From assembly GCF_002211305.1 (NCBI RefSeq), contig NZ_LOKW01000001.1:868001-932000 (forward strand): 64,000 nt of DNA, in the 5' to 3' direction. Both the position numbers and the translations under genes were made by a program. Under the pieces are notes generated by a model. That model was not told where the DNA came from and ran no database searches. It saw nothing but the letters and a program-made list of their open reading frames with translations. The stretch comes from Rhizobium sp. R634. Lineage in GTDB: Bacteria; Pseudomonadota; Alphaproteobacteria; Rhizobiales; Rhizobiaceae. Shown here piece by piece: positions 1-64,000 of the stretch (positions within the stretch are counted from its first letter, which is position 1; every line of letters begins with the position of its first letter).

Positions 1-470
1 TCAGCATCACCGGGTAGCCGATCGCTTCCGCTGCGGAAAGCGCTTCCTCGGCGCTCGACAACAGGCCCGTACCGGGCAGAAGCGGTACGCCGTTCGCCTT
101 GGCGAGTTCGCGGGCCGTATGTTTCAAGCCGAAGGCCGATAGATGCTCCGGCCGAGGGCCGATGAAGGCGATGCCTTCGGCGGCAAGCCGCTCGGCAAAA
201 CCGATATTTTCGGAGAGAAAACCATAGCCGGGATGGACGGCTTCCGCTCCCGTCGACCTGCACGCGGCGATGACGGCATCGACATTCAGGTAACTTTCGC
301 CGGCCGGCGGCGGGCCGAGACGGACGGCTTCGTCGGCCATCATCACCGCTTTGGCGAAACGGTCGGCATCGGAATAGACGGCGACCGAGGCAATGCCCAT
401 GCGCTGCAGCGTCTTGATGACCCGCACGGCGATTTCGCCGCGGTTCGCGATCAGGATTTTCTTGAACATG
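1..470 (-). CDS. Guanidine/urea carboxylase, N-terminal part (cut by window edge)
   Basis: Partial gene: about 156 N-terminal codons are present and the rest lies beyond the left edge. The start ATG is at 470. The visible protein is the beginning of a biotin carboxylase domain, with ILIANRGEIAVRVIKT at residues 5-20 and HPGYGFLSEN further on, as in biotin-dependent carboxylases. Its place directly after two DUF1989 proteins and a riboswitch-controlled ABC importer matches the cluster once annotated as urea carboxylase. In riboswitch-associated examples that enzyme carboxylates guanidine with ATP and bicarbonate. From this fragment alone, acetyl-CoA or propionyl-CoA carboxylase cannot be excluded, but the neighbours make guanidine (or urea) the best substrate. 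Confidence 0.85.
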
Positions 471-471
471 A

Positions 472-1122
472 TCAGGCCTCGCCATCCCAGATCAGCACGC
501 GGATCGGTGTCGGATCGAAGCCGTTGCACGGGTTGTTGACCTGCGGGCAATTGGAGATGACGCAGAGCACATCCATCTCGGCGACGAGTTCGACATAGTC
601 GCCGGGCGCGGAAATACCGTCGACGATCGTCATCTCGCCGGTCGGCTGGATCGGCACGTTCATGAAGAAGTTGATGTTCGGCACGATATCGCGCTTACCC
701 ATGCCGTGTTTCGAAACTTCGAGCAGGAAGTTGTCGCGGCAGGCATGCAGATACTTCGTGCCGTGGCCGAAGCGCACCGTATTGCTCTCGCAGGAGCAGG
801 CGCCGGCCGAGGTGTCGTGGCGGCCGCAGCTGTCGGCCGTCATGGTCAGCATGACGTTGCCTTCGCTCGACATGATCTTCGTGCCGATGCCGACATAGGC
901 GGCACCCTGCATGCGCATCGTGTCCTGGTTGGAATAGCGCTCGGAGAAATCGTCGGCGCGATAGAAGAGCGTGTCGATCGCCTGTTGGCCGTAGCTATCC
1001 TCGATACGGATGATCTGGCCCTTGCGCACGATGCCGGACCATGGCGCTTCGGCTGCGATGAAGTGATCCTGCGCGGCATTTTCCACGGCGCGGGCAGGGG
1101 AGGTCTGAATGAAATCGGACAT
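472..1122 (-). CDS. DUF1989 urea-carboxylase-associated protein, short type (likely carboxyguanidine deiminase subunit)
   Basis: A 216-residue DUF1989 protein of the urea carboxylase-associated family. It has a Cys/His-rich centre (ADSCGRHDTSAGACSCES near residues 95-115), then a conserved HACRDNFLLE segment and FFMNVPIQPTG. In established work the paired DUF1989 proteins CgdA and CgdB form the deiminase that converts carboxyguanidine to allophanate plus ammonia. Which of the two this one is cannot be told by reading. The stop is one base from the carboxylase start and the gene begins 10 bases after its larger paralogue, so all three are probably translationally coupled. The Cys and His residues suggest a metal site, but this is inference. 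Confidence 0.88.
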   Translation of the reverse strand: MSDFIQTSPARAVENAAQDHFIAAEAPWSGIVRKGQIIRIEDSYGQQAIDTLFYRADDFSERYSNQDTMRMQGAAYVGIGTKIMSSEGNVMLTMTADSCGRHDTSAGACSCESNTVRFGHGTKYLHACRDNFLLEVSKHGMGKRDIVPNINFFMNVPIQPTGEMTIVDGISAPGDYVELVAEMDVLCVISNCPQVNNPCNGFDPTPIRVLIWDGEA

Positions 1123-1132
1123 CGTCTTCTCC

Positions 1133-1954
1133 TCAGGCCTGCATCAAGGCGTTGTTTTCGAAACCGCGCACCGCTTCGGCCGTTGCCGTGCGGCAAAGAT
1201 CGTCCGCTGCCGGGACTGCAGCCTTGTAGCGCGTGATGACAACAGGTTTCGGCTGGTAGTTCGGATCCGGATCGAGGGGATGCGGGCAATTGGAAAAGCC
1301 GACCAGCATGTCCATCTCGGCACGCAGTTCGACATAATCGCCGCTGTTGGAACGCTTGCCCTGCCAGCCGAAGCCGCCGGCCGCGGCAAGGCGCACGGGC
1401 GCGAAGAGATTGAGGATGCCGGGAATATCGCGACGGGTAAGACCGAGCTTGCCGGCGACGAGGATCAGGTTGTCGCGGGTATTGCGCGTCTTTTCGCCCG
1501 GATATTTCGCCGCGTTCGAGGCAGCGGTCGAGCCGCCCATCAGACAGTCATGAGCGCCGGAACTGTCCTCGATCATCGAGAACATGACGCGGCCCATGTC
1601 GGAGAAGATCACGCGCCCCTTGCCGAGCGCCGTCGTCCACTGGACCTTGGCGGTATCGACGAGATTGATCCGTTCGCTGGTATCAGCGGCGCTCCAGGCG
1701 ACGAGCGCCACGGTGGAACTGCCCTCCGCCTGATCAACGCGGATCGCTTCGCCGCGCGAGACTTTCGTCGACCAGTACCAGCCACCGGGGACGGTTTCCT
1801 GGTGGATGACGGCGGCGGTGTCGATCGCCGGCGCCGGCAAGGGGCTGGGGCCGGGCAGCGCCTTGGGGGCGAATTCCAGCCCCTTCTTCTGATGCTCCTC
1901 ATATCGTGCGCGGTTGGCGGCGATTTCTTCGGGTGAGCGTCCCACATGCATCAT
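1133..1954 (-). CDS. DUF1989 urea-carboxylase-associated protein, long type (likely carboxyguanidine deiminase subunit)
   Basis: A 273-residue DUF1989 paralogue of the downstream protein. Shared landmarks are a ...MIEDSSGAHDCLMGG... segment, TRDNLILVAGKLGLTRRDIPGILNLFAPV, and a C-terminal VGFSNCPHPLDP that matches VISNCPQVNNP in the short protein. Its N-terminus carries an extra roughly 40 residues rich in Pro and Ala. Start ATG 1954 overlaps the stop of the ATPase gene by four bases (ATGA), which argues for one operon. Family knowledge links the pair to hydrolysis of carboxyguanidine between guanidine carboxylase and allophanate hydrolase. No export signal is seen, so a cytoplasmic enzyme is expected. 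Confidence 0.88.
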   Translation of the reverse strand: MMHVGRSPEEIAANRARYEEHQKKGLEFAPKALPGPSPLPAPAIDTAAVIHQETVPGGWYWSTKVSRGEAIRVDQAEGSSTVALVAWSAADTSERINLVDTAKVQWTTALGKGRVIFSDMGRVMFSMIEDSSGAHDCLMGGSTAASNAAKYPGEKTRNTRDNLILVAGKLGLTRRDIPGILNLFAPVRLAAAGGFGWQGKRSNSGDYVELRAEMDMLVGFSNCPHPLDPDPNYQPKPVVITRYKAAVPAADDLCRTATAEAVRGFENNALMQA

Positions 1955-2775
1955 TGCAACTCTCCTGACGGTGCCAGGTCGTCCCGGCTGTGCCCCAGGG
2001 AAGCGACCGGGCCGTCCCGGTCGGGGCTGAAGATCGACGGCTGGCCGGCAAGGCGCGGCGGCCAGATGGAAATATCCTTGGTGATGGTGGCGCCGTAGCG
2101 CTCCCTTTCCTCCGGCCGGTTGCGGCGGCGCTCGAAAGCCACGACGCGGTTCGCAAGCGTGAAGGCTTCGCGCATGTCATGCGTGACCATGACGACAGTC
2201 ATCTGCGTCTCGTGCCAAAGCCGCTTCATCAGCGTGTGGATCTCGGCCCGAATGCCCGGATCGAGCGCGCCGAAGGGTTCGTCGAGCAGCAGCACTTTCG
2301 GCTTCATGATCAGAGCCTGGGCGAGCGCAAGGCGCTGCTGCATGCCGCCCGAAAGCTGGGCCGGGTATTTGCCTTCAGAACCGGCAAGACCCACCTCGGC
2401 GACCAGTCGGCGCGCTTCATCGAGAGCGTTGCGGCGGGCCGCGCCGAAGAGCCTGGCCCTATAGCGGGCGGCGGAAAACTCCCGGCCGAGCAGCACATTC
2501 CCGAGCACGGTCAGATGCGGAAAGACGGAGTAGCGCTGGAAGACGACACCGCGATCCGGCCCCGGCTCCGGTGGCAGAGGCTCGCCGTCGAGCAGGATCT
2601 TGCCCTTTGTCGGCTGTTCCTGGCCGAGCAGCATGCGCAGAAACGTCGTCTTGCCACAGCCGGAGGGGCCGACGAGGGCGACGAATGCGCGCGAAGCGAC
2701 GGTGAGCGACACGTCTTCCAATACGATCTGGTCGCCATATTCCTTCCAGACCCGTTCGATCCTCAGTTCGCTCAT
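1951..2775 (-). CDS. ABC importer ATPase (NitT/TauT type), guanidine/urea operon
   Basis: A 274-residue ATPase. Walker A is GPSGCGKTT, the signature is LSGGMQQRLALAQAL, Walker B is VLLLDEPFGALD and the H-loop is MVTHDMREAF, all typical of the NrtD/SsuB/TauB class. A longer open frame extends upstream, but the start at 2775 is preferred because it begins with the usual family N-terminus and its ATG overlaps the permease stop in an ATGA. After the core there is an unusual tail of about 50 residues (IWPPRLAGQP..., Asp/Ser-rich) of unknown role. It should energise the permease and binding protein upstream, importing guanidine or a related compound. Confidence 0.93.
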   Translation of the reverse strand: MSELRIERVWKEYGDQIVLEDVSLTVASRAFVALVGPSGCGKTTFLRMLLGQEQPTKGKILLDGEPLPPEPGPDRGVVFQRYSVFPHLTVLGNVLLGREFSAARYRARLFGAARRNALDEARRLVAEVGLAGSEGKYPAQLSGGMQQRLALAQALIMKPKVLLLDEPFGALDPGIRAEIHTLMKRLWHETQMTVVMVTHDMREAFTLANRVVAFERRRNRPEERERYGATITKDISIWPPRLAGQPSIFSPDRDGPVASLGHSRDDLAPSGELQ

Positions 2776-3590
2776 GCCTGCTTCTCCAGCTCCGACCAGG
2801 GGAAGACGGCGATCCGCAAGCGGTCGAGCAGGGCGTTCATGACCACGGCAAGCAGCGTGATCCAGATGACATAGGGAAAGATGATATCCATCGAAAGATA
2901 GCGGCGAACGAGGAAGATACGGTAGCCGAGGCCGGAATCGGACGAGATCGCTTCGGCGGCGATCAGGAACAGCCAGGCGGGGCCGAGCTGCAGCCGGAGG
3001 CATGTGATCAGCCGCGGCAGGATCTGCGGCAGCACGACACGCAGGCCGATCTGCCAGGAGGAGCCGCCGAGCGTTTCAGCCTTGACGATCTGTTCGCGGG
3101 GCAGCTCCAGCGCCTTCAATGCCAGGTCCCGGATCATCGTCGGCGCAACGCCGATAACGATGAGGGCGATCTTCGAGGTTTCGCCGAGCCCCATCACAAT
3201 GAAGAGGATCGGCAAAAGCGCGAGCGGCGGCACCATGGAGATAACGGCGATGAAAGGGGCGAGCAGCGCCCGGAGATAAGGCAACATGCCGATCAGCATG
3301 CCGATGAGAAGCGCGATCGCCGTCGAGATGCCGAGGCCGGAGAGCAGCCGGATCAGGCTTGCTCCGGTATCCGACCAGAGCAGATATTCACCCGTGCGCT
3401 GGTCGGCAACGAAAGCAAGACGGTTGATCGCATCGGCGAAGCCCGCCAGGCTCGGCAGAAGCTTATCATTGGCGTTTTCCGCCAGTCGCGCTGCCGAGCC
3501 GAAGGCATAGGCAAGGGCGAGCAGCACGAAGGGCAGCAGCGTCAAGGCAAGCTGCGCGCCCCGGCTCGGCCTCGTGTTGATCCAACGCAT
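2772..3590 (-). CDS. ABC importer permease (NitT/TauT type), guanidine/urea operon
   Basis: A 272-residue hydrophobic inner-membrane protein with about six membrane segments and the cytoplasmic coupling loop AETLGGSSWQIGLRVVLPQI around residues 170-190, the EAA-type motif of BPD permeases. A short hydrophobic N-terminus (LALTLLPFVLLALAYAFGSA) is followed by a longer periplasmic stretch. It sits between the binding-protein gene and the ATPase and overlaps the ATPase start by four bases. Only one permease gene is present, so a homodimer is expected, as in taurine and nitrate importers. Confidence 0.92.
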   Translation of the reverse strand: MRWINTRPSRGAQLALTLLPFVLLALAYAFGSAARLAENANDKLLPSLAGFADAINRLAFVADQRTGEYLLWSDTGASLIRLLSGLGISTAIALLIGMLIGMLPYLRALLAPFIAVISMVPPLALLPILFIVMGLGETSKIALIVIGVAPTMIRDLALKALELPREQIVKAETLGGSSWQIGLRVVLPQILPRLITCLRLQLGPAWLFLIAAEAISSDSGLGYRIFLVRRYLSMDIIFPYVIWITLLAVVMNALLDRLRIAVFPWSELEKQA

Positions 3591-3619
3591 GGGAAATGCT
3601 CCGCTTGGAAAGGGGAGGA

Positions 3620-3638
3620 GGCGCGGGCGAACCGCGCC
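3620..3638 (-). other. GC-rich intercistronic hairpin after the binding-protein gene
   Basis: Seven perfectly paired bases (GGCGCGG/CCGCGCC) around a five-base loop, between the stop of the binding protein (3649) and the permease start (3590). No U-tract follows. Such hairpins commonly protect the upstream message of ABC operons so that the binding protein is made in excess over membrane parts. Similar hairpins occur at 15227-15248 and 42456-42479. Confidence 0.6.
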
Positions 3639-3648
3639 CCTGTTGTGA

Positions 3649-4722
3649 TCAGAGCGAGGCGTCGGCCGCTGCCTTCATGTAGGTCTCGGTGAAGCGGAGC
3701 TTCACATTGGCGGCATCGCCCAGCACCTTGCCGTCAGGCATTTCGATACCGATCACGTCGGCAGATGGCGCGCCATTGCCGAGCAGGCCCTTCTCGAAGA
3801 GGAAGCCGCGGACGAGATCCATGGTCTTCGGCAGGCTGGGCGAGGCGGTGAAGGCAACGGCGTCGGCCGGTTTGTCGAAGAGCTTGGTCGCGGCGAGCTG
3901 CGCCTCGAAGCCGGCGAGATCAGTGCCGGATGCTGCGCCCATGGCTTCGCGGGCGGCTTTGCCCTCGGCGGTATCGGCCCGCAGCAGCGCTGCCGTCTCG
4001 TACCAGATGCCGGCAAGCGCCTTGCCGAAATTCGGATTGTCCTTCAGTACGTCGGTATTGGCGACCATTAGGTCGATGATCTCGCCCGGGACCTGCGAGC
4101 TGTCGAAAACTTTCTTGGCGCTAGGATCCTCCAGAATGGTGGAGACGAGTGGATTCCAGGTGACGACGGCGCTGACATCAGGCGTCTTGTAGGCGGCGAC
4201 CATGTCGGCATCTGATGTATTGACCACCTTCACGTCGCGCTCGCTGAGCTTGATGCTTTCAAGCGCACGGGCAAGCAGATAGTGCGAGACGGAAAACTCG
4301 ACGAGATTGACGTTCTGACCCTTGATGTCGCCAAGGCTCGGCTTGTCCTTCAGGATCACGGCGTCGTTGCCGTTCGAAAAATCGCCGACGATGACGGCCG
4401 TCGTGTCGACTCCGCCGGCGGCCGGGATCGAGAGACCGTCCATATTGGTGAGCGTCACGGCATCGAAGGCGCCCGCCGTATACTGGTTCATCGACTCGAC
4501 GTAGTCGTTGAACTGGGTGACTTCGATGTTGATGCCGTATTTATCGGCCCACTTCTTGACGATGCCGTGGTCGCTCGCATAGCCCCAGGGCATCCAACCG
4601 ACATAGATCGACCAGGCGACCTTGAAGCTGGTTTTCGGCGCCGCCCCGGCGGCAGAGCCGAACCCGAAAGCCAACGATACCGAAAGGGCCGCTACGGAAA
4701 GAATCTTCGAAAAAGTCTGCAT
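3649..4722 (-). CDS. ABC importer periplasmic binding protein, urea-carboxylase-region family
   Basis: A 357-residue secreted protein. The Sec signal peptide (MQTFSKILSVAALSVSLAFG...AAGAAP) ends near residue 28. The mature part starts KTSFKVAWSIYVGWMPWGYA, typical of NitT/TauT binding proteins, and contains the hinge-like segment VNLVEFSVSHYLLARAL near residue 145. It fits the family of binding proteins found beside urea/guanidine carboxylase genes (TIGR03427 type). It is the first gene after the guanidine-I riboswitch, which makes guanidine the best-supported ligand. Binding itself is inferred from context. Confidence 0.92.
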   Translation of the reverse strand: MQTFSKILSVAALSVSLAFGFGSAAGAAPKTSFKVAWSIYVGWMPWGYASDHGIVKKWADKYGINIEVTQFNDYVESMNQYTAGAFDAVTLTNMDGLSIPAAGGVDTTAVIVGDFSNGNDAVILKDKPSLGDIKGQNVNLVEFSVSHYLLARALESIKLSERDVKVVNTSDADMVAAYKTPDVSAVVTWNPLVSTILEDPSAKKVFDSSQVPGEIIDLMVANTDVLKDNPNFGKALAGIWYETAALLRADTAEGKAAREAMGAASGTDLAGFEAQLAATKLFDKPADAVAFTASPSLPKTMDLVRGFLFEKGLLGNGAPSADVIGIEMPDGKVLGDAANVKLRFTETYMKAAADASL

Positions 4723-4745
4723 AGAAATTCCCCTTTTGCTTTTTC

Positions 4746-4785
4746 AAAAAGGGATCGGCAAAGACCATCGCGCCGCCAATCCCTT
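4746..4785 (-). terminator. Intrinsic terminator in the riboswitch expression platform
   Basis: On the minus strand, AAGGGATTGGC (4785-4775) pairs with GCCGATCCCTT (4759-4749) in an 11-bp stem with one G-U pair and a 15-base loop. The T-run continues with TTT before GAAAAAG. It lies between the ykkC aptamer and the binding-protein start, where an aptamer-controlled terminator belongs. Guanidine binding would be expected to favour read-through. Confidence 0.8.
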
Positions 4786-4789
4786 GGCT

Positions 4790-4909
4790 TACGAGGTCTC
4801 CCGGGCTTTTATCCCGCCGTGCATCCGGTGGGATTTCTCTCCCAGCCGGTGGTGGCTCTCGGACCAGCACGCTTCCAAAGAGAGCGCCGGAACCCTAGCC
4901 ACCAACTCG
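4790..4909 (-). ncRNA. Guanidine-I riboswitch (ykkC aptamer)
   Basis: The minus strand carries the hallmark ykkC sequence blocks in order and spacing: CTAGGGTTCCG (4898-4888), TGGTCCGAGAG (4866-4856), and GGATAAAAGCCCGGGAGA ending at 4797. The closing stem P1 is GGTGGCT (4903-4897) with AGCCACC (4857-4851). A terminator hairpin follows at 4785-4746 and then the binding-protein start at 4722. The ykkC class senses free guanidinium and turns on guanidine export or degradation genes, so here it should activate the import and carboxylation operon. Confidence 0.96.
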
Positions 4910-4919
4910 CAAATATCAA

Positions 4920-4936
4920 AGCAAACGGTGTGCCAG
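4920..4936 (-). promoter_or_regulatory. Sigma-54 (RpoN) promoter of the guanidine operon
   Basis: On the minus strand, CTGGCACACCGTTTGCT matches the -24/-12 consensus YTGGCACN5TTGCW. The invariant GG (4934-4933) and GC (4922-4921) are exactly ten bases apart. A start about 12 bases further on (near 4909) would put P1 of the riboswitch right at the RNA 5' end. This predicts nitrogen control (NtrC) on top of guanidine sensing. Confidence 0.75.
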
Positions 4937-5005
4937 ATCGTAACTTGTTGATTTTACATGAGACGGTGATCGCCACTTGCTTTCGAATTCGCCGACAAAT
5001 GCATT

Positions 5006-5022
5006 TGCGCGAAAATTGTGCA
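5006..5022 (-). promoter_or_regulatory. NtrC-like enhancer palindrome
   Basis: TGCGCGAAAATTGTGCA fits the 17-bp NtrC site layout (TGCAC-like half, four-to-seven-base centre, GTGCA half): the outer TGC and GCA and the inner C/G are conserved, the middle is not. Its distance from the predicted start at about 4909 is roughly 100 bp, typical for a sigma-54 enhancer site. It is a single site with an imperfect match, hence moderate confidence. Confidence 0.45.
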
Positions 5023-5639
5023 GCCTTCGGTAAATGGATTGTCCGATGGGCATGTGGCCTCCGCCTTTGCAATGACTGCAAGTGCGCTTCTCTTTGTCCG
5101 TCGGGCAGCGAGCCCGATCAGGTACCCCGAGCCGCCCGTTCCGATCTGTTCAAGGCGGAGGTGCTTTCGTTGATAAGACGCTCCTTTTTCGTGATAGGCG
5201 CGGCTCACATAGCGAAAACCGGTGTCGACGGTCGAAAAGGCAATGGTCTCTGTTTGGCGCACGCCTGCGCCGCATAAGGGCGACGTGTCGACATTCTCGC
5301 AAAGACGGATGGCGTTAACGTACGGATCGAGCGAAAGGGTCTGATCGGCCGGATCGATTTCAATTCCCGCTCATCCATACCATCGCCAGCATTCCCATGG
5401 GGACATGGCTTCCCGATCTCCGCGGTACAGTGCCGGAAATGGAGGTCAGTGAGGACAGTACTGCGAGTGGGGTTCACGTTTCGGCGCGAAACAGCTGCCG
5501 GATGGCGCCCTTTTTGCCGGCATTACGTTCGATGTTTCCGGCATCGCGATCTTCAATCCGGATGTCAATATGCGGAGCCGAGCTTTTCACCGTGTCCTGC
5601 TTCCCGGCGCTTCATGCTTCAGTTGGTCGGGGCCGCTAT
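5023..5639. other. Gap without a recognisable gene
   Basis: About 600 bases upstream of the guanidine operon and downstream of the AraC gene. Several open frames cross it on both strands, but none has a good ribosome site with a recognisable product. Composition-wise it could be decayed coding sequence. No repeat, tRNA or IS end was seen. Confidence 0.4.
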
Positions 5640-6437
5640 TCACCGGCCTTCGTCGTGCTCTCGCGAGCGTCCTCGAAATGCGTTGGGCGTCGCCCCGATC
5701 GCATCCTGAAACATCGCAATGAATGCAGAGGTGGTGCTGTAGCCCAACTTGAGTGCGACCGTTTGAACGGAAAGGCCATCGGCAAGCATGGGAACAGCCC
5801 GGGTTAGCCGAAGCCGCTGACGCCATTTCACAAAGCTCATGCCAAGATCGCGCGCGCAGCGACGAGCCAATGTACGCTCCGTGCTGTGGACGTGGTTCGC
5901 CCATTGGCCAAGAGATCGACCGTCACCGGGGTCTTGAAGAAGTGCTTCCAGAACTTGCTTTAGGGCGCGATCGTTCGACAATGGCAGGAAGCTCTCCAAA
6001 GGCGATCCAACACTCAGCTGATCGATCAAAACGCGCATCAGCCTTGCATCATCGGCATTTTCAGGCTCTCGTATGCCACGCTTCTTCAAATCAAGAAGAA
6101 TCGCTTTCGCGATCGGCCCGACGGAGAGAACGCTTGCTTGGTGCGGAAGACGGTCACAATGGCTCTGTTCGATGTCCAAAAGCAGATACGTGGTTTCGTC
6201 GCCAGCCCAGGCGAGATGTTCGGTCTCAGGCGGCAACCACACGCCGAAGTCTGGCGGCGCCGCATATCGGCTGCCTTTCACCGTCAACTCGACGACGCCC
6301 GCGACGGAGTAGACGAATTGACCCCAGCTATGTCGATCCACTGGGAATGCGGTGACTTCGGTCAACTGCACAACCTTCATGGCGACCGATCCACGTGCAG
6401 ACGTTTCATTTTTTCCTAAACGAATGTCGCCAGTCAT
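5640..6437 (-). CDS. AraC-family transcriptional regulator with cupin sensor domain
   Basis: About 265 residues from ATG 6437; a GTG at 6452 and an ATG at 6380 (MKVVQLTEV) are alternatives. The N-terminal half is a cupin-type AraC ligand domain (HSWGQFVYSVAGVVEL, then WLPPETEHLAW). The C-terminal AraC/XylS DNA-binding domain carries two helix-turn-helices: STERTLARRCARDLGMSF and LSVQTVALKLGYSTTSAFIAMF, ending GATPNAFR. It is divergent from the PLP enzyme at 6528, so that gene and itself are its likely targets. The effector is unknown. Confidence 0.88.
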   Translation of the reverse strand: MTGDIRLGKNETSARGSVAMKVVQLTEVTAFPVDRHSWGQFVYSVAGVVELTVKGSRYAAPPDFGVWLPPETEHLAWAGDETTYLLLDIEQSHCDRLPHQASVLSVGPIAKAILLDLKKRGIREPENADDARLMRVLIDQLSVGSPLESFLPLSNDRALKQVLEALLQDPGDGRSLGQWANHVHSTERTLARRCARDLGMSFVKWRQRLRLTRAVPMLADGLSVQTVALKLGYSTTSAFIAMFQDAIGATPNAFRGRSREHDEGR

Positions 6438-6527
6438 TTTGTCAGAAGCCACGTATCCAGTGTCCGGATTTCAGTATCTGCCCTTGTGTATAGGGTCCTC
6501 ATCTGACGATGTGTAGAGGATAATCGG

Positions 6528-7559
6528 ATGAGTGCTCTCGAAACTCTTGGACGCGTGCCGCGTCTCGATCTGCGTGGGTTTGTTTCTCCGGTACAGCGTC
6601 TCGAACGCTTCAGTGAGGCGATCGGAGTCGAAGTCTGGTGCAAGCGGGACGACATCGGCTCTGTCGGTCTCGCTGGCAATAAGGTCCGCAAGCTGGAGGT
6701 CGAACTGGCTCATGCCGTCGCTTGCGGTGCATCGCACCTAGTCGCGGAAGGCTCGCGCCTTTCAAATGCGACGCGTGCGGTGGCCGCTGCCAGCGCTGCT
6801 CTCGGACTGAAATGCACACTGCTCCTTTGTCATGACGAGCCGCACGAACCTGTCAGCAATCTCATGCTTGATAGTCTTTTCGGCGCTGATCTTCGATTTG
6901 TGGGCGATATGAGCTGGACTGATCTTGCTCGGCATTCAGTAGACGTCGTCAGCGAACTCGAACGATCCGGTGAACGCGTTTATCGACTTCCCATCGGTTG
7001 TGCTTCTGAACGCAGCTGCTTGGGGTTTGCCCTGGCATATGACGAACTGCGTCAGCAAATGCGCGAGCATGGACGCACCGTTGGGACGATCGTCCATGCG
7101 AGCTCATCAGGCGGAACCCATGCGGGCCTCGTCCTTGGGAATGCACTACACGGTTTCGAAAGTGAAATTCGCGGCATTGTTGTAGCGGAGGACGTCTATC
7201 CCGATGTGCCTGGCGCCTATCTGTCGTTCGCTCGCGGCGGCGCGCGTCTTATCGATGCAGAAGTCGAATTGACGCGCGATCATATCAACGTCACGCAAGC
7301 ATATCTTGGTGAGGGATATGGACTGCCAGCTGACGGCATATATGAGGCGATCGATTTGCTCGCAACCAAAGAGGGCTTGCTGGTCGATCCTGTCTATAGC
7401 GGGAAGGCTATCGCGGCGATCATGGATCTTGCCGCGAAGGGTGAGCTAAACGGCCCTGTCGTCTTCTGGCATACAGGCGGCTATCACGCGCTTTTCGACC
7501 CTCGCTATGCAAAGCGAATCTGGTCGGCACTTGACCGCCTTGCAGGCATCTTGCTGTGA
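6528..7559 (+). CDS. D-cysteine desulfhydrase / ACC deaminase family PLP enzyme
   Basis: A 343-residue fold-type II PLP enzyme. The PLP lysine is K52 in the motif LAGNKVRKLE, which is diagnostic of the ACC deaminase/D-cysteine desulfhydrase family. The normally conserved QSNxTR loop reads LSNATR at 78-83, keeping Ser79 and Asn80 but losing the Gln. Family members convert D-cysteine to pyruvate, sulfide and ammonia, or open aminocyclopropane-carboxylate to 2-oxobutyrate plus ammonia; the sequence alone does not decide. No classical Shine-Dalgarno box is obvious, but the AGAGGATAA before the ATG may serve. It is transcribed away from the AraC gene. Confidence 0.85.
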   Translation: MSALETLGRVPRLDLRGFVSPVQRLERFSEAIGVEVWCKRDDIGSVGLAGNKVRKLEVELAHAVACGASHLVAEGSRLSNATRAVAAASAALGLKCTLLLCHDEPHEPVSNLMLDSLFGADLRFVGDMSWTDLARHSVDVVSELERSGERVYRLPIGCASERSCLGFALAYDELRQQMREHGRTVGTIVHASSSGGTHAGLVLGNALHGFESEIRGIVVAEDVYPDVPGAYLSFARGGARLIDAEVELTRDHINVTQAYLGEGYGLPADGIYEAIDLLATKEGLLVDPVYSGKAIAAIMDLAAKGELNGPVVFWHTGGYHALFDPRYAKRIWSALDRLAGILL

Positions 7560-8157
7560 TGTTGCACTGGACCGCCGCTGAAATATAGTCATCAACTGGA
7601 AGAGCGAAGTGCGAGGGCGCTAGTTGCACTCTCGTCCGCGCGGCGCCGCCGGCAGAGTCAGGACGGCAATGCGGATCGAAAGGCGCGGACGCACAATGGT
7701 CCTAATGTCATTGACCGCCAGATCAAACTAGCGCCCGTTTTTATTGCGCCACTCGGCGCATTTATGGAGCGTTTGGTGGGAGTGGATGGCTTGGCGAAAT
7801 AAGCTGGCATATCAAGCGCGCCAATGCCCTCTGCGTCACGAAAGCCACCATCGGACACGCAGCACCTCGTACCGCAAAGCGCGCCAGAGGCGGCGAAAAA
7901 ATTTTGAAGCTAAGTCGGCCATCGGCCGACGACACTAACCGGATTTGGTCTGGCGAATCGGCCGTCATGGTCGCTGGGTCCGCCGACCACGTCACATCGC
8001 GTCAGGTTTAACGGTATTGCGAAATTGTAGCCGTGAAATTCCGTGCGATTTTGATCCCGGTTCGTTTTTTCTAACCAAGAGGCGTGTTCACGAGGGGCAA
8101 ATTTCCAGCGAGCTTCAGAACACCGCTGTCGAATTTAGCTCGAAGTGGAGGTTGTAG
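7560..8157. other. Gap without a recognisable gene
   Basis: About 600 bases between the PLP enzyme and the DUF1349 gene. Short frames exist on both strands (up to about 75 codons), but none resembles a known protein or has a convincing start. The promoter of the DUF1349 gene should lie near its right end; no strong match to a consensus was seen. Confidence 0.4.
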
Positions 8158-8748
8158 ATGAATTTGCATAGGATGCAGGTAAGGGGCGAAAACCATGGCA
8201 CGGCCATCGTCGGCGATACCAGCTTGACGTTAACGGCCAATGGAAGCACTGACTGGTTCCATCATCCGGCGGAAAGCTTTCGCCGGAACGACGTGCTTTC
8301 CTTAAGTACGGAAGTCGCTGAAGAGACGTTCGCAGTTGTCGCAAGGGTGTCAGTTGAGTTCTCATCACCCTACGACGCAGGTGCAATTTTCGTACAGACC
8401 GACGACGATAATTGGGCAAAACTGGCGTTTGAATACTCGGCTGCCCGAAAGCCAACAATCGTAAGCGTCGTTACAAGGACGACATCGGACGATTGCGACG
8501 GGCCAAATTTCCATGGAGAGGCTGTTTGGCTCCGCGTTTATTGCGACGGGGAAACGATCGCATTCCACTTTTCTGAGGACGGCAAATTCTGGCAGTTTTT
8601 GCGCTGGTTCTCTTTCCCTGGCATCCGCAACCGTCCAATTAAAGTTGGCTTCGGCGTTCAATCGCCGACGGGAGAGGGCTCGAAAGCTCACTTCGACAAT
8701 ATCGAACTGACCTTTGAAAAGATCGCTGACCTGCGAAGCGGTGCGTAA
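8158..8748 (+). CDS. DUF1349 concanavalin A-like domain protein
   Basis: A 196-residue protein spanning a complete DUF1349 domain (lectin/glucanase-like beta sandwich). Landmarks are a TDWFHHP segment, VEFSSPYDAGAIFVQTDDDNWAKLAFEY, and WLRVYCDGETIAFHFSEDGKFWQFLRWF near residues 120-150. A GGAGG box lies seven bases upstream of the ATG. There is no signal peptide, so it is probably cytoplasmic. The family has no established biochemical role; carbohydrate binding is only suggested by the fold. It stands alone: the gaps on both sides exceed 200 bases. Confidence 0.85.
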   Translation: MNLHRMQVRGENHGTAIVGDTSLTLTANGSTDWFHHPAESFRRNDVLSLSTEVAEETFAVVARVSVEFSSPYDAGAIFVQTDDDNWAKLAFEYSAARKPTIVSVVTRTTSDDCDGPNFHGEAVWLRVYCDGETIAFHFSEDGKFWQFLRWFSFPGIRNRPIKVGFGVQSPTGEGSKAHFDNIELTFEKIADLRSGA

Positions 8749-8950
8749 ACGGCATCGGCCCAGGCTCACGCGGCCTCGGTGTAATTGACCGCGAATGTTG
8801 CCAACCTTTGTCAGGAGATGAACAACCCTAGTGTCGCGCAAGGTCGTCAACTGGGCGACATGGATGGCATCCTCATCGCAATGACAAAACCGATGTATGC
8901 AGCAACAGTAGTGCGGCGCTTCGAGACACCAAACAAGACAGGAATAAACG

Positions 8951-9736
8951 ATGAAAGTTCCTACGGCGGATTTTCTGCACCGATTAGCCGACGCTGCCGA
9001 TCGCGAGACAGTGTCGCGATTTCGGCAAAAGCTTGAGGCGACAACTAAGCCAAAAGAGGGATACCGCTTTGATCCAGTAACCGAAGCGGATCGGGAGGCC
9101 GAACTGGCAATGCGAGCGCTGATCTCCGAGGAGTTTCCCGATCACAGCATTGTCGGTGAAGAGTACGGCATCACGGGAGCTGGAGCCTGCCAGTGGGTCC
9201 TCGATCCGATTGATGGCACTCGGCCTTTCCTGCTTGGAATTCCGGTATGGGGAACCTTGATCGGCTTTTGCGAGCAGGGGCGAGCGACCGCTGGATTAAT
9301 GAGCCAGCCAATCACGAGAGAGAGATTTTGGGCCCGCAACGGCGAAAGCTGGCTCACCACGGACAGCGCTACAACTCGCTTGACGACAAGTGCGTGCACG
9401 CAGCTCTCGGATGCCGTCTTACATACCAACTCGCCTGAAGGCGTGCGCCGGAACCCCGACGTTCGATTTGATGTGCTCGACGCGACGGTCAAAATGACCC
9501 GCTATGGAGGCGAGTGTTACGCTTTCGCCATGTTGGCGGCCGGCCACATCGATATCTGCGTCGAATTCAGTCTGCAGCCTTACGACATCGTGCCCCTAAT
9601 TCCGCTTGTCGAGGCAGCGGGGGGCACAGTAACGACGTTCGACGGGTCGCGTCCGGAAAACGGAGGCCGCATTATCGCTTCTGCCAACGAGGAACTCCAC
9701 GCCGCTGCGATCAGCGTTTTGATGCGTGGACGATGA
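8951..9736 (+). CDS. Histidinol-phosphatase-like inositol monophosphatase family enzyme
   Basis: A 261-residue IMPase-superfamily phosphatase. Metal-binding motifs are GEE at 69-71 and DPIDGT at 85-90, with the preceding DPVTEADREAE at 41-51; the C-terminal substrate side has YDIVPLIPLVEAAGG. In alphaproteobacteria such proteins are usually annotated HisN, hydrolysing histidinol phosphate with Mg2+. Here it is not among histidine genes, so a role on another sugar or polyol phosphate is equally possible. An AGGAA box precedes the ATG. Confidence 0.87.
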   Translation: MKVPTADFLHRLADAADRETVSRFRQKLEATTKPKEGYRFDPVTEADREAELAMRALISEEFPDHSIVGEEYGITGAGACQWVLDPIDGTRPFLLGIPVWGTLIGFCEQGRATAGLMSQPITRERFWARNGESWLTTDSATTRLTTSACTQLSDAVLHTNSPEGVRRNPDVRFDVLDATVKMTRYGGECYAFAMLAAGHIDICVEFSLQPYDIVPLIPLVEAAGGTVTTFDGSRPENGGRIIASANEELHAAAISVLMRGR

Positions 9737-10659
9737 AGCATGACGCGGCAATGGTGCGATCGCCAAGGGCTGAGCCAGTTGCGACGAGCCGCCGACGGTG
9801 GGCGCGACAGTGGGCTCGCCGTCAACTGTTTCCGGATACGACCTGGATCTGACGCTGGACGCGCGACTTTACGGTTGTCAGCACAGGTTTTAGATCGCCG
9901 ACATCAAATAGTCTGGGCCAACCTCCCACCTTACCTCAACCGCCACCGTCGTTGCGGGTAGCACGCTGCTTTCCGGCGTTTGCTCATCGGGCGCAATGGC
10001 AGGCGCAGTCATCCTGACAGTACTGCAAAGCGATCTGATCCCTGGCTGCCGGAATCCGCCTGACACAGATGGTGGCATGCGCGCACTCGTTCTTGCCAAT
10101 CGCTCTGACTGTCGCCCTCACGGCGCCGGCTCGTGAAAAGGAGGAACTGCATAAAACCGGCTTCGAGACGGCCTTCCAGCGGCTCGGACTGACCCGGCCC
10201 TCCAGCCACGCATTGGAGCTGCACCGCCAGGCATGGCCTTTTACCGTTTGCTGATTTTTCATAAATTTCGAAATTCCTCTGTGACGACGGAGTGTGCCTC
10301 TTTGATCAGTTCATTCCAGACGCGCTGAGCATGATGAAGCACTTTTGACTTCATAATGCTCATTCCCGTGAACGTGGTCGCCAGCTCAGAAACTGTCCGT
10401 CACTACCCTCGCACATCGCCTGGTAACCTCAAACACGGCACCGGCTGCCCGGGTGGGCTATTGCCGTCGCAAGTCAACCGGCTTCGGATTCTGCGCCGGC
10501 GGGAGCAAACATAAAGCAAAGTGCGCTTCATCCTGCGTCACCGTTTCGGAGTCTGCGAACTTGCGAGTCTGCCCTATGCGGCGGCAATGTAAGCGCAGTT
10601 GAACGGCTGCGGTCATTGCCAGCCCACGACTAAAGAGCAACGAACTCTAGAGGGTGAAG
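9737..10659. other. Long gap without a recognisable gene
   Basis: About 920 bases before the ThDP enzyme. All frames are broken within 60-90 codons. A 34-codon minus-strand frame near 10259-10363 and frames around 10000-10260 were considered, but none resembles a known family. The right end must carry the promoter of the large rightward operon; a weak TTGCGA at about 10560 is the best -35 candidate but has no convincing -10. Confidence 0.4.
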
Positions 10660-12465
10660 ATGATGAAACTCACAGGTGGCCAGGTCGTCGCGAGGGCACT
10701 GAAAGAGTATGGCGTCGAATATGTGGCTGGCGTTCCGGGGCACGGGATCTGGTCGCTTTTCGACGCATTCCTGGAAGAAGGCTCCCAACTTCCGTTCATC
10801 CAGGTCATGCACGAGCAGAGCGCCGTCCATATGGCGGATGGATATTTCCGAGCCAGCGGAAAGCCGATGGCTTGCTCGACCTCCGTCGGGCCGGGCGCTG
10901 CAAATACCATCATCGGTCTCGCAACAGCGCTAACCGATTCCACCTCGCTTTTCTACGTATCGGGTTCTCCGCAGACCTATATGCACGGTCACGGCACCAT
11001 GCAAGAACTCGAACGTCATCAGGATAACGCCTTTCCGCGCGTCACTGAGCAGGTTACCAAACGTGCGTGGCAGGCAAATTCCGTTCAAGTTCTTCCCAGC
11101 ATCATGCATCGCGCCTTCAGCGAAATGCTCACCGGCCGCCCGGGCCCGGTGCATGTCGAAGTTCCGATGGACGTTCAGGTCGAAGCCGCCGACGTTACGA
11201 TCCATCCCCTTCAGAAGCGGCTTCCGATCGGCATTGCCTACCCGGATCCGCGCGCGATTGAAGCTGCGGTGAAGGTCCTTCTTTCAGCCGAGCGGCCTGT
11301 CATCGTCGCCGGCGGCGGCGCAATTTCTGCAAATGCATCCGAGGAATTGACGCGACTGGCCGAAAAACTGGGTGCAGCCGTCTCGATTACCTGGAACGGC
11401 AAAGGAGCGATCTCTGAAGATCACCAGCTGTTTATCGGCGCTGTCGGACAGACCGGCACGACCTGCGGCAACAAGATCACGGCCTCGGCAGACGTCGTCG
11501 TCTCCGTCGGTTGTCGCTTCACGGACTGGTCTGCTTCCTCGTATGCCAAGGGCGTCTCCTTCTCGATTCCCTCTGCAAAGCTGATTCACATCGATCTCGA
11601 TCCACGCGAAATCGGCAAGAACTACGAGACCGAGGTCGGCATCGTGGCGGACGCCAAGGTTACTCTCGAAGCCATTCTGTCGCTGATTTCCGACGCAGAC
11701 TCCACAAAAATGCTGTCGCGCCGTGAACCTTTCCTGGCTGACGTCCAGAAAGCGAAAGCAGATTGGCGCGCGCAGGTCGAGCCGCGCGAAACGAGCCGCG
11801 AAACGCCGTTTACGTCGCAGCGCCCCTTGATGGCGCTTCGCAAAGTTCTCGATCGTGACGGCATCGTTGTCGTTGGATCGGGAAATACGCAAGGGTCAGT
11901 GAAGCAGAGCTTCCCGATCTACAAGCCCCGCACCCACATCACATCCGGTTCCTATTCGCCGATGGGATGGGCCGTTCCCGCAGCGCTCGGCGCCAAACTG
12001 GCCTGCCCAGACAAGCAGGTCGTCGCGATCGTCGGAGACGGTGACTTCATGATGTCTCTCCCGGAGATGGGAACAGCGGTCATGAACGGCATCAACGTTG
12101 TCTTCCTCGTTCTGAATAATTTCGGATACATGTCCATCCGCGGTGGTCAGCGGAAGTTCATGGGCCGCCACGTCGCTTCCGAGTTCAACCACCATGTCGG
12201 CAACGGTGAACCTTATTCTGCCGACATCGCCGCCTCTGCACGCGCATTTGGTCTCGAAGCATGGAAGGTCGAGAAGGACGAGGACCTCGAAAGCAGCATC
12301 AAGGCAGCATTGGAGTGCGGTGGGCCTGCTCTCGTCGAGGTGATCGTATCGCGTGACGCCGCTGGCCCGTTCGCCACCGGCTGGTGGGACTTCCCGTCGC
12401 CGGCCTATTACGAGAAGGAACAGGCTGCCTACGCAAAGATGCGCGAACTCGAGCAGCATCTGTAG
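10660..12465 (+). CDS. Thiamine-diphosphate-dependent enzyme, acetolactate synthase-like
   Basis: About 601 residues from ATG 10660 (AGAGGG box 5-10 bases upstream; ATG 10663 is an alternative). It has the three-domain layout of the acetolactate synthase/pyruvate oxidase family. The N-terminal Pyr domain holds the catalytic Glu52 in MHEQSAVHMADGY; the ThDP/Mg motif begins GDGDFMMSLPEMGT at 459 and reaches VVFLVLNN. The central domain has RPVIVAGGGAISANASEELT. No small regulatory subunit follows, so branched-chain synthesis is unlikely. Operon context (HisD-like dehydrogenase, sugar importer, GMC oxidoreductases) suggests cleavage or condensation of a 2-oxo acid in catabolism. The exact reaction is unknown. 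Confidence 0.85.
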   Translation: MMKLTGGQVVARALKEYGVEYVAGVPGHGIWSLFDAFLEEGSQLPFIQVMHEQSAVHMADGYFRASGKPMACSTSVGPGAANTIIGLATALTDSTSLFYVSGSPQTYMHGHGTMQELERHQDNAFPRVTEQVTKRAWQANSVQVLPSIMHRAFSEMLTGRPGPVHVEVPMDVQVEAADVTIHPLQKRLPIGIAYPDPRAIEAAVKVLLSAERPVIVAGGGAISANASEELTRLAEKLGAAVSITWNGKGAISEDHQLFIGAVGQTGTTCGNKITASADVVVSVGCRFTDWSASSYAKGVSFSIPSAKLIHIDLDPREIGKNYETEVGIVADAKVTLEAILSLISDADSTKMLSRREPFLADVQKAKADWRAQVEPRETSRETPFTSQRPLMALRKVLDRDGIVVVGSGNTQGSVKQSFPIYKPRTHITSGSYSPMGWAVPAALGAKLACPDKQVVAIVGDGDFMMSLPEMGTAVMNGINVVFLVLNNFGYMSIRGGQRKFMGRHVASEFNHHVGNGEPYSADIAASARAFGLEAWKVEKDEDLESSIKAALECGGPALVEVIVSRDAAGPFATGWWDFPSPAYYEKEQAAYAKMRELEQHL

Positions 12466-12481
12466 AGCCAACTTCAGGCTG

Positions 12482-12501
12482 GGGGCGCCGCCTGGCGCCC
12501 C
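12482..12501 (+). other. Intercistronic hairpin
   Basis: Perfect eight-base stem GGGGCGCC/GGCGCCCC with a four-base loop (GCCT) in the 100-base space between the ThDP enzyme and the next gene. There is no U-tract, so RNA stabilisation or partial attenuation is more likely than termination. Confidence 0.55.
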
Positions 12502-12566
12502 GCCAACCACAGTCTCTCCAAACCCAGAATGCGGGGCACGGCTTCCGCAAACGAAGAGTTATTGTC

Positions 12567-13883
12567 ATGATCAGACACATCAAAACTGCCCAAGCCTCGA
12601 CCGCGGGCGCTTCCGATGGCGCGATAACGAAAGCTGTCGAGGAGCTCCTTTCTAAGGTGGAAGCCGGCGGCGACAAAGCGGTCCGGGAACTCTCCGTTAA
12701 GTTCGACAGATTCGACCGCGAGTCCTATCGCCTGACAAAAGACGAAATCGCTGCCGCGATCAATTCGCTGACCCAGCAGGAGCGCGAGGACTTGGACTTT
12801 GCCCAGGACCAGGTCCGCCGCTTCGCACAGGCACAAAGAGATGCGCTGCAGGATCTCGAAGTCGAGACTATTCCAGGCGTGGTCCTCGGCCATCGCAATG
12901 TGCCGATCGAAAATGTCGGCTGCTACGTGCCGGGTGGAAAATATCCGCTGCTTGCATCGGCTCATATGACTGTGCTGACAGCGCGTGTGGCGGGCTGCGA
13001 CCGCGTCATCACCTGTGCTCCCCCATTCAACGGACAGATATCCAACAAGATAGTCGCCGCACAGGCTCTCGCCGGTGCAGACGAGATCTACTGCATTGGC
13101 GGTGTCCAGGCGATCGCGGCGATGGGCTATGGCACAGAAACGATCGAAGCCGTCGACATGCTTGCCGGTCCGGGCAATGCTTATGTGGCAGAGGCCAAGC
13201 GTCTTTTGTTCGGCAAGGTCGGTATCGACCTGTTTGCCGGCCCGACCGAAACGCTGGTGATTGCTGACGAGAGCGTCGACGGTGAAATTGTCGCAACGGA
13301 CCTGCTCGGCCAAGCCGAACATGGTGCCAACTCTCCGGCAGTGCTCATCACCAATTCCGAGAAGCTCGCCAAGGATACACTTGCCGAAATAGACCGGCTC
13401 CTGCAGATCCTTCCGACGGCCGCCGTCGCAGGAAAGGCCTGGAACGACTGCGGAGAGATCATCCTCTGCGACACGATCGAGGAAATGGTGTCCGAAGCCG
13501 ACCGCGTCGCTTCGGAACACGTTCAGGTCATGACGAGCGATCCGAACTATTTTCTCGAGAATATGAAAAACTATGGCGCGCTGTTCCTTGGCGCCCGCAC
13601 CAATGTCGCTTTCGGGGACAAGGTCATCGGCACGAACCACACACTGCCGACGAACAAGGCCGCGCGCTACACCGGCGGTCTGTGGGTCGGGAAATTCCTC
13701 AAGACCTGCACCTATCAGCGCATCGAGACCGATGAGGCATCAGCCCTTATCGGTGCCTATAGCTCTCGTCTCTGCCTAATGGAAGGCTTCGCGGGTCACG
13801 CCGAGCAAGCCAACATTCGTGTCCGCCGCTTCGGTGGCCGCAACATTCCTTACGCGGGGGCCGCCGGCCCGCGCGACGCATAA
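12567..13883 (+). CDS. Histidinol dehydrogenase-like NAD-dependent alcohol dehydrogenase (HpsN-type)
   Basis: A 438-residue member of the HisD superfamily. The open frame reaches 61 codons further upstream, but the ATG at 12567 gives the normal N-terminus and follows an ACGAAGAG box. Seen are VGCYVPGGKYPLLASAHMTVLTA, LAGPGNAYV, the QAEHG metal ligands, the catalytic SEH segment, and GTNHTLPT. The motif VPGGKYPLLASAHM resembles the sulfopropanediol 3-dehydrogenase (HpsN) branch more than biosynthetic HisD. HisD enzymes oxidise an alcohol to a carboxylate in two NAD-linked steps. In this operon the substrate is probably a polyol or sulfonated diol; that is inference. Confidence 0.85.
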   Translation: MIRHIKTAQASTAGASDGAITKAVEELLSKVEAGGDKAVRELSVKFDRFDRESYRLTKDEIAAAINSLTQQEREDLDFAQDQVRRFAQAQRDALQDLEVETIPGVVLGHRNVPIENVGCYVPGGKYPLLASAHMTVLTARVAGCDRVITCAPPFNGQISNKIVAAQALAGADEIYCIGGVQAIAAMGYGTETIEAVDMLAGPGNAYVAEAKRLLFGKVGIDLFAGPTETLVIADESVDGEIVATDLLGQAEHGANSPAVLITNSEKLAKDTLAEIDRLLQILPTAAVAGKAWNDCGEIILCDTIEEMVSEADRVASEHVQVMTSDPNYFLENMKNYGALFLGARTNVAFGDKVIGTNHTLPTNKAARYTGGLWVGKFLKTCTYQRIETDEASALIGAYSSRLCLMEGFAGHAEQANIRVRRFGGRNIPYAGAAGPRDA

Positions 13884-13961
13884 CCCACCGGCGGCTTCGA
13901 CACCCCTCTTGTCGAGACTGCCCCAACCCACCAACCGCTGAGGCAAAAAAGGGGAACTACA

Positions 13962-15212
13962 ATGAAACTGAAAATGCTTCTTACCGCTTCGATCTCTCTT
14001 CTTCCGATAGCCGCTGTGGCGCAGGAGAACCCCAAGGTCGAAGGTATTCACCACTGGGTTTCCGAGAGCGAGGTCAAGGCGCTCAAGGTCATTACCGACA
14101 AGCTCGCCACCAAGGGCTACACGTGGCAGGACAGCGCAGTCGGCGGGCTCTCCGGCGCGAACGCCTTGCAGGCGCTACGTACCCGACTTGCCGCCGGCAA
14201 TCCGCCGACGACGATGCAATTTCTCGGCTTCGAGGGGCTCGACTGGGCGAACGAAGGCGTCTTGCGTTCGCTGAACGAACTTTATGAGAAGAACGGGTGG
14301 GAAAAGACCATCTCTCCCCAGCTGGAAGCCTTCGTCAAAAACGGCGACGACTACATCTCCGTGCCGATCAACATGCATCGCCAGAACTGGATCTGGGCCA
14401 ACAAGGCACTCTTCGACAAGTACGGCATCAGCGAGCCAAAGAGTTGGGACGAAGTGATCGCAGTTGGCCAGAAGCTCAAAGCTGCGGGTGTCGTCCCTCT
14501 GGCGATGGGCGACGAGCCCTGGCAGATCCTCGAAGTCTTCGAAGCAATCGCGGCCGACATGAACGGGCCGGATTTCTACAAGAAGGCGATTGTCGATCTC
14601 GACGAGGACGAGTTGTCGAGTGACAAGATGGTCAAGACGTTCGACATGCTGCGCAAGGTTCGCGGCCTGGTCGATGACGGTTTCACCGGCCGCGACTGGG
14701 CGGTTGCATCCGCAATGGTCGCCGACGGCAAGGCGGGTATGCAGTTGATGGGCGATTGGGCCAAGGGCGAGTTCCTCAACAAAGGTCTCAAACCTGGATC
14801 CGACTTTCTCTGCTTCCCGACGCCAGCGCAGACGCCCTATTTCAAGTTCGTCATCGACGCCTTCGGCCTCTTCAAGACCGATAGCGAACCGCTTGTCCTC
14901 GCGCAGGACGCCTGGGCGGAGTCCGTCATGGATCCGCAGGTCCAGCGTGACTTCAACAAGGTCAAGGGGTCGATCCCCGCCCGTATCGATATCTCGGTTT
15001 CGGATTTCGACGCCTGCGCACAGCGCAGCTTCGCCGACCGCGATAGAGCCCAGAAGAACGACACGATGCTCGGCGGGTTGACGGAAGGCTTCGCCAACCA
15101 GCCGCAGTTCACCGGTGTCTTCAGCGACGTGGTCGCGAAGTTCTTCACGACCGATATGTCTTCCGAGGACGCGGTCAAGGCTCTCGTCGACGGAATCAAC
15201 AACGCAAAGTGA
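13962..15212 (+). CDS. CUT1 sugar ABC importer, periplasmic binding protein
   Basis: A 416-residue binding protein with a Sec signal peptide MKLKMLLTASISLLPIAAVAQ cleaved near residue 21. The mature protein resembles glucose/mannose-type CUT1 binding proteins: GIHHWVSESEVKALKVI, QFLGFEGLDWANEGVLRSL, VPINMHRQNWIWANKALFDKYGI and WQILEVFEAI. It is followed by two permeases and an ATPase, giving a complete importer. Ligand is predicted to be a monosaccharide or polyol. A GGGGAAC box precedes the start. Confidence 0.93.
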   Translation: MKLKMLLTASISLLPIAAVAQENPKVEGIHHWVSESEVKALKVITDKLATKGYTWQDSAVGGLSGANALQALRTRLAAGNPPTTMQFLGFEGLDWANEGVLRSLNELYEKNGWEKTISPQLEAFVKNGDDYISVPINMHRQNWIWANKALFDKYGISEPKSWDEVIAVGQKLKAAGVVPLAMGDEPWQILEVFEAIAADMNGPDFYKKAIVDLDEDELSSDKMVKTFDMLRKVRGLVDDGFTGRDWAVASAMVADGKAGMQLMGDWAKGEFLNKGLKPGSDFLCFPTPAQTPYFKFVIDAFGLFKTDSEPLVLAQDAWAESVMDPQVQRDFNKVKGSIPARIDISVSDFDACAQRSFADRDRAQKNDTMLGGLTEGFANQPQFTGVFSDVVAKFFTTDMSSEDAVKALVDGINNAK

Positions 15213-15226
15213 GCGTCCGTCCGGTT

Positions 15227-15248
15227 CCAGCCCGCCAAGGCGGGCTGG
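15227..15248 (+). other. Hairpin after the binding-protein gene
   Basis: Perfect 10-base inverted repeat (CCAGCCCGCC/GGCGGGCTGG) with only AA between the arms, 14 bases after the stop of the binding protein. Only a TT-rich but not U-run sequence follows, so mRNA protection with partial attenuation before the permease genes is likely. Confidence 0.65.
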
Positions 15249-15294
15249 TTTACCGCACTTCGACGCACATGCGCCTCAACGCTGGAATGCTGTG

Positions 15295-16191
15295 ATGAAC
15301 AGTAGGATTTCTCCGAAAGATAGATTTACGCTCTGGTTGCCCCGGCTGGTCCTCTCTCCGAGTTTGGTGGTGGTTTTCATCGGCGTCTATCTCTTCATTG
15401 CATGGACGGGCTGGATATCCCTGTCATCGTCCAAAATGGTGCCGCGATACGACTTCGTCGGCCTGGAGCAATATGTTCGCCTTTGGGCAACGCCCCGCTG
15501 GGAGACGGCAGTCGCCAATCTCTTCATTTTCACGGTGCTGTTCCTGGCAATAACGATCGCGCTCGGCCTATTCCTCGCGATCCTTCTCGACCAGCAGGTT
15601 CGGGCCGAGGGCTTCCTGCGCGCCGTCTACCTCTATCCGATGGCGCTTTCGTTCATCGTTACCGGCACCGCGTGGAAGTGGATCCTCAACCCTGGACTCG
15701 GGGTGCAGAAAGTCGTCAACGAGCTCGGCTGGACCGGCTTTGTCTTCGACTGGATCACGAGACCGGAATATGCCATCTACTGTGTCGTGATTGCGGCGGT
15801 CTGGCAATCGACCGGCTTTGCCATGGCAATTTTCCTGGCTGGCCTGCGGGGCATCGACAATTCCGTGATCAAGGCCGCGCAAATCGAAGGTGCCGGCCTT
15901 GTGCGGATCTACTGGAGCATCATCGTGCCCATGCTCCGGCCGGCCTTCCTCAGCGTCATCGTTCTTCTGAGCTATATCTCAATCAAAAGTTTCGATCTTG
16001 TCCTGGCGCTGACAAACGGTGGCCCGGGCAGCGCTACCGAAATGCCGTCGACCTTCATGTTTTCCGCGACCTTTAAACGAAATCAGATGGGCATTGGTGC
16101 GGCGAGCGCCATGATGATGCTGATGACGGTCGCGGCGATCATCGTGCCCTACCTCTATTCTGAACTCAGGGAGAGCCGCAATGACCACTGA
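15295..16191 (+). CDS. CUT1 sugar ABC importer permease 1
   Basis: A 298-residue MalF-type permease. ATG 15295 is chosen because the sequence upstream in the same frame overlaps the binding-protein gene and the hairpin. Six membrane segments are apparent, the first at VVVFIGVYLFIAW, and the EAA coupling loop reads EGAGLVRIYWSIIVPMLRP near residues 198-216. Its end overlaps the second permease by 11 bases, so the two are coupled. It should form a heterodimer with that protein in the inner membrane. Confidence 0.93.
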   Translation: MNSRISPKDRFTLWLPRLVLSPSLVVVFIGVYLFIAWTGWISLSSSKMVPRYDFVGLEQYVRLWATPRWETAVANLFIFTVLFLAITIALGLFLAILLDQQVRAEGFLRAVYLYPMALSFIVTGTAWKWILNPGLGVQKVVNELGWTGFVFDWITRPEYAIYCVVIAAVWQSTGFAMAIFLAGLRGIDNSVIKAAQIEGAGLVRIYWSIIVPMLRPAFLSVIVLLSYISIKSFDLVLALTNGGPGSATEMPSTFMFSATFKRNQMGIGAASAMMMLMTVAAIIVPYLYSELRESRNDH

Positions 16192-17059
16192 GGTTAACAA
16201 GGCGCGGCGCTCCGCCTTTTTCGGGCGCATCCTCGTCTACGGATCGCTCATCGCTCTTGCGGCGTTCTATCTGATGCCGCTCTGGGTGATGATCGTCACC
16301 TCGCTCAAGTCGCTTGACGAGATCTATTCCGGCTCCTTCATCGGACTTCCGCAGCAGGTTACTTTCGACGCCTGGCAGAAGGCTTGGGACGAAGCATGCA
16401 TCGGCACCGAGTGCAGCGGGCTGAAGCCTTATTTCGTCAATTCGCTGCTGATGGTCATTCCGGCGGTCATTCTGTCGACCGGGATCGGAGCGATCAATGG
16501 CTACATCCTTACGAAATGGCGATTCCCAGGCTCAAACTTCGTGTTCGGCATGCTGCTTTTCGGCTGCTTCCTGCCCTTCCAGGCGGTGATCCTGCCGATG
16601 GCCCAGCTGCTCGGCGCCCTGAAGCTCTCGGGAACAGTCCCTGGCTTGGTACTCGTTCACACGGTCTACGGTATCAGCTTCACGACGCTGTTCTTCAGGA
16701 ACTACTTCATCACGATCCCCAACGAGCTGACGCGTGCGGCGCAAATCGACGGTGCCGGATTTTTCCGCATCTTCTTTTCCATCATGCTGCCGGCGGCGCT
16801 GCCGATCATCGTCGTTTCGTGCATCTGGCAGTTCACGCAGATATGGAATGATTTCCTCTTCGGTGTGTCGTTTACTGCGGGACAATCGTCACCGATCACC
16901 GTGGCCCTCAATAATATCGTCAACGTCACGATGGGGCGCAAGCAATACAACGTCGACATGGCCGCTGCCATGATCGCCGCAATTCCCACGCTCGTCGTCT
17001 ACATCCTGGCAGGCCGCTACTTCGTACGCGGACTGACTGCCGGTGCCGTGAAAGGCTGA
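16181..17059 (+). CDS. CUT1 sugar ABC importer permease 2
   Basis: A 292-residue MalG-type permease with six membrane segments and the coupling loop [19 protein letters not shown] near residues 190-208. The periplasmic insert [13 protein letters not shown] holds two cysteines, as in glucose-type systems of rhizobia. Its start lies inside the end of permease 1, and its stop is four bases before the ATPase. It completes the membrane channel for the sugar importer. Confidence 0.93.
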
Positions 17060-17063
17060 ACCC

Positions 17064-18164
17064 ATGTCTACTCTCGAAATCAACCGCGTCCGCAAGGCCT
17101 ATGGCGAACTGGAAGTCCTGAAGGAAGTATCGATATCCATCGGCACGGGCGATTTCCTTGTGCTGCTCGGACCTTCCGGCTGCGGCAAGTCGACCCTCCT
17201 CAACATGATCGCAGGTTTGGAGACAATCACCGGCGGTGAGATCCGCATCGGACAAAAGGTGGTCAACCACCTTTCGCCGAAGGACCGCGATATCGCCATG
17301 GTCTTCCAGTCCTACGCGCTCTATCCTACGATGACAGTGCGGCAAAACATCGAGTTCGGAATGAAGATCCGCAGAGTGCTTCCGGCCGAGCGGGACAAAG
17401 CGGTCAAGGCTGCGGCCGATCTTCTCCAGATCAGCCATCTTCTTGATCGCAAGCCGTCGCAACTGTCGGGAGGCCAGCGCCAGCGCGTCGCCATGGGACG
17501 TGCGATCGTCCGCCAGCCAAAGCTTTTTTTGTTCGACGAACCGCTGTCTAACCTTGATGCTAAGCTTCGCGTCGACATGCGTACCGAAATCAAGCGCCTG
17601 CATCAGCGCCTTGGCACGACAATCGTCTACGTCACACACGACCAGATCGAAGCCATGACGCTCGCAACCCGTGTCGCGGTTATGAAGGATGGCGTCGTCC
17701 AGCATCTCGACGAGCCTCAGAAGGTCTATGACCGGCCGGCAAATGTCTATGTCGCAAAGTTCGTCGGCTCACCGTCGATGAACATCATCCCCAGCAGGCT
17801 CGAGGTCGCCGGCTCATCCGTGGCCGCCGTCATCGACGTGCCGAATAAGCCATCGGCGTCCATAACCGGTATCGCACTCTCTGCCGAGTCAGCCAAACGG
17901 TATGCCGGCAAGAATGTGCTTGTGGGGATCCGCCCGGAGAACTTCACACCCGCCTCCGCTGGAGCTGGCAACCACATCGCAGTGGATGTCGATGTGGTCG
18001 AGCCGACAGGACCTGATGCCCTCGTCGTGTTCCAGCTTGCAAACGTCGAGGTAACCGCGAGATTGCCCCCAAACGTCACTCGATCGCGCTCTGAAGCATC
18101 GCTCGCCGTCGATGCGTCGAAGATCGTCCTGTTCGACGCCCAGACCGAAGCCAGAATTGATTGA
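17064..18164 (+). CDS. CUT1 sugar ABC importer ATPase (UgpC/MalK type)
   Basis: A 366-residue ATPase: Walker [11 protein letters not shown]-loop QSYALYPT, signature [14 protein letters not shown], Walker [16 protein letters not shown] and H-loop VTHDQIEAM. The last 130 residues form the OB/TOBE regulatory domain (GIRPENFTP). This class drives CUT1 sugar importers and one copy can serve several permeases. It directly follows its permeases and its stop is eight bases from the next start. Confidence 0.94.
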
Positions 18165-18172
18165 GGTATGCC

Positions 18173-19669
18173 ATGCAGCACACGGCGGATGTGGTCATTA
18201 TAGGCTCGGGCATCGGAGGAAGTTCGCTTGCCTGCAGCCTTGCCGAGAGCGGCCTCAAGGTCATCATCCTGGAGCGCGGCGGGCACCTTAAAGACAGCGC
18301 GGAAGCTCGTGACGATGTCGCGATTTTCCAACGCGGCTTCTATCGGCCAGGCGAAGAGTGGCTTGGAACGGACGGTGAAAGCTTCCTTGCCAACAACTAC
18401 TATTACGTTGGCGGAAATTCGAAATTCTTCGGCGCCGTGATGTACCGGTATCGAAAGGAGGATTTCGAAGCGCGTCCACATCTCGACGGAAAATCTCCCG
18501 GGTGGCCATGCACATACGAAGAGCTGGAGCCGTGGTATGAGCGGGCTGAAAAGGTATTCCGAGTACGTGGCGCGCTCGGTCAGGATCCGACGGAGCCCTT
18601 CCATAGCAAACCCTATGCATATCCTGCCGTTCCCGACGAGGCGCCGATTGCGTCGGTCCGCGACCGGCTGAAGCGGGCAGGTGTCCATCCGGCGAGCTTG
18701 CCGCTGGCGATTGACATCGAGGCTTGGCTTCACCGCGCAAAGACGGGCTGGGATGCGTTCCCGAACACAGGTGTCGGCAAGATCGATGCCGAGGTCGGCC
18801 CGTTGACGGAGGCGTTGCGTCATCCAAACGTTACCCTCATCACCGGTGCTAACGTATCCCGCCTGGAAACAGACGAGACCGGCACCCGCGTGACTGCTGC
18901 GGTCTTTGTCAAGGAGGGGTTCGAGCAGCGGATCTCTGCCGGCATGTTCGCTGTCGCCACCGGCGCGGTGCAGACTGCAGCACTCCTGCTCAGGTCGGCA
19001 AACAAGGCTCACCCCACCGGCCTGGCCAACAGCTCAGACCAAGTCGGGCGGAATTTCATGAACCACAACACATCGGCGATGCTGGTACTCGATTATCGCC
19101 GCAATGCCTCGGTCTACCAGAAGACCATTGCCTTCAACGATTTTTATAACGCTGATAACGACTACCGGGCGCCGCTCGGAAACGTGCAATTGCTGGGGCA
19201 CATCACTGGCAATATTTTGAAAGCGAACTTCCCAGCACCCGCACCCTCATGGCTGGTCCGCCTGATCGCGCGACACGCCTATGGGTGGTTCCTCACCAGC
19301 GAAGATCTTCCTAATCCGGAAAGCCGGGTGATGGTCCGCGAGGATCGCATCGTCGTCAACTGGATCCGGTCGAACATGCGCGCCCACCAGGCTCTCATCA
19401 AGAAGACGAAGGACGTTATGCGAAAAGCGGGCTTTCCGGTGGTCCTCACCCACACATTCGGTCGAAAAACAACCTCTCACCAGTGCGGCACCGCTCGGCT
19501 CGGGCATGATCCGAAAACCTCGGTTGTCGATCTCAATTGCCGTTCGCATGACGTCGAAAATCTTTATATTGCCGATGCCTCAGTTCTTCCGACATCGGCG
19601 GCAGTTAACCCGGCCCTGACGATCGCTGCCCTCGCGATCAAGGCGGGCGCATCGATCAGAGGTGTGTGA
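18173..19669 (+). CDS. GMC-family FAD oxidoreductase 1
   Basis: A 498-residue flavoprotein. ATG 18173 is preferred because the GAGG at 18163-18166 lies seven bases upstream; a TTG at 18161 is in frame. The N-terminal FAD motif is VVIIGSGIGGSSLACSLAESGLKVI. The C-terminal GMC region has HQCGTARLG and LYIADASVLPTSAAVNPALTI. This variant, with YYYVGGNSKFFG, is closer to gluconate- or glucoside-type GMC dehydrogenases than to choline oxidase. It lacks a signal peptide. It probably oxidises a hydroxyl of the sugar taken up by the preceding importer; the acceptor is unknown. Confidence 0.88.
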   Translation: MQHTADVVIIGSGIGGSSLACSLAESGLKVIILERGGHLKDSAEARDDVAIFQRGFYRPGEEWLGTDGESFLANNYYYVGGNSKFFGAVMYRYRKEDFEARPHLDGKSPGWPCTYEELEPWYERAEKVFRVRGALGQDPTEPFHSKPYAYPAVPDEAPIASVRDRLKRAGVHPASLPLAIDIEAWLHRAKTGWDAFPNTGVGKIDAEVGPLTEALRHPNVTLITGANVSRLETDETGTRVTAAVFVKEGFEQRISAGMFAVATGAVQTAALLLRSANKAHPTGLANSSDQVGRNFMNHNTSAMLVLDYRRNASVYQKTIAFNDFYNADNDYRAPLGNVQLLGHITGNILKANFPAPAPSWLVRLIARHAYGWFLTSEDLPNPESRVMVREDRIVVNWIRSNMRAHQALIKKTKDVMRKAGFPVVLTHTFGRKTTSHQCGTARLGHDPKTSVVDLNCRSHDVENLYIADASVLPTSAAVNPALTIAALAIKAGASIRGV

Positions 19670-21318
19670 TGTTGCTCCCCCCGTTTGGCTCTGCGCGCTA
19701 CGGTATCAAGCCGCATTCTGGCAAGCACCATCGCTACGACTATATTGTCGTCGGCGGAGGGTCGACCGGCTGTGTGATCGCCTCGCGATTGTCCGAGGAT
19801 GAAAATCTCCGCGTGGCGCTCCTAGAGGAGGGGCCTGCCGATTCTAGCCCATACATCCACATTCCAGGCGCCTACTACAAGACTGCTCAGGGAAGCCTCT
19901 TGAAGCGTTTCGCCTGGGAGGCCGGTCCGGAGCTTGCGCGCAACGAGCAGCAGACGATGGTACAGGCGCGCGTGCTCGGCGGGGGTAGCTCTGTCAACGC
20001 GATGATCTATATTCGTGGTGTTCCCTCGGACTACCAGCAGTGGGTGCAATTAGGCGCTGCGGGATGGGCCTATGAGGACGTGCTTCCATATTTCAGGCGT
20101 TCCGAGGACAATAACCGTTTTTGCAATGATGCACACGGCGTCGGAGGTCCGCTCGGCGTCTCCGACATCGAGCACATCCATCCCTTGACGCGCGGTTGGC
20201 TACAGGCATGCCAGCAGGCGGGTCTTCCCTATAATCCGGATTTCAACTCCGGCAGTCAGGCGGGGTGCGGGCTCTATCAGATTACCGCGAAGGACGGTAA
20301 ACGCAGCAGTGCTGCCGTCGCCTATATCAAGCCAGCGAAGGGACGGCCGAACTTGCAGGTCGTCACTCGCACCACTGTCACTCGGCTGATCGTCGAAAAT
20401 GGCAGGGCTGTCGGTGTCGAATACATCCGCAATGGTGAGAAGCATGTGCTGCGTGCAGAGCGCGAAGTAATCGTGTCGGCGGGCGCGATCGCCACACCGA
20501 AACTCCTGATGCTCTCTGGCATCGGACCAGCCACCGAGTTGAAGCGGCACGGGATCACTGTGCATGCAGATCTTCCGGGTGTCGGTAAGAACCTACAGGA
20601 CCACGTCGAAATATCACTGATTTATCAACTGAGTGGTCCCCACAGTTACGACAAATACAAGAAGATGCATTGGAAGGCGGCCGCCGGTTTGAATTACGCG
20701 CTTTTCAAGGGCGGGCCTGCGTCATCAAACCTCATCGAGGGCGGTGCGTTTTGGTGGGGCAATAAGAGCGAAGATGTCCCCGACATCCAGTTTTTCATGG
20801 TGGTCGGCGCGGGCATTGAGGAAGGTGTCGATGCCGTACCGGGCGGCAATGGTTGCACGATCAACCTCGGTCAGATCCGGCCGAGGTCGCGAGGCGAAGT
20901 CACATTGAAAAGCGGCGATTTCAACGCCGATGCCCGCGTTGCTCCCAATTACTTCTCTGATCCGTACGACCTGGAGGCGATCACCGAGGGTACAATGGTC
21001 GCGATGGATATCATGTCAAAACCGGCGCTCTCGAAATATCTCCAGTCACGATATGTGCCGGCCCCGAGCGTCAGCACGCGCGACGACATCCGCGCGTTCT
21101 GTCAGAGAGCCGCGCACGCAGCACTTCATCCGTCGGGGACTTGCCGGATGGGTATCGACGAGATGGCCGTGGTCGATCCGCAACTTCGCGTCAGGGGGAT
21201 CGAAGGGCTGAGGGTAGCCGATGCATCTGTCATGCCAACATTGATTTCTGGCAATCCCAATGCCGTCTGCATCATGATCGGGGAACGGGCGGCCGACTTT
21301 CTGCGCCTCACGCACTAA
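19669..21318 (+). CDS. GMC-family FAD oxidoreductase 2 (choline/alcohol dehydrogenase-like)
   Basis: A 549-residue GMC enzyme starting in the TGATG overlap with the previous stop (a GTG at 19666 is also in frame). FAD motif: YIVVGGGSTGCVIASRLSED near residue 28. GMC signatures: ARVLGGGSSVNAMIYIRG, and GAIATPKLLMLSGIGP. The C-terminus contains HPSGTCRMG, with the GMC catalytic His region ADASVMPTLISGNPNA. It resembles choline and alcohol dehydrogenases. Two consecutive, very different GMC genes suggest successive oxidations of one substrate. A strong terminator follows 24 bases after the stop. Confidence 0.9.
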   Translation: MLLPPFGSARYGIKPHSGKHHRYDYIVVGGGSTGCVIASRLSEDENLRVALLEEGPADSSPYIHIPGAYYKTAQGSLLKRFAWEAGPELARNEQQTMVQARVLGGGSSVNAMIYIRGVPSDYQQWVQLGAAGWAYEDVLPYFRRSEDNNRFCNDAHGVGGPLGVSDIEHIHPLTRGWLQACQQAGLPYNPDFNSGSQAGCGLYQITAKDGKRSSAAVAYIKPAKGRPNLQVVTRTTVTRLIVENGRAVGVEYIRNGEKHVLRAEREVIVSAGAIATPKLLMLSGIGPATELKRHGITVHADLPGVGKNLQDHVEISLIYQLSGPHSYDKYKKMHWKAAAGLNYALFKGGPASSNLIEGGAFWWGNKSEDVPDIQFFMVVGAGIEEGVDAVPGGNGCTINLGQIRPRSRGEVTLKSGDFNADARVAPNYFSDPYDLEAITEGTMVAMDIMSKPALSKYLQSRYVPAPSVSTRDDIRAFCQRAAHAALHPSGTCRMGIDEMAVVDPQLRVRGIEGLRVADASVMPTLISGNPNAVCIMIGERAADFLRLTH

Positions 21319-21341
21319 GAGCGACAGAGACAACGTGATTG

Positions 21342-21380
21342 AACGGGCGATGTGGCATCCACATCGCCCGTTTTCGTTTA
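21342..21380 (+). terminator. Intrinsic terminator of the ThDP-ABC-GMC operon
   Basis: Perfect 14-base stem (AACGGGCGATGTGG/CCACATCGCCCGTT) around a three-base loop, followed by TTCGTTT. It lies between convergent genes and fits a rho-independent terminator of the rightward operon. Confidence 0.88.
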
Positions 21381-21434
21381 TCGCGACGGGGTCCGTTCCA
21401 TCAAAGGTTCGAGCAGAACCCGGCGGTGCCGCCA

Positions 21435-22667
21435 TCAGGGTTCGTGTCGGAGCTTGAGCCCGTGAAGCGCCATGCGCTTGCCGACCGCGAAACCGACGAC
21501 GGCGACAAGAACAAAGCCGGCCGTGATTACGCCGAAGCTTGTTGTCAGGCTTGAATGCTCGGCGACAAAGCCAAGCAGCGCCGGCCCAAGAAGCAGCCCG
21601 CTATAGCCCATCGTCGTGGCGATCGACATTGCTCTGCCGGCCGAATCCCCTCCGAGATGACCGGCGGCCGCGAAGACGGCCGGAACCAGGTTTGCTACTC
21701 CAATCCCGCAGAAACCAAGGGCAAACAGCGTAACGCTAATGCTGCTCGACACGACAACGACCAAGACTGAGACAGCGCAGACCACACCGCCGATGCGAAT
21801 GACATTGACATGCCCAATGCGCCGCGTCGCCAAGTCGCCCGCAAACCGTCCGAGTGCCATCGTCGCGGAGAAGGTTGCGAAGGCATAGGCTCCAACGCTT
21901 TCGGAGGCCCCGTGTTCGGTGACGAGAAATATCGCAGTCCAGTCCATCACGCCGCCTTCGGCCAACATGGAGAGGAAGGCGATGGCTCCGAACATAATGA
22001 CAAGAACCAGCTGTTCAGGGCCGAGTTTTATTGCCTTTATCGCACTCGACTGAGTACGGCCGATGCCTTGTTCAAGTGGCCGTTTTCGTGCAATCAGACG
22101 TGAGCCGAAGGCGACGAGGACGACGATTGAGCCGGCAATGCCGAGGCATAAGTTCAACCCGCCACCGATCGAAACCAACTGGCCGACAAGAAGGGCGCCC
22201 AGGAGCGCCCCGACACTGAAGACCCCATGGAAGGAGGACATCAGGTGCCGTTTCGATGTCCGTTCGAGGTGCGAGGCTTCGGTGTTCATCGAGACGTCCA
22301 GCGTTCCAAAACCGGCGCCTGCCGCAAGGATCAGAAGTGCCGCGGCCAGGACGCTGGGAGCCAACGGGATCGAAAGGATGCACGCCCCGAATACCACGCA
22401 GCCCGCAAGCGAGAGCTTGTCGCTCTGCAGTCGGTCGATGAACTGTCCGATCGTCACCATCAGAACAATCGCGCCCAGTGCGAACCCAAGAAGGAGGAAG
22501 CCAAGTTCTCCCTTGTTGATCGCAAGCCTTGTCGTAACAAGCGGAAGACTGGAAGCCCAGGCTCCGATGCCTATTCCGGCCGCGAGGAAGAAAGCACAAC
22601 ATCTTGCCCGTTTTGACGAGCCTATGCGCCGGAGCACGCCTGTTCGTGCTGGCTGGATAAGCAACAT
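21435..22667 (-). CDS. MFS transporter
   Basis: A 410-residue major facilitator protein with about 12 predicted membrane segments, for example CAFFLAAGIGIGAWASSLPLV and ALLILAAGAGFGTLDVSMNTEAS. The GFGTLDVSMN stretch resembles YbjJ/fucose-type MFS carriers. A conserved loop motif RFAGDLATRRIG is present. It is last in the leftward unit with a TIM-barrel isomerase and a Gfo/Idh dehydrogenase, so import or export of the related sugar is likely. Substrate unknown. Confidence 0.88.
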   Translation of the reverse strand: MLLIQPARTGVLRRIGSSKRARCCAFFLAAGIGIGAWASSLPLVTTRLAINKGELGFLLLGFALGAIVLMVTIGQFIDRLQSDKLSLAGCVVFGACILSIPLAPSVLAAALLILAAGAGFGTLDVSMNTEASHLERTSKRHLMSSFHGVFSVGALLGALLVGQLVSIGGGLNLCLGIAGSIVVLVAFGSRLIARKRPLEQGIGRTQSSAIKAIKLGPEQLVLVIMFGAIAFLSMLAEGGVMDWTAIFLVTEHGASESVGAYAFATFSATMALGRFAGDLATRRIGHVNVIRIGGVVCAVSVLVVVVSSSISVTLFALGFCGIGVANLVPAVFAAAGHLGGDSAGRAMSIATTMGYSGLLLGPALLGFVAEHSSLTTSFGVITAGFVLVAVVGFAVGKRMALHGLKLRHEP

Positions 22668-22750
22668 GGAGACACCCGTGATATTTCGCAGAAAGGTGGT
22701 GCTCGGCGGGCCAGGCTGGAACAGTCAAGTCCGCCGTCGAAGTTAAAACC

Positions 22751-23629
22751 CTAGCGGCCCAGCAAATTACTCATCAGGTCTTTAAGTCTACGAGCGACCG
22801 CAAAACTGTTTTCCTGGTGATTGCGCCGGCAAAAGAGCTCGCAACTCCACCATCCCTCGTAGCCGGTTGCCCTGACTGCATCCGTCCACTCCTGAAGATT
22901 GAGCACCCCTTCGCCGGTGGGCACGTCACGCAGTACAGGCTCATCCGGAACGCCGCCATCGAACGTCAGGGAGTCGCAGACATGAATGCCGTAGAGGAGC
23001 TCCTTGTCGAGCTTGGCAATTCTCTCCGGCGTGTCACCGGACGTGTAGCAATGCCAGAAATCCACGAGCAGCCGCAGATTATCGCGGCCCGCTTTCTCGA
23101 TAACCCTGAGCTGCTTGTCCATCGTATTGAGCGGTGTCCAGGACAGCGCTTCGAGATAGAGGATGAGGTTGTGTTCGGCGGCTATCTCCGACAGCTCCCG
23201 CAGATTGGAAGCGGTAAGGTCGACCTGTTCATCTTCTGGAAGGTCGACCAAACCCCTGTAAAGATCTGCCGCCGTTCGTTGCCCACGCGCGACCTCGAGA
23301 CTCAGAGGTCCTGTAATGACTTCGACGCCCTTCGCGCCCACGGCAACCGCGAGTTCAAACAGACGATTTGCTTCAGCAAACAGTTTGGTCTTGTCATCCC
23401 CCTGGCGCTCAATATCGATGAGGAAGCCGATGCCCGGGATGAATGTATCGCCAACAAGGGATTTGAGCTCGCTTCTTGATAAGCCGGCGTCAAGGCAGTT
23501 CGCGATTTTGTCACCAGACGCTTCCAAGCCATCAAAGCCCGCCTGCCGTGCAATTTCGACGTCAATCGCTAACGTCGAATGCCGCGCGACCAGAGAATGA
23601 AGAATGATCTGATCTCTGTTTCTCACCAT
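22751..23629 (-). CDS. Sugar phosphate isomerase/epimerase-like TIM-barrel protein
   Basis: A 292-residue AP-endonuclease-2/xylose-isomerase-like barrel. Metal-site motifs are visible: LYLEALSWTPLNT with its Glu, LRLLVDFWHCYTSGDTPE with Asp and His, LYGIHVCD with His, and a C-terminal WWSCELF Glu. Members isomerise or epimerise keto sugars or inositol derivatives. An AGGAGAGAA box precedes the ATG. The gene lies between Gfo/Idh and MFS genes in one orientation, a common set for sugar or inositol catabolism. Confidence 0.87.
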   Translation of the reverse strand: MVRNRDQIILHSLVARHSTLAIDVEIARQAGFDGLEASGDKIANCLDAGLSRSELKSLVGDTFIPGIGFLIDIERQGDDKTKLFAEANRLFELAVAVGAKGVEVITGPLSLEVARGQRTAADLYRGLVDLPEDEQVDLTASNLRELSEIAAEHNLILYLEALSWTPLNTMDKQLRVIEKAGRDNLRLLVDFWHCYTSGDTPERIAKLDKELLYGIHVCDSLTFDGGVPDEPVLRDVPTGEGVLNLQEWTDAVRATGYEGWWSCELFCRRNHQENSFAVARRLKDLMSNLLGR

Positions 23630-23690
23630 TTCTCTCCTTGCTGGTATGCCGGATGCGCGAGCTCGTTGCGGAACAGCCGGACAACTCTGC

Positions 23691-24719
23691 TCATGCCGTG
23701 CCTAACTGTTGAATATCGACGTCGCCCGATCGGATTGACGTAATGATGGAGTTAATGGCGGCAAGGTTTGCGACGCTGTCCGCGCCAGTAGACAGCCAGG
23801 TCGGCCTTCCATGAAGCCCGGTGACAAAATCCTGAATGGCGGCCACGTGCACGTCCTTGTCGCGGATCGGGATCAGCTCGTTCTTGCCGCCGATCCTGCG
23901 CGTCAAAGTGCCGGATCCGCGACCATAGAGCGTCCCACTGGCGGTCAGCGATCCCTTCGATCCCGCAATCATGACCGTGTCTTCGATCTCGGCGGTCAAA
24001 AAGCTTTCGTGTGCTTGGAAGATGCAGCCGTCATCCATCGCAAGGATGAAGGCAAGGTGTTGCGGACCACCTCCTACCTGCTTCGAAATCCCAATGGCTC
24101 GACGAGGCTCGGCGTCAGTTAAGAACCGCACAAGATCGATGTCCTCGATTGCCGCATCGAAGAAGATGTCGCCTTCCAGATTGGCGAGCTGACCACGGCG
24201 ATTGGGTGAAGGATGAAATGCGCCGCCCCGCGCCACGACAATCGAATGAATTTGGCCGATATCGCCCTCGCGGATCAGCCGCTTCATCGTCTGATGAACG
24301 CTGGAGGCGCGCGCAATGTGATGAACGGCGAGCGTGACCTTGAGGTCATGACAGAGCGCGACGAGCCGGGCTGCCTCTTCACGCTCATTGCTGATCGGGC
24401 CATCACAAAGAATGTGTTTCCCCGCTTCTGCGGCCGCAGCAATGTGAAATGAGCGCCGCTCCCGGGTGGCGCTGACATAGACGAAACGCACCTCGCGATC
24501 GGCCCATACTCGTTCGAGGTCGTCGGTCGCATTGGGGATGCCAAGATCGCCGGCAAATGTGCCTGCGTAATGGGCATTGCGGCTGACGACCCATAGCGGC
24601 TGATGGCCGATCGAGCGGATCGCGGAAACCATATGCTCGGTCGCGATGGTTTCCGTGCCCATGATCGCCCAACCGAGTCTGTCGTTTCCTGCCAACTGAT
24701 GGATTCCCTTGCGCTTCAT
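23691..24719 (-). CDS. Gfo/Idh/MocA-family oxidoreductase 1
   Basis: A 342-residue NAD(P)-dependent dehydrogenase. The Rossmann start (LGWAIMGTETIATEHMVSAI) replaces the usual GxGxxG glycine fingerprint, which is unusual. The family segments VRFVYVSATRERRSFHIAAAAEAGKHILCDGPIS are clear, where EKP of the catalytic Lys motif reads DGP, so the normal Lys is absent. A C-terminal Gfo/Idh domain follows. It is the first gene of a leftward unit with the isomerase and MFS, and faces the XRE regulator gene. Confidence 0.85.
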   Translation of the reverse strand: MKRKGIHQLAGNDRLGWAIMGTETIATEHMVSAIRSIGHQPLWVVSRNAHYAGTFAGDLGIPNATDDLERVWADREVRFVYVSATRERRSFHIAAAAEAGKHILCDGPISNEREEAARLVALCHDLKVTLAVHHIARASSVHQTMKRLIREGDIGQIHSIVVARGGAFHPSPNRRGQLANLEGDIFFDAAIEDIDLVRFLTDAEPRRAIGISKQVGGGPQHLAFILAMDDGCIFQAHESFLTAEIEDTVMIAGSKGSLTASGTLYGRGSGTLTRRIGGKNELIPIRDKDVHVAAIQDFVTGLHGRPTWLSTGADSVANLAAINSIITSIRSGDVDIQQLGTA

Positions 24720-24836
24720 TAGGCATTATCCGGTCGGATTCCTCTCGGAGCAATTTCGCAACGGCTTGAAGATGTTCTCAAAGTGGCGTATACTTCACGT
24801 CACAATGCTTCAGGCTGTGAGCTTTCGGTAAGGGTC

Positions 24837-25661
24837 ATGAACTACATAGTGGACGATCCGGCGTCATTTGCCGCGAACTTGAGAACTTTGTGCGATCGCC
24901 AAGGATCGGTGGCGGCCGTGTGCCGCAAGATCAAGGTCAATCGCCAGCAATTCAACAAGTATCTGTCGGGTGCCCATCTGCCTGCGGCGGCGAATATGCG
25001 TATTATTGCGAACTATTTCGGCTTGAGCGTGCCGATCCTGTTTTCCGACCCCGAGGAGTTTAGGACGCTCGTCGATGGCAACTTCTTTCATGCCATGTCG
25101 GCGGTCAGGCAGCTGCCGGAATTTGCGCGTTTCGTCTCCGCCATGCTTGTCGAAGATTCCGTTCCGGACAGCGATATCGTCGGCGTCTACGATCGCTACC
25201 AATTCTCCTCTATCTACAAGGGCTTCGTGTTGAAGTCCGCATTCTGCATTTACAGGGCAAACCAGTTCCTGCAGCATTACTACGTCGAGCGTTTCCCAAG
25301 CTTCGACGATCCCAAAAAGATGGAATATGTCTTTAAATATTACGGGTTCTGCTTTCCTGTCGCGGACCGAATATTCACAGCCGATTTCGAGGGCATACAA
25401 TCGAACGAACTTACTTTCGGCGTCTATGCTCAGGTCAAGCGCAATTCCAAGAAATTCATGTTCGGTATTTCAAGCGGAATCTCGGCGACCGTCTTTCGTC
25501 AGCCTTACTCGACTAAGGTCGCACTACACTACAGGGGACCGGGTTTATTGAAGAGGGAGCAGCTGAAGGGGATCACGGTCATGGACAAGAACGATCCGGC
25601 GATCCCTCGCGAGGCACTTCAATATCTTGGCGATGGCTCAGACATGATTCAGATGTCCTGA
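24837..25661 (+). CDS. XRE-family helix-turn-helix regulator with large C-terminal domain
   Basis: A 274-residue protein starting at ATG 24837 behind a GTAAGGG box. Residues 10-65 form an HTH: LRTLCDRQGSVAAVCRKIKVNRQQFNKYLSG, then ANMRIIANYFGLSVPIL. The remaining 200 residues have no recognised fold but contain a Phe/Tyr-rich segment (FSSIYKGFVLKSAFCIYRANQFLQHYYVERF), perhaps a ligand or dimer domain. It is divergent from the Gfo/Idh-isomerase-MFS genes and is their likely regulator. It might also act on the ThDP operon. Confidence 0.82.
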   Translation: MNYIVDDPASFAANLRTLCDRQGSVAAVCRKIKVNRQQFNKYLSGAHLPAAANMRIIANYFGLSVPILFSDPEEFRTLVDGNFFHAMSAVRQLPEFARFVSAMLVEDSVPDSDIVGVYDRYQFSSIYKGFVLKSAFCIYRANQFLQHYYVERFPSFDDPKKMEYVFKYYGFCFPVADRIFTADFEGIQSNELTFGVYAQVKRNSKKFMFGISSGISATVFRQPYSTKVALHYRGPGLLKREQLKGITVMDKNDPAIPREALQYLGDGSDMIQMS

Positions 25662-25684
25662 CGTCCCCTGTGCTCAGTCGTCGC

Positions 25685-26380
25685 TCAAGGGTGAAGCTCG
25701 ACGGCAAGCCACACCGAGTCGGTGTCGGAGTAGTAGCGGTGCCATGGATAGGTCCATTGGTTTTCGCCGGTAACCCGGCAGAACGGGTCGTGTGAATAGC
25801 CGATCGGCATGACGACATCTTCGTAGAGCGTTCCCTGATCGCGTTCGCGGAATTTCTGCATGCGACCAACCCCATGGATCTGCGTATGGACCTCAAGGAA
25901 GGGGTGCTCGTTATGGATGAAGCAGTCGGTGTCACCTGGCGCCCACCAGAGATTGAGCTTGAGCGTGAAGTGCTGCTCGGTCGCTGGCGCTGCGTGCTCG
26001 TTTGTGAACACCTTGGGGTCGACCGTCACCGTTCCGATCTCGTCCTGCGCCGAGATGAACAGCGGCGTGTCGCGCGGGAAGCTGCGGATTCTGTTGCCGA
26101 GCCAGTCCCATCCGCGAAACTGAGCGCCGCCCAAATTGGTAGCCTTGCGGACCTTGATCAATGCAGCTCGCTCGGCTGACTTGATCCTTCCACCCTTCAA
26201 CCATGTTGATTTCCACGCCGGCACGATTGCAGGATGATCGATGCCGGTAATCATCGGCGACGGACTGATGTTGACAACGACAGCATCTTCGACGTCAAGA
26301 TCGACGACGTTTTCTACGAGCTTTGCCGAGATGAAATCGTCTGCAAATGCGAGGTTTCTGGTCTGGTTCTGCACGATCAT
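25685..26380 (-). CDS. Conserved-looking protein of unknown function, possibly cupin-like
   Basis: A 231-residue protein I do not recognise. A GGGA box precedes ATG 26380. The C-terminal half has spaced His/Glu residues in beta-rich sequence: TEQHFTLKLNLWWAPGDTDCF, HNEHPFLEVHTQIHGVG and YPWHRYYSDTDSVWLAVELHP. This pattern resembles a cupin metal site, but that is only an impression. No signal peptide. It converges on the XRE gene (stops 24 bases apart) and is divergent from the aspartase gene. Confidence 0.6.
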   Translation of the reverse strand: MIVQNQTRNLAFADDFISAKLVENVVDLDVEDAVVVNISPSPMITGIDHPAIVPAWKSTWLKGGRIKSAERAALIKVRKATNLGGAQFRGWDWLGNRIRSFPRDTPLFISAQDEIGTVTVDPKVFTNEHAAPATEQHFTLKLNLWWAPGDTDCFIHNEHPFLEVHTQIHGVGRMQKFRERDQGTLYEDVVMPIGYSHDPFCRVTGENQWTYPWHRYYSDTDSVWLAVELHP

Positions 26381-26699
26381 GTATCCCGAATGATGGAGAT
26401 GATTACATCAAGCCATTTCGGGCGCTCCAAATACATTGCGCGATGACACGATTACCGGCGCAAAATGATTACCTCGTTGCGTCAATTTGCGAAGATATCC
26501 GTTGGCACAGCGGCTACGCAGGCAAGACTCACGGGGAGCGGAGGCTTCTGCGGGCCAGATTCTTGTTGAGCGCCAAGGCATAAAAACGAGCGGTCCTTCG
26601 CGTTAATTGCGTCATGCTGCTCATCGCTTTTCACCGCAGCGAAATTTGATCGAGGAGATTCACAATTTATCCTTCATCGACAACCGTTGAGGATTGAAG
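26381..26699. other. Divergent intergenic region
   Basis: About 320 bases between the cupin-like gene and the aspartase gene, presumably holding both promoters. No sigma-54 box (a TTGGCAC at about 26501 has wrong spacing), no clear palindrome and no small gene were found. Confidence 0.4.
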
Positions 26700-28136
26700 A
26701 TGGAAGACGCAGCACTGGTGCCTGAAGCATCGAGCATTCGCTTCGAGGCGGATTCGCTCGGACCTGTCCCAGTTCCGGCTTCAGCTTATTACGGGGCTCA
26801 AACGGCGCGGGCGATCGCAAATTTCCAGATCTCCGGAATTCCAATCGGCCACTACCCCGACCTTATCCGATCTCTCGCGTATGTTAAGAAGGCAGCCGCC
26901 AGTGCCAACTTCATCCTTGGAGATCTATCGGAAGACAAGAAGGACGCGATCATACGCGCGTGCGACGAGGTTGCCGAAGGGTTGTTTGCCGATCAGTTCA
27001 TTCTTGACGTCTTCCAGGGCGGCGCCGGTACATCCACCAACATGAATATGAACGAGGTGATCGCGAATCGCGCGCTCGAGCACCTTGGTCTGCCGCGCGG
27101 GCGATTTGACGTCATTCATCCGAACAACGACGTGAATCTGTCCCAGTCGACCAATGACGTCTATCCCACTGCGATCCGATTGGCCCTTGTCCTATCGACA
27201 CGGAAATTGCTCGACGCGCTGGAATATCTTTCGGCCTCGTTTGATCGCAAGGCAGGGGAGTTCGGCAGTATCGTTAAGCTCGGCAGGACCCAGCTTCAAG
27301 ATGCCGTTCCTATGACGCTCGGCCAAGAGTTCGCCGCCTTTGCAGTGACCTTACGGGAAGATATGTCACGAATGACTGAGGCGGTGGGCCTGTTTCACGA
27401 GGTTAACCTGGGCGGTACCGCAATAGGCACGGGGATCACCGCCGACCCCCGCTACGCCTCAACGGCAATTGGTGAACTGGCAACGGTTTCGGGTGTGCCT
27501 CTGCGGCCGGCCAGCGACTTTGTCGAAGCGTGCTGGGATACCGGCGCCTTCGTCCTGTTTTCCGGCACCCTGAAGCGAACTGCCGTCAAGATCTCGAAGA
27601 TTTGCAATGACCTCCGGCTCCTTTCGAGCGGGCCTCGCGGCGGGTTCGGGGAAATCACGCTGCCCCCCATGCAGCCTGGGTCGTCGATCATGCCTGGCAA
27701 GGTTAATCCCGTCATTCCTGAAATCGTCAACCAAGTTGCTTTTCAGGTCATCGGCTCTGATCTCGTCGTCACCATGGCTGCAGAAGGCGGGCAACTGCAG
27801 TTGAATGCCTTCGAACCTGTCATTGTTTTCAATCTACTTCAGTCGATATCGTTGATGACGAGTGCTTTCCGCACATTGGCCGACAGATGCATCGCCGGCA
27901 TTGTCGCCAATGAGGAGACGTGCCGGCACAACCTTGAAGCGGGTACGGCGCTTGCAACCGCATTAACGTCGCTCATCGGTTATGAGAAGGCGGCGGAACT
28001 CGCAAAGCAGATCCTCTCCACCGGCAGGACAATGCGGGAATTGCTGGAGGAGGACAGCAGCCTCTCCTCGAGCCTCATCGAACAGGCTCTCGAGGTGAAG
28101 TCGCTGACGCAGCCTATCAGGCTTCGGCGGCCTTGA
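26700..28136 (+). CDS. aspA: Aspartate ammonia-lyase (aspartase)
   Basis: A 478-residue fumarase/aspartase-superfamily enzyme. ATG 26700 follows a GAGG box by seven bases. Signature GSSIMPGKVNP is followed by VIPEIVNQVAFQVIGSD, the aspartase rather than fumarase version; the N-terminal VPASAYYGAQTARAIANFQISG and GAGTSTNMNMNEVIAN are also aspartase-like. The enzyme deaminates L-aspartate to fumarate and ammonia. It converges with a DeoR regulator gene, four bases separating the stops. Placement here, apart from aspartate transport genes, suggests a paralogue. Confidence 0.9.
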   Translation: MEDAALVPEASSIRFEADSLGPVPVPASAYYGAQTARAIANFQISGIPIGHYPDLIRSLAYVKKAAASANFILGDLSEDKKDAIIRACDEVAEGLFADQFILDVFQGGAGTSTNMNMNEVIANRALEHLGLPRGRFDVIHPNNDVNLSQSTNDVYPTAIRLALVLSTRKLLDALEYLSASFDRKAGEFGSIVKLGRTQLQDAVPMTLGQEFAAFAVTLREDMSRMTEAVGLFHEVNLGGTAIGTGITADPRYASTAIGELATVSGVPLRPASDFVEACWDTGAFVLFSGTLKRTAVKISKICNDLRLLSSGPRGGFGEITLPPMQPGSSIMPGKVNPVIPEIVNQVAFQVIGSDLVVTMAAEGGQLQLNAFEPVIVFNLLQSISLMTSAFRTLADRCIAGIVANEETCRHNLEAGTALATALTSLIGYEKAAELAKQILSTGRTMRELLEEDSSLSSSLIEQALEVKSLTQPIRLRRP

Positions 28137-28140
28137 AGTA

Positions 28141-28908
28141 TTATTCGGCGCGGATGATCCGATAACCGGCGCGTTCGAGCGCATCACATTCGCTGGAGTC
28201 GACCGTCTCGTCGATGATCAAATTACCGACGTCACCAGCGTCGCCGATCCTGTACGGCGCGTGTTCATGGAGTTTGCCCGATGTCGTCATCATGATGCTT
28301 ATTCGGCTGTTCTTGAGCAGGGTCTTTTTGAACTGGGCTTCGCCGAAGTGGTGGACCCGAATTCCATATTCGGCTGAGACGGAGCAGCCTCCGACAAAAC
28401 TTCGATCCACAATCGTGTTTTCGAGAAACGTGACCGCCGCGGCATCGACGCTGCCACCAATTGCGTGATCGACCTGCCCGCCCACCAGAATGAGAGGAAA
28501 CGCTGCTCTCGTCTTGACGGCAAATGCCACGTCGATCGAATTCGTCGCCACAGCGACCTGGCGATCGGTCGGAAGGTAGTCGACCAGTGCGACGTTGGTG
28601 CTGCTACTATCGAGGAACACAAGCTCACCGGCCTCAATAGTCCGCGCTGCGGCGCGCGCAAGTCTGTGCTTCTCGTTCAGATCCTGAGTCAGCCGCATCG
28701 AGAAGGGTAGGGAGGAGCTTGGTATCGGCAGCGCGCCGCCATAGACCCGTCTGCAACGGCCCTCCGCCGCAAGCAGGCGAAGATCGCGCCGGATGGCGTC
28801 TTCAGACACATTGAATTCGATCGCCAGCGATGCGGCGACCACGTTTTGCCCAGCGGCCAATCGCATGGCGATCATCTCTCGACGCGACAGTGAAAGCTTG
28901 AGCTTCAT
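28141..28908 (-). CDS. DeoR-family transcriptional regulator 1
   Basis: A 255-residue DeoR repressor. The N-terminal winged HTH reads REMIAMRLAAGQNVVAASLAIEFNVSEDAIRRDLRLLA, followed by the DeoR sensor with VFLDSSSTNVALVDYLP and AVATNSIDVAF. The family binds phosphorylated sugars. It lies downstream of a GH3 enzyme gene and a second DeoR gene in the same direction, an odd duplication of regulators within one unit. Confidence 0.9.
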   Translation of the reverse strand: MKLKLSLSRREMIAMRLAAGQNVVAASLAIEFNVSEDAIRRDLRLLAAEGRCRRVYGGALPIPSSSLPFSMRLTQDLNEKHRLARAAARTIEAGELVFLDSSSTNVALVDYLPTDRQVAVATNSIDVAFAVKTRAAFPLILVGGQVDHAIGGSVDAAAVTFLENTIVDRSFVGGCSVSAEYGIRVHHFGEAQFKKTLLKNSRISIMMTTSGKLHEHAPYRIGDAGDVGNLIIDETVDSSECDALERAGYRIIRAE

Positions 28909-28999
28909 GGCAGGAAACGGCAGGCCCGCGATGGTGGAGGCAAGACGACCAAAGAATGGTGATCACTGGCGCTGGAAAAGGTCTTCTCGCGAACCGCCG

Positions 29000-30001
29000 T
29001 CATGTCGTCGGCATCCCGCGAACCCGGTCAGCAGCTTCCGCCAGTCGTGTCCCTGGGAGTGTGCCGCGTTCGACAGCATCGACTATCGCTGAGGAGAGCT
29101 TTTCAAGATCGGCGCTCCCTGCAACCAGCAGAAGATCGGCGCCTGCGATCAATGCCGCGATTGCCGTCTCCGCGAGCGAGCGATGGCGCATGGTTGCAGG
29201 AGCGTCGAGGTCGTCGCTGACGATCAGACCTGAAAAACCGAACTCTTTTCGCAGCAAAGAGATGACCGCAGGAGACGTGCAGGCGGGCTCGTTTGGATCG
29301 ATCGAGCGAACAACCGTCGGTCCGACCATGACCGCCCTCGAGCCGGCGGAAATCGCCGCTCTGAAAGTTGCCGCGTTACCCAAAATCTCCTCCAGCGGCG
29401 TTTCAAGAGCAACGTCCTCGACAGCCGGATCTCCCGCGAGATCGTTAAAGCCTGGAAAATGCTTGGTCGCCGAAGCAATTCCGGCGCGTTGGACCCCCGT
29501 GACAAAGGTCTCTACCAGACGCGCAACCGCGACGGGGTCGGAACTCATCGTTCGCTTTTCAAGCCACGGGTTCGTGCCAGTGACGACATCGGCTACCGGA
29601 GCGAGAAAGAGTGTGACACCAAGCGCTCGGGCGGCGACGCCCATCTCAAAGCAGCGATTTTCGAGTTCCCGTCTGTCCATCGCAAGGGCCTCGTCGAGAC
29701 ACGGCAGCTCCGGGACGATGCCCTTGAGACGCTCGATTCCGGCCAACTCCTGATCGACGGCTACAATCAGCTCAGGCCGAAGCCTCGTCAGCTTCTCAAG
29801 ACGTGCCGCGAAAATCTCAGCCGTCTCGGATCGCAGGCGGTCGTCAGACATCGATCTGGCGACATATTCAGCCCGCGTTTCTCCGATCAGGATGGACCAG
29901 CCGCCGTTTTCAACAAACGGTACCATTACCTCGTCGAAGTCGAGGTTGGCGAATGCTGGCAGCAGGACAGCATGGGCATCCTGACGGATTGTGAAATTCA
30001 T
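29000..30001 (-). CDS. Glycoside hydrolase family 3 protein (NagZ-like)
   Basis: A 333-residue single-domain GH3 enzyme. The KHFPG motif and the following acidic loop (NDLAGDPAVEDVALET) match the NagZ-type catalytic loop, though the usual GxGxxxxDSH is altered. The nucleophile Asp is in FSGLIVSDDLDAPA. No signal peptide, so cytoplasmic. NagZ removes N-acetylglucosamine from muropeptides; this gene sits among two DeoR regulators and a HAD phosphatase instead of cell-wall recycling genes, so a different beta-glycoside is plausible. The start is three bases from the DeoR 2 stop. Confidence 0.85.
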   Translation of the reverse strand: MNFTIRQDAHAVLLPAFANLDFDEVMVPFVENGGWSILIGETRAEYVARSMSDDRLRSETAEIFAARLEKLTRLRPELIVAVDQELAGIERLKGIVPELPCLDEALAMDRRELENRCFEMGVAARALGVTLFLAPVADVVTGTNPWLEKRTMSSDPVAVARLVETFVTGVQRAGIASATKHFPGFNDLAGDPAVEDVALETPLEEILGNAATFRAAISAGSRAVMVGPTVVRSIDPNEPACTSPAVISLLRKEFGFSGLIVSDDLDAPATMRHRSLAETAIAALIAGADLLLVAGSADLEKLSSAIVDAVERGTLPGTRLAEAADRVRGMPTT

Positions 30002-30004
30002 GAG

Positions 30005-30826
30005 CTATTTTTCTCCTGTAGAATTGTCCGCTTTTGATCTGGCCTCGACAACCTCGACACCGGCTTCTCTTATCCTCGAGATCAACGGTTCGCTCGTCGT
30101 TGTGGTGTAGAGCGTAGATATCGTCGAGATCGGCGCAACTTCGTAAGTTGCATTGCGGCCAAGCTTGTCGTGTGAAGCCAGGAGAAGCGTCTTTCCAGCC
30201 GCCTTCATCATCGCAGCCTTTAAAAAGGCATCCTCAATGTCGTCGGCCCTCAGTGTGAGGTTCTCGTCGATGCCGCAGGTTCCGAGAACGCAGATATCTG
30301 CGCGGACGCCCCGCACGGCCTCCGCTGTGAGCGCTCCGGTGGCGCTCCGTGTCAGGCGGTTGAGTTTGCCGCCGAGGAACGTGACGTCGGCAATCGGATG
30401 GTCGAGTGCGGCAGCAGCGATGTCTATCGACGTCGTCAGGATCCTAACCTGCAACGTCGGCGGCAGGTTGCGCAAGAAGTGGAGAACAGTCGTGCTGGAA
30501 TCGACGAAAATTGTCACGTCGTTAGGAATGCTGGCCGCCGCCGCGCGCCCGATCGCTGATTTGTCAGGCGCATCCAAGGCTTCTCGCCGCCTGAAATCGA
30601 GGACGGGTGCGGAAAGGCGCATTGCCCCGCCATGGAATCGCTGCACCAGCCGGGCATCGACGAGTTCCTTCAGGTCGCGACGGATCGAATCTTCAGAGAC
30701 GCAGAGTTCGCGGGCGATTGCTGTTGCCACCACGCGGCCCTCTTTATTGATCCTCTCCAGCAGGATGGCCTGGCGTTCTTCCGGCGAAGACGTAGGCACG
30801 ACTTCGTGTCTGTTCTTCATGGGCAC
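30005..30826 (-). CDS. DeoR-family transcriptional regulator 2
   Basis: A 273-residue DeoR repressor. HTH: ERINKEGRVVATAIARELCVSEDSIRRDLKELV near residues 20-55; sensor: VTIFVDSSTTVLHFLRNLPP and VCVLGTCGID-type LGTCGIDENL. It shares the layout of DeoR 1 but differs in most positions. The start overlaps the HAD gene by ten bases and the GH3 gene follows after three bases, so HAD-DeoR-GH3 are one operon. Possible target: that operon; an imperfect TTTTG...CAAAA repeat lies near 31460-31495. Confidence 0.9.
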   Translation of the reverse strand: MPMKNRHEVVPTSSPEERQAILLERINKEGRVVATAIARELCVSEDSIRRDLKELVDARLVQRFHGGAMRLSAPVLDFRRREALDAPDKSAIGRAAAASIPNDVTIFVDSSTTVLHFLRNLPPTLQVRILTTSIDIAAAALDHPIADVTFLGGKLNRLTRSATGALTAEAVRGVRADICVLGTCGIDENLTLRADDIEDAFLKAAMMKAAGKTLLLASHDKLGRNATYEVAPISTISTLYTTTTSEPLISRIREAGVEVVEARSKADNSTGEK

Positions 30827-31470
30827 AGACCGGATTGCGAAAGTAGACCGAGCGCGACAAGTCGCCGCTCAAGATCCTCTGCCGTTGAGAAGTGGACCGT
30901 ATGGAAGCCCAGCTCGTTGGCGGCGGCAACGTTTGCCGCATTGTCATCAATAAAAATGCAGTCTTTTGCGCCGAGGCCGGACCTTTCCAGGAAATGCTGG
31001 AAAATCTCCTCTCCTGGCTTGATCATCTTTTCTCGGCCCGAGACGACAAGCACGTCGAAGAGGTGAAGGAAAGGGTAGAGTTTGGTCGCAATCGGAAAGG
31101 TCTCCGCCGACCAATTAGAGATAGCGTGAACCGGCACGTTCTCGCGCTTCAGGCGCCGCAAGATGTCGGCGGTACCAGGAACCTCGCCACCCAGCATCTC
31201 TTGCCATCGTTCCCAGAACGCCGAAATGAGGTCCGCCTTTTCTGGGTGCTTCGCGGCCAACGCCGCTATGCCCTCGGAAAAGATGTGGCCTGCGTCGAAC
31301 TGCTGGTTCCACTCGTTGCTGCAGACATCGCGAAGAAAAGCTTCCACGCTCTCCTCGTCCGGAAGGAGCTTGCGGTAGAGGTATCGGGGATTCCAGTCGA
31401 TGAGAACGCCCCCAATATCGAAAACGACAGACAATGGTCGCACAGCCGTACTCCTTGCGATTTTGTGCAT
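30817..31470 (-). CDS. HAD-family phosphatase (YihX-like)
   Basis: A 217-residue HAD-IA hydrolase from ATG 31470. Motif I is VVFDIGGVLIDWNP: the nucleophilic Asp is kept but the second Asp is Gly, as in YihX-like sugar phosphatases. Motif II is HAISNWS, the Lys of motif III lies in EKMIKPGEEIF, motif IV is CIFIDDNAANV. It probably dephosphorylates a sugar phosphate. The frame could begin earlier, but the upstream part has no family similarity. Confidence 0.88.
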   Translation of the reverse strand: MHKIARSTAVRPLSVVFDIGGVLIDWNPRYLYRKLLPDEESVEAFLRDVCSNEWNQQFDAGHIFSEGIAALAAKHPEKADLISAFWERWQEMLGGEVPGTADILRRLKRENVPVHAISNWSAETFPIATKLYPFLHLFDVLVVSGREKMIKPGEEIFQHFLERSGLGAKDCIFIDDNAANVAAANELGFHTVHFSTAEDLERRLVALGLLSQSGLCP

Positions 31471-31565
31471 TATTATGCTGGATAACGCAAAATAGCAAGA
31501 CAAAACCTGCAAGAAAACGCATTGGGGCAATGAAGTGTGCCTCGGCGTTTCCTCGTTGTTACAGT

Positions 31566-31604
31566 GGAAAAACTGCTGCCGTTGAGAGGACCTCAACGGC
31601 AGCA
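31566..31604 (-). terminator. Intrinsic terminator of the long leftward operon
   Basis: On the minus strand a perfect 13-base stem (TGCTGCCGTTGAG/CTCAACGGCAGCA, 31574-31604) with a five-base loop is followed by GTTTTT. It lies about 480 bases past the glyoxalase-fold gene and would end transcription before the HAD operon. Confidence 0.8.
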
Positions 31605-32088
31605 AAATCGGCCCTAAAAAGGCCGAGGAAAGCCCGGGGAGGAGTAGCGATGGCTATGCGCAAGAACCCGATGGAGGCCAGCAGCGATCGCGAACAGGGC
31701 TTTCAACCGTCTTTTACATCGCAGGCGGCTCTACCACAATTTCGCAAACCCACGCCTCAATGGTCATTAAGCAGCGTTGCGTGCATCATTGTGCGTCAGC
31801 TCATTTTCCGAGTTTTCCGGTCCACGATGAGCTCGACTTGGGTTCAGATCACGCATAGCCAACGCACATCCTTGGTTTTTCGAGATATCGACTTCGGTCA
31901 TGGCAGCGCCGGCGATCAAATCAGAAACAGCAGAAGAGTGCATACTTGGCCATTGGACCAGTTATGATAGCGGCTGCGATCACAAAGCGATTATCAACGA
32001 CGATTGTCGCCAGCTGACGGAGGTCCAGCACGGCGTCTAGCTCGACCTATATACCGAAAACAGCGCAGCGGCGTGGAGGCAACATGAG
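31605..32088. other. Gap without a recognisable gene
   Basis: About 480 bases between the terminator and the glyoxalase-fold gene. A second, weaker hairpin (TCGGCC/GGCCGA) is at 31608-31626. Open frames run through on the plus strand but contain no recognisable domain. Confidence 0.4.
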
Positions 32089-32475
32089 TCAAGGACCGTG
32101 ATTATTGACCTCAATCCAGTATCCATCGGGATCCTGGATATAGACTTGTCGATAACCATCGAACCGTTCGCCAACCTTGTGGATATTCCCTGGCCAATCA
32201 TAATACGCAATCCCCCTGATTTGCATGTCGGCAAGAAACACGTCGAGATCGTTCACTCGCAAGGCGAAGTGCGTATCCTTTTTCAGCAACGTGGTCGTTG
32301 TATCTCCTTCGCTCAAATGGATCGTGTCGCTGCCGCCGATTTTGAGCCAGCGGATCTTCTCATTGCTGGTTTCCGCAATGACCTCGAAACCAAACACGTC
32401 GGTGTAGAATTTGATGCTTCGCGCAAGGTCTTTGACGAGAAGCGAGAAATGGTCAATCCGGTATTCTAAGATCAC
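32089..32475 (-). CDS. Glyoxalase/VOC-fold protein 1
   Basis: A 128-residue vicinal-oxygen-chelate protein starting with GTG 32475, nine bases after a GGAGG box. Two beta-alpha-beta-beta-beta modules: RIDHFSLLVKDLARSIKFYTDVFGFEVI and THFALRVNDLDVFLADM, ending YIQDPDGYWIEVNN. The metal-ligand pattern (His8, Glu in the last strand) is kept. VOC enzymes include lyases, epimerases and dioxygenases; the substrate is unknown. It is the last gene of the leftward operon. Confidence 0.88.
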   Translation of the reverse strand: MILEYRIDHFSLLVKDLARSIKFYTDVFGFEVIAETSNEKIRWLKIGGSDTIHLSEGDTTTTLLKKDTHFALRVNDLDVFLADMQIRGIAYYDWPGNIHKVGERFDGYRQVYIQDPDGYWIEVNNHGP

Positions 32476-32511
32476 AACGTTTGTCCTCCATGCCCACCAT
32501 GAGCTCGTGGC

Positions 32512-33276
32512 TCAAGTGTTGAACCGATTAAGGTAGCTCAGGCTTCGTCTCGCAAATTCCAGTGGGTGGCGCGGATTGTCGTGCTCAACAACAAGCAACC
32601 AAGCACCACACTCGGTTGCTGTCTTCCATAGTGACGGCCATAGCATGGTTCCACCACCAACTTCAGACCAACCGTCTTCGTCCTCGTGAGTTCCGACGGG
32701 CGCCTCGTCCTTGATGTGAGCCGATACGAGGATGCCCCGATGTCTTCGCAACCAATCTGCCGGGTTGATGCCCGCTCGGCTCATCCAGGCAATATCCGCC
32801 TGCCACTTCAATGAGCTTCCCCGAGCGGCCGCAATCAAGATCTCGAAGCCAATGCGCCCGTCTGCGAGCGGCAAAAAGTCTTGGCGCATATTGTGATAAC
32901 CGAGCCCGATCCCGGCACCGTGCAAGCTCTCAGCTAAATGAGCCAATTCAGATCCCATAAAGCGCCAGCCACGGGCGCTAGTCCTCGGCGCGTCAAAGGC
33001 AACGCCAGGCACAAACAACTGTTTGATCTGGCAACGTTCACATACGTCAATCAACCGCACGAGGCCATTGCGCAATGCCGGATAACTCACATGGGCGGAT
33101 GGCGCCAAAAGATGGTGTGCGTCCAGCATGGCTTTTAGCACCCGGGGCTCAGCCAAATGCTCTTCCAAGAGTTCGACGGCTCTAAAACCCGCGCGAGCGG
33201 TCGCAGCCAACTGATCTTCGAGCGGGCCTAGTGAGCGAACCGAATACAGCTGCAGCGCTATAACGTTTCTTGTCAT
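32512..33276 (-). CDS. Sugar phosphate isomerase/epimerase-like TIM-barrel protein 2
   Basis: A 254-residue AP-endonuclease-2-type barrel. Seen: ALQLYSVRSLG at the start, LGYHNMRQDFLPLADG with the His/Asp region, LKWQADIAWMSRAG with Asp, LVSAHIKDEAP with His, and LLVVEHDNP with Glu near the end. Such proteins act on inosose, keto sugars or related compounds. It follows the MFS gene by about 60 bases in the leftward operon, with a GAGGAC box before the ATG. Confidence 0.87.
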   Translation of the reverse strand: MTRNVIALQLYSVRSLGPLEDQLAATARAGFRAVELLEEHLAEPRVLKAMLDAHHLLAPSAHVSYPALRNGLVRLIDVCERCQIKQLFVPGVAFDAPRTSARGWRFMGSELAHLAESLHGAGIGLGYHNMRQDFLPLADGRIGFEILIAAARGSSLKWQADIAWMSRAGINPADWLRRHRGILVSAHIKDEAPVGTHEDEDGWSEVGGGTMLWPSLWKTATECGAWLLVVEHDNPRHPLEFARRSLSYLNRFNT

Positions 33277-33336
33277 GTCCTCAACCTTCTCACCGATCCG
33301 ATAAAGACATTCTCACCTTTCTACGCCCGTCCAGAG

Positions 33337-34638
33337 CTATGTGAGCTTCATGGACCTCGCCATGCATGCCAGGCCTATAACAGCCAAGGTGGAAAAGCCC
33401 GCAGGAAGGAAAAACACATGTGGAAGGCCAAATTGGGCAACACCCAACCCGCCAGCGGCTCCGCCAAGCGCACTGCTAAGCGCGGTAGAACTCATGAATA
33501 TGGCTGACGCGGTTGCCACAGCCGTCGGGAGCAATCGTTGAGCGGCAATAATGCCCAATGCAGCGAATACGCCCCACACGCCGCCCATGAGGATTTGCCC
33601 CGTGAACATACCCATGACGCTGCTCGAAGCCGCAAAACAGATGTTGGCGAGAACTCCAAGGACCGCAGCGGCACACATCAGCCAAAGCATGCCTGTTTTG
33701 CGTGCGAGGAGGACGGTAAATGGCATAATCAGCAGCTCTACAAGAGGCTGAATTCCGATGACCGCCCCGCGTGTAGCAGCGTCAAGACCCAGGCCCTCGT
33801 CCATGTACAACAGAAGAAAGCCATATTTGATCGACTCTCCCGCGTAGACGAGGACGAACAGACCAGTGAAACCCAGGAGAGGCAGCATCTCCTTTAGATT
33901 TCGATGGCGGAGTGGCGTTGCCGTTGTTCCCGGCCATTTTGCCGGCGACGGTGTGGCGAGTGTGCCTAAAGGGGCAATTTGAAGCAGAAAGCACAAGGCG
34001 GTAAACCACAGCATTGCTCGAATTCCAAACTGTGCGGCTATCCACGACCCCACCACGGGACCGACAACCCAGCCGGCGGTCAGCGCCATACGCACGATGG
34101 AAACAATGTCGTCGCTCGCCACCGTCGCTTTGGATTGGATCTCGTCATGAATCGCAGCAAAGAGCTGCGAGGCGGCTGCTCCTGAAAATGCCAGCACGAA
34201 TGTATTCATCACAAAGGGCATCCAACTGCTGATCGAGAGCGCGATCCCGGCCCAGCCGATGAAACCCGAAAGAGCACATAGGCGAAAAAGACTGAGCCGG
34301 TCACCTGTTCGATCGGAGAAGCTTCCGATTGCATAACCGGCAACAGGTGCTGCCAAGTTGGTCAAGTAGAAGAGGCCGGCAGCGGCGATCGGCGCATTAA
34401 GTTCTCTCACGAGGAACAATACTATCTGCGGGGCTGCGGCCGACATCCCAATGCCTGAAAGGAACATGGCGATTGCTGCACCCAGATAAAGTGGAGACGA
34501 AGCGACCTGCCTCAGTGCGGGTTGTTTTTCGAGGGCTTCCAATGTGGCTTTCCATGCGGGAGCGGATGCAGTGACGGCAGATGACGGGGAAAAGTCGAGC
34601 GGCGACACTGAAACCCGTATCTGGCCTGCCGGCTTCAT
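33337..34638 (-). CDS. MFS transporter, sugar efflux (SetA)-like
   Basis: A 433-residue MFS protein with about 12 membrane segments after a 45-residue hydrophilic N-terminus. Segments such as LYLGAAIAMFLSGIGMSAAAPQIVLFLV, GYAIGSFSDRTGDRLSLF (the loop 2-3 motif) and MALTAGWVVGPVVGSWIA are typical of the sugar efflux SetA group. Its ATG overlaps the aminotransferase stop by four bases. In this operon it may export an intermediate or act as an importer; direction cannot be read from the sequence. Confidence 0.85.
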   Translation of the reverse strand: MKPAGQIRVSVSPLDFSPSSAVTASAPAWKATLEALEKQPALRQVASSPLYLGAAIAMFLSGIGMSAAAPQIVLFLVRELNAPIAAAGLFYLTNLAAPVAGYAIGSFSDRTGDRLSLFRLCALSGFIGWAGIALSISSWMPFVMNTFVLAFSGAAASQLFAAIHDEIQSKATVASDDIVSIVRMALTAGWVVGPVVGSWIAAQFGIRAMLWFTALCFLLQIAPLGTLATPSPAKWPGTTATPLRHRNLKEMLPLLGFTGLFVLVYAGESIKYGFLLLYMDEGLGLDAATRGAVIGIQPLVELLIMPFTVLLARKTGMLWLMCAAAVLGVLANICFAASSSVMGMFTGQILMGGVWGVFAALGIIAAQRLLPTAVATASAIFMSSTALSSALGGAAGGLGVAQFGLPHVFFLPAGFSTLAVIGLACMARSMKLT

Positions 34639-35657
34639 CTACCAGGCTGCTGCTGCAATCCATCCATTTCCTGAGGTGACGAGAGCTCCGAAGTTTCTGT
34701 TTGGGTGTAGGCGACACGCTCGCCATACCATCCGCTGCTTCGCTTATCCCAGTATGACCGGTGAATGCGGCGGGTTTTTTCACCCACAGACCCGGAACCA
34801 ATTCTGGTTCCGTTCACCGAACAGACAGGTAAAACACCGCCCGCGGTCGTTGTGAGAAAGATTTCCGAGGCCAACAGAAGCCGCTCAAAGGAAATGGTCT
34901 CTTGGATGACATCGACATTCAGCTCTTTGCATAATTCTATGACGGTCCTCCTCGTCATTCCTTCCAACATACCGAAAGAGGGGGTCCTCAGAGAGCCGTC
35001 GATCACCGCGAAAATGTTGAAGCCCGGCCCTTCTGTAATATTGCCGTCGAGATCGCTAAGAACCACCGTATCGGCCCCGTGCTCGTAGGCTTCGAACAAT
35101 CCCATCTCAAAGTCGAGCCAGTGGTAATGCTTCACCAATGGATCTACCGACTGAGGTGGAATTCTGACGCGGCGGCTGACGTGAAGTGCCATGCCAGTTT
35201 CCTGTTTTTCCGGGTTCGCGATCCACATGTACGGTACGCAGAACGCCTGAAAGCTGTTCGAACACAAACGAAGATCGCGACTACCGATCGGGGGGCGTCC
35301 GCGGGTCATGATGATTTGAACGTAAGCATCACGGAAACCGCACACGGCAACGAGTTCGTGGACTATGCGGTGGATATCGCTCCTTGTAACAGGAGCCGTA
35401 TCCATCCGAAGGCGCTGGACAGAGCGCTCAAAACGATCCAGGTGGTCAGTCAAACGGAAAAAGCTGCCATCCCACACCGACACGGTGTCCTGACATGCGT
35501 CCGAACGCAAAAAGCCCCAATCTAAAAGGGGCACCTTCGCCACTTCGATCGGTACGATTTTCCCATCGACATAGGCGGAGCCTTTCTGAAAAGCCGAGTC
35601 CTTGCCGCGACCGGGCACATCCGCCGTGGGCGCTGGCCAAAAAAGCTTATTGCTCAC
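34635..35657 (-). CDS. PLP-dependent class IV aminotransferase (BCAT/D-amino acid aminotransferase-like)
   Basis: About 340 residues from a GTG at 35657 that follows GGGAGAAGG; this overlaps the upstream gene's end by 11 bases. Landmarks: LDWGFLRSDACQDTVSVWDG, the PLP lysine in LVKHYHWLDFEMG, and NITEGPGFNIFAV. The class moves amino groups between branched-chain or D-amino acids and 2-oxo acids, or makes aminodeoxychorismate products. It is translationally linked to a glycosidase on one side and an MFS carrier on the other, an unusual combination with no obvious known pathway. Confidence 0.87.
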   Translation of the reverse strand: MSNKLFWPAPTADVPGRGKDSAFQKGSAYVDGKIVPIEVAKVPLLDWGFLRSDACQDTVSVWDGSFFRLTDHLDRFERSVQRLRMDTAPVTRSDIHRIVHELVAVCGFRDAYVQIIMTRGRPPIGSRDLRLCSNSFQAFCVPYMWIANPEKQETGMALHVSRRVRIPPQSVDPLVKHYHWLDFEMGLFEAYEHGADTVVLSDLDGNITEGPGFNIFAVIDGSLRTPSFGMLEGMTRRTVIELCKELNVDVIQETISFERLLLASEIFLTTTAGGVLPVCSVNGTRIGSGSVGEKTRRIHRSYWDKRSSGWYGERVAYTQTETSELSSPQEMDGLQQQPGR

Positions 35658-37029
35658 AACCTTCTCCCTCTGGCGGACTTGCGCTCTGAAACTCCGCTCG
35701 GTGGTGTTGCCGCCTCCCAATTCCCAAGCGGGTTAATCCTGTCACCACTTCCGGAGCATTCGTAAACAAGCGCCACAGCAAACCTGTCCGGTAGTTCTCG
35801 ATCATTGCAACGATCGGCCCCTGGTTGATGGCAAGATTGCAATTGGAAACCCAATTCTGAGCGGGAGCGAACGCATCAGCAAAGCCGAACGCCCCCCACA
35901 AGCGTCCGTTTCCATAGGAGAGAAACGCCCTTGCCGCAGCTTCCGCTTGGTCGGGCAGGAAGGGGAAGCTTGATAGAGCGGCGGTCGGTGCAATAACGCC
36001 GACATCACTAAGCGGGCAACTCACGAGGTAGCCCTTGGGACCATCTGATGCGGTCAAACCCCAACCATATACTCCATAACCCATGTGTCCCATCGGATTT
36101 CGTCTGCAATGTTCGTAGTTAATTCTGCAATGAGCGACGACCTGATCCCAATAGTCGATATGGTCGTCGAAAAGCCCCCGAGGATCCAAGCCGCAGAACG
36201 AGAACTGAGAGAGAAAGAGAGGACCGCCGTATGGTAAGCCGGCGGGGAGGCTGTGGCCATAATAGCTGTTACCATTTCGGTACTTTCCTTCGTTTCTCCA
36301 TCCGAGTTGGAAGACCTGCCGGTCGATAAAGTGGTTCGGCGAGCCCGCCGCAAGTACATAGGCAACGAGCCCCTCGTTCCACCCCGTGATAGGCAAATTC
36401 AAGGACCACTCGTGGTTCGGGCTCCAGTGCCAGAACAATGATGGCCGGGCTTTCGGACGTACGAAGCCGCTCCATTCGACCGTCGTGACAATCTGATTAA
36501 CTCGCTCTCTGATGTTGTCCTCGGCCGGCGATTCCTCATCGAAGTACTCCCGAGCGCATAAAAGCCCCTGGACGAGCAATGCTGTTTCGACAAGATCCGC
36601 TCCGTCGTCCATCGGCTGAAGAGGGACTGTTTTGAGATCGCTGGCTTTTACGAAGTGCGGGAACGCTCCGCGAAATCTTGTTATCTTGTGCAGGGCTTCG
36701 AGTATTGTCAAAACACGCGAGGCGGCGCGTTCTCGTGCCAACCATTCTCGATGTGCCATGACGATTATCGCCATTAAACCGAAGCCAACGCCTCCGAGCG
36801 AAACCAGATCCGAGATCACCTGGCCCTTGGTTCCTCGCCTGTCGTAAGGAAGACCTGTGGCTACATCGGCACCATCCCAAAAATAGGCGGCATGCTGTCG
36901 TTGAATGGTGTCAAGCAGGCTGGGAAGCGATGTGCATTCAGGCGTGTTAGGTGGGGCGGCGAACAGAGACCAGTTCGCCGCGCCGTAACCTTCCAAGACA
37001 GCCCTCACATTCGTCATTCTTGTCGCCAT
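35647..37029 (-). CDS. Glycoamylase-domain protein (PF10091; GH144-like beta-1,2-glucanase candidate)
   Basis: About 460 residues from ATG 37029 (ATG 37017 is also possible; the frame opens further up but without family similarity). The glycoamylase fold is indicated by AAYFWDGADVATGLPYDR, LGGVGFGLMAIIV, ALLVQGLLCAREYFDEES, LFWHWSPNHEWSLNLPITGWNEGLVAYVLAAGSP (given here in pieces: HWSPNHEWSLNLPITGWNE, LVAYVLAAGSPNH) and WGLTASDGPKGY. This fold occurs in GH144 endo-beta-1,2-glucanases and in the cyclic beta-1,2-glucan synthase of rhizobia. No signal peptide is visible, so it likely acts inside the cell on imported oligosaccharide. Its substrate is not proven. Confidence 0.8.
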   Translation of the reverse strand: MATRMTNVRAVLEGYGAANWSLFAAPPNTPECTSLPSLLDTIQRQHAAYFWDGADVATGLPYDRRGTKGQVISDLVSLGGVGFGLMAIIVMAHREWLARERAASRVLTILEALHKITRFRGAFPHFVKASDLKTVPLQPMDDGADLVETALLVQGLLCAREYFDEESPAEDNIRERVNQIVTTVEWSGFVRPKARPSLFWHWSPNHEWSLNLPITGWNEGLVAYVLAAGSPNHFIDRQVFQLGWRNEGKYRNGNSYYGHSLPAGLPYGGPLFLSQFSFCGLDPRGLFDDHIDYWDQVVAHCRINYEHCRRNPMGHMGYGVYGWGLTASDGPKGYLVSCPLSDVGVIAPTAALSSFPFLPDQAEAAARAFLSYGNGRLWGAFGFADAFAPAQNWVSNCNLAINQGPIVAMIENYRTGLLWRLFTNAPEVVTGLTRLGIGRRQHHRAEFQSASPPEGEGCEQ

Positions 37030-37309
37030 GAATGTTCGCAGATATTCAGTCAGTCTCTGGTGCGCAGTTTTACCGGCACATCGATAACAGCATCTGGAGA
37101 ATTGCATCCGCCGCCAGCTTTTTGCAGTTCGCAACCTGCAAATTCCGACGTCGGATGTGCGCAGAATTCGCGCCACATTGCTTCGATCGTGAATGATCCG
37201 CTGCAGTCACATATGTGCAACTCAACTGGACCACTGCGCTCTGAGGAAATTGGATCTCGACTCGCCTTGCAGTGCCACCCCGGGAGCGTTGTTGGGGGCT
37301 GATGCGACG

Positions 37310-38191
37310 CTATTTGGAGATAAGTAGCTGCTCATCGCATTCCGCTACGAGCCTGAGGAGGCGCAAACCATAGGACGCGTCACAATACGTGCCGTTGCCG
37401 CCGGTCAGCTGACGTATTGCCTCATGGTAAGCCTCTGCAGCACCGCCATTTACCATGTCAATCTGCGGCAGCTCGACCTTGCCTCCACTCCAAGTGAAGC
37501 TGGTTTCGCTCGCAAGGTCCTCGTCGAGGGCCCTTAAGGCCAGCTCCGCATCCGAGGTGGCACCGCTTTCATGACGGGCGGAAAGCAGAATATGACCTTT
37601 GGCATTGAGTTCGGCGGAAATATTAACGATGCTCCCAAGAACATACTCCAAGACGGAAAGCGCGTGTGGACCGAGATCATGAAGCGCTGCGCGCGGACTC
37701 TGGCGCCAAGTCGAGTTGATGTACGGCGATGGAACTCTCATGGAATTCGCTACAATCCGCACTCGTCCATGCGTCAACCCGGGTGCTTTAGCAGCCTGGG
37801 CAAGTTGCGACCGAAGTCCAGGGTGAAATAGGCGCGTTAGGAAAACAACTGAGCGTACGCCACTCTTGTGTATAGCCTCACTTAAGGCGAGGCCGTCGTC
37901 CACCGTGAGTGCAATCGGCTTTTCAATAAGCACCTGTTTTCCGTGTTCCGCGGCCGTTTTCGCTAATTTGGCTTGGGCTCCAGGCGCGACGGCGAAGGCT
38001 ACAGCGTCTACTTTGGATAAGAACTGGCCAAAATCACAATAAGGCGCAACCTCGTGCTCTGCGGCCAGCTCTGCTGTCTTGACTCGATCTCTTCCCCAAA
38101 TGCCAACGAATGTTAGGCCCGGGTCCCGGGCAAGCCCCTTAGCATGAATTTCGGATGCCCAATGAGCAGTACCGACCAGACCTATTTTCAT
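37310..38191 (-). CDS. Gfo/Idh/MocA-family oxidoreductase 2
   Basis: A 293-residue dehydrogenase. The N-terminal Rossmann region MKIGLVGTAHWASEIHAKGL keeps the fold but the usual GxGxxG is GTAHWA. The catalytic motif is intact: AAEHGKQVLIEKPIALTVDDG with EKP near residue 90. ATG 38191 overlaps the IclR stop by four bases. The protein is shorter than the usual 330-380 residues. It probably oxidises or reduces a sugar with NAD(P). Confidence 0.86.
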   Translation of the reverse strand: MKIGLVGTAHWASEIHAKGLARDPGLTFVGIWGRDRVKTAELAAEHEVAPYCDFGQFLSKVDAVAFAVAPGAQAKLAKTAAEHGKQVLIEKPIALTVDDGLALSEAIHKSGVRSVVFLTRLFHPGLRSQLAQAAKAPGLTHGRVRIVANSMRVPSPYINSTWRQSPRAALHDLGPHALSVLEYVLGSIVNISAELNAKGHILLSARHESGATSDAELALRALDEDLASETSFTWSGGKVELPQIDMVNGGAAEAYHEAIRQLTGGNGTYCDASYGLRLLRLVAECDEQLLISK

Positions 38192-38991
38192 ACAGTTCGG
38201 ATCCTGGGTTGCAGCGATTCTTGGTAGCCCAAGGCGCGAGAAATTTCTTTTGCGGCTTCGGAGACAACAAGACCGATCGATGGAATTTCTTCGGAAACAA
38301 GGCGGCTGACGGGGCCGCTCATGCTAATTGCTCCTTTTGGACGCCCCGTCGCGTCAAATACGGGGGCACCGATGCATCGCCCGCCGAGCGACGATTCCTC
38401 GTCATCGACCGCAAAGCCAAGCGCGCGGATAGTTTGGAACTGCGCCTCCAGCGAGGCTCTTGTCGACAACGTATTTCTGGTAAATGTATCCAGCGCCGAC
38501 GGAGGCAACAGAATGTTGAGTGTCTCCTCGTCCAACCAGGCCAGAATTGATTTGCCGAGCGAACTTGCGTGCCATGGGTTTGGCAACCCCACTGTTGCTC
38601 CCTGCTTAAGTGCCTGAGTGGCCTCGATACAATCGATGACAACCAGCTCCTTGTGAACCCAAAGCGCAAGGCTGACCGTTTCGTTATAGCGACTGTGAAG
38701 CGCCTCAAGCTGCGGCCGCGCCAGATGTCGTACGTCTCGATGTTGGAGGGCTTTTTGGCCCAGGAGATAAACCCCAATGCCGAGGACATACCGGCCATTT
38801 CCGTCGCGTTCGACGTACCCGTGACCTACCAAGCTGGATAGATAGCGAGACGTCGTCGGTTGCCCCAATCCTACCTCACGAGCGATTTGCGACAACGAAC
38901 TCGGACCGCTGGCGGAGCCAAGCGCCGCAAGGATTGCCACCGCTCGGTCGACTGCATCAAACTTGCTCGACTTTCCGCTTTCTGATTCCAT
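38188..38991 (-). CDS. IclR-family transcriptional regulator
   Basis: A 267-residue IclR protein from ATG 38991, preceded by AAGGATAGGCGG. Winged HTH: AVAILAALGSASGPSSLSQIAREVGLGQPTTSRYLSSLVGHGYVERDG (shown in parts: LSQIAREVGLGQPTTSRYL). The C-terminal effector domain includes RYNETVSLALWVHKELVVID and GRPKGAISMSGPVSRL. It sits inside the operon, five bases after the ABC ATPase gene and coupled to Gfo/Idh. The operator candidate is the TTTCACT/AGTGAAA palindrome before the first gene at 45068. Confidence 0.9.
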   Translation of the reverse strand: MESESGKSSKFDAVDRAVAILAALGSASGPSSLSQIAREVGLGQPTTSRYLSSLVGHGYVERDGNGRYVLGIGVYLLGQKALQHRDVRHLARPQLEALHSRYNETVSLALWVHKELVVIDCIEATQALKQGATVGLPNPWHASSLGKSILAWLDEETLNILLPPSALDTFTRNTLSTRASLEAQFQTIRALGFAVDDEESSLGGRCIGAPVFDATGRPKGAISMSGPVSRLVSEEIPSIGLVVSEAAKEISRALGYQESLQPRIRTV

Positions 38992-38995
38992 CCGC

Positions 38996-40615
38996 CTATC
39001 CTTGCTGACTTGGAAAATGAACCACCCGAGGCGCGAGGCGCGTAGCTTGAACTCTCGGTGCTGCGTCCAAGAGCAGTTTGGTATATTCGTGCCGGGGAGC
39101 ACGCAGAACCCGAGTGGCGGGGCCGCGTTCAACCACCTCACCATTCTTCAATATGATGATGGATTCGGCAATCTCTGAGACCAATGGGAGGTTGTGCGTT
39201 ATGAACAGCATGGATAACCCATCGCGCTTCAGCTCCATCAGAAGATCAATAACAGCGGCTTGCACAGAGACATCGAGTGCCGAGGTGATCTCATCGCAGA
39301 TCAACAAGCTGGGGTCCATTGCAAGAGCCCGGGCGATTGCGACACGTTGTCTCTCTCCGCCGGAAAGGTCGGCCGGAAACAGGTTGGAAACCCTTTTTGG
39401 CAAGCGCACTCTTTCGAGTAATTGCGTCACTTTTGATTTGATTGAGCTTTTATCCACACCCGCGAGCATCGCCGCACGGCCGACCGCATCCTGGATGGAT
39501 TCGCGCGGGTTAAGGGAACGGTCAGGGTTTTGAAAAACAATCTGAAGGGCTGACAATTGTGCCCGCGAGCGGTTCGCATAGCCGAAGTTGAGAGCCACAT
39601 CTTGGAAAGTGATTCGACCCTGACCGCTCGCATGGAGACCGGCAATGCACCGTCCAGTAGTTGTTTTTCCGCTGCCGCTGCCGCCGACGAGAGCCAGGCA
39701 TTCGCCGTGGCCAATTGAAAACGAGACCCCATGAACAACCCGCACGGGGCCGTAAGAAACGGTCAAGTCCTCTACCTGAAGCAGAGTTGGCAACACCCCG
39801 TCCGGCGCGCTGGGTTCTTCCTCAGCCGTGCAGCGCGGGGGTAACTGCGGCACCGTGCTAAGGAGCATCCGAGTGTACTCGGTTGCCGGACTGGTGAAAA
39901 TCTGTTCCTTTGTGCCACTTTCAATGATCTTGCCGCCGAGCATAACGGCGACCGTGTCAGCAATATTATGCACGACCGCCAAGTCATGTGTGACGTACAC
40001 AAAACTCGCTTTCGATGTCTGGACTAGTTCGCGTATCAGATTCAAGATGGTTTGCTGTGTGGAGACGTCTAGACCGGTGGTTGGTTCGTCCATGACGATC
40101 ACGCGAGGACGAGTGATGAAGGCCATTCCAATCGCAACCCTCTGCAGTTGGCCGCCGCTAAGTTCAAACGGGTAACGGCGCAGGAAGCCGGCATCGGTCG
40201 GCAAGCCTACGTCCTTGAGCATATCCCGCCTCATTTCGGCGATCTTCGACGCCGGATAGCCGTGAACATGCAACAGTTCGGCGATTTGATCGCCGACCCG
40301 CATGCGCGGGCTAAAGCTCGTTGTCGGGTTTTGCGGGACCAGTGAAACCTTGCTTCCGCGATAGCCGCGCAGCTCGCGCTCTGGGAGTGCCAAAATGTCC
40401 CTGTTATCGATGATTACCTTGCCACCACCAAACACCATACCGGGGCGCGCAAAACCAATCAGACCAAGAGCTAACGATGTTTTACCAGACCCTGATTCCC
40501 CGATAATGGCGAGCACTTCGCCCTCGCCGACGGTAATCGAGGCGTCGTCTACGATGATGCGGCCCTCGGTGTCGCGCATCGACAAGTTCTGAACAAGCAA
40601 CGGGGGATTAAGCAT
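38996..40615 (-). CDS. Dpp/Opp-type ABC importer ATPase with two fused nucleotide-binding domains
   Basis: A 539-residue fusion of DppD- and DppF-like domains. Domain 1: Walker A GESGSGKTS, signature LSGGQLQRVAIGMA, Walker B VIVMDEPTTGLD. Domain 2: GGSGSGKTT near residue 312, LSGGERQRVAIARA, LLICDEITSALD, where the normal DEPTSALD has Ile for Pro. Fused pairs of this type energise peptide, glutathione, opine or oligosaccharide importers. The start overlaps the permease gene by eight bases. Confidence 0.93.
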   Translation of the reverse strand: MLNPPLLVQNLSMRDTEGRIIVDDASITVGEGEVLAIIGESGSGKTSLALGLIGFARPGMVFGGGKVIIDNRDILALPERELRGYRGSKVSLVPQNPTTSFSPRMRVGDQIAELLHVHGYPASKIAEMRRDMLKDVGLPTDAGFLRRYPFELSGGQLQRVAIGMAFITRPRVIVMDEPTTGLDVSTQQTILNLIRELVQTSKASFVYVTHDLAVVHNIADTVAVMLGGKIIESGTKEQIFTSPATEYTRMLLSTVPQLPPRCTAEEEPSAPDGVLPTLLQVEDLTVSYGPVRVVHGVSFSIGHGECLALVGGSGSGKTTTGRCIAGLHASGQGRITFQDVALNFGYANRSRAQLSALQIVFQNPDRSLNPRESIQDAVGRAAMLAGVDKSSIKSKVTQLLERVRLPKRVSNLFPADLSGGERQRVAIARALAMDPSLLICDEITSALDVSVQAAVIDLLMELKRDGLSMLFITHNLPLVSEIAESIIILKNGEVVERGPATRVLRAPRHEYTKLLLDAAPRVQATRLAPRVVHFPSQQG

Positions 40616-41444
40616 TTTCCTGCCTCTTCGAATGGCCGATGGAACGGGCGAAGTTGTCGGTCAGGACGTTCACGGCCACCGAGAAGATCGCTATCGCTGC
40701 CGCGGGCGCTATGGCAAGCCAGGGAGAGATCGTGATGCCCAAGCGGTTCTCACTTATCATCATTCCCCAATCCGCTGCAGGAGGTGGCAGCCCCAGACCA
40801 AGATAACTGAGCGAGGCGTAAAGGATGATCGATCCGCAGAGCCGGACGCCGTAATCCGCCAACACCGGAGGAAGAATATTTGGAAGGATATCCTTGAGAC
40901 ACACAGCCAGCCAGCGTTCACCTCTAACGAATGCGGCTTCAACGTACTCGTTTCGAGATATGTCGATCGTGATCAATCGAACAATTCTTAGAACACGTGG
41001 CACGTGGATGAAGACGATGCCAAATATCACAGTGGTAAGGCTTGGGCCGGTTGCCGCAAGCAGCACAAGCAGGAAGATCGCAGGAGGCAAGGCATAAACA
41101 ATGTCGGAGAGCGCGACGAGAGTATGGTCGAACGAGCCTCGACGAAGACCTGACAGTATGCCGATGGGTACTGCGATCAGAAAAGCCAGGGTTGTTGCCA
41201 GAACGGCTATCATCAAAACGGTTTGACCTCCGGAGAGAAAACGGCTGAAAGCGTCTCGCCCCAAAAAATCCGTTCCCAGGATGTGATCACGCGATAATTG
41301 CGAAAACGGGGGGCCGACGATTTCGTCGTACGCGTAAGGGGTGAGCCATGGTCCGATCGTTGCGACACCGACGATTATGATCGTGAGAAGCAACGCGATC
41401 CATGATGCGCGGTTAGAAAACATGATCTGCATAGTTCGAAGCAT
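40608..41444 (-). CDS. Dpp/Opp-type ABC importer permease (DppC-like)
   Basis: A 278-residue permease from ATG 41444, right after a GAGGAGG box. Structure: N-terminal segment SWIALLLTIIIVGVATIGPWL, the typical DHILGTDFLGRDAFSRFLSGG, then five more membrane segments, with the coupling loop EYVEAAFVRGERWLAVCLKDILP. Second inner-membrane half of the importer with the DppB-like protein. Confidence 0.93.
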   Translation of the reverse strand: MLRTMQIMFSNRASWIALLLTIIIVGVATIGPWLTPYAYDEIVGPPFSQLSRDHILGTDFLGRDAFSRFLSGGQTVLMIAVLATTLAFLIAVPIGILSGLRRGSFDHTLVALSDIVYALPPAIFLLVLLAATGPSLTTVIFGIVFIHVPRVLRIVRLITIDISRNEYVEAAFVRGERWLAVCLKDILPNILPPVLADYGVRLCGSIILYASLSYLGLGLPPPAADWGMMISENRLGITISPWLAIAPAAAIAIFSVAVNVLTDNFARSIGHSKRQENA

Positions 41445-41461
41445 TTGTTCCTCCTCACGTA

Positions 41462-42433
41462 TCAAAGCGAAGCGCTTTGGGCTCGCAGTCGAGGATTGAG
41501 AAGCATGATGAGAACCTCGGACACCAGATTGATCAGCACATAAGTTCCGGTAATCAAAAGGGTTATGGCCAAGACCGTGGGCATATCGCGGTTGATAACT
41601 GCGTCTGCAAATGCGCTGCCGATACCAGGCAGTTGGAACACGGCCTCGGTAACGACGACCCCACCTGCGAGCCAGGCGGCGTTCAGTGCGATGGTCTGGA
41701 TCGACGGCGTTACGACATTCGGAAAGACATGGCGTATGAGCACACGAGCCGGGCTGAGGCCTCTAAGACGAGCCATGTACACGTACTCCGCCGAAAGGAC
41801 CTCGATGGCCACAGCCCGCACCATGCGAACGACCTGGGCTAGAGTGGTGCAAAGGAGTGTAACAACAGGCAAAATGAAGAGGGTCGACTGCGACAGCAGC
41901 GTTCTGTTGCCTTGGATCAGTGATACCGGCGGAAGGAAATTCAGACCGACGGCGAAGACAACGATCAGGACCGTGCCGACGACAAATTCCGGCAGGGCTA
42001 CAAGTACGATTGTCGGGACCGTGATGATGTGGTCGGGCAATCTGTCCTTCCATACCGCAGCGGCGGTCCCGAGCAAAAACGAGAGCGGAATCAGCGCCAG
42101 AAGCGAAGAGATAGTGAGGATGACGGTATTTACTGCCTTCGGCCGGATCATCTCCCAAACTGGACGACCCGATGGAATCGATCTGCCGAAATCCCCCGAC
42201 GCTACGCCGGAAGCCCATGAGAGATATTGAGAGATTGCCGGTCGGTCCAACCCAAACTCGGTGCGCAAGGCTTCCACGGCGGCAGGATCAGCTTTGGGGC
42301 CGAGTGCGGCCCTTGCAGGATCTCCGGGAAGAAAAAGTGTCGCGGTGAAGACGACAGCCGAGACGGCTATCAACGTGAAAACAGACAGCGCTAGTCTTGC
42401 CATCACCAACTTTGAAAGACGGGCAGTAACCAT
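41462..42433 (-). CDS. Dpp/Opp-type ABC importer permease (DppB-like)
   Basis: A 323-residue permease; ATG 42433 is taken because AAGAAGGGAG lies eight bases before it. The N-terminal segment LALSVFTLIAVSAVVFTATLFLPGDPA is the DppB hallmark, with FGLDRPAISQYLSWASGVASGDFGRS next. The coupling loop is EYVYMARLRGLSPARVLIRHVFPN. Ends 17 bases before the DppC-like start. Confidence 0.93.
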   Translation of the reverse strand: MVTARLSKLVMARLALSVFTLIAVSAVVFTATLFLPGDPARAALGPKADPAAVEALRTEFGLDRPAISQYLSWASGVASGDFGRSIPSGRPVWEMIRPKAVNTVILTISSLLALIPLSFLLGTAAAVWKDRLPDHIITVPTIVLVALPEFVVGTVLIVVFAVGLNFLPPVSLIQGNRTLLSQSTLFILPVVTLLCTTLAQVVRMVRAVAIEVLSAEYVYMARLRGLSPARVLIRHVFPNVVTPSIQTIALNAAWLAGGVVVTEAVFQLPGIGSAFADAVINRDMPTVLAITLLITGTYVLINLVSEVLIMLLNPRLRAQSASL

Positions 42434-42455
42434 CCATGGCTCCCTTCTTGATGTT

Positions 42456-42479
42456 GCCCCACCTCGGGGGAGGCGGGGC
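42456..42479 (-). other. Hairpin between binding-protein and permease genes
   Basis: GCCCCGCCTC pairs with GAGGTGGGGC (one G-U pair) around a four-base loop, between the binding-protein stop (42502) and the DppB start (42433). No U-run. It is placed exactly like the hairpins at 3620 and 15227. Confidence 0.6.
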
Positions 42480-42501
42480 AATCGTTAGGTTCGGGTGGAT
42501 C

Positions 42502-44082
42502 CTAGGCTTCGAGCGAAATCCCTTCGAACCGGTAGTAGCCGAGATTGCGTTGACTGGAAGGAGAAAGCCCTTTCACACGGACATTTGCCGCGTCCAAGAG
42601 ATCTCTAAAGCCCCAGATTATATAGCCGCCGTCTTCCCAGATGATCTTTTGCGCTTCAAAGAGATAGTCCTTCCGCTGAGACGGATCGAACGTCGTGCGA
42701 GCCATGGAAACCCACTTGTCGAAGGCGTCGTTCGTCCAATCCGGTTCGTTCCAATATGCGCCGCGGGCATAGGCCTGTCCAAAAACGGATTCGATTGTGT
42801 GTTGTCCCCAATCTGAACTGGCCATAGCCGTCTTCTTGAATTTCGGGCCGGAGTAATAACTGTCTGGCGGGACGACGGTTAGATCGATTTTCACTCCTGC
42901 CTGCTTTGCTTGGTTGGCAATGAGGGTTGCGGATGCCAACATTCCCGGCGCGGCGTCCGAGGTGTACAGCTCAAATGACAGATCGTTGTCGTATCCCGCC
43001 TGTTTCAGGAGCGATCGAGCCTGATCCGGATCGTGCTGCCTTTGCGGCAGCGCGGAGGCGTAGTCGGGGTCGGTTATGCAATGAAGATCGTTGCCGATCC
43101 TGCCGTAGCCGGCCAAGGCGTTAGCCACCAACTGTTCGCGGTCGACAAGAAGCCGCATCGCTTGACGTACGCGGACATCGGTGAACGGCTTCTGGGCGAC
43201 CATCATGAACTGGTCTGTCGTAGCTGCGCTCGTTGAGCGCAGCAAAGCCATAGCAGGGTTCGCCTCGACGATACGCGCAAGGTTGCCATCGAGTTGTGCG
43301 ACAACATCGACCTGGTCAGCAATTAGGGCGTTCATCCGCGCCGTCGGATCATTGATAGCAATGAATTCGACACCGTCGAGATACGGCATTCCCGGAGTGC
43401 GAAAGGCATCGTTCCGCTTCAGCGTCACCCGTTGGCCCTGGCTCCATTCGACGAACCTGAAGGGTCCGGTGCCCACCGGCTGAGTAAAGTCCTTGGTGCC
43501 ATCTTTTACAAGAAACATCACTTTGCTCCCAAGAACCTGGGGCAGAAGTGCGTAAGGTTTAGCGAGCGAGACTTCGACGGTGCTGTCGTCGAGTGCTCGA
43601 ATATCGGAGGGCTTCATCAAGCCCGATAGGTTGGTGAAGCCGTCGGCCTTGTTTTCCGGCGTGAGCATGTACTGCAGCGAGTACACAACGTCCTTGGCTG
43701 AAAACGGCGTTCCATCGTGCCATACAACCCCGCTGCGAATTCTAATTTTCCAGACGTTCCCTTCCTTGCTGTGGCTGAAGTCTTCGGCCAGGCTGTTGTA
43801 GATGTGTCCGTTGCCGTCGAAATCAGTCAATCGGTCGTAGATCGACTGAGCGACGGCAAAGTCCATGTCTCCCGTCGAGATGAAGGGATTGAGCGACGAC
43901 TTAGCGCCTGCTGCGCCGAGACCCACACGCAGAGTGCCGCCGCGGGACGGTTCGCCGGCATGCGCTCGATCCGCGATCGCCGGGGCTAGTGCGATGCATG
44001 ACCCGACTGCCAGACCCGCTTTGAGGAAATTGCGGCGCGGCATGGTGGTCGATGTGAAGATGTTGATGCTCGTCTCTTTCAT
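42502..44082 (-). CDS. Dpp/Opp-type ABC importer periplasmic binding protein, Tat-exported
   Basis: A 526-residue SBP family 5 protein. ATG 44082 follows AAGGGAGCA. A Tat signal peptide is visible: MPRRNFLKAGLAVGSCIALAPAIA, ending near residue 42. Mature part: GGTLRVGLGAAGAKSSLNPF, SIYDRLTDFDGNG, WKIRIRSGVVWHDGTPFSAKDVVYSL (in parts: VVWHDGTPFSAKDVV), typical of DppA/OppA. Family 5 proteins bind peptides, nickel, opines or, in rhizobia, oligosaccharides such as raffinose. Ligand is unknown; the glycosidase in the operon suggests a sugar. Confidence 0.93.
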   Translation of the reverse strand: MKETSINIFTSTTMPRRNFLKAGLAVGSCIALAPAIADRAHAGEPSRGGTLRVGLGAAGAKSSLNPFISTGDMDFAVAQSIYDRLTDFDGNGHIYNSLAEDFSHSKEGNVWKIRIRSGVVWHDGTPFSAKDVVYSLQYMLTPENKADGFTNLSGLMKPSDIRALDDSTVEVSLAKPYALLPQVLGSKVMFLVKDGTKDFTQPVGTGPFRFVEWSQGQRVTLKRNDAFRTPGMPYLDGVEFIAINDPTARMNALIADQVDVVAQLDGNLARIVEANPAMALLRSTSAATTDQFMMVAQKPFTDVRVRQAMRLLVDREQLVANALAGYGRIGNDLHCITDPDYASALPQRQHDPDQARSLLKQAGYDNDLSFELYTSDAAPGMLASATLIANQAKQAGVKIDLTVVPPDSYYSGPKFKKTAMASSDWGQHTIESVFGQAYARGAYWNEPDWTNDAFDKWVSMARTTFDPSQRKDYLFEAQKIIWEDGGYIIWGFRDLLDAANVRVKGLSPSSQRNLGYYRFEGISLEA

Positions 44083-44172
44083 AACAGCTGCTCCCTTTTT
44101 TGTGTTGTAACGGCGAGAGGATGAGATGCCGGAACACTTATGGTGATCCGACATCCTTCGGCACGTCCTGGC

Positions 44173-45054
44173 CTAGGCGATAAGTCCGGCGTGGCGCAGT
44201 GCAGCGCGAATATTGTCTTGATCTTCCATGGCTAGATCGCCGCTTGGCTTCCTGGGCTCGCCTACCTTGCGGCCAAGCAGATTGATGGCGAACTTGACGC
44301 GTGCGGGAAAGTTGGCTGGCTTGATCATCTCTCGGGCAAGAGGCGCGATTTTTTCCGTTAATTCACGTCCCCGCCTGTAATCGCCTTCCAGGTGCGCCCG
44401 GTAAATTTCGCCGTATTCTTTCGGAATCACAGTGTTCACGCCGGAGATCGAGGCGTCTGCGCCCAACAAAAAACTTGCGATGTTCACGCTATCCGCGCCG
44501 GCAGCGATCGCGACGCGATCTCCCACGGTCTGGACAAGCTCCGCGACCGGTTCAAGGGCGACCTCTTTTACGCAAATGACACCGGTTAGTTTGGCGATAC
44601 GCTGCATTGCCGACGGAGGGCTGAAAAAGTGGTTATAGAAAATGATCGGCATTTGCGTCGCGTCATGGATGTCTCGAACGAACGCCTCGAGACCCTCCTG
44701 CGACGGCGTCGTATAGATCGGCGGCCCGACCATAAACGCGCTTGCGCCAGCCTCTTTTGCCTTCTGGCCCCTTAGGATAGCGTCCTTCGTCGTGGTCGTG
44801 ATGACGCCGGCAATAATCCGCATATTGCTGTTCTGCACGGCTTCATTGACAAGCTGGCCCAGCTCCTCGGCGCTCAGCTCGTCTCCCGAGCCCGTACTGC
44901 CTCCAACGACAGCCAGCGTGACACCGACGGATTCCATGAAGCGCAGTTCATTTCGGAACAGCTCGAAATCCAGGCTGCCGTCCGCCGCAAATGTGGAAAC
45001 GAGTGGCGGGATGACGCCGTTTATCTCTTCCTTGGACAGCGTTTGTTTTGTCAT
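44173..45054 (-). CDS. DapA/NanA-family lyase or synthase
   Basis: A 293-residue class I aldolase-type barrel. GSTGSGDELSAEEL replaces the G-T/S-TGE loop, the Tyr is in PIIFYNHFFSPPS, and the Schiff-base Lys in GVICVKEVALEP near residue 160. The usual YNxP sequence reads YNHF, so this is a divergent member rather than biosynthetic DapA. The family cleaves or forms 2-oxo acids (sialic acid, 2-keto-3-deoxy sugar acids, hydroxyproline intermediates). First gene of the leftward operon, under the promoter at 45102-45130. Confidence 0.86.
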   Translation of the reverse strand: MTKQTLSKEEINGVIPPLVSTFAADGSLDFELFRNELRFMESVGVTLAVVGGSTGSGDELSAEELGQLVNEAVQNSNMRIIAGVITTTTKDAILRGQKAKEAGASAFMVGPPIYTTPSQEGLEAFVRDIHDATQMPIIFYNHFFSPPSAMQRIAKLTGVICVKEVALEPVAELVQTVGDRVAIAAGADSVNIASFLLGADASISGVNTVIPKEYGEIYRAHLEGDYRRGRELTEKIAPLAREMIKPANFPARVKFAINLLGRKVGEPRKPSGDLAMEDQDNIRAALRHAGLIA

Positions 45055-45067
45055 GGTCTCTTTCCTA

Positions 45068-45082
45068 TTTCACTGAGTGAAA
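45068..45082. promoter_or_regulatory. Palindromic operator, probable IclR site
   Basis: TTTCACTGAGTGAAA is a perfect 7+1+7 palindrome 13 bases before the DapA-like start. A second half site CAGTGAAAT is at 45095-45103 and overlaps the predicted -10/+1. Repressor binding here would block the leftward operon. The IclR encoded in the same operon is the natural candidate; that is inference. Confidence 0.6.
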
Positions 45083-45101
45083 GTAACTCTCGTACAGTGA
45101 A

Positions 45102-45130
45102 ATAATCCAGAAGCAGACCTGGCATGTCAA
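45102..45130 (-). promoter_or_regulatory. Sigma-70-type promoter of the leftward DapA-Dpp operon
   Basis: Minus strand TTGACA (45130-45125), a 17-base spacer, then GATTAT (45107-45102, four of six matches to TATAAT). Start expected near 45095, about 40 bases before the ATG at 45054. Confidence 0.6.
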
Positions 45131-45493
45131 CTCGCCTTTAAGGCAGGCGCGTCACATTGCGTCACTTATCATCAAAGTGCGAACGCCCATGGGACGAGGT
45201 CTTTGACGTTGAAGCCGGTCGAATCGATACGGAAGTTGCGTCTGTTCGTACGAGAAAGGAGACGATGAAAGGGTTGCTGGGAGCTCGCGATCTCCCTTGC
45301 GCTGCCGCAGAACCCAGCCGCGGTCTGGCTGTTGCCGCTTCGAACAAGCCTGACGCATGCACGGAATACGACAATATTGCCAGCGGCGATGCCCTTTCAC
45401 GGCTCCGTCGTTGCAAATGATCAGGGACGGCATATCCACCGCCGTCTCACGGATTGATGATGAAGTCCGGCACTCGTTGTCCGGACTTTGCGA
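45131..45493. other. Gap between operon promoter and VOC protein 2
   Basis: About 360 bases with no recognisable gene. A hairpin AAGTCCGG/CCGGACTT is at 45463-45488 just past the VOC 2 stop and could be a weak terminator (TTTG on the plus side; no U-run on the minus side). Confidence 0.4.
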
Positions 45494-45877
45494 TTAGGAG
45501 GTTATCTCGACGCGCGAGCCGTCAGGCGTCGCGATGACGGCCTCGTAATAGCCGTCGCCCGTCATTCGTGGACCCGAAACTAGGATCCCGTCGATCTTGC
45601 ATCTGGCGGCCATTTCGTCGACCGCCTTCTGACTCCCGAGAGAAATGGCAATATGATCCCATCCGCTTGCTTCCCGATCTTCACTGGGATCAATCCACGG
45701 TCCGGTCATGAGCTCGATTTCGGCACCTGTGTCGGCAAGCTTGATGAAGCGCGAAACGAAACCTTCTCGGCGCTTGCTATGATAGGGCTCCCCAATCTCG
45801 GCATCGAAATACGTCTGCCAGAATGCAACCTGTCGGTCGAGGTCGGGAGTCCAAATGGCAACGTGTGCAATATGCAA
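45494..45877 (-). CDS. Glyoxalase/VOC-fold protein 2
   Basis: Best read as 127 residues from TTG 45877, behind GGAAAGGA; the frame extends 52 codons further but without similarity. First module: LHIAHVAIWTPDLDRQVAFWQTYFDAEIGEPY; second: GWDHIAISLGSQKAVDEM, ending AVIATPDGSRVEITS. This is a small single-unit VOC protein related to lactoylglutathione lyase-like proteins. It differs clearly from VOC 1. It is separated from the leftward operon by its own gap, so regulation is probably separate. Confidence 0.82.
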   Translation of the reverse strand: MHIAHVAIWTPDLDRQVAFWQTYFDAEIGEPYHSKRREGFVSRFIKLADTGAEIELMTGPWIDPSEDREASGWDHIAISLGSQKAVDEMAARCKIDGILVSGPRMTGDGYYEAVIATPDGSRVEITS

Positions 45878-46188
45878 GTCATTTCCTTTCCGATTCAAAA
45901 CGACAGGGGTTTCCGCGGCAACACGGCGTAGGCGCAGCGGTTGCACAAGCGTCAGGGGCACGGGTTCCCCGACCGATCCTTCCGCGTGCGGGCCTCTCTT
46001 TCGCCTACCACTGAGCCAAATGTAAAATAGCAAAATGTGTTTGCCTGTTGCGAGGCGTCATTGCGGACCGCCTCGGTCACCTGTCGATGTGGAGTGCTGA
46101 CGAAGCGGATGCAGAAGGTATTCTGTCTGCACTGCGTTCGCTAAAGTCTCCGGCCTCAGCAGCGTTGTCGGAGTAGCATCGTGGTCGC
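45878..46188. other. Gap without a recognisable gene
   Basis: About 310 bases between the VOC 2 start and the YciI-like gene. No domain-bearing frame or strong hairpin seen. An A/T-rich patch at about 46018-46040 (TGTAAAATAGCAAAATG) may belong to the VOC 2 promoter. Confidence 0.35.
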
Positions 46189-46497
46189 TCAGATCAGGTT
46201 TGGTTTCAGAGTCAAAGCTTCCGCAAAGGCTTCCGCGCCGAGGGCGGGTTTGAAGCAGCGTATGTCATATTCGACCAGGTTCTGCCTATGGAAGGAGTCG
46301 GTTTTCAACATCGCGTCGAGTTCTTCCCGGCTGGCGCAATGGGCAAGGACGATTCCGCCAACGGCCGGTTCCATAGGGCCAGCGGCGATGATTGTTCCCG
46401 CCTTTAGATGTTCGGCGAGCCATTCGCGATGGGTGTCGAGATGGGCTTTTATATCATCCATGGGGCGGATGTAGGTGAGAGTAACGACATAAAGCAT
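46189..46497 (-). CDS. YciI-family protein
   Basis: A 102-residue ferredoxin-like YciI/muconolactone-isomerase-type protein: MLYVVTLTYIRPMDDIKAHLD at the start, then HREWLAEHLKAGTIIAAGPMEP, with the conserved His and the DSFHRQNLVEYDIRCF close. The family has no settled function. It follows the azoreductase gene by about 30 bases, a frequent pairing in LysR-controlled stress sets. Confidence 0.88.
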   Translation of the reverse strand: MLYVVTLTYIRPMDDIKAHLDTHREWLAEHLKAGTIIAAGPMEPAVGGIVLAHCASREELDAMLKTDSFHRQNLVEYDIRCFKPALGAEAFAEALTLKPNLI

Positions 46498-46526
46498 CGG
46501 TGGATTTCCTTAAAGGAGTGGAAGAA

Positions 46527-47126
46527 TTATGCCACGAGGTTCAGGATCTGCTCGTCGGCGTCGCGGAATGCTTTGGCCGTCATTTCCGGGCCGCGCGCCA
46601 TCCCTTCAGCATAGATGAACTGGACGTCCGCGATGCCGAGAAAGCCCAGCATGTATCTTAGATACTGCGCCGGCGTGTCGGCGGGCGTATCCCTGTAGAA
46701 TCCGCCCCGCGTCAGGGCGATGATCGCCCTCTTGCCCGTCACCAGGCCGACCGGTCCGGTCTCCGTATAACGGAATGTCGCACCCGGTTTGGCGACGGCA
46801 TCGATCCAGTTCTTCAACTGGGATGGAATGTTGAAGTTGTACATCGGCGCACCGATGACGATGATGTCCGCCCGCAGGAGTTCAACGACGTGACGTTCGT
46901 CTTCGAGCACTCGGGCGGTCTGATCTGGCGTTCGCGCGTCGGGAGGGAGCATCCGTGCCGCGACCGCCAGTTCATCGAGCGGCTGGACCGGATCGCGTGC
47001 CAGGTTCTTAATCTGGACGACAGCGTCCGGATCAATCCCTCTCAGATGGCGGACGATGGTGTCGGCCAAAGCGGAGGAGGCGGAGCCGTCAATTCGCGCG
47101 CTGGAATTGATTTGCAGTATCTTCAT
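46527..47126 (-). CDS. azoR: FMN-dependent NADH-azoreductase
   Basis: A 199-residue flavodoxin-fold quinone/azo reductase. ATG 47126 follows GAAAGGA. Motifs: ILQINSSARIDGSASSALAD for FMN phosphate binding, APMYNFNIPSQLKNWIDAV, and GKRAIIALTRGG. AzoR enzymes reduce quinones and azo compounds with NADH and help in thiol-stress defence. Same orientation as YciI and hydrolase genes; a 127-base gap separates it from the hydrolase. Confidence 0.92.
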   Translation of the reverse strand: MKILQINSSARIDGSASSALADTIVRHLRGIDPDAVVQIKNLARDPVQPLDELAVAARMLPPDARTPDQTARVLEDERHVVELLRADIIVIGAPMYNFNIPSQLKNWIDAVAKPGATFRYTETGPVGLVTGKRAIIALTRGGFYRDTPADTPAQYLRYMLGFLGIADVQFIYAEGMARGPEMTAKAFRDADEQILNLVA

Positions 47127-47253
47127 GAGAATTCCTTTCATGCGCCTCTCGCGGCGCATTCAGTCGATGGACAACGGACGCTGATGATCGCCGGCATGGC
47201 GAGCATGGCCGCGGTCACTCGGGGATAAGGAGGCGGGTCGATGCGCCCGCAGC

Positions 47254-48045
47254 TCAGGCTTGTGCGGCGTCTTCGATCAGTGCGGTGACGACATCTGCAT
47301 GGGATATCAGGGACATGTGGCTCGAGAAGACCTCCGTTATGGCAGCCTTGCTGCGGTGAGCCATCCAGCTCTGGAGTTCGGGCGCAAGCGCTCGGTCGTT
47401 CCTGGACAGAAGATACCAAGACGGCTTTTTCTTCCAAGCGGTGCCGACTACCTTCTCACCGAACGAGGTTGCGGCGATAGGCTTCTGTGTGGCGGCAAGA
47501 AGCTGGATCCTCTCGGGCGGAAGATCGCCTGCGAGCGCGGGCCCATAATAAGCCGGGTCGAACCACAGCGAATTGCGGCCGTCGGGGCGCGCTCCTTCCA
47601 TGCCGGAAGAAGGCGAACCATGATTTTGAAGGTCAATAGCCGACTCATTCTCCTCAGGCACCAGCGCCGACACATAGACGAGAGACGTGACGTTCGGCAA
47701 AAGCCCGGCCTCAGTGATCACCATGCCGCCCCAGCTATGCCCCACCAGTACGACAGGGCCGGACTGGCGGCTCAGGACATTTTTGATGTAGGCGATGTCA
47801 TCGGCGAGCGATGTCAGGGGGATTTGTGCGGCCGTGACGGTGTATCCCTTTGAGGCAAGCCGGAGGATGACTTCGCTCCAGCAATTGCCGTCTGTAAATG
47901 CGCCATGCACCAGCACCACGTTTTTCGTTTTCTGTTCAGCCATTTCGTTCGGTCCTGTCTGCGCGGATGCCGGCTGCCGCATGATTCCCGCAAGAGCGCC
48001 GGCCGCTGACATCGCGATCAAGCTTCTTCTCTTTATGACGGACAT
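47254..48045 (-). CDS. Alpha/beta hydrolase with export signal
   Basis: A 263-residue alpha/beta-hydrolase from ATG 48045 (GGAG box). A signal sequence (MSVIKRRSLIAMSAAGALAGI, with KRRS suggesting Tat) is followed by VVLVHGAFTDGNCW (oxyanion region), nucleophile GHSWGG, and a His in FSSHMSLISH. It resembles esterase/HNL-like hydrolases. A LysR gene lies divergently upstream (148 bases), so control by that regulator is likely. Substrate unknown. Confidence 0.88.
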   Translation of the reverse strand: MSVIKRRSLIAMSAAGALAGIMRQPASAQTGPNEMAEQKTKNVVLVHGAFTDGNCWSEVILRLASKGYTVTAAQIPLTSLADDIAYIKNVLSRQSGPVVLVGHSWGGMVITEAGLLPNVTSLVYVSALVPEENESAIDLQNHGSPSSGMEGARPDGRNSLWFDPAYYGPALAGDLPPERIQLLAATQKPIAATSFGEKVVGTAWKKKPSWYLLSRNDRALAPELQSWMAHRSKAAITEVFSSHMSLISHADVVTALIEDAAQA

Positions 48046-48192
48046 GTCGTGTCTCCATGGAGCGTATGCAGTCAGCGTGGCCGATGTGAGTTCGACTAAC
48101 AGGTACCGACTTGCCAAATGTCTCACTAGTCGTTTGAATTAAGAATAATTGTTCTATGTGTGCAACAAAGTGGTGACGCGGGGTGACGTGCA

Positions 48193-49140
48193 TTGGAAGA
48201 CCTGAATGATCTCATGCTGTTTGCCGCCGTCGTGCGCCATGGGAGCTTTTCCGCTGCCGCATTGGCGAACGGCCTGCCGAAGTCGAAAGTGAGCCGCCGT
48301 ATCGCCGGCCTGGAGCGACGTCTGGGCGTGCGGCTTCTGCAGCGCTCGACGCGGGCGCTCCACGTGACGGAAGTCGGGCTAGCACTCCTGCCGCACTGCG
48401 AGAACATGGCACAAAGCGCCCTGGCTGCACTCGAGGTCGCAGCCTCGGCAGGAGAACATCCCTCAGGTCGGTTGAAAGTCAGTTGTCCGATTGGTGTCGC
48501 GCACATCTTTCTCGCGCCAGTGCTGGGCAAGTTCTTGAAGGCGCATCCGGCGATCCAGTTCGAGCTCGACCTGACAAATCGGCGTGTGGACGTGATTGCT
48601 GAGGGCTATGACGTCGCCCTCAGGATCAGATCCAGCCTGGACGATTCCAATCTTGTCACTCGCAGTTTGGGGACAAGCGAGCAGATGCTGGTCGCAAGCC
48701 CGGAATTCATAGCCGCATACGGTCCCTTCGACAGCGTGGATTCGTTGAGGCGTAAGCCCGGCGTCGGCCCGGCCGGGGTGAGAGGAGAAAAGAACTTCTG
48801 GAGCCTGCTGAAGCCTGATGGCGGTTCGATCGATATTGAATATCTGCCGACGCTCATCACAGACGATGTCTATGTGCTCGGTCAGGCCGCGCTGGCCGGA
48901 ATTGGCGTCGCGCGTCTGCCGGTCAATATCTGCGGAGACGCAATCCGCGAAGGGCGCCTGATGAAGGTCTTACCGGACTATCGATTGCAAGCGCATCGTC
49001 TTCATGCCGTATTTCCCTCGCGCAGAGGCCTCCTACCGGCGGTAAGGGCCTTCCTCGACTTCCTGGCAGCAGAACTTCCGGACATGCTTGCGACGGAAAC
49101 GGGGGGATATAACGATGGCTATCGGATTGGGCAGGCTTGA
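48193..49140 (+). CDS. LysR-family transcriptional regulator 1
   Basis: A 315-residue LysR protein. The start is a TTG at 48193 giving MEDLNDLMLFAAVVRHGSFSAAAL, the normal LysR beginning; GGGGTGA lies upstream. The HTH is GSFSAAALANGLPKSKVSRRIAGLE. The effector domain begins SGRLKVSCPIGVAH. It faces the hydrolase gene; an AGAATAATTGTTCT near-palindrome at 48142-48155 in the shared region could be its binding site. Confidence 0.9.
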   Translation: MEDLNDLMLFAAVVRHGSFSAAALANGLPKSKVSRRIAGLERRLGVRLLQRSTRALHVTEVGLALLPHCENMAQSALAALEVAASAGEHPSGRLKVSCPIGVAHIFLAPVLGKFLKAHPAIQFELDLTNRRVDVIAEGYDVALRIRSSLDDSNLVTRSLGTSEQMLVASPEFIAAYGPFDSVDSLRRKPGVGPAGVRGEKNFWSLLKPDGGSIDIEYLPTLITDDVYVLGQAALAGIGVARLPVNICGDAIREGRLMKVLPDYRLQAHRLHAVFPSRRGLLPAVRAFLDFLAAELPDMLATETGGYNDGYRIGQA

Positions 49141-49304
49141 TCCTGATCTAGCATCCTGACCGCTGGGTGTACACGAGGCCTGTAGCTTCGGCGAGCAGCG
49201 ATCGGTCCTCCACGATGTCGCGACAAACAACTCCGCCGTCATCTTCAACGCGTTGTTGATGAGTGGTACCAATACCGCCCTTTGCCGGGAGGACAAGCAT
49301 ATTG

Positions 49305-50174
49305 TCAAATAGCTTGCGTCAGCCAATCGGCGAACACTTTTGACAGCCGCCGCTGGCTGCCGGCTTTTGGATAGGCGAGGTAGTGGCCGATGTAGCGGTT
49401 GTCGCGGCTGTCCATGAACGGCCGAACCAGACGCCCGCTGTCCAGTTCGCGCCGCGCCAGAGTGTTCGACTCTAACGCCACCCCCAGCCCGTTCGCCGCG
49501 GCGTCGACTGCCAGAAAGCTTCGATCGAAGCTCATGGCGGGCAGGGGCGGAGGTCCGAGATTGTTGAGTTCAAACCAGTCGATCCATTGAATCCTTTTCA
49601 GATCGCTGCGGATGAGGGGGAGACGCGCGAGATCGCGCGGAGTTTTCAGTCGTTCAGCCATTTTTGGAGAACACAGCGGAGAAATGATCTCTTCTCCAAG
49701 CGGCACAACGATCAAATCTTCTCTGTTCGATGGTTCGCCGTAGACGATGTCGACATCGAACAGACCGTCGACGAAACGCGCGTAGTTCGTGCTTGCCGCC
49801 ACCCGGACCTCTACCCCCTCGTTTTTGCCCAGGAAGTCTGGAAGGCGTGCAGAAAGCACCTGCGCGGCATAGCTCGGCGCGCAGTGAACCCGCAGGAGGT
49901 GAGTCTTGTTGGATGAAATCATCTCAACACCCCGGCGGAGCTCCTCGAAGGCATTCGAAGCGTGGGAGAGGAGCGTCTGGCCGGCCAGAGTCAAGGTGAC
50001 CTTTCGCGTGCTTCGCTCGAAGAGCGAGATGCCAAGGTCGCGCTCGAGCTTTGCAATGGCATGACTTACGGCGCTTGGTGACAGGTGCAGCTCCTCGGCT
50101 GCAGCGCGAAAAGACGCCAGCCTGGCTGCGGCTTCAAAGATGCGGACCGCGGAGAGTGAGGCCATCTGCAACAT
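49305..50174 (-). CDS. LysR-family transcriptional regulator 2 (GcvA-like)
   Basis: A 289-residue LysR. HTH: SFRAAAEELHLSPSAVSHAIAKLE, then LFERSTRKVTLTLAG, the GcvA-type beginning. The effector domain follows (LLRVHCAPSYAAQVL). It is divergent from the SDR-transketolase operon (starts 140 bases apart) and is its likely regulator. Confidence 0.9.
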   Translation of the reverse strand: MLQMASLSAVRIFEAAARLASFRAAAEELHLSPSAVSHAIAKLERDLGISLFERSTRKVTLTLAGQTLLSHASNAFEELRRGVEMISSNKTHLLRVHCAPSYAAQVLSARLPDFLGKNEGVEVRVAASTNYARFVDGLFDVDIVYGEPSNREDLIVVPLGEEIISPLCSPKMAERLKTPRDLARLPLIRSDLKRIQWIDWFELNNLGPPPLPAMSFDRSFLAVDAAANGLGVALESNTLARRELDSGRLVRPFMDSRDNRYIGHYLAYPKAGSQRRLSKVFADWLTQAI

Positions 50175-50181
50175 CGGATTA

Positions 50182-50196
50182 GTGAACCAGATTCAC
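50182..50196. promoter_or_regulatory. LysR-type box beside regulator 2
   Basis: GTGAACCAGATTCAC has five-base perfect arms (GTGAA/TTCAC) around five bases and contains T-N11-A. It lies eight bases before the LysR 2 start, in the shared region with the SDR operon. Confidence 0.45.
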
Positions 50197-50313
50197 CCAC
50201 CGTTGTAAACTTCGCGTTTGTCGAATGGCGTCAACTCGATCAGTTTCGACCCCGCAAGCCAACTGACTTGCCGAAGATTTGCCAGATGCTGGGACGCATC
50301 GGGAGGAGATTAC

Positions 50314-51075
50314 ATGTTACTCAATGGGAAGACCGCGGTCATTTCGGGCGCGGCGAGCAGGCGCGGCATCGGCCGTGCAACGGCGCAGCTTTTCGCCGAG
50401 CATGGCGCTCGCGTCGCCATCCTCGATATCGACGCTGACGCTGCTGCGGAGGCGGCCGCGTCGCTGCCCAGCGTCAAGTCCGGTAACCACGTCGGCCTTC
50501 GCTGCGACGTCGCCGACAAGTCGTCATGCGCCGAGGCCGCATCGAAGGTGATCGCCTCCTTCGGTTCGGTAAACGCGCTCGTCAACAATGCCGGCATCAC
50601 CCAGCCGGTCGGCACGCTCGATATCAGCGAAGCTGACTGGCAGCGGATCGTGGCGGTCAACATGACCGGTGTGCTCTTCCTGAGTCAGGCCTTCATCCCC
50701 TACATGCGCGACAATGGCGGCGGATCGATTGCCTGCATGTCCTCGGTATCGGCACAGCGTGGCGGCGGCATCTTCGGCGGGCCTCATTACTCCGCAGCCA
50801 AGGCGGGCGTGCTCGGCCTCGCCAAAGCGATGGCCCGCGAATTCGGTCCAGCCGGCATTCGCGTCAACTCCGTCACGCCTGGCCTCATCCAGACAGACAT
50901 CACCGGCGGCAAACTTACCGACCAGATGCGCGCCGACATCATCAAGGGCATCCCTCTGAGCAGGCTCGGAGAGGCCGCAGACGTCGCGAATATCTATCTG
51001 TTCCTGGCCTCCGATCTGTCGGCCTACGTCACCGGCGCGGTCATCGACGTCAACGGCGGCATGCTGATCCACTGA
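50314..51075 (+). CDS. Short-chain dehydrogenase/reductase
   Basis: A 253-residue classical SDR from ATG 50314, after GGGAGGAG. Cofactor site VISGAASRRGIGRATAQ, NNAGI structural motif, catalytic Ser in SSVSAQRGGG and YSAAK at about residue 156. C-terminus: SAYVTGAVIDVNGGM. It probably oxidises a polyol or sugar with NAD. The transketolase pair follows 24 bases on, so its product may enter the transketolase reaction as a keto sugar. Confidence 0.92.
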   Translation: MLLNGKTAVISGAASRRGIGRATAQLFAEHGARVAILDIDADAAAEAAASLPSVKSGNHVGLRCDVADKSSCAEAASKVIASFGSVNALVNNAGITQPVGTLDISEADWQRIVAVNMTGVLFLSQAFIPYMRDNGGGSIACMSSVSAQRGGGIFGGPHYSAAKAGVLGLAKAMAREFGPAGIRVNSVTPGLIQTDITGGKLTDQMRADIIKGIPLSRLGEAADVANIYLFLASDLSAYVTGAVIDVNGGMLIH

Positions 51076-51099
51076 GGTTCAATCCCGAGAGAGACCGAC

Positions 51100-51939
51100 A
51101 TGAGCCAGATTGGCCACAATATCAGCCTGACAGAGCGCGCCCGGCGCATTCGCCGTCATGCGCTGCGCATGGGCGAAGTGCAGGGGCAGGGTTACATCGC
51201 CCAAGCGCTCGGCGTCGCCGACGTCCTTGCCGTATCCTACTTCCACGCCACGAACTACCGGCCGGAAGATCCGGAATGGGAAGGCCGCGACAGGTTCCTG
51301 CTGTCGATCGGCCACTATGCGATCGCGCTTTACGCTGCTCTGATCGAAGCCAAGATCATTCCCGAGGACGAGTTGGAGACCTACGGCACGGACGACAGCC
51401 GGCTGCCGATGTCCGGCATGGCCGCCTACACGCCCGGCATGGAAATCACCGGCGGATCGCTCGGACACGGACTCGGCATCGCGGTCGGCATGGCCCTGGC
51501 GCTGAAGCGGAAGAAGTCCTCGTCCTTCGTCTACAACCTGTTCTCCGACGGCGAACTCGATGAAGGTTCGACTTGGGAGGCCGCGATGTCGGCCGGCTCC
51601 TATAAGCTCGACAATTTGATTGGCATCGTTGACGTCAATCAGATGCAGGCCGACGGCCCATCGATCGGGGTGCTCAATTTTGAACCGTTGGCCCCCAAAT
51701 TCGAAGCCTTTGGCTGGTTCGTGCAGCGGGTCGACGGCAACGATATCGGCGCGCTCGTAGAAGCCTTCGACGCTGCTCGTCATTACGCCGAGGCGAAGCC
51801 TCGCATCATCATATGCGACACGAAGATGGCGAAGGGGGTGCCCTTCCTCGAGGCGCGCGATCGAAACCACTTCCTGCGCGTCGAATCCCACGAATGGGCC
51901 GAGGCCCTCAGGATCATCGATGCGGGAGTGCAAGCATGA
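51100..51939 (+). CDS. Transketolase, N-terminal subunit (split type)
   Basis: A 279-residue ThDP-binding half: GSLGHGLGIAVGMALALKRK, the ThDP/metal region FSDGELDEGSTWEAAM, and VDVNQMQADG. Full-length transketolases are about 660 residues; here it is split into two genes with an ATGA overlap. Split forms are common in sugar-catabolic operons, for example apulose-4-phosphate transketolase. The sugar phosphate used here is unknown; no kinase gene is next to it. Confidence 0.93.
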   Translation: MSQIGHNISLTERARRIRRHALRMGEVQGQGYIAQALGVADVLAVSYFHATNYRPEDPEWEGRDRFLLSIGHYAIALYAALIEAKIIPEDELETYGTDDSRLPMSGMAAYTPGMEITGGSLGHGLGIAVGMALALKRKKSSSFVYNLFSDGELDEGSTWEAAMSAGSYKLDNLIGIVDVNQMQADGPSIGVLNFEPLAPKFEAFGWFVQRVDGNDIGALVEAFDAARHYAEAKPRIIICDTKMAKGVPFLEARDRNHFLRVESHEWAEALRIIDAGVQA

Positions 51940-52973
51940 GGCGTTCCAAGTACATCCGGCCTGCGCATCTTGAAAGCGGCGTCGACAAGCCCCGGCTTAC
52001 GACGTCGGCGATGATCGCATCGATTGCCGGCCCCGATCAGCCGACCAGGCCCGCGCCTTTCGGTAACGCCCTGGCAGCTCTGGCGCGGAAGGACGACCGC
52101 ATTGTCGGCATGTCCGCCGACCTCGCGAAATACACGGACCTTCACGTGTTCCGTGCTGCCCATCCCGACCGCTTCTACCAGATGGGGATGGCGGAACAGT
52201 TGCTGATGATGTCGGCGGCCGGCATGGCGCGCGAAGGCTTTCAGCCTTGGGTAACGACATATGCCGTCTTCGCATCCCGGCGGGCCTACGACTTCATCTG
52301 CCTGGCGATCGCCGAGGAGATGCTGGACGTGAAGATAGTCTGCGCCCTTCCGGGCCTGACGACGGGATATGGGCCGAGCCACCAGGCGACTGAGGATCTC
52401 GCAATGTTCCGCGGCATGCCGAACCTCACGATCGTCGATCCGTGCGACGCCAGCGAGATCGAGCAGGCGGTTCCGGCGATCGCCGCTCATAAGGGGCCGG
52501 TCTACATGCGCCTGCTGCGCGGCAACGTTCCACTGGTCCTGGACGAATACGGCTACAAGTTCGAACTCGGCAAGGCCAAGCTCCTTCGGGATGGCAAGGA
52601 CACGCTCATCATCTCGTCGGGCCTGATGACGATGCGCGCGCTCGAGGCTGCCGCACAGCTTCGATACGACGGCGTCGACGCTGCCGTCCTGCACGTCCCG
52701 ACCATCAAGCCGCTCGACGAGGCGACGATCGTCGCCGAGTGCCGCAAGGGCGGAAGGCTGGTGGTCGTGGCGGAGAACCACACGGTCATTGGCGGCCTCG
52801 GAGAGGCAGTCGCCGGAACGCTGTTGCGTGCCGGCGTCGCACCGCCGGGCTTCCGCCAGATCGGCCTGCCCGACCAGTTCCTGGAGGCAGGTGCCTTGCC
52901 GACGCTCCATGACCAATACGGGCTATCGACCGTGAAGGTGACGGAGGCGGTCAAGACCTGGCTCTCGACCTGA
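51936..52973 (+). CDS. Transketolase, C-terminal subunit (split type)
   Basis: A 345-residue Pyr-plus-C-terminal half. ATG 51936 overlaps the N-subunit stop by four bases. The catalytic Glu is in YQMGMAEQLLMMSAAGMA, then GFQPWVTTYAVFASRRAYD; C-terminal domain: VVVAENHTVIGGLGEAVA. Residues 1-40 (RRSKYIRPAHLESGVDKPRL...) are longer than usual. It works as a heterotetramer with the preceding subunit. Confidence 0.93.
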   Translation: MRRSKYIRPAHLESGVDKPRLTTSAMIASIAGPDQPTRPAPFGNALAALARKDDRIVGMSADLAKYTDLHVFRAAHPDRFYQMGMAEQLLMMSAAGMAREGFQPWVTTYAVFASRRAYDFICLAIAEEMLDVKIVCALPGLTTGYGPSHQATEDLAMFRGMPNLTIVDPCDASEIEQAVPAIAAHKGPVYMRLLRGNVPLVLDEYGYKFELGKAKLLRDGKDTLIISSGLMTMRALEAAAQLRYDGVDAAVLHVPTIKPLDEATIVAECRKGGRLVVVAENHTVIGGLGEAVAGTLLRAGVAPPGFRQIGLPDQFLEAGALPTLHDQYGLSTVKVTEAVKTWLST

Positions 52974-52979
52974 CGACGT

Positions 52980-53007
52980 CGGCCGGTTGAGGAGATGCCG
53001 GCCGTTT
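52980..53007 (+). terminator. Hairpin between transketolase and TRAP genes, possibly partial terminator
   Basis: CGGCCGG pairs with CCGGCCG (7 bp) around an 11-base loop, followed by TTTAAA. The short U-run suggests attenuation or RNA processing before the TRAP genes, not full stop, because transport genes continue in the same direction. Confidence 0.45.
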
Positions 53008-53032
53008 AAACAAGCTTGTGATGGAGGATGAA

Positions 53033-54040
53033 ATGAGCTTGCAGATGAACAGAAGATTTTTCCTGGCGACCGCCACTGCTGCGCTCGCGGCCCCGGCAAT
53101 CGTGCTTTCAAGCCGATCCGCCAGCGCTGCCGCTACGACCCTGACGCTCGGCCATGGCGCCGCTCCCGGCAATCCCAGAACCGTCGCTGCCGCTAAGTTC
53201 GCGGAACTCGTCAAGCAGAAGACCGAAGGTCGTATTCAGATCAACGTCGCAGGCGCCGAGACGCTTGGCAGCGACTCCGCGATGCTCACCAGTCTCAGGA
53301 CAGGCGCGCTGGATTTCACCGCCAACAGCCAGGGCGCAACTTCGGCGATCGTTCCAGAACTCAGCGCGCTCGGCCTGCCGTTTCTATTTGAAAACACGGA
53401 CAAGGCCGTGGCCGTCCTGAAAGGTCCGGTGGGCGCCGAGCTCAACCGGCGCTTCGAAGCGGTCGGAGTCGTACCGCTCGACTGGTGGGACAACGGCATC
53501 CGGCACCTGACGAACTCGAAGCGGAAGGTGGCTTCGCCTGCCGACCTAGCGGGCATGAAAATCAGGACGCCGGCCGATCCGATGACAATCGACATCTTCC
53601 AGGCATTGGGAGCAGGCACCGAACAGATCGCCTTCGGCGAGCTCTACATCGCTTTGCAGCAGGGCGTTGTCGACGGGCAGGAGAATCCGCTCGCCAATAT
53701 CGAAAGCTCGAAACTTCACGAGGTCAACAAATACGTCAGCCTAACCGCCCACAAATGGGAATCCACGCCGTTCCTGATGTCGAAGATCGCTGAGGCCCGC
53801 CTGGGGCCCGATTTGGAGGCGGTCAAGGCCGCGGCAAAGGAGGCGGGTGCTCTGCAGCGGAAACTCTCGAGCGAGAAGGCCGCTGAGGTGCTCGAGAGCT
53901 TCAAGAAGAACGCTGCGGTCGAGGTCATCGAGGTCGATCACGACGCTTTCGTCAAGGCGACCGCGTCCGTCGCGGACAGCTGGAAGAAGAAGCCGTTCGG
54001 CAATTTCGTCACCCAGGTGGAAGCGGCTGCGAGGGGCTGA
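53033..54040 (+). CDS. TRAP transporter periplasmic binding protein (DctP family)
   Basis: A 335-residue TRAP SBP from ATG 53033, after GGAGGATG. A Tat-like signal NRRFFLATATAALAAPAIVLSS ends about residue 37. DctP family segments: LTLGHGAAPGNPRTVAAAKFAELV, GAETLGSDSAMLTSLRTGALDFTA, the Arg-bearing GMKIRTPADP and PLANIESSKLHEVNKYVSLT. TRAP SBPs bind carboxylate-bearing ligands, so a sugar acid or organic acid is expected. Confidence 0.93.
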   Translation: MSLQMNRRFFLATATAALAAPAIVLSSRSASAAATTLTLGHGAAPGNPRTVAAAKFAELVKQKTEGRIQINVAGAETLGSDSAMLTSLRTGALDFTANSQGATSAIVPELSALGLPFLFENTDKAVAVLKGPVGAELNRRFEAVGVVPLDWWDNGIRHLTNSKRKVASPADLAGMKIRTPADPMTIDIFQALGAGTEQIAFGELYIALQQGVVDGQENPLANIESSKLHEVNKYVSLTAHKWESTPFLMSKIAEARLGPDLEAVKAAAKEAGALQRKLSSEKAAEVLESFKKNAAVEVIEVDHDAFVKATASVADSWKKKPFGNFVTQVEAAARG

Positions 54041-54067
54041 GGCTCCTACCCAAGATCCGGAGACCTC

Positions 54068-54598
54068 ATGAGCAGGTTTTATTCAGCCGTCGATCTGGTC
54101 GCCGGCATCATCGTCACCGTAGCGAGATCGGTCATCATCGTCAGCGGCATCGCGCTGACGGTGGTCACCACGGCCAATGTCATCGCTCGATATGTTTCGG
54201 CGAGCGGGGGACTTTCGTTCGCCCAGGAATTGCCGATGCTGATGTTTCCGTGGTTCATCATCGCCGGGATCATCGTTGCAGCCCATGCCGGCGGGCATAT
54301 GGCCGTCGAATGGCTCTACCAAAAGCTCGATGGCACTGCCCGGACGACGGCCCTCATCGTTGCGAATGCGATCAGCGTTGCCGCATTTCTGGTGCTGGCA
54401 TATCAGGCGACCGTGGTGGCCGAGATCGCTGGGGCTGAACACAGCCCCGTCCTGCAGCTTCCGAACAGCATCGGCTATTACTCGCTGTCGATCGGCGCGG
54501 TGCTCGTGTCCATCGTCACCCTCGCCGCGACCGTCCGCGTTCTCCGCCTCGGCTGGGATCACCGCCTAGAGATCAAGCCAGAGGAGATCGCGCTATGA
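54068..54598 (+). CDS. TRAP transporter small permease (DctQ)
   Basis: A 176-residue four-helix membrane protein: SVIIVSGIALTVVTTANVIARYV, the conserved FAQELPMLMFPWFIIAGIIVA, and two further segments. DctQ proteins pair with DctM. It overlaps the next gene by four bases (ATGA). Confidence 0.92.
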   Translation: MSRFYSAVDLVAGIIVTVARSVIIVSGIALTVVTTANVIARYVSASGGLSFAQELPMLMFPWFIIAGIIVAAHAGGHMAVEWLYQKLDGTARTTALIVANAISVAAFLVLAYQATVVAEIAGAEHSPVLQLPNSIGYYSLSIGAVLVSIVTLAATVRVLRLGWDHRLEIKPEEIAL

Positions 54599-55854
54599 CA
54601 CTTGTCATGATCGTTTCCTTTTGCATCCTCATGGTCCTCGCCGTTCCCGTCGGCTATGGGCTGATCATCGCAGCGGGGCTTGGAGTCCTGTTCAACGGTT
54701 ACGTTCCGCTCTCGGTGGTCGCCCAGCAGGTCTACGACCAGACCCAGTCCTTCCCAATGCTGGCGCTCCCGTTCTTCATGCTTGCCGGCACGCTGATGCT
54801 TGGCGGCGAACTGGGTCGTCAGCTCCTAGAGCTCGCCTCTCGCGCGATGCAGCGGTGGCGGGGCGGACCGCTTTCGACGACGGTCGTATCCTCGGTCGTC
54901 TTTGGCGGCGTATCCGGTTCGGCCGTGGCGAATGCGAGTGCGCTCGGTTCCGTTCTCATCCCCTGGCAGAAGAAGCACGGGTTTCCGCCGGCACTCTGCG
55001 CCGCCAACAATGCGACCTCCGCTGTCATCGACGTCCTCATCCCGCCGTCGATTCCAATGATCCTCTACGCTCTGATCAGCGGCGTCAGCGTCGGTGATCT
55101 GTTCATCTCCGGCATCGTTCCGGGGCTGATCATGGCGGCGAGCTTCGTGTTCGTTTGCTGGTACGTGTCAGTAAGGCGAGGGTATGCCGTCGAGGCCATT
55201 AAGGTCCGCAAGCGCGAGCTGGCGCGGCTGGCACTGCAAAGTTTCCCGGCAATCCTGCTGCCGATCCTGATCATCGTCTTTCTGCGTTCCGGCCTGGCGA
55301 CGCCGACAGAGGTCTCGGTCCTGTCGGTCGTCTACTCGCTGCTGCTCAGCATCCTCTTCTACCGTGACCTGACCTGGAAACGCTTTTGCGAGAACATGGT
55401 GGAGGCGGGCGTCGCGACGGGCGTCGTCATGCTCGTGATCATGGGCAGCGCGGCGGTCGGCTGGGTTCTGACGTTCGATCAGGCTCCGCAGCATATGGCC
55501 GAATGGGTCTCGACGCACATCTCCAGCCCGATCGTGATCATTTTGATGATGAACCTGATCATGCTGGTGGTCGGCATGCCGCTCGATATGCCGCCGGCGA
55601 TCCTCCTGCTCGGACCGATCTTCGTTCCTCTGGCCGATTCCATCGGTCTCGACCGGGTCCAGCTTGGCCTGATGATGGTGATCAACCTCGGGATCGGGCT
55701 CTACACGCCGCCGATCGGCACAACCCTGTTCATCTCGTCGTCGATCGCAAAGGCGCCGCTGGGAACGACGACCAGCGAGCTCTGGCCGTACTTCGGCATG
55801 GCCATGCTCCTCCTCCTGGCGGTCAGCTTTGTGCCGGCGCTGACGATCTACTGA
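54595..55854 (+). CDS. TRAP transporter large permease (DctM)
   Basis: A 419-residue membrane protein with about 12 segments. DctM hallmarks: FPMLALPFFMLAGTLMLGGELGRQL, VVFGGVSGSAVANASALGSVLIP, and FISGIVPGLIMAASF. Completes a Na+-driven TRAP importer with DctP and DctQ. Confidence 0.94.
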   Translation: MTLVMIVSFCILMVLAVPVGYGLIIAAGLGVLFNGYVPLSVVAQQVYDQTQSFPMLALPFFMLAGTLMLGGELGRQLLELASRAMQRWRGGPLSTTVVSSVVFGGVSGSAVANASALGSVLIPWQKKHGFPPALCAANNATSAVIDVLIPPSIPMILYALISGVSVGDLFISGIVPGLIMAASFVFVCWYVSVRRGYAVEAIKVRKRELARLALQSFPAILLPILIIVFLRSGLATPTEVSVLSVVYSLLLSILFYRDLTWKRFCENMVEAGVATGVVMLVIMGSAAVGWVLTFDQAPQHMAEWVSTHISSPIVIILMMNLIMLVVGMPLDMPPAILLLGPIFVPLADSIGLDRVQLGLMMVINLGIGLYTPPIGTTLFISSSIAKAPLGTTTSELWPYFGMAMLLLLAVSFVPALTIY

Positions 55855-55864
55855 GGAGCGTTCG

Positions 55865-57367
55865 ATGAGTGAAACATCCAAGAACGTCATCACCGTCCGA
55901 GGACTTACAAAGTCCTACGGTGCAACCTCGGTCCTCAAAGGCGTCGACTTCTCCGTTGCTCGCGGGGAGGTTCACGCGCTGCTTGGCGGTAACGGCGCCG
56001 GCAAGTCGACGATGATCAAGATCATTACGGGCGCGGCCTCGCGCAACGACGGAGAGATACGCTTCTTCGACAGCGAGGGCAGCGAACGCAGCGAGGCCGA
56101 GGGCAGGGTGAAGGTCGCCGTCGTGCACCAGGAACTTGCGCTTCTGCCGCATCTGACTGTCGCCGAAAACATTGCCCTGCCGCATCACAGGAGAGGTGCG
56201 GCCGTGTTTCGGCGTACGGCCGCGGCGGGACAGGCCTACGACGCGCTGCGTATGATCGACCAGGATTTCGCTGCCACGTCCTTGCACAGGCTAGTTGGGA
56301 GCCTCAGCCTCCACGAAGGTCAGATGGTTGAAATTGCCAGGGCTCTTTCTTCGGGTGCGGAATTGATCCTCCTCGACGAGCCGACTGCCAATCTCACCGC
56401 TCTTGAGACGGAGAGGCTGTTTGCGGTGCTGAGGCGGCTGACCCGAGATACCGGTCTGTCGGTTGTCTTCGTCTCGCACCGAATGAAGGAGATCAGGCAG
56501 ATCGCCAATGTCTGCACGATCATCCGCGACGGCCGGACCGTGGTTGATCGTCAGCCGATGGAAGAGCTGACGGACACCGGCATCATTGAAAAGATGGGGC
56601 AGGTGGCAGCCTCTCATGCACCGGAACGGGCGCTGCGGCCCGACTACCGGTCGGACGCCTTCGCTGCGACGGACACTATTACCATCGAGGAGGCAGGTTT
56701 GAGGCTGGAACTGCTGCCGGGCACCGTCCTCGGCGTGGCCGGCGCACCGGCTGGACCGGCGGCACTGATCGAAGCGCTGACAGGCGCCGCCCGGAAGAAG
56801 CGATGGAAGGTTGCGCGTGCGGGATGGCCGGGCCAGCTCCGATCGCCGCGCAAAGCCGCCCGCCTGGGAGCCGGATATGTGACCGGCGATCGCGCATCCA
56901 AGGGAGTCCTCAACAGTCTTCCGATCATCGATAACATGATGGCGTCCCGCCGCGTGACCAGAGGCGCGCTCCTCGCTGGCGGCTCTGAAGCGGGCGAATG
57001 CCTCGATCTGCTGAAGGCCTTGAAGGTGAAGGCCGCTTCCGTCTGGGATCTGCCGAGCACACTGAGCGGTGGCACGCAGCAGAAGCTTCTGCTTGCCCGC
57101 TGGCTAGGCGTGCCCTCCCGGCTGCTCGTCCTCGAGGAGCCGACCAGAGGCGTCGATATCGGAACCAAGCGAGAGATCTACCAACTCATCAGACAGATGG
57201 CCGCTTCAGGCACAGTGATCGTCTGGTGGTCCACTGAAAATGCCGAACTGCTGGAAGTCTGCGACCGCATCATCGCCTTCGACACCGAGGGGCGGTGTGC
57301 CGGCGTGATGGACCGCGACGACTTTAGTGAAGAGAAACTTGTTACCTTGACTGGAATGGCCGCATGA
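55865..57367 (+). CDS. Sugar ABC importer ATPase, CUT2 type (RbsA-like)
   Basis: A 500-residue double ATPase. Domain 1: GGNGAGKSTMIKIITGAA (Walker A), LSLHEGQMVEIARAL signature and ELILLDEPTANL. Domain 2 has the usual degenerate P-loop region (GVAGAPAGPAAL in place of GLVGAGRTEL), LSGGTQQKLLLARWL and LLVLEEPTRGVD, where the first Asp of DEPTRG is Glu. RbsA proteins are often asymmetric like this. The start is ten bases after the DctM stop, so the TRAP and ABC genes are probably one operon. Confidence 0.9.
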   Translation: MSETSKNVITVRGLTKSYGATSVLKGVDFSVARGEVHALLGGNGAGKSTMIKIITGAASRNDGEIRFFDSEGSERSEAEGRVKVAVVHQELALLPHLTVAENIALPHHRRGAAVFRRTAAAGQAYDALRMIDQDFAATSLHRLVGSLSLHEGQMVEIARALSSGAELILLDEPTANLTALETERLFAVLRRLTRDTGLSVVFVSHRMKEIRQIANVCTIIRDGRTVVDRQPMEELTDTGIIEKMGQVAASHAPERALRPDYRSDAFAATDTITIEEAGLRLELLPGTVLGVAGAPAGPAALIEALTGAARKKRWKVARAGWPGQLRSPRKAARLGAGYVTGDRASKGVLNSLPIIDNMMASRRVTRGALLAGGSEAGECLDLLKALKVKAASVWDLPSTLSGGTQQKLLLARWLGVPSRLLVLEEPTRGVDIGTKREIYQLIRQMAASGTVIVWWSTENAELLEVCDRIIAFDTEGRCAGVMDRDDFSEEKLVTLTGMAA

Positions 57368-58377
57368 CTGGGACACGGGCACATATCGCGCCGACTGAGG
57401 CGCCGGCAACACAAATCAGACAGAGGGAAAGCCTCTTTAGCGTCTACAGGACAGAGATTGCGATCGCTCTCGCAATCGTGCTGCTGGCCCTTGCGGTCGG
57501 CTCGCAGGTTCCGCAGGCGCTCACCTGGGGCAATTTTGCCAATATCACGCAGGCCGGTGCGCCTCTTATCATCATGTCGCTGGGCGTTCTGCTTGTCGTC
57601 ATCACCGGCGGTATCGACCTCTCCGTCGGCTCGGTCTTCTCCTTGACCGGCATGGTGACCGCGCAGGCGATGGCAAATGGATTTGGCGGTATCTCGGCAA
57701 GCCTGATCGGCCTCGGCGTCGGACTTGTTTTCGGGTCGATCAACGGCTTCCTCGTCACGATCGCCGGTCTGGCGCCGTTCGTCGTAACCCTCATCACCTT
57801 TGCCGTTGCCGGCTCGCTCGCTTTCATCGTCACGAACGGGCGCTCGATGCCGATCGGCGATCCTGACTTCTGGGTCCTCAACAGCGGCAGCCTGATACCC
57901 GGCGTTCCGAATTACATCCTCTTCTGCGTGATCCTTCTGATCGCAATCGAGCTCTTCCTGAAGAAGATGGTGGCTGGCCGCTGGTTCTATGCCGTCGGCA
58001 GCAGTTCGACGGCTGCCTATCTGCTTGGCATTCCGGTCAAGCGCACGAAATTCGTGGCCTACGTTGCGTCCTCGCTGCTTGCATCGTTCTCCGGCCTCCT
58101 GACGATCTCCTACATCCTCAACGCAGAATCCACCGCGGGATCAAGCCTCATGCTCCAGGCCATCGCGGCGGTCGTGATCGGCGGTGCAAGCCTGCTCGGC
58201 GGCACGGGCACCGCTGTCGGCGCGGTGCTGGGAGCTCTGATGATTACCGTCATCCAGAACGGCGTCAATCTCATCGGCATCAACAGCTTCTGGCAGGGGT
58301 CGGTCACCGGCGTCGCCATTCTCATCGCGGTCCTTATCGACCGCTTCAGCAAGTCGCGGCGGGGGGCCGCCGTTTGA
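57364..58377 (+). CDS. Sugar ABC importer permease, CUT2 type (RbsC-like)
   Basis: A 337-residue permease with about ten membrane segments after a 30-residue hydrophilic start. RbsC family segments: [46 protein letters not shown] and [24 protein letters not shown]. Overlaps the ATPase stop by four bases. Confidence 0.93.
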
Positions 58378-58411
58378 CATCAACCCGGCAAAGCCGGTCT
58401 TTGGAGGAGGA

Positions 58412-59395
58412 ATGAAAATGAAAAGCACGAAACACGCAGTAAGGTTGTTTGCCGGCGTTGCAATGGTGGCCCTTTCAATTTCGGCTGCCGCTCATGCTGA
58501 GGAAAAGAAGACAGTGGCGTACCTGGCGCCGTCGCTTGACATCTCCTACTGGCAGTGGGTCGGCTACGGCGTGAAGGAAAAGGCCAAGGAACTCGGCATG
58601 GACTATGTCGAGTACACGTCCGAAAATTCGCCGGCAAAACAGATGGACAATGCCCGCACCGCGGTGACGAAGGGCGTCGACGCCATCGTGATCGGCCCCG
58701 TGAGCTCGACGAGCACGCCGCCGCTCCTCGCATATTTGAAATCGCAGAACATCCCGATCGCCTTCGCCGGCATCGGCCCACAGCCCGGCCAGACAGACTA
58801 CACGTCGTCGGTTACGGCAAACAATTACGAGACCGGCAAGGCGCAGGGCGAATTCGTCTGCAAGCTCGCCAAGGACCGTGGTGGCAACCAGGTCGGCATG
58901 CTCTCATTGCCGCAGGATCGGGAGAACGCTCAGAAATATCTGAAGGGTGCAGAAGAGGCGTTCAAGGCGAGCGGCTGCGATCTGGCGCAGATGCTGGAGA
59001 CCCGGGGTCTTACCGTCAACGAGGCGGTCACGCAGGCCAATGACATGCTCACTGCCCATCCTGACATCAAGGCCATTTACGGCATGTATGATGAGGCCGG
59101 GACCGGCGCTGCCAAGGTGCTTCAGACCCGCGGTCTTACGGGCAAGGTCGGCATCGCGGTAGCGGACGGCAGCCCGACGACGATCTCGCTGCTGAAGTCG
59201 AACGCGATCCAGGGCATCTTCTTCCAGGAGGCGGTCGGACAGGGCATCGACGGGACGCAGCAGGTGTTCAACGCGATCTCCGGGACGCCAGTCAAGAAAG
59301 ACCTCGCTCTCGTGATGCCGCTGGTGACGGCTGACAAAGTCGACTCGCCGGAAGCGAAAGCCGTCATCGCACGGGTGTTCCCGCCAGCCAACTAG
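58412..59395 (+). CDS. Sugar ABC importer periplasmic binding protein, CUT2 type (RbsB-like)
   Basis: A 327-residue binding protein. Sec signal: [23 protein letters not shown], cut near residue 29. Mature part: [53 protein letters not shown] (in parts), and [23 protein letters not shown], of the periplasmic-binding-protein-like I fold. A GGAGGA box precedes the start. Monosaccharide or polyol ligand predicted. Confidence 0.92.
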
Positions 59396-59402
59396 GTGGT
59401 GC

Positions 59403-59432
59403 GGACGCCGGCTGTCTGGCCGGCGTCCTTTT
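59403..59432 (+). terminator. Intrinsic terminator after the RbsB-like gene
   Basis: Perfect ten-base stem GGACGCCGGC/GCCGGCGTCC, six-base loop, then TTTT. It lies between the binding-protein gene and the amidohydrolase; read-through or a separate start must serve the latter. Confidence 0.82.
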
Positions 59433-59458
59433 CGGCAATCTCTTGAAGGGCCGCAGGC

Positions 59459-60352
59459 ATGAAAAACCTCCCGATCATCGATCCGCATTTTCATCTGTGG
59501 GATCTCGACAACAACTACTATCCGTGGCTGTCGGACGGCGTGAAGCCGTCTGCCTTCGGCGACTATACCGCCATCAACAAGACTTACCTCATCGACGACT
59601 TTCTGGCTGACGCGAAAAATCAGAACCTCGTAAAGGCAGTCCATCTTGATGTTGGATACGATCCCAAGGATCCGGCCGGTGAGACGCGGTGGCTGCAGGG
59701 CGTGGCCGACAAGCACGGTTTTCCTCACGGCATTGTCGGATATGCCGACTTTCGTAAGCCGAACGTCGGCGATCTCCTTGACGAGCACATGTCGTGCGCG
59801 AACTTCCGCGGCATTCGGCAGTCGATGAACTACCACCAGGATCCTGCCAAGACTTACCTGACTGAATCTGGCGTTAGCCGGACACCGGAGTGGCGCAGCG
59901 GTTTCAAGCAGCTTGCCCGACGGGGTCTCAGCTTCGACCTTCAGCTCTACTACTGGCAGATGGAAGAATTTCTCGACCTCGCCCGCGATTTTCCCGACGT
60001 GCAGATCATCTTGAACCACACGGGCATGCAGGTAGACGGACCAAGCCATTTCGAGGGGTGGCGAAGTGGGATGCGCGTGCTTGCGCAGGCGCCCAATGTC
60101 GCCTGCAAAATCTCAGGTCTCGGAATGGGCGATTGGACCTGGACGGTCGAAAGCATCAGACCCTATGTCGAGGAGGCGATTGCGGCATTCGGCATCGAGA
60201 GGTGCATGTTCGCCTCGAACTTCCCGGTCGACAAGCTGTTCGGCAGCTACGACAAGATCATGGACGGCTTCAAGTCCATCACCGCCAGCTATTCTCCAAA
60301 CGAGCGCCTCGCACTGTTTTACGACAACGCCGCGCGCTTCTATCGGTTATAG
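59459..60352 (+). CDS. Amidohydrolase-2 family metal-dependent hydrolase (lactonase-like)
   Basis: A 297-residue TIM-barrel hydrolase of the family that includes sugar lactonases and 2-pyrone-4,6-dicarboxylate lactonase. N-terminal metal motif DPHFHLWD at 8-15, central QIILNHTGMQVDGP, catalytic Asp in CMFASNFPVDKLFGSYD. It fits hydrolysis of a sugar lactone made by the upstream SDR, but that link is inference. The start is 26 bases after the terminator T-run. Confidence 0.88.
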   Translation: MKNLPIIDPHFHLWDLDNNYYPWLSDGVKPSAFGDYTAINKTYLIDDFLADAKNQNLVKAVHLDVGYDPKDPAGETRWLQGVADKHGFPHGIVGYADFRKPNVGDLLDEHMSCANFRGIRQSMNYHQDPAKTYLTESGVSRTPEWRSGFKQLARRGLSFDLQLYYWQMEEFLDLARDFPDVQIILNHTGMQVDGPSHFEGWRSGMRVLAQAPNVACKISGLGMGDWTWTVESIRPYVEEAIAAFGIERCMFASNFPVDKLFGSYDKIMDGFKSITASYSPNERLALFYDNAARFYRL

Positions 60353-60654
60353 CGGCGTCCCGGGGCCGGCGTACATGTCGGCCACTCACCACCTGATCCG
60401 GTTGCATCGGCGATGCGGGCCAGGACGTTCGCACGCCACTGACACTGAATAGCGGGGTCACCGGTTCTGGCACGGCGAGAGATTTCCGGGCAAGGGTCCG
60501 ATTTGTGGCTATGGGGGTTCACGTTTAGGCCAAGAAGATCGCACAATGGATCTAAGGGAACCGGCCCGGCAGGTGAGCAAGGACGATAACGTTTGGTAGG
60601 CGTATAGCTTTCACGCAGGTTGTTTGTGGTTCTAATCCGTTCAAGGCGTGTGAC
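60353..60654. other. Gap between convergent genes
   Basis: About 300 bases between the amidohydrolase and formylglycine-enzyme stops. A GGCCGG...CGGCC imperfect hairpin is at about 60364-60384; no U-run. No gene recognised. Confidence 0.4.
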
Positions 60655-61635
60655 CTATCCGCGATCTGACCGCAAGACGGTTCTAAAACCCAAATTGCAG
60701 GCGGTCGATTCGGGGGTGTTAGACAGACGGGCGGCAATGCGATAACGCTTGCAATAACTTCTATGGCATAGATACGAGCCACCGCGCGCAACTCGGCGGT
60801 CGCCCGTTGCAGGGCCCAGAGGGTCGAGCGACGGCGATCGCGTGTAATAGTCCCTGTCGTACCAGTCCGCGCACCATTCCCACACATTGCCGATCATGTC
60901 ATACAGGCCGAAATCGCTCGGCGTATAACTTGCCACCGGTGCCGTCGCCAGCCAGCCGTCGGCACCGGTATTGCGTCCGGGAAAATTACCCTGCCAGATA
61001 TTCGCCATATGGACGCCGTCCGGTTCGAGATCGTCGCCCCAGGGAAATCTGAGGCCTTTGTGTCCGGCCCGGGCGGCATATTCCCACTCTGCTTCGCTCG
61101 GTAGGGTTCGTCCTGCCCATCTGCAATAGGCCTGTGCGTCGTCGTAGCTGACATGGACGACGGGATGCTTGCCTGAATCTTCGATGCTCGAGTGGCGGCC
61201 GAAGGGATGCCGCCAATCCGCGCCCCTCACCGTCAGCCACCAGCGCGTGTCATGATGGCCGACGAGGTCTCCACTCTCTGCCGCCACAAAGGCGGCAAAC
61301 ACCGCGGAGTCGCCTATCCTCTCCGCGTCTGTCACATAGCCCGTTGCCGCGATGAACCCTTCGAACTGGTCGTTGGTCACGCATGTGCGGTCGATCCGGA
61401 AAGGACTTATGGAGACAGTGTGGACCGGCCTCTCTCCGTCGCTCTCACGTCCTTCGCCGAATGCGTCTCCCATCTCGAATGTTCCTCCAGACAGGAGGAC
61501 ATCGTCGTGCAGGTTTTGGGCCCGGATGTCGATCGGCGCGGATACCGGGCTGCCGTTTCCAGACGAGCCCGAAGGTATCCTCTGTCCGCAGCAACAGGCC
61601 TCGTGGTTTGATTTCAGCTCCTCACTCATCGCCAT
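60655..61635 (-). CDS. Formylglycine-generating enzyme (sulfatase-maturing oxidase)
   Basis: A 326-residue FGE-sulfatase domain protein. The start ATG is 61635 or 61629. Domain starts LLSGGTFEMGDAFGEG (typical FGE VxGGxFxMG), then SEAEWEYAARAG and DMIGNVWEWCADWYD. The active-site pair is present in GGSYLCHRSYC at 285-295 (Cys290, Cys295), as in the O2/copper-dependent FGE. N-terminal 35 residues have a short cysteine cluster (EACCCG). It converts the sulfatase active-site Cys to formylglycine; the sulfatase lies two genes upstream in the same direction. Confidence 0.94.
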   Translation of the reverse strand: MAMSEELKSNHEACCCGQRIPSGSSGNGSPVSAPIDIRAQNLHDDVLLSGGTFEMGDAFGEGRESDGERPVHTVSISPFRIDRTCVTNDQFEGFIAATGYVTDAERIGDSAVFAAFVAAESGDLVGHHDTRWWLTVRGADWRHPFGRHSSIEDSGKHPVVHVSYDDAQAYCRWAGRTLPSEAEWEYAARAGHKGLRFPWGDDLEPDGVHMANIWQGNFPGRNTGADGWLATAPVASYTPSDFGLYDMIGNVWEWCADWYDRDYYTRSPSLDPLGPATGDRRVARGGSYLCHRSYCKRYRIAARLSNTPESTACNLGFRTVLRSDRG

Positions 61636-61673
61636 CCTGTTCGGCCTCGATCCGGCACGCCAATCATCTCACG

Positions 61674-62672
61674 TCAAATCATGGTGCGGCCGTCGGGATC
61701 GAAACGGTAAACCCGTCCCTTGGGGCCAACTGCGATATTGTGCCCCGAAGCGATAGCGCTTCGTCCGCCAAGGCGAACAGTCAGGCTTTCCTCGTCGTCG
61801 AGATCGACATAGACGAAGGTGTCCGCGCCAAGGTGCTCGACATGCGTGACCTGCCCACGCCACGGGCCGTCGGCCTGCGGTTCGAGATGTTCCGGCCGAA
61901 TGCCGATGCGCGCTCCGCCGAAATGCTCCGCATTGGAACGCGTCAGGAAATTCATCTTTGGTGACCCGATGAAGCCGGCGACAAATTCGCTTTTCGGATG
62001 GTCGTAAAGCTCCATGGGCGTGCCGACCTGCTCGATGATGCCTCCGTTCAGAACGACGATCTTGTCGGCCATCGTCATCGCCTCGACTTGGTCGTGCGTC
62101 ACGTAGATCATCGTCGTGTCCGGCAATTGGCTCTTCAGCGTGGTCAGCTCAAGCCGCATCTGGACGCGCAAGGCCGCATCCAGGTTGCTCAGCGGCTCGT
62201 CGAAGAGGAAGATGTTCGGATCGCGGATGATGGCGCGGCCGATCGCGACACGCTGCCGCTGTCCGCCGGACAAAGCCTTCGGAAGCCGATCGAGATAGTC
62301 GCTCAGATGCAGCTTCCGGGCGACGGTTTCAACCTTGCGGCGCTGCTCTTCTTTGGAAACGCCAGCAATCCGCAAGGGATAGGCGATGTTCTTGAACACG
62401 CTCATATGGGGATAAAGAGCATAGCTCTGGAAAACCATCGCGATCCGGCGCTTGGCGGGCGCGAGGTCGTTCACGACCTTGCCATCAATGGAAATCGTCC
62501 CGTGAGACACACCCTCCAAGCCGGATATGCAGCGCAGCAATGTGGATTTGCCGCAGCCGGACGGACCGACGAAGACGACGAATTCGCCTGTCTCGATCGT
62601 AAGGTTGATATCGGTGAGCACGGGAAATGCGCCGTAGTTTTTGTAAAGATTTGCGATCTCGATGGTCGACAT
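61674..62672 (-). CDS. Sugar ABC importer ATPase (UgpC/MalK type)
   Basis: A 332-residue CUT1-class ATPase: Walker [11 protein letters not shown]-loop [48 protein letters not shown], and the TOBE domain IGIRPEHLEP. It is between sulfatase and FGE genes, with gaps of about 40-50 bases each side. The other parts of its importer are not in this window, so they are probably upstream of the sulfatase (beyond 64000). Confidence 0.93.
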   Translation of the reverse strand: MSTIEIANLYKNYGAFPVLTDINLTIETGEFVVFVGPSGCGKSTLLRCISGLEGVSHGTISIDGKVVNDLAPAKRRIAMVFQSYALYPHMSVFKNIAYPLRIAGVSKEEQRRKVETVARKLHLSDYLDRLPKALSGGQRQRVAIGRAIIRDPNIFLFDEPLSNLDAALRVQMRLELTTLKSQLPDTTMIYVTHDQVEAMTMADKIVVLNGGIIEQVGTPMELYDHPKSEFVAGFIGSPKMNFLTRSNAEHFGGARIGIRPEHLEPQADGPWRGQVTHVEHLGADTFVYVDLDDEESLTVRLGGRSAIASGHNIAVGPKGRVYRFDPDGRTMI

Positions 62673-62720
62673 GGGTCCGCCTCGTGTTCGATTGAATGAA
62701 GCTGCGCTTCCGCTCGGCGG

Positions 62721-64000
62721 TCACCGTGTTTTCGGCCGCCCGGTGCGGGTATGGTCCAGCGTCGCCGGTCCCTCGATCGGGAGGCCGAGCCGTTCGAACT
62801 GGCTGGCGGGCGCATGGTTGCGCCGCATCAGGTCCAGCATGAGGTTGATCATCCGCAACTCGATGTCGGGTGCCGCCAAGGGATGTTTCTGTTCCGGATC
62901 GTTTGCGAGATCGAATAATAGCGTTTCGAGAACCGTGGTATCGAGCATGTGCGGCCGGGTAGCCGGCATGCGCAAGACTGGCGCACCTTTCGTGAATGGC
63001 AGTCCGTCAATCAACTCCGCGTTTCGCAGTTGCTCGGGGCTGAATCTTTCCCGCATCTGGGTCGGCATGAGGGTATGTTCCAGAAGCTTCTGATTGACCG
63101 GATCGTCCGGGCCGCGCATGTAGACGTAGCGGCCGTCGGTCACGTTTACATGCATTCCGAATGCGCCGAAAAGCCCTGCTTCACGAATGGTCTCGTTATC
63201 CGAGATCGTGTCCTTCAGCGGCCGGCCTTCCATGTCCTGAGTTGGCGCAAGACCGAAAAAATCCAGAAGGGTCGGCCCGAAATCGATCGTCTGCACCAGG
63301 GCTTGGCGGCGCTCACCTCTCACCTTGCTCCGCGGGTCCCAGATGAAGAGCGGGGTGTGGATGTTTTCGTCATACCAGGGCTGCACCATCTTGGCCCACC
63401 AATCATGCTCGCCGAGCAAATAGCCGTGATCCGTACAGACGATCAGCATGGTGTCGTCCCAAAGGTTTTTTTCGTCCATCAGGTCTAGGATGCGTCCGAG
63501 CGAAGCGTCGCACATGGTCAGAAGCGCGGAATATTGGTCGCGAATATACTGGACCGTCTCCGGCTGCTCCGTCACGGGGCCGTAATCCGGCCAGTCGATC
63601 TTCGGACCATCATAGGGCTTGGCGTAAAGCTCGCGGTATTTTTCATAGGAGAAGAAAGGTTCATGCGGGTCGAAGGTCTCGACCTGCAGGAACCATCGAT
63701 CGCGTTCGCAATTGGTTTGAATGAATTCGAGCCCCGCATCGAAAACCTTTGTCTGCGGATGCTCCCTTTCGTCGTCAAGATAGCGGCGATTGACGAGATC
63801 CTGCCCTCGGATGGCGAGATGCGGCTCCTGACCGACGGTGTCGTCGCCTGCGGGAACCAAAGCCTTCCAGCGGTCGCCTTCCTGGCCGCGAAAGAATTCG
63901 TATGTGCTGAAGCGATTGTGATAGGTGGCGCCGCCATCTTCCCAGTAATGCTGGTGATCTGTGATCAAATGGGTGTAGATGCCGGCCTTGCGGAGCATTT
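62721..64000 (-). CDS. Sulfatase, C-terminal part (cut by window edge)
   Basis: About 426 codons of a sulfatase; the N-terminus with the Cys/Ser-x-Pro-x-Arg active site lies beyond the right edge. Visible family parts: VETFDPHEPFFSYEKYRELY, IVCTDHGYLLGEHDWWAKMV (metal-binding Asp-His) and the ATRPHMLDTTVLETLLFDLANDPEQ end (in parts: LLFDLANDPEQKHPL), typical of type I arylsulfatase/alkaline phosphatase superfamily. The local ATG at 63998 is internal: MLRKAGIYTHLITDH is the usual middle segment. A FGE gene downstream predicts a Cys-type sulfatase. Confidence 0.92.
   Translation of the reverse strand, partial: MLRKAGIYTHLITDHQHYWEDGGATYHNRFSTYEFFRGQEGDRWKALVPAGDDTVGQEPHLAIRGQDLVNRRYLDDEREHPQTKVFDAGLEFIQTNCERDRWFLQVETFDPHEPFFSYEKYRELYAKPYDGPKIDWPDYGPVTEQPETVQYIRDQYSALLTMCDASLGRILDLMDEKNLWDDTMLIVCTDHGYLLGEHDWWAKMVQPWYDENIHTPLFIWDPRSKVRGERRQALVQTIDFGPTLLDFFGLAPTQDMEGRPLKDTISDNETIREAGLFGAFGMHVNVTDGRYVYMRGPDDPVNQKLLEHTLMPTQMRERFSPEQLRNAELIDGLPFTKGAPVLRMPATRPHMLDTTVLETLLFDLANDPEQKHPLAAPDIELRMINLMLDLMRRNHAPASQFERLGLPIEGPATLDHTRTGRPKTR

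Follow-up and report, generated by a model that had tools for sequence, protein, structure and literature searches.

A conserved sigma-54 promoter ahead of a guanidine-I riboswitch suggests nitrogen-gated guanidine assimilation in Rhizobium and related bacteria

Introduction

Why should a guanidine riboswitch stand directly behind a promoter of the kind that rhizobia place ahead of nitrogen genes? The question is raised by an operon at one end of the window, the whole 64,000-nucleotide stretch of Rhizobium sp. R634 DNA analysed here, and it touches on one that is still open in the guanidine riboswitch field, namely whether guanidine is for bacteria mainly a toxin or a nutrient. In the assimilation pathway, as a recent review outlines it, a carboxylase, a deiminase and an allophanate hydrolase act in turn (PMC12186494). 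In rhizobia, glnK and other nitrogen genes have been reported to have RpoN promoters (PMC3616915). Here, we describe the regulatory elements of the operon, follow them through related genomes and weigh the ways in which they could work together.

Results

The features of the operon are collected in Table 1. The genes downstream of the guanidine-I aptamer are those of guanidine metabolism: a TIGR03427 substrate-binding protein, the two UAAP subunits, the carboxylase and, beyond the window in the adjoining genome stretch (L238), an allophanate hydrolase that follows the carboxylase (TIGR02713, 763.5 bits). The TIGR03427 protein is annotated as a 'urea' protein but its substrate is probably guanidine, and its closest named counterparts are those of R. 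lentis (97%) and R. sophoriradicis (96%). To go by the title of a 2020 paper from Schneider et al., proteins annotated for urea metabolism are reportedly carboxyguanidine deiminases. A creatininase-family protein that scores below the named cut-offs is encoded on the same strand, 3' of the allophanate hydrolase (L238 4136-4957), and may be a source of guanidino compounds. The aptamer itself matches RF00442 over the full length of the model (positions 1-107 of 107) with a score above the Rfam gathering value of 63; judged by its sequence it is a clear member of the guanidine-I family, as an earlier note on this DNA had recognized in calling it a ykkC aptamer.

Table 1. Features of the guanidine operon and its control region, in window coordinates
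Feature	Position	Strand	Evidence or remark
NtrC-type dyad TGCACAATTTTCGCGCA (TGC-N11-GCA)	5006..5022	.	about 100-113 bp upstream of predicted start
Sigma-54 -24/-12 promoter TGGCACACCGTTTGCT (predicted)	4920..4935	-	box score, conservation
Predicted transcription start	4908..4909	-	from box position
Guanidine-I (ykkC) aptamer	4796..4909	-	RF00442, 79.7 bits, E 1.5e-12
Expression platform, 13-position stem then TTTTT, terminator-like	4746..4783	-	
Alternative hairpin over Shine-Dalgarno AAAAGGGG of first gene	4729..4754	-	
Periplasmic substrate-binding protein	3649..4722	-	TIGR03427, 553.6 bits, over cut-off
ABC transporter permease	2772..3590	-	below cut-offs of named equivalogs
ABC transporter ATPase	1951..2778	-	below cut-offs of named equivalogs shown
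Guanidine-II (mini-ykkC) aptamer in 3' end of ATPase frame	1974..2023	-	RF01068, 40.6 bits
UAAP1, carboxyguanidine deiminase subunit	1133..1954	-	TIGR03425, 296.1 bits, over cut-off
UAAP2, carboxyguanidine deiminase subunit	472..1122	-	TIGR03424, 333.1 bits, over cut-off
Guanidine ('urea') carboxylase, 5' part	1..471	-	TIGR02712, 1564.7 bits on L238; continues past window; end of this part inferred from matched model positions

Sigma-54 recognizes the consensus TGGCACG-N4-TTGCW. The candidate box TGGCACACCGTTTGCT matches 11 of 12 scored positions, has the GG-N10-GC core exactly and departs from this consensus by a single G to A change. The pattern TGGCAC-N5-TTGCW occurs without mismatch at four sites in the 6.73-Mb genome, this box among them, and a reversed-pattern control gives one. 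When up to one mismatch is allowed the count rises to 125, below the 197 of the reversed-pattern control, and a single near-match is therefore of little weight: the case rests on conservation. The -12 GC ends at 4921, 12 positions ahead of where the aptamer begins. This spacing puts the predicted start at about 4909, which is position 1 of the RF00442 model. The earlier note had described a near-perfect -24/-12 box with a predicted start just before stem P1, and both descriptions agree with what we find.

We assessed conservation in three sets of loci. For the order set 397 genomes were searched with RF00442, of which 101 gave a match and 77 a match over the cut-off; the set comprises 91 of the 92 over-cut-off matches (that of genome G134 was left out), and 30 matches below the cut-off were set aside. 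Taking as a box any score of at least 10 of 12 within 120 nt upstream of the aptamer, 79 of these 91 loci have one. In 200 dinucleotide shuffles such loci numbered 1.34 on average and never more than 5, and the reverse strand gave none; in 78 of the 79 the -12 C lies 6-16 positions before the aptamer. A phylum-wide search of 398 genomes found 43 with a match, from which 24 loci of other classes, presumably beta- and gamma-proteobacteria, were scored and further matches left out; a box precedes the aptamer by 41-79 positions in 23 of the 24 (shuffle mean 0.43). The third set consists of 80 named loci with flanks of up to 7 kb, shorter near contig ends, and shares some genomes with the order set. 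Once L166, which is without the aptamer motif, is left out, 63 of the remaining 79 have a box within 20 positions, the shuffle mean of 1.46 counting any box in the stretch. One locus outside all of these counts (L207, same class, other order) had no box evident on inspection. Across relatives in the order and other-class sets, then, the box is conserved beyond chance. In an alignment of six sequences, five from members of the genus and one from another family, no column of TGGCACA or TTGC varies, in a stretch whose mean column identity is 58%. Because the motif is constant but differently spaced from the aptamer in the order and the other-class loci, the box is best read as a promoter, and a conserved RNA element was rejected on the same ground. 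Taken together, these counts suggest that the pairing of a predicted sigma-54 promoter with a guanidine riboswitch is widespread in related bacteria.

Which genes carry the box differs within the order set. It is present at 72 of the 76 transporter-led loci, at 5 of the 10 in which UAAP1 comes first and at 1 of the remaining 5, and it is missing at the substrate-binding-protein-led loci L024, L028, L059 and L071. Two of these remaining five, L041 and L044, are without a scoring box and look by eye like guanidinase loci, with genes for a ureohydrolase of guanidinase-like type and for a His-rich HypB-like protein. In genome G179 the importer behind the boxed guanidine-I aptamers (L033, L074) is a different one, its genes resembling by eye those of a peptide-type ABC transporter. 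The Rhizobium sp. R634 genome has a second guanidine-II element (L239 2989-3040, C26:222488; 32.3 bits) with an SMR/gdx-like exporter gene from 3062. None of the 16 gdx genes behind guanidine-II, this genome's (L003) included, has a box within 250 nt, the best score being 8; this comparison covers guanidine-II leaders only, and four of its 31 loci were without a query-protein match. The contrast with the transporter-led loci indicates that this nitrogen-type promoter goes with uptake and breakdown and, as far as the gdx genes behind guanidine-II show, not with export.

NtrC sites typically lie about 100-150 bp upstream of a promoter. The palindrome TGCACAATTTTCGCGCA, which the earlier note had called NtrC-like, is one mismatch away from TGCAC-N7-GTGCA, and its TGC-N11-GCA core emerges from relatives without being asked for: an unbiased scan for trimer dyads at -320..-38 in 40 genera returned TGC-N11-GCA as the top dyad, in 19 of 40 with 4.3 expected from 10 shuffles. 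Between -200 and -38 it occurs in 24 of the 63 named box-bearing loci (6.7 expected) and in 27 of the 91 order loci (7.1 expected), with matches in relatives clustered at -120..-101, whereas the control region -700..-538 has 6 against 4.6 expected. Other spacings are in smaller excess: among the named loci N8 with 14 and N16 with 12, among the order loci N13 with 14. In the six-sequence alignment TGC..GCA is kept at the same place in four, the window included. A TGC-N11-GCA sequence with an A/T-rich centre is described as the putative NtrC motif of an S. meliloti promoter, where it was bound and footprinted (PMC10746234). Comparative evidence thus supports a sigma-54 promoter with a putative NtrC-type site. 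In box-less Rhodoblastus and Rhodopseudomonas (L132, L145), whose NtrC keeps GAFTGA, an NtrC-like TGCACA..TGTG dyad can be seen by eye about 60 nt before the aptamer.

NtrC contacts sigma-54 through its GAFTGA loop, and according to one report Rhodobacterales have an NtrC without this loop, that of R. capsulatus being said to work with sigma-70 (PMC10274813). The Rhizobium sp. R634 genome encodes rpoN and ntrC, both over the cut-off, and its NtrC (L094; 697.9 bits to TIGR01818) reads EKGAFTGAQTR. The six named loci from Rhodobacterales, their order checked, have the riboswitch and no box (0 of 6), whereas in the same set 62 of the 70 other alphaproteobacterial loci have it. The Fisher test (p of 1.4e-5) counts the members of a single clade as independent loci and therefore overstates their independence, and the absence may be a single event. 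NtrC is without GAFTGA in all six of those Rhodobacterales genomes, and it keeps GAFTGA, or GSFTGA in Azorhizobium, in 6 of 6 sampled box-bearing genomes. However, NtrC is over the cut-off and retains GAFTGA or GSFTGA in all eight genomes of the other box-less alphaproteobacterial loci (L119, L132, L137, L144, L145, L165, L167 and L177). The box can therefore vanish for other reasons, loss of the loop is ruled out as the cause of every missing box, and we hold the NtrC reading with less confidence. By eye, L165 and L167 have what look like decayed boxes. Caulobacter NtrC mutants without GAFTGA have been reported to promote sigma-54-dependent expression (PMC12421884). With the NtrC of this genome as query, an AAA+ activator turns up in the flank of L170 alone among the 80 named loci, and L102 has a 94-residue receiver-like piece at the flank edge. 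A dedicated activator adjoining the operon was ruled out on this count, which points to a global one.

The candidate off-structure between the aptamer and the first gene is the hairpin GGGATTGGCGGCG-CGATGGT-CTTTGCCGATCCC followed by TTTTT (4783..4746). It is absent from the output of a generic terminator scan, which instead lists the Shine-Dalgarno-covering hairpin at 4754..4729, one found where shuffles give 1.0; for this reason the terminator role is less certain than the rest. In the window and in close relatives the hairpin CCAAGGGATTGGC..GCCGATCCCTTTTT nevertheless looks like a terminator. A U-run hairpin scores in 30 of 170 loci, and mononucleotide shuffling of the 91 order loci yields a single one, so the off-mechanism varies. 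The terminator that the earlier note had assigned to this aptamer thus survives as a U-run hairpin in its place, with a role that is less secure. For some relatives, Rhodopseudomonas among them (ATTCCTC with GAGGAAT), the 3' arm of the hairpin is also the complement of the Shine-Dalgarno sequence, and by eye the two partners have changed in step. This pairing of 3' arm and Shine-Dalgarno is also the one in the minimum free-energy fold computed for the window RNA. Transcriptional and translational control may both be in use. Four genomes of other classes have two guanidine-I aptamers on the same strand some 1.4-4.5 kb apart (G443:C31, G726:C1, G712:C13 and G563:C1).

The earlier note did not include the second riboswitch of the operon, nor the breadth of the arrangement or the contrast with the 16 gdx loci. 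The guanidine-II element (gathering score 32 in Rfam) consists of two hairpins with GGACG[AG]CC loops, forms the last ATPase codons in frame and is separated by 19 nt from the start codon of UAAP1. A pair of such hairpins is present in 57 of the 59 named loci with UAAP1 and in none of the 21 whose flanking DNA gave no UAAP1. The distance from aptamer to UAAP1 match is 22-73 nt in 54 of the 57, that is, the element lies directly ahead in 54 of the 59 UAAP1-containing loci. Two of the others, the gamma-proteobacterial L173 and L176, have it 1.4-1.6 kb further on, by eye before the carboxylase start as in enterobacteria, and in L141 the best UAAP1 match is elsewhere, not next to guanidine-II. The ATPase stop codon falls after the aptamer in 38 of 56 loci and within it in 7; among loci directly before UAAP1 with an ATPase match it falls after the aptamer in 37 of 53. 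The aptamer is therefore mostly coding sequence. Its stem pairs change on both sides with pairing kept (n=57): P1 pair -4 is A-T in 28, G-C in 20, C-G in 2, G-T in 3 and unpaired in 4 of the 57, P1 pair -3 is C-G in 45, T-A in 6, G-C in 3 and unpaired in 3, and 16 leave P2 -4, an outer pair, unpaired.

Discussion

Altogether, we consider it likely that the operon is a layered, nitrogen-gated system for guanidine assimilation in which NtrC and sigma-54, a guanidine-I and a guanidine-II riboswitch act together. We envision that, when nitrogen is short, phosphorylated NtrC would bind the dyad about 110 bp upstream and remodel sigma-54 RNA polymerase at the -24/-12 box, a step suggested by the comparative data. 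The transcript would then start with base 1 of the guanidine-I aptamer, as the box and its distance predict, and would be little more than riboswitch plus operon. Guanidine bound to the nascent aptamer, as known for the family, would block the off-structure, presumably the U-run hairpin in the window and its close relatives and a Shine-Dalgarno-covering hairpin in some others, and so allow expression of the importer. The guanidine-II riboswitch inside the ATPase coding sequence, again by its known family function, would set translation of the carboxyguanidine deiminase. The output would be import together with carboxylase, deiminase and allophanate hydrolase, and ammonium would be formed only if a shortage of nitrogen coincides with the presence of guanidine: an AND logic in which nitrogen shortage would license transcription and guanidine would permit expression. 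Detoxification would not be nitrogen-gated, since the gdx exporter elsewhere in this genome stands behind a guanidine-II element but has no sigma-54 box. The start site, the identity of NtrC as activator, the dependence on nitrogen, the AND logic and the order of the switches are what we infer from the arrangement and conservation of these elements.

Several other explanations deserve consideration. There is next to no chance, in our estimation, that the box is an accidental match and that an ordinary promoter drives the operon: common as near-matches are in this genome, where they stay below their reversed-pattern control, fixed placement in all three sets far beyond the shuffles, together with the four exact genomic sites, makes this very improbable for the group. 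An extra sigma-70 promoter would be compatible with the box, and guanidine alone would then induce the operon, with sigma-54 adding output, so that the logic would be additive rather than AND. L028 and L071 keep the aptamer without a box and have, by eye, a TATACT-like -10 sequence, and such box-less relatives imply that other promoters can serve. We nonetheless find this explanation unlikely, given the near-constant presence of the box at transporter-led loci. A sigma-70-like site was looked for in the window between 4650 and 5150 and an ordinary sigma-70 promoter there was rejected, none being found, which is weak evidence as shuffles give 0.2.

A sigma-54 promoter could be served by another enhancer-binding protein, for example an orphan, and the gate would then sense something besides nitrogen. 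We regard this as a minor but real possibility: the genome encodes other NtrC-like proteins with GAFTGA (L095, L096), the exact dyad is missing in 39 of the 63 named box-bearing loci, and some genomes have lost the box while keeping an intact NtrC. Against it stand the geometry of the top dyad, which is that described for NtrC, the missing box where NtrC is without GAFTGA, the near-complete absence of AAA+ activator genes from the flanks, and the product of the operon, which is ammonium. The dyad could instead be the T-N11-A box of a LysR-type regulator, a geometry that TGC-N11-GCA also fits, and both kinds of site have been described in one rhizobial promoter (PMC10746234). Its location around -110 and its A/T-rich centre, however, are as expected of NtrC. 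In addition, no LysR protein is known to activate sigma-54 promoters, and this assignment therefore seems to us quite improbable. NtrC acting through sigma-54 remains the reading that we favor.

How does this operon compare with known systems? The guanidine-I assimilation operons described so far (PMC12186494), including that of Vreelandella boliviensis (PMC12508155), share the aptamer class and the importer, carboxylase, deiminase and allophanate hydrolase genes. Like the operon described here, those of enterobacteria and Vreelandella contain an internal guanidine-II element in a guanidine-I operon (PMC12186494, PMC12508155). The enterobacterial element precedes the carboxylase (PMC12186494), whereas that of the window precedes the deiminase from inside the ATPase gene, a placement for which the sections of the guanidine literature consulted gave no description. 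Sigma-54/NtrC control of the known operons is not described in the available text of these two papers (PMC12186494, PMC12508155), and neither 'sigma' nor 'NtrC' is matched in the former, a review from 2025 on bacterial guanidine. The proteomes of V. boliviensis were compared between ammonium and guanidine as sole nitrogen source (PMC12508155), a design that leaves nitrogen status unseparated from the ligand. On the promoter side, a 2025 survey predicts sigma-54 regulation for 102 genes of COG3665, which in 59% of cases carry the name 'urea carboxylase', and for the 'nitrate' ABC transporter COGs 0715/0600/1116 in Pseudomonadota; in the available text 'guanidine' has no match and 'riboswitch' is matched only in the reference list (PMC12316311). 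These predictions very probably include the present operon family. COG3665 we take to be the UAAP family.

Rhizobial NtrC/sigma-54 promoters share the TGC-N11-GCA motif, with no riboswitch described behind them in the accessible portions of the two reports (PMC10746234; PMC3616915). Tandem guanine/PRPP riboswitches offer a parallel for the logic, since there too two signals must agree for a transcript to be completed, but both of their inputs are RNA aptamers (PMC7266159), whereas one input in the window would be an enhancer-activated promoter. No paper that joins sigma-54/NtrC with a guanidine riboswitch was found in the open full-text literature, subscription papers lying outside this scope. 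Regulator-controlled promoters are followed by metabolite-sensing leaders in the nitrogen-regulated, riboswitch-dependent control of cyanobacterial glutamine synthetase and in the PhoP/Mg2+ mgtA leader. Neither of these is known to use sigma-54; both respond to other ligands and lie outside the guanidine pathway. The components, the sigma-54 prediction for part of the operon and the dual guanidine-I/II operons are thus already known, and what is added here is the joint design of promoter and riboswitch, how widely it occurs and that the exporters examined are without it.

These comparisons lead us to a broader model, which we put forward tentatively and with rather more doubt than conviction, that guanidine uptake and breakdown in Pseudomonadota belong to the general NtrC nitrogen-starvation regulon. 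They would be triple-gated, by sigma-54/NtrC, guanidine-I and an ATPase-embedded guanidine-II element at which ribosome passage and guanidine together set deiminase translation; exporters would be ungated, and the promoter would have been rewired where NtrC lost its contact with sigma-54.

If the operon is indeed nitrogen-gated, riboswitch-only reporter assays would miss half of the control, and induction measured by replacing ammonium with guanidine as nitrogen source would mix two inputs. More generally, the placement of an import and degradation operon, and not of an exporter, under a nitrogen-starvation promoter would mean that these bacteria handle guanidine as scavenged nitrogen, an emergency food rather than only a poison.
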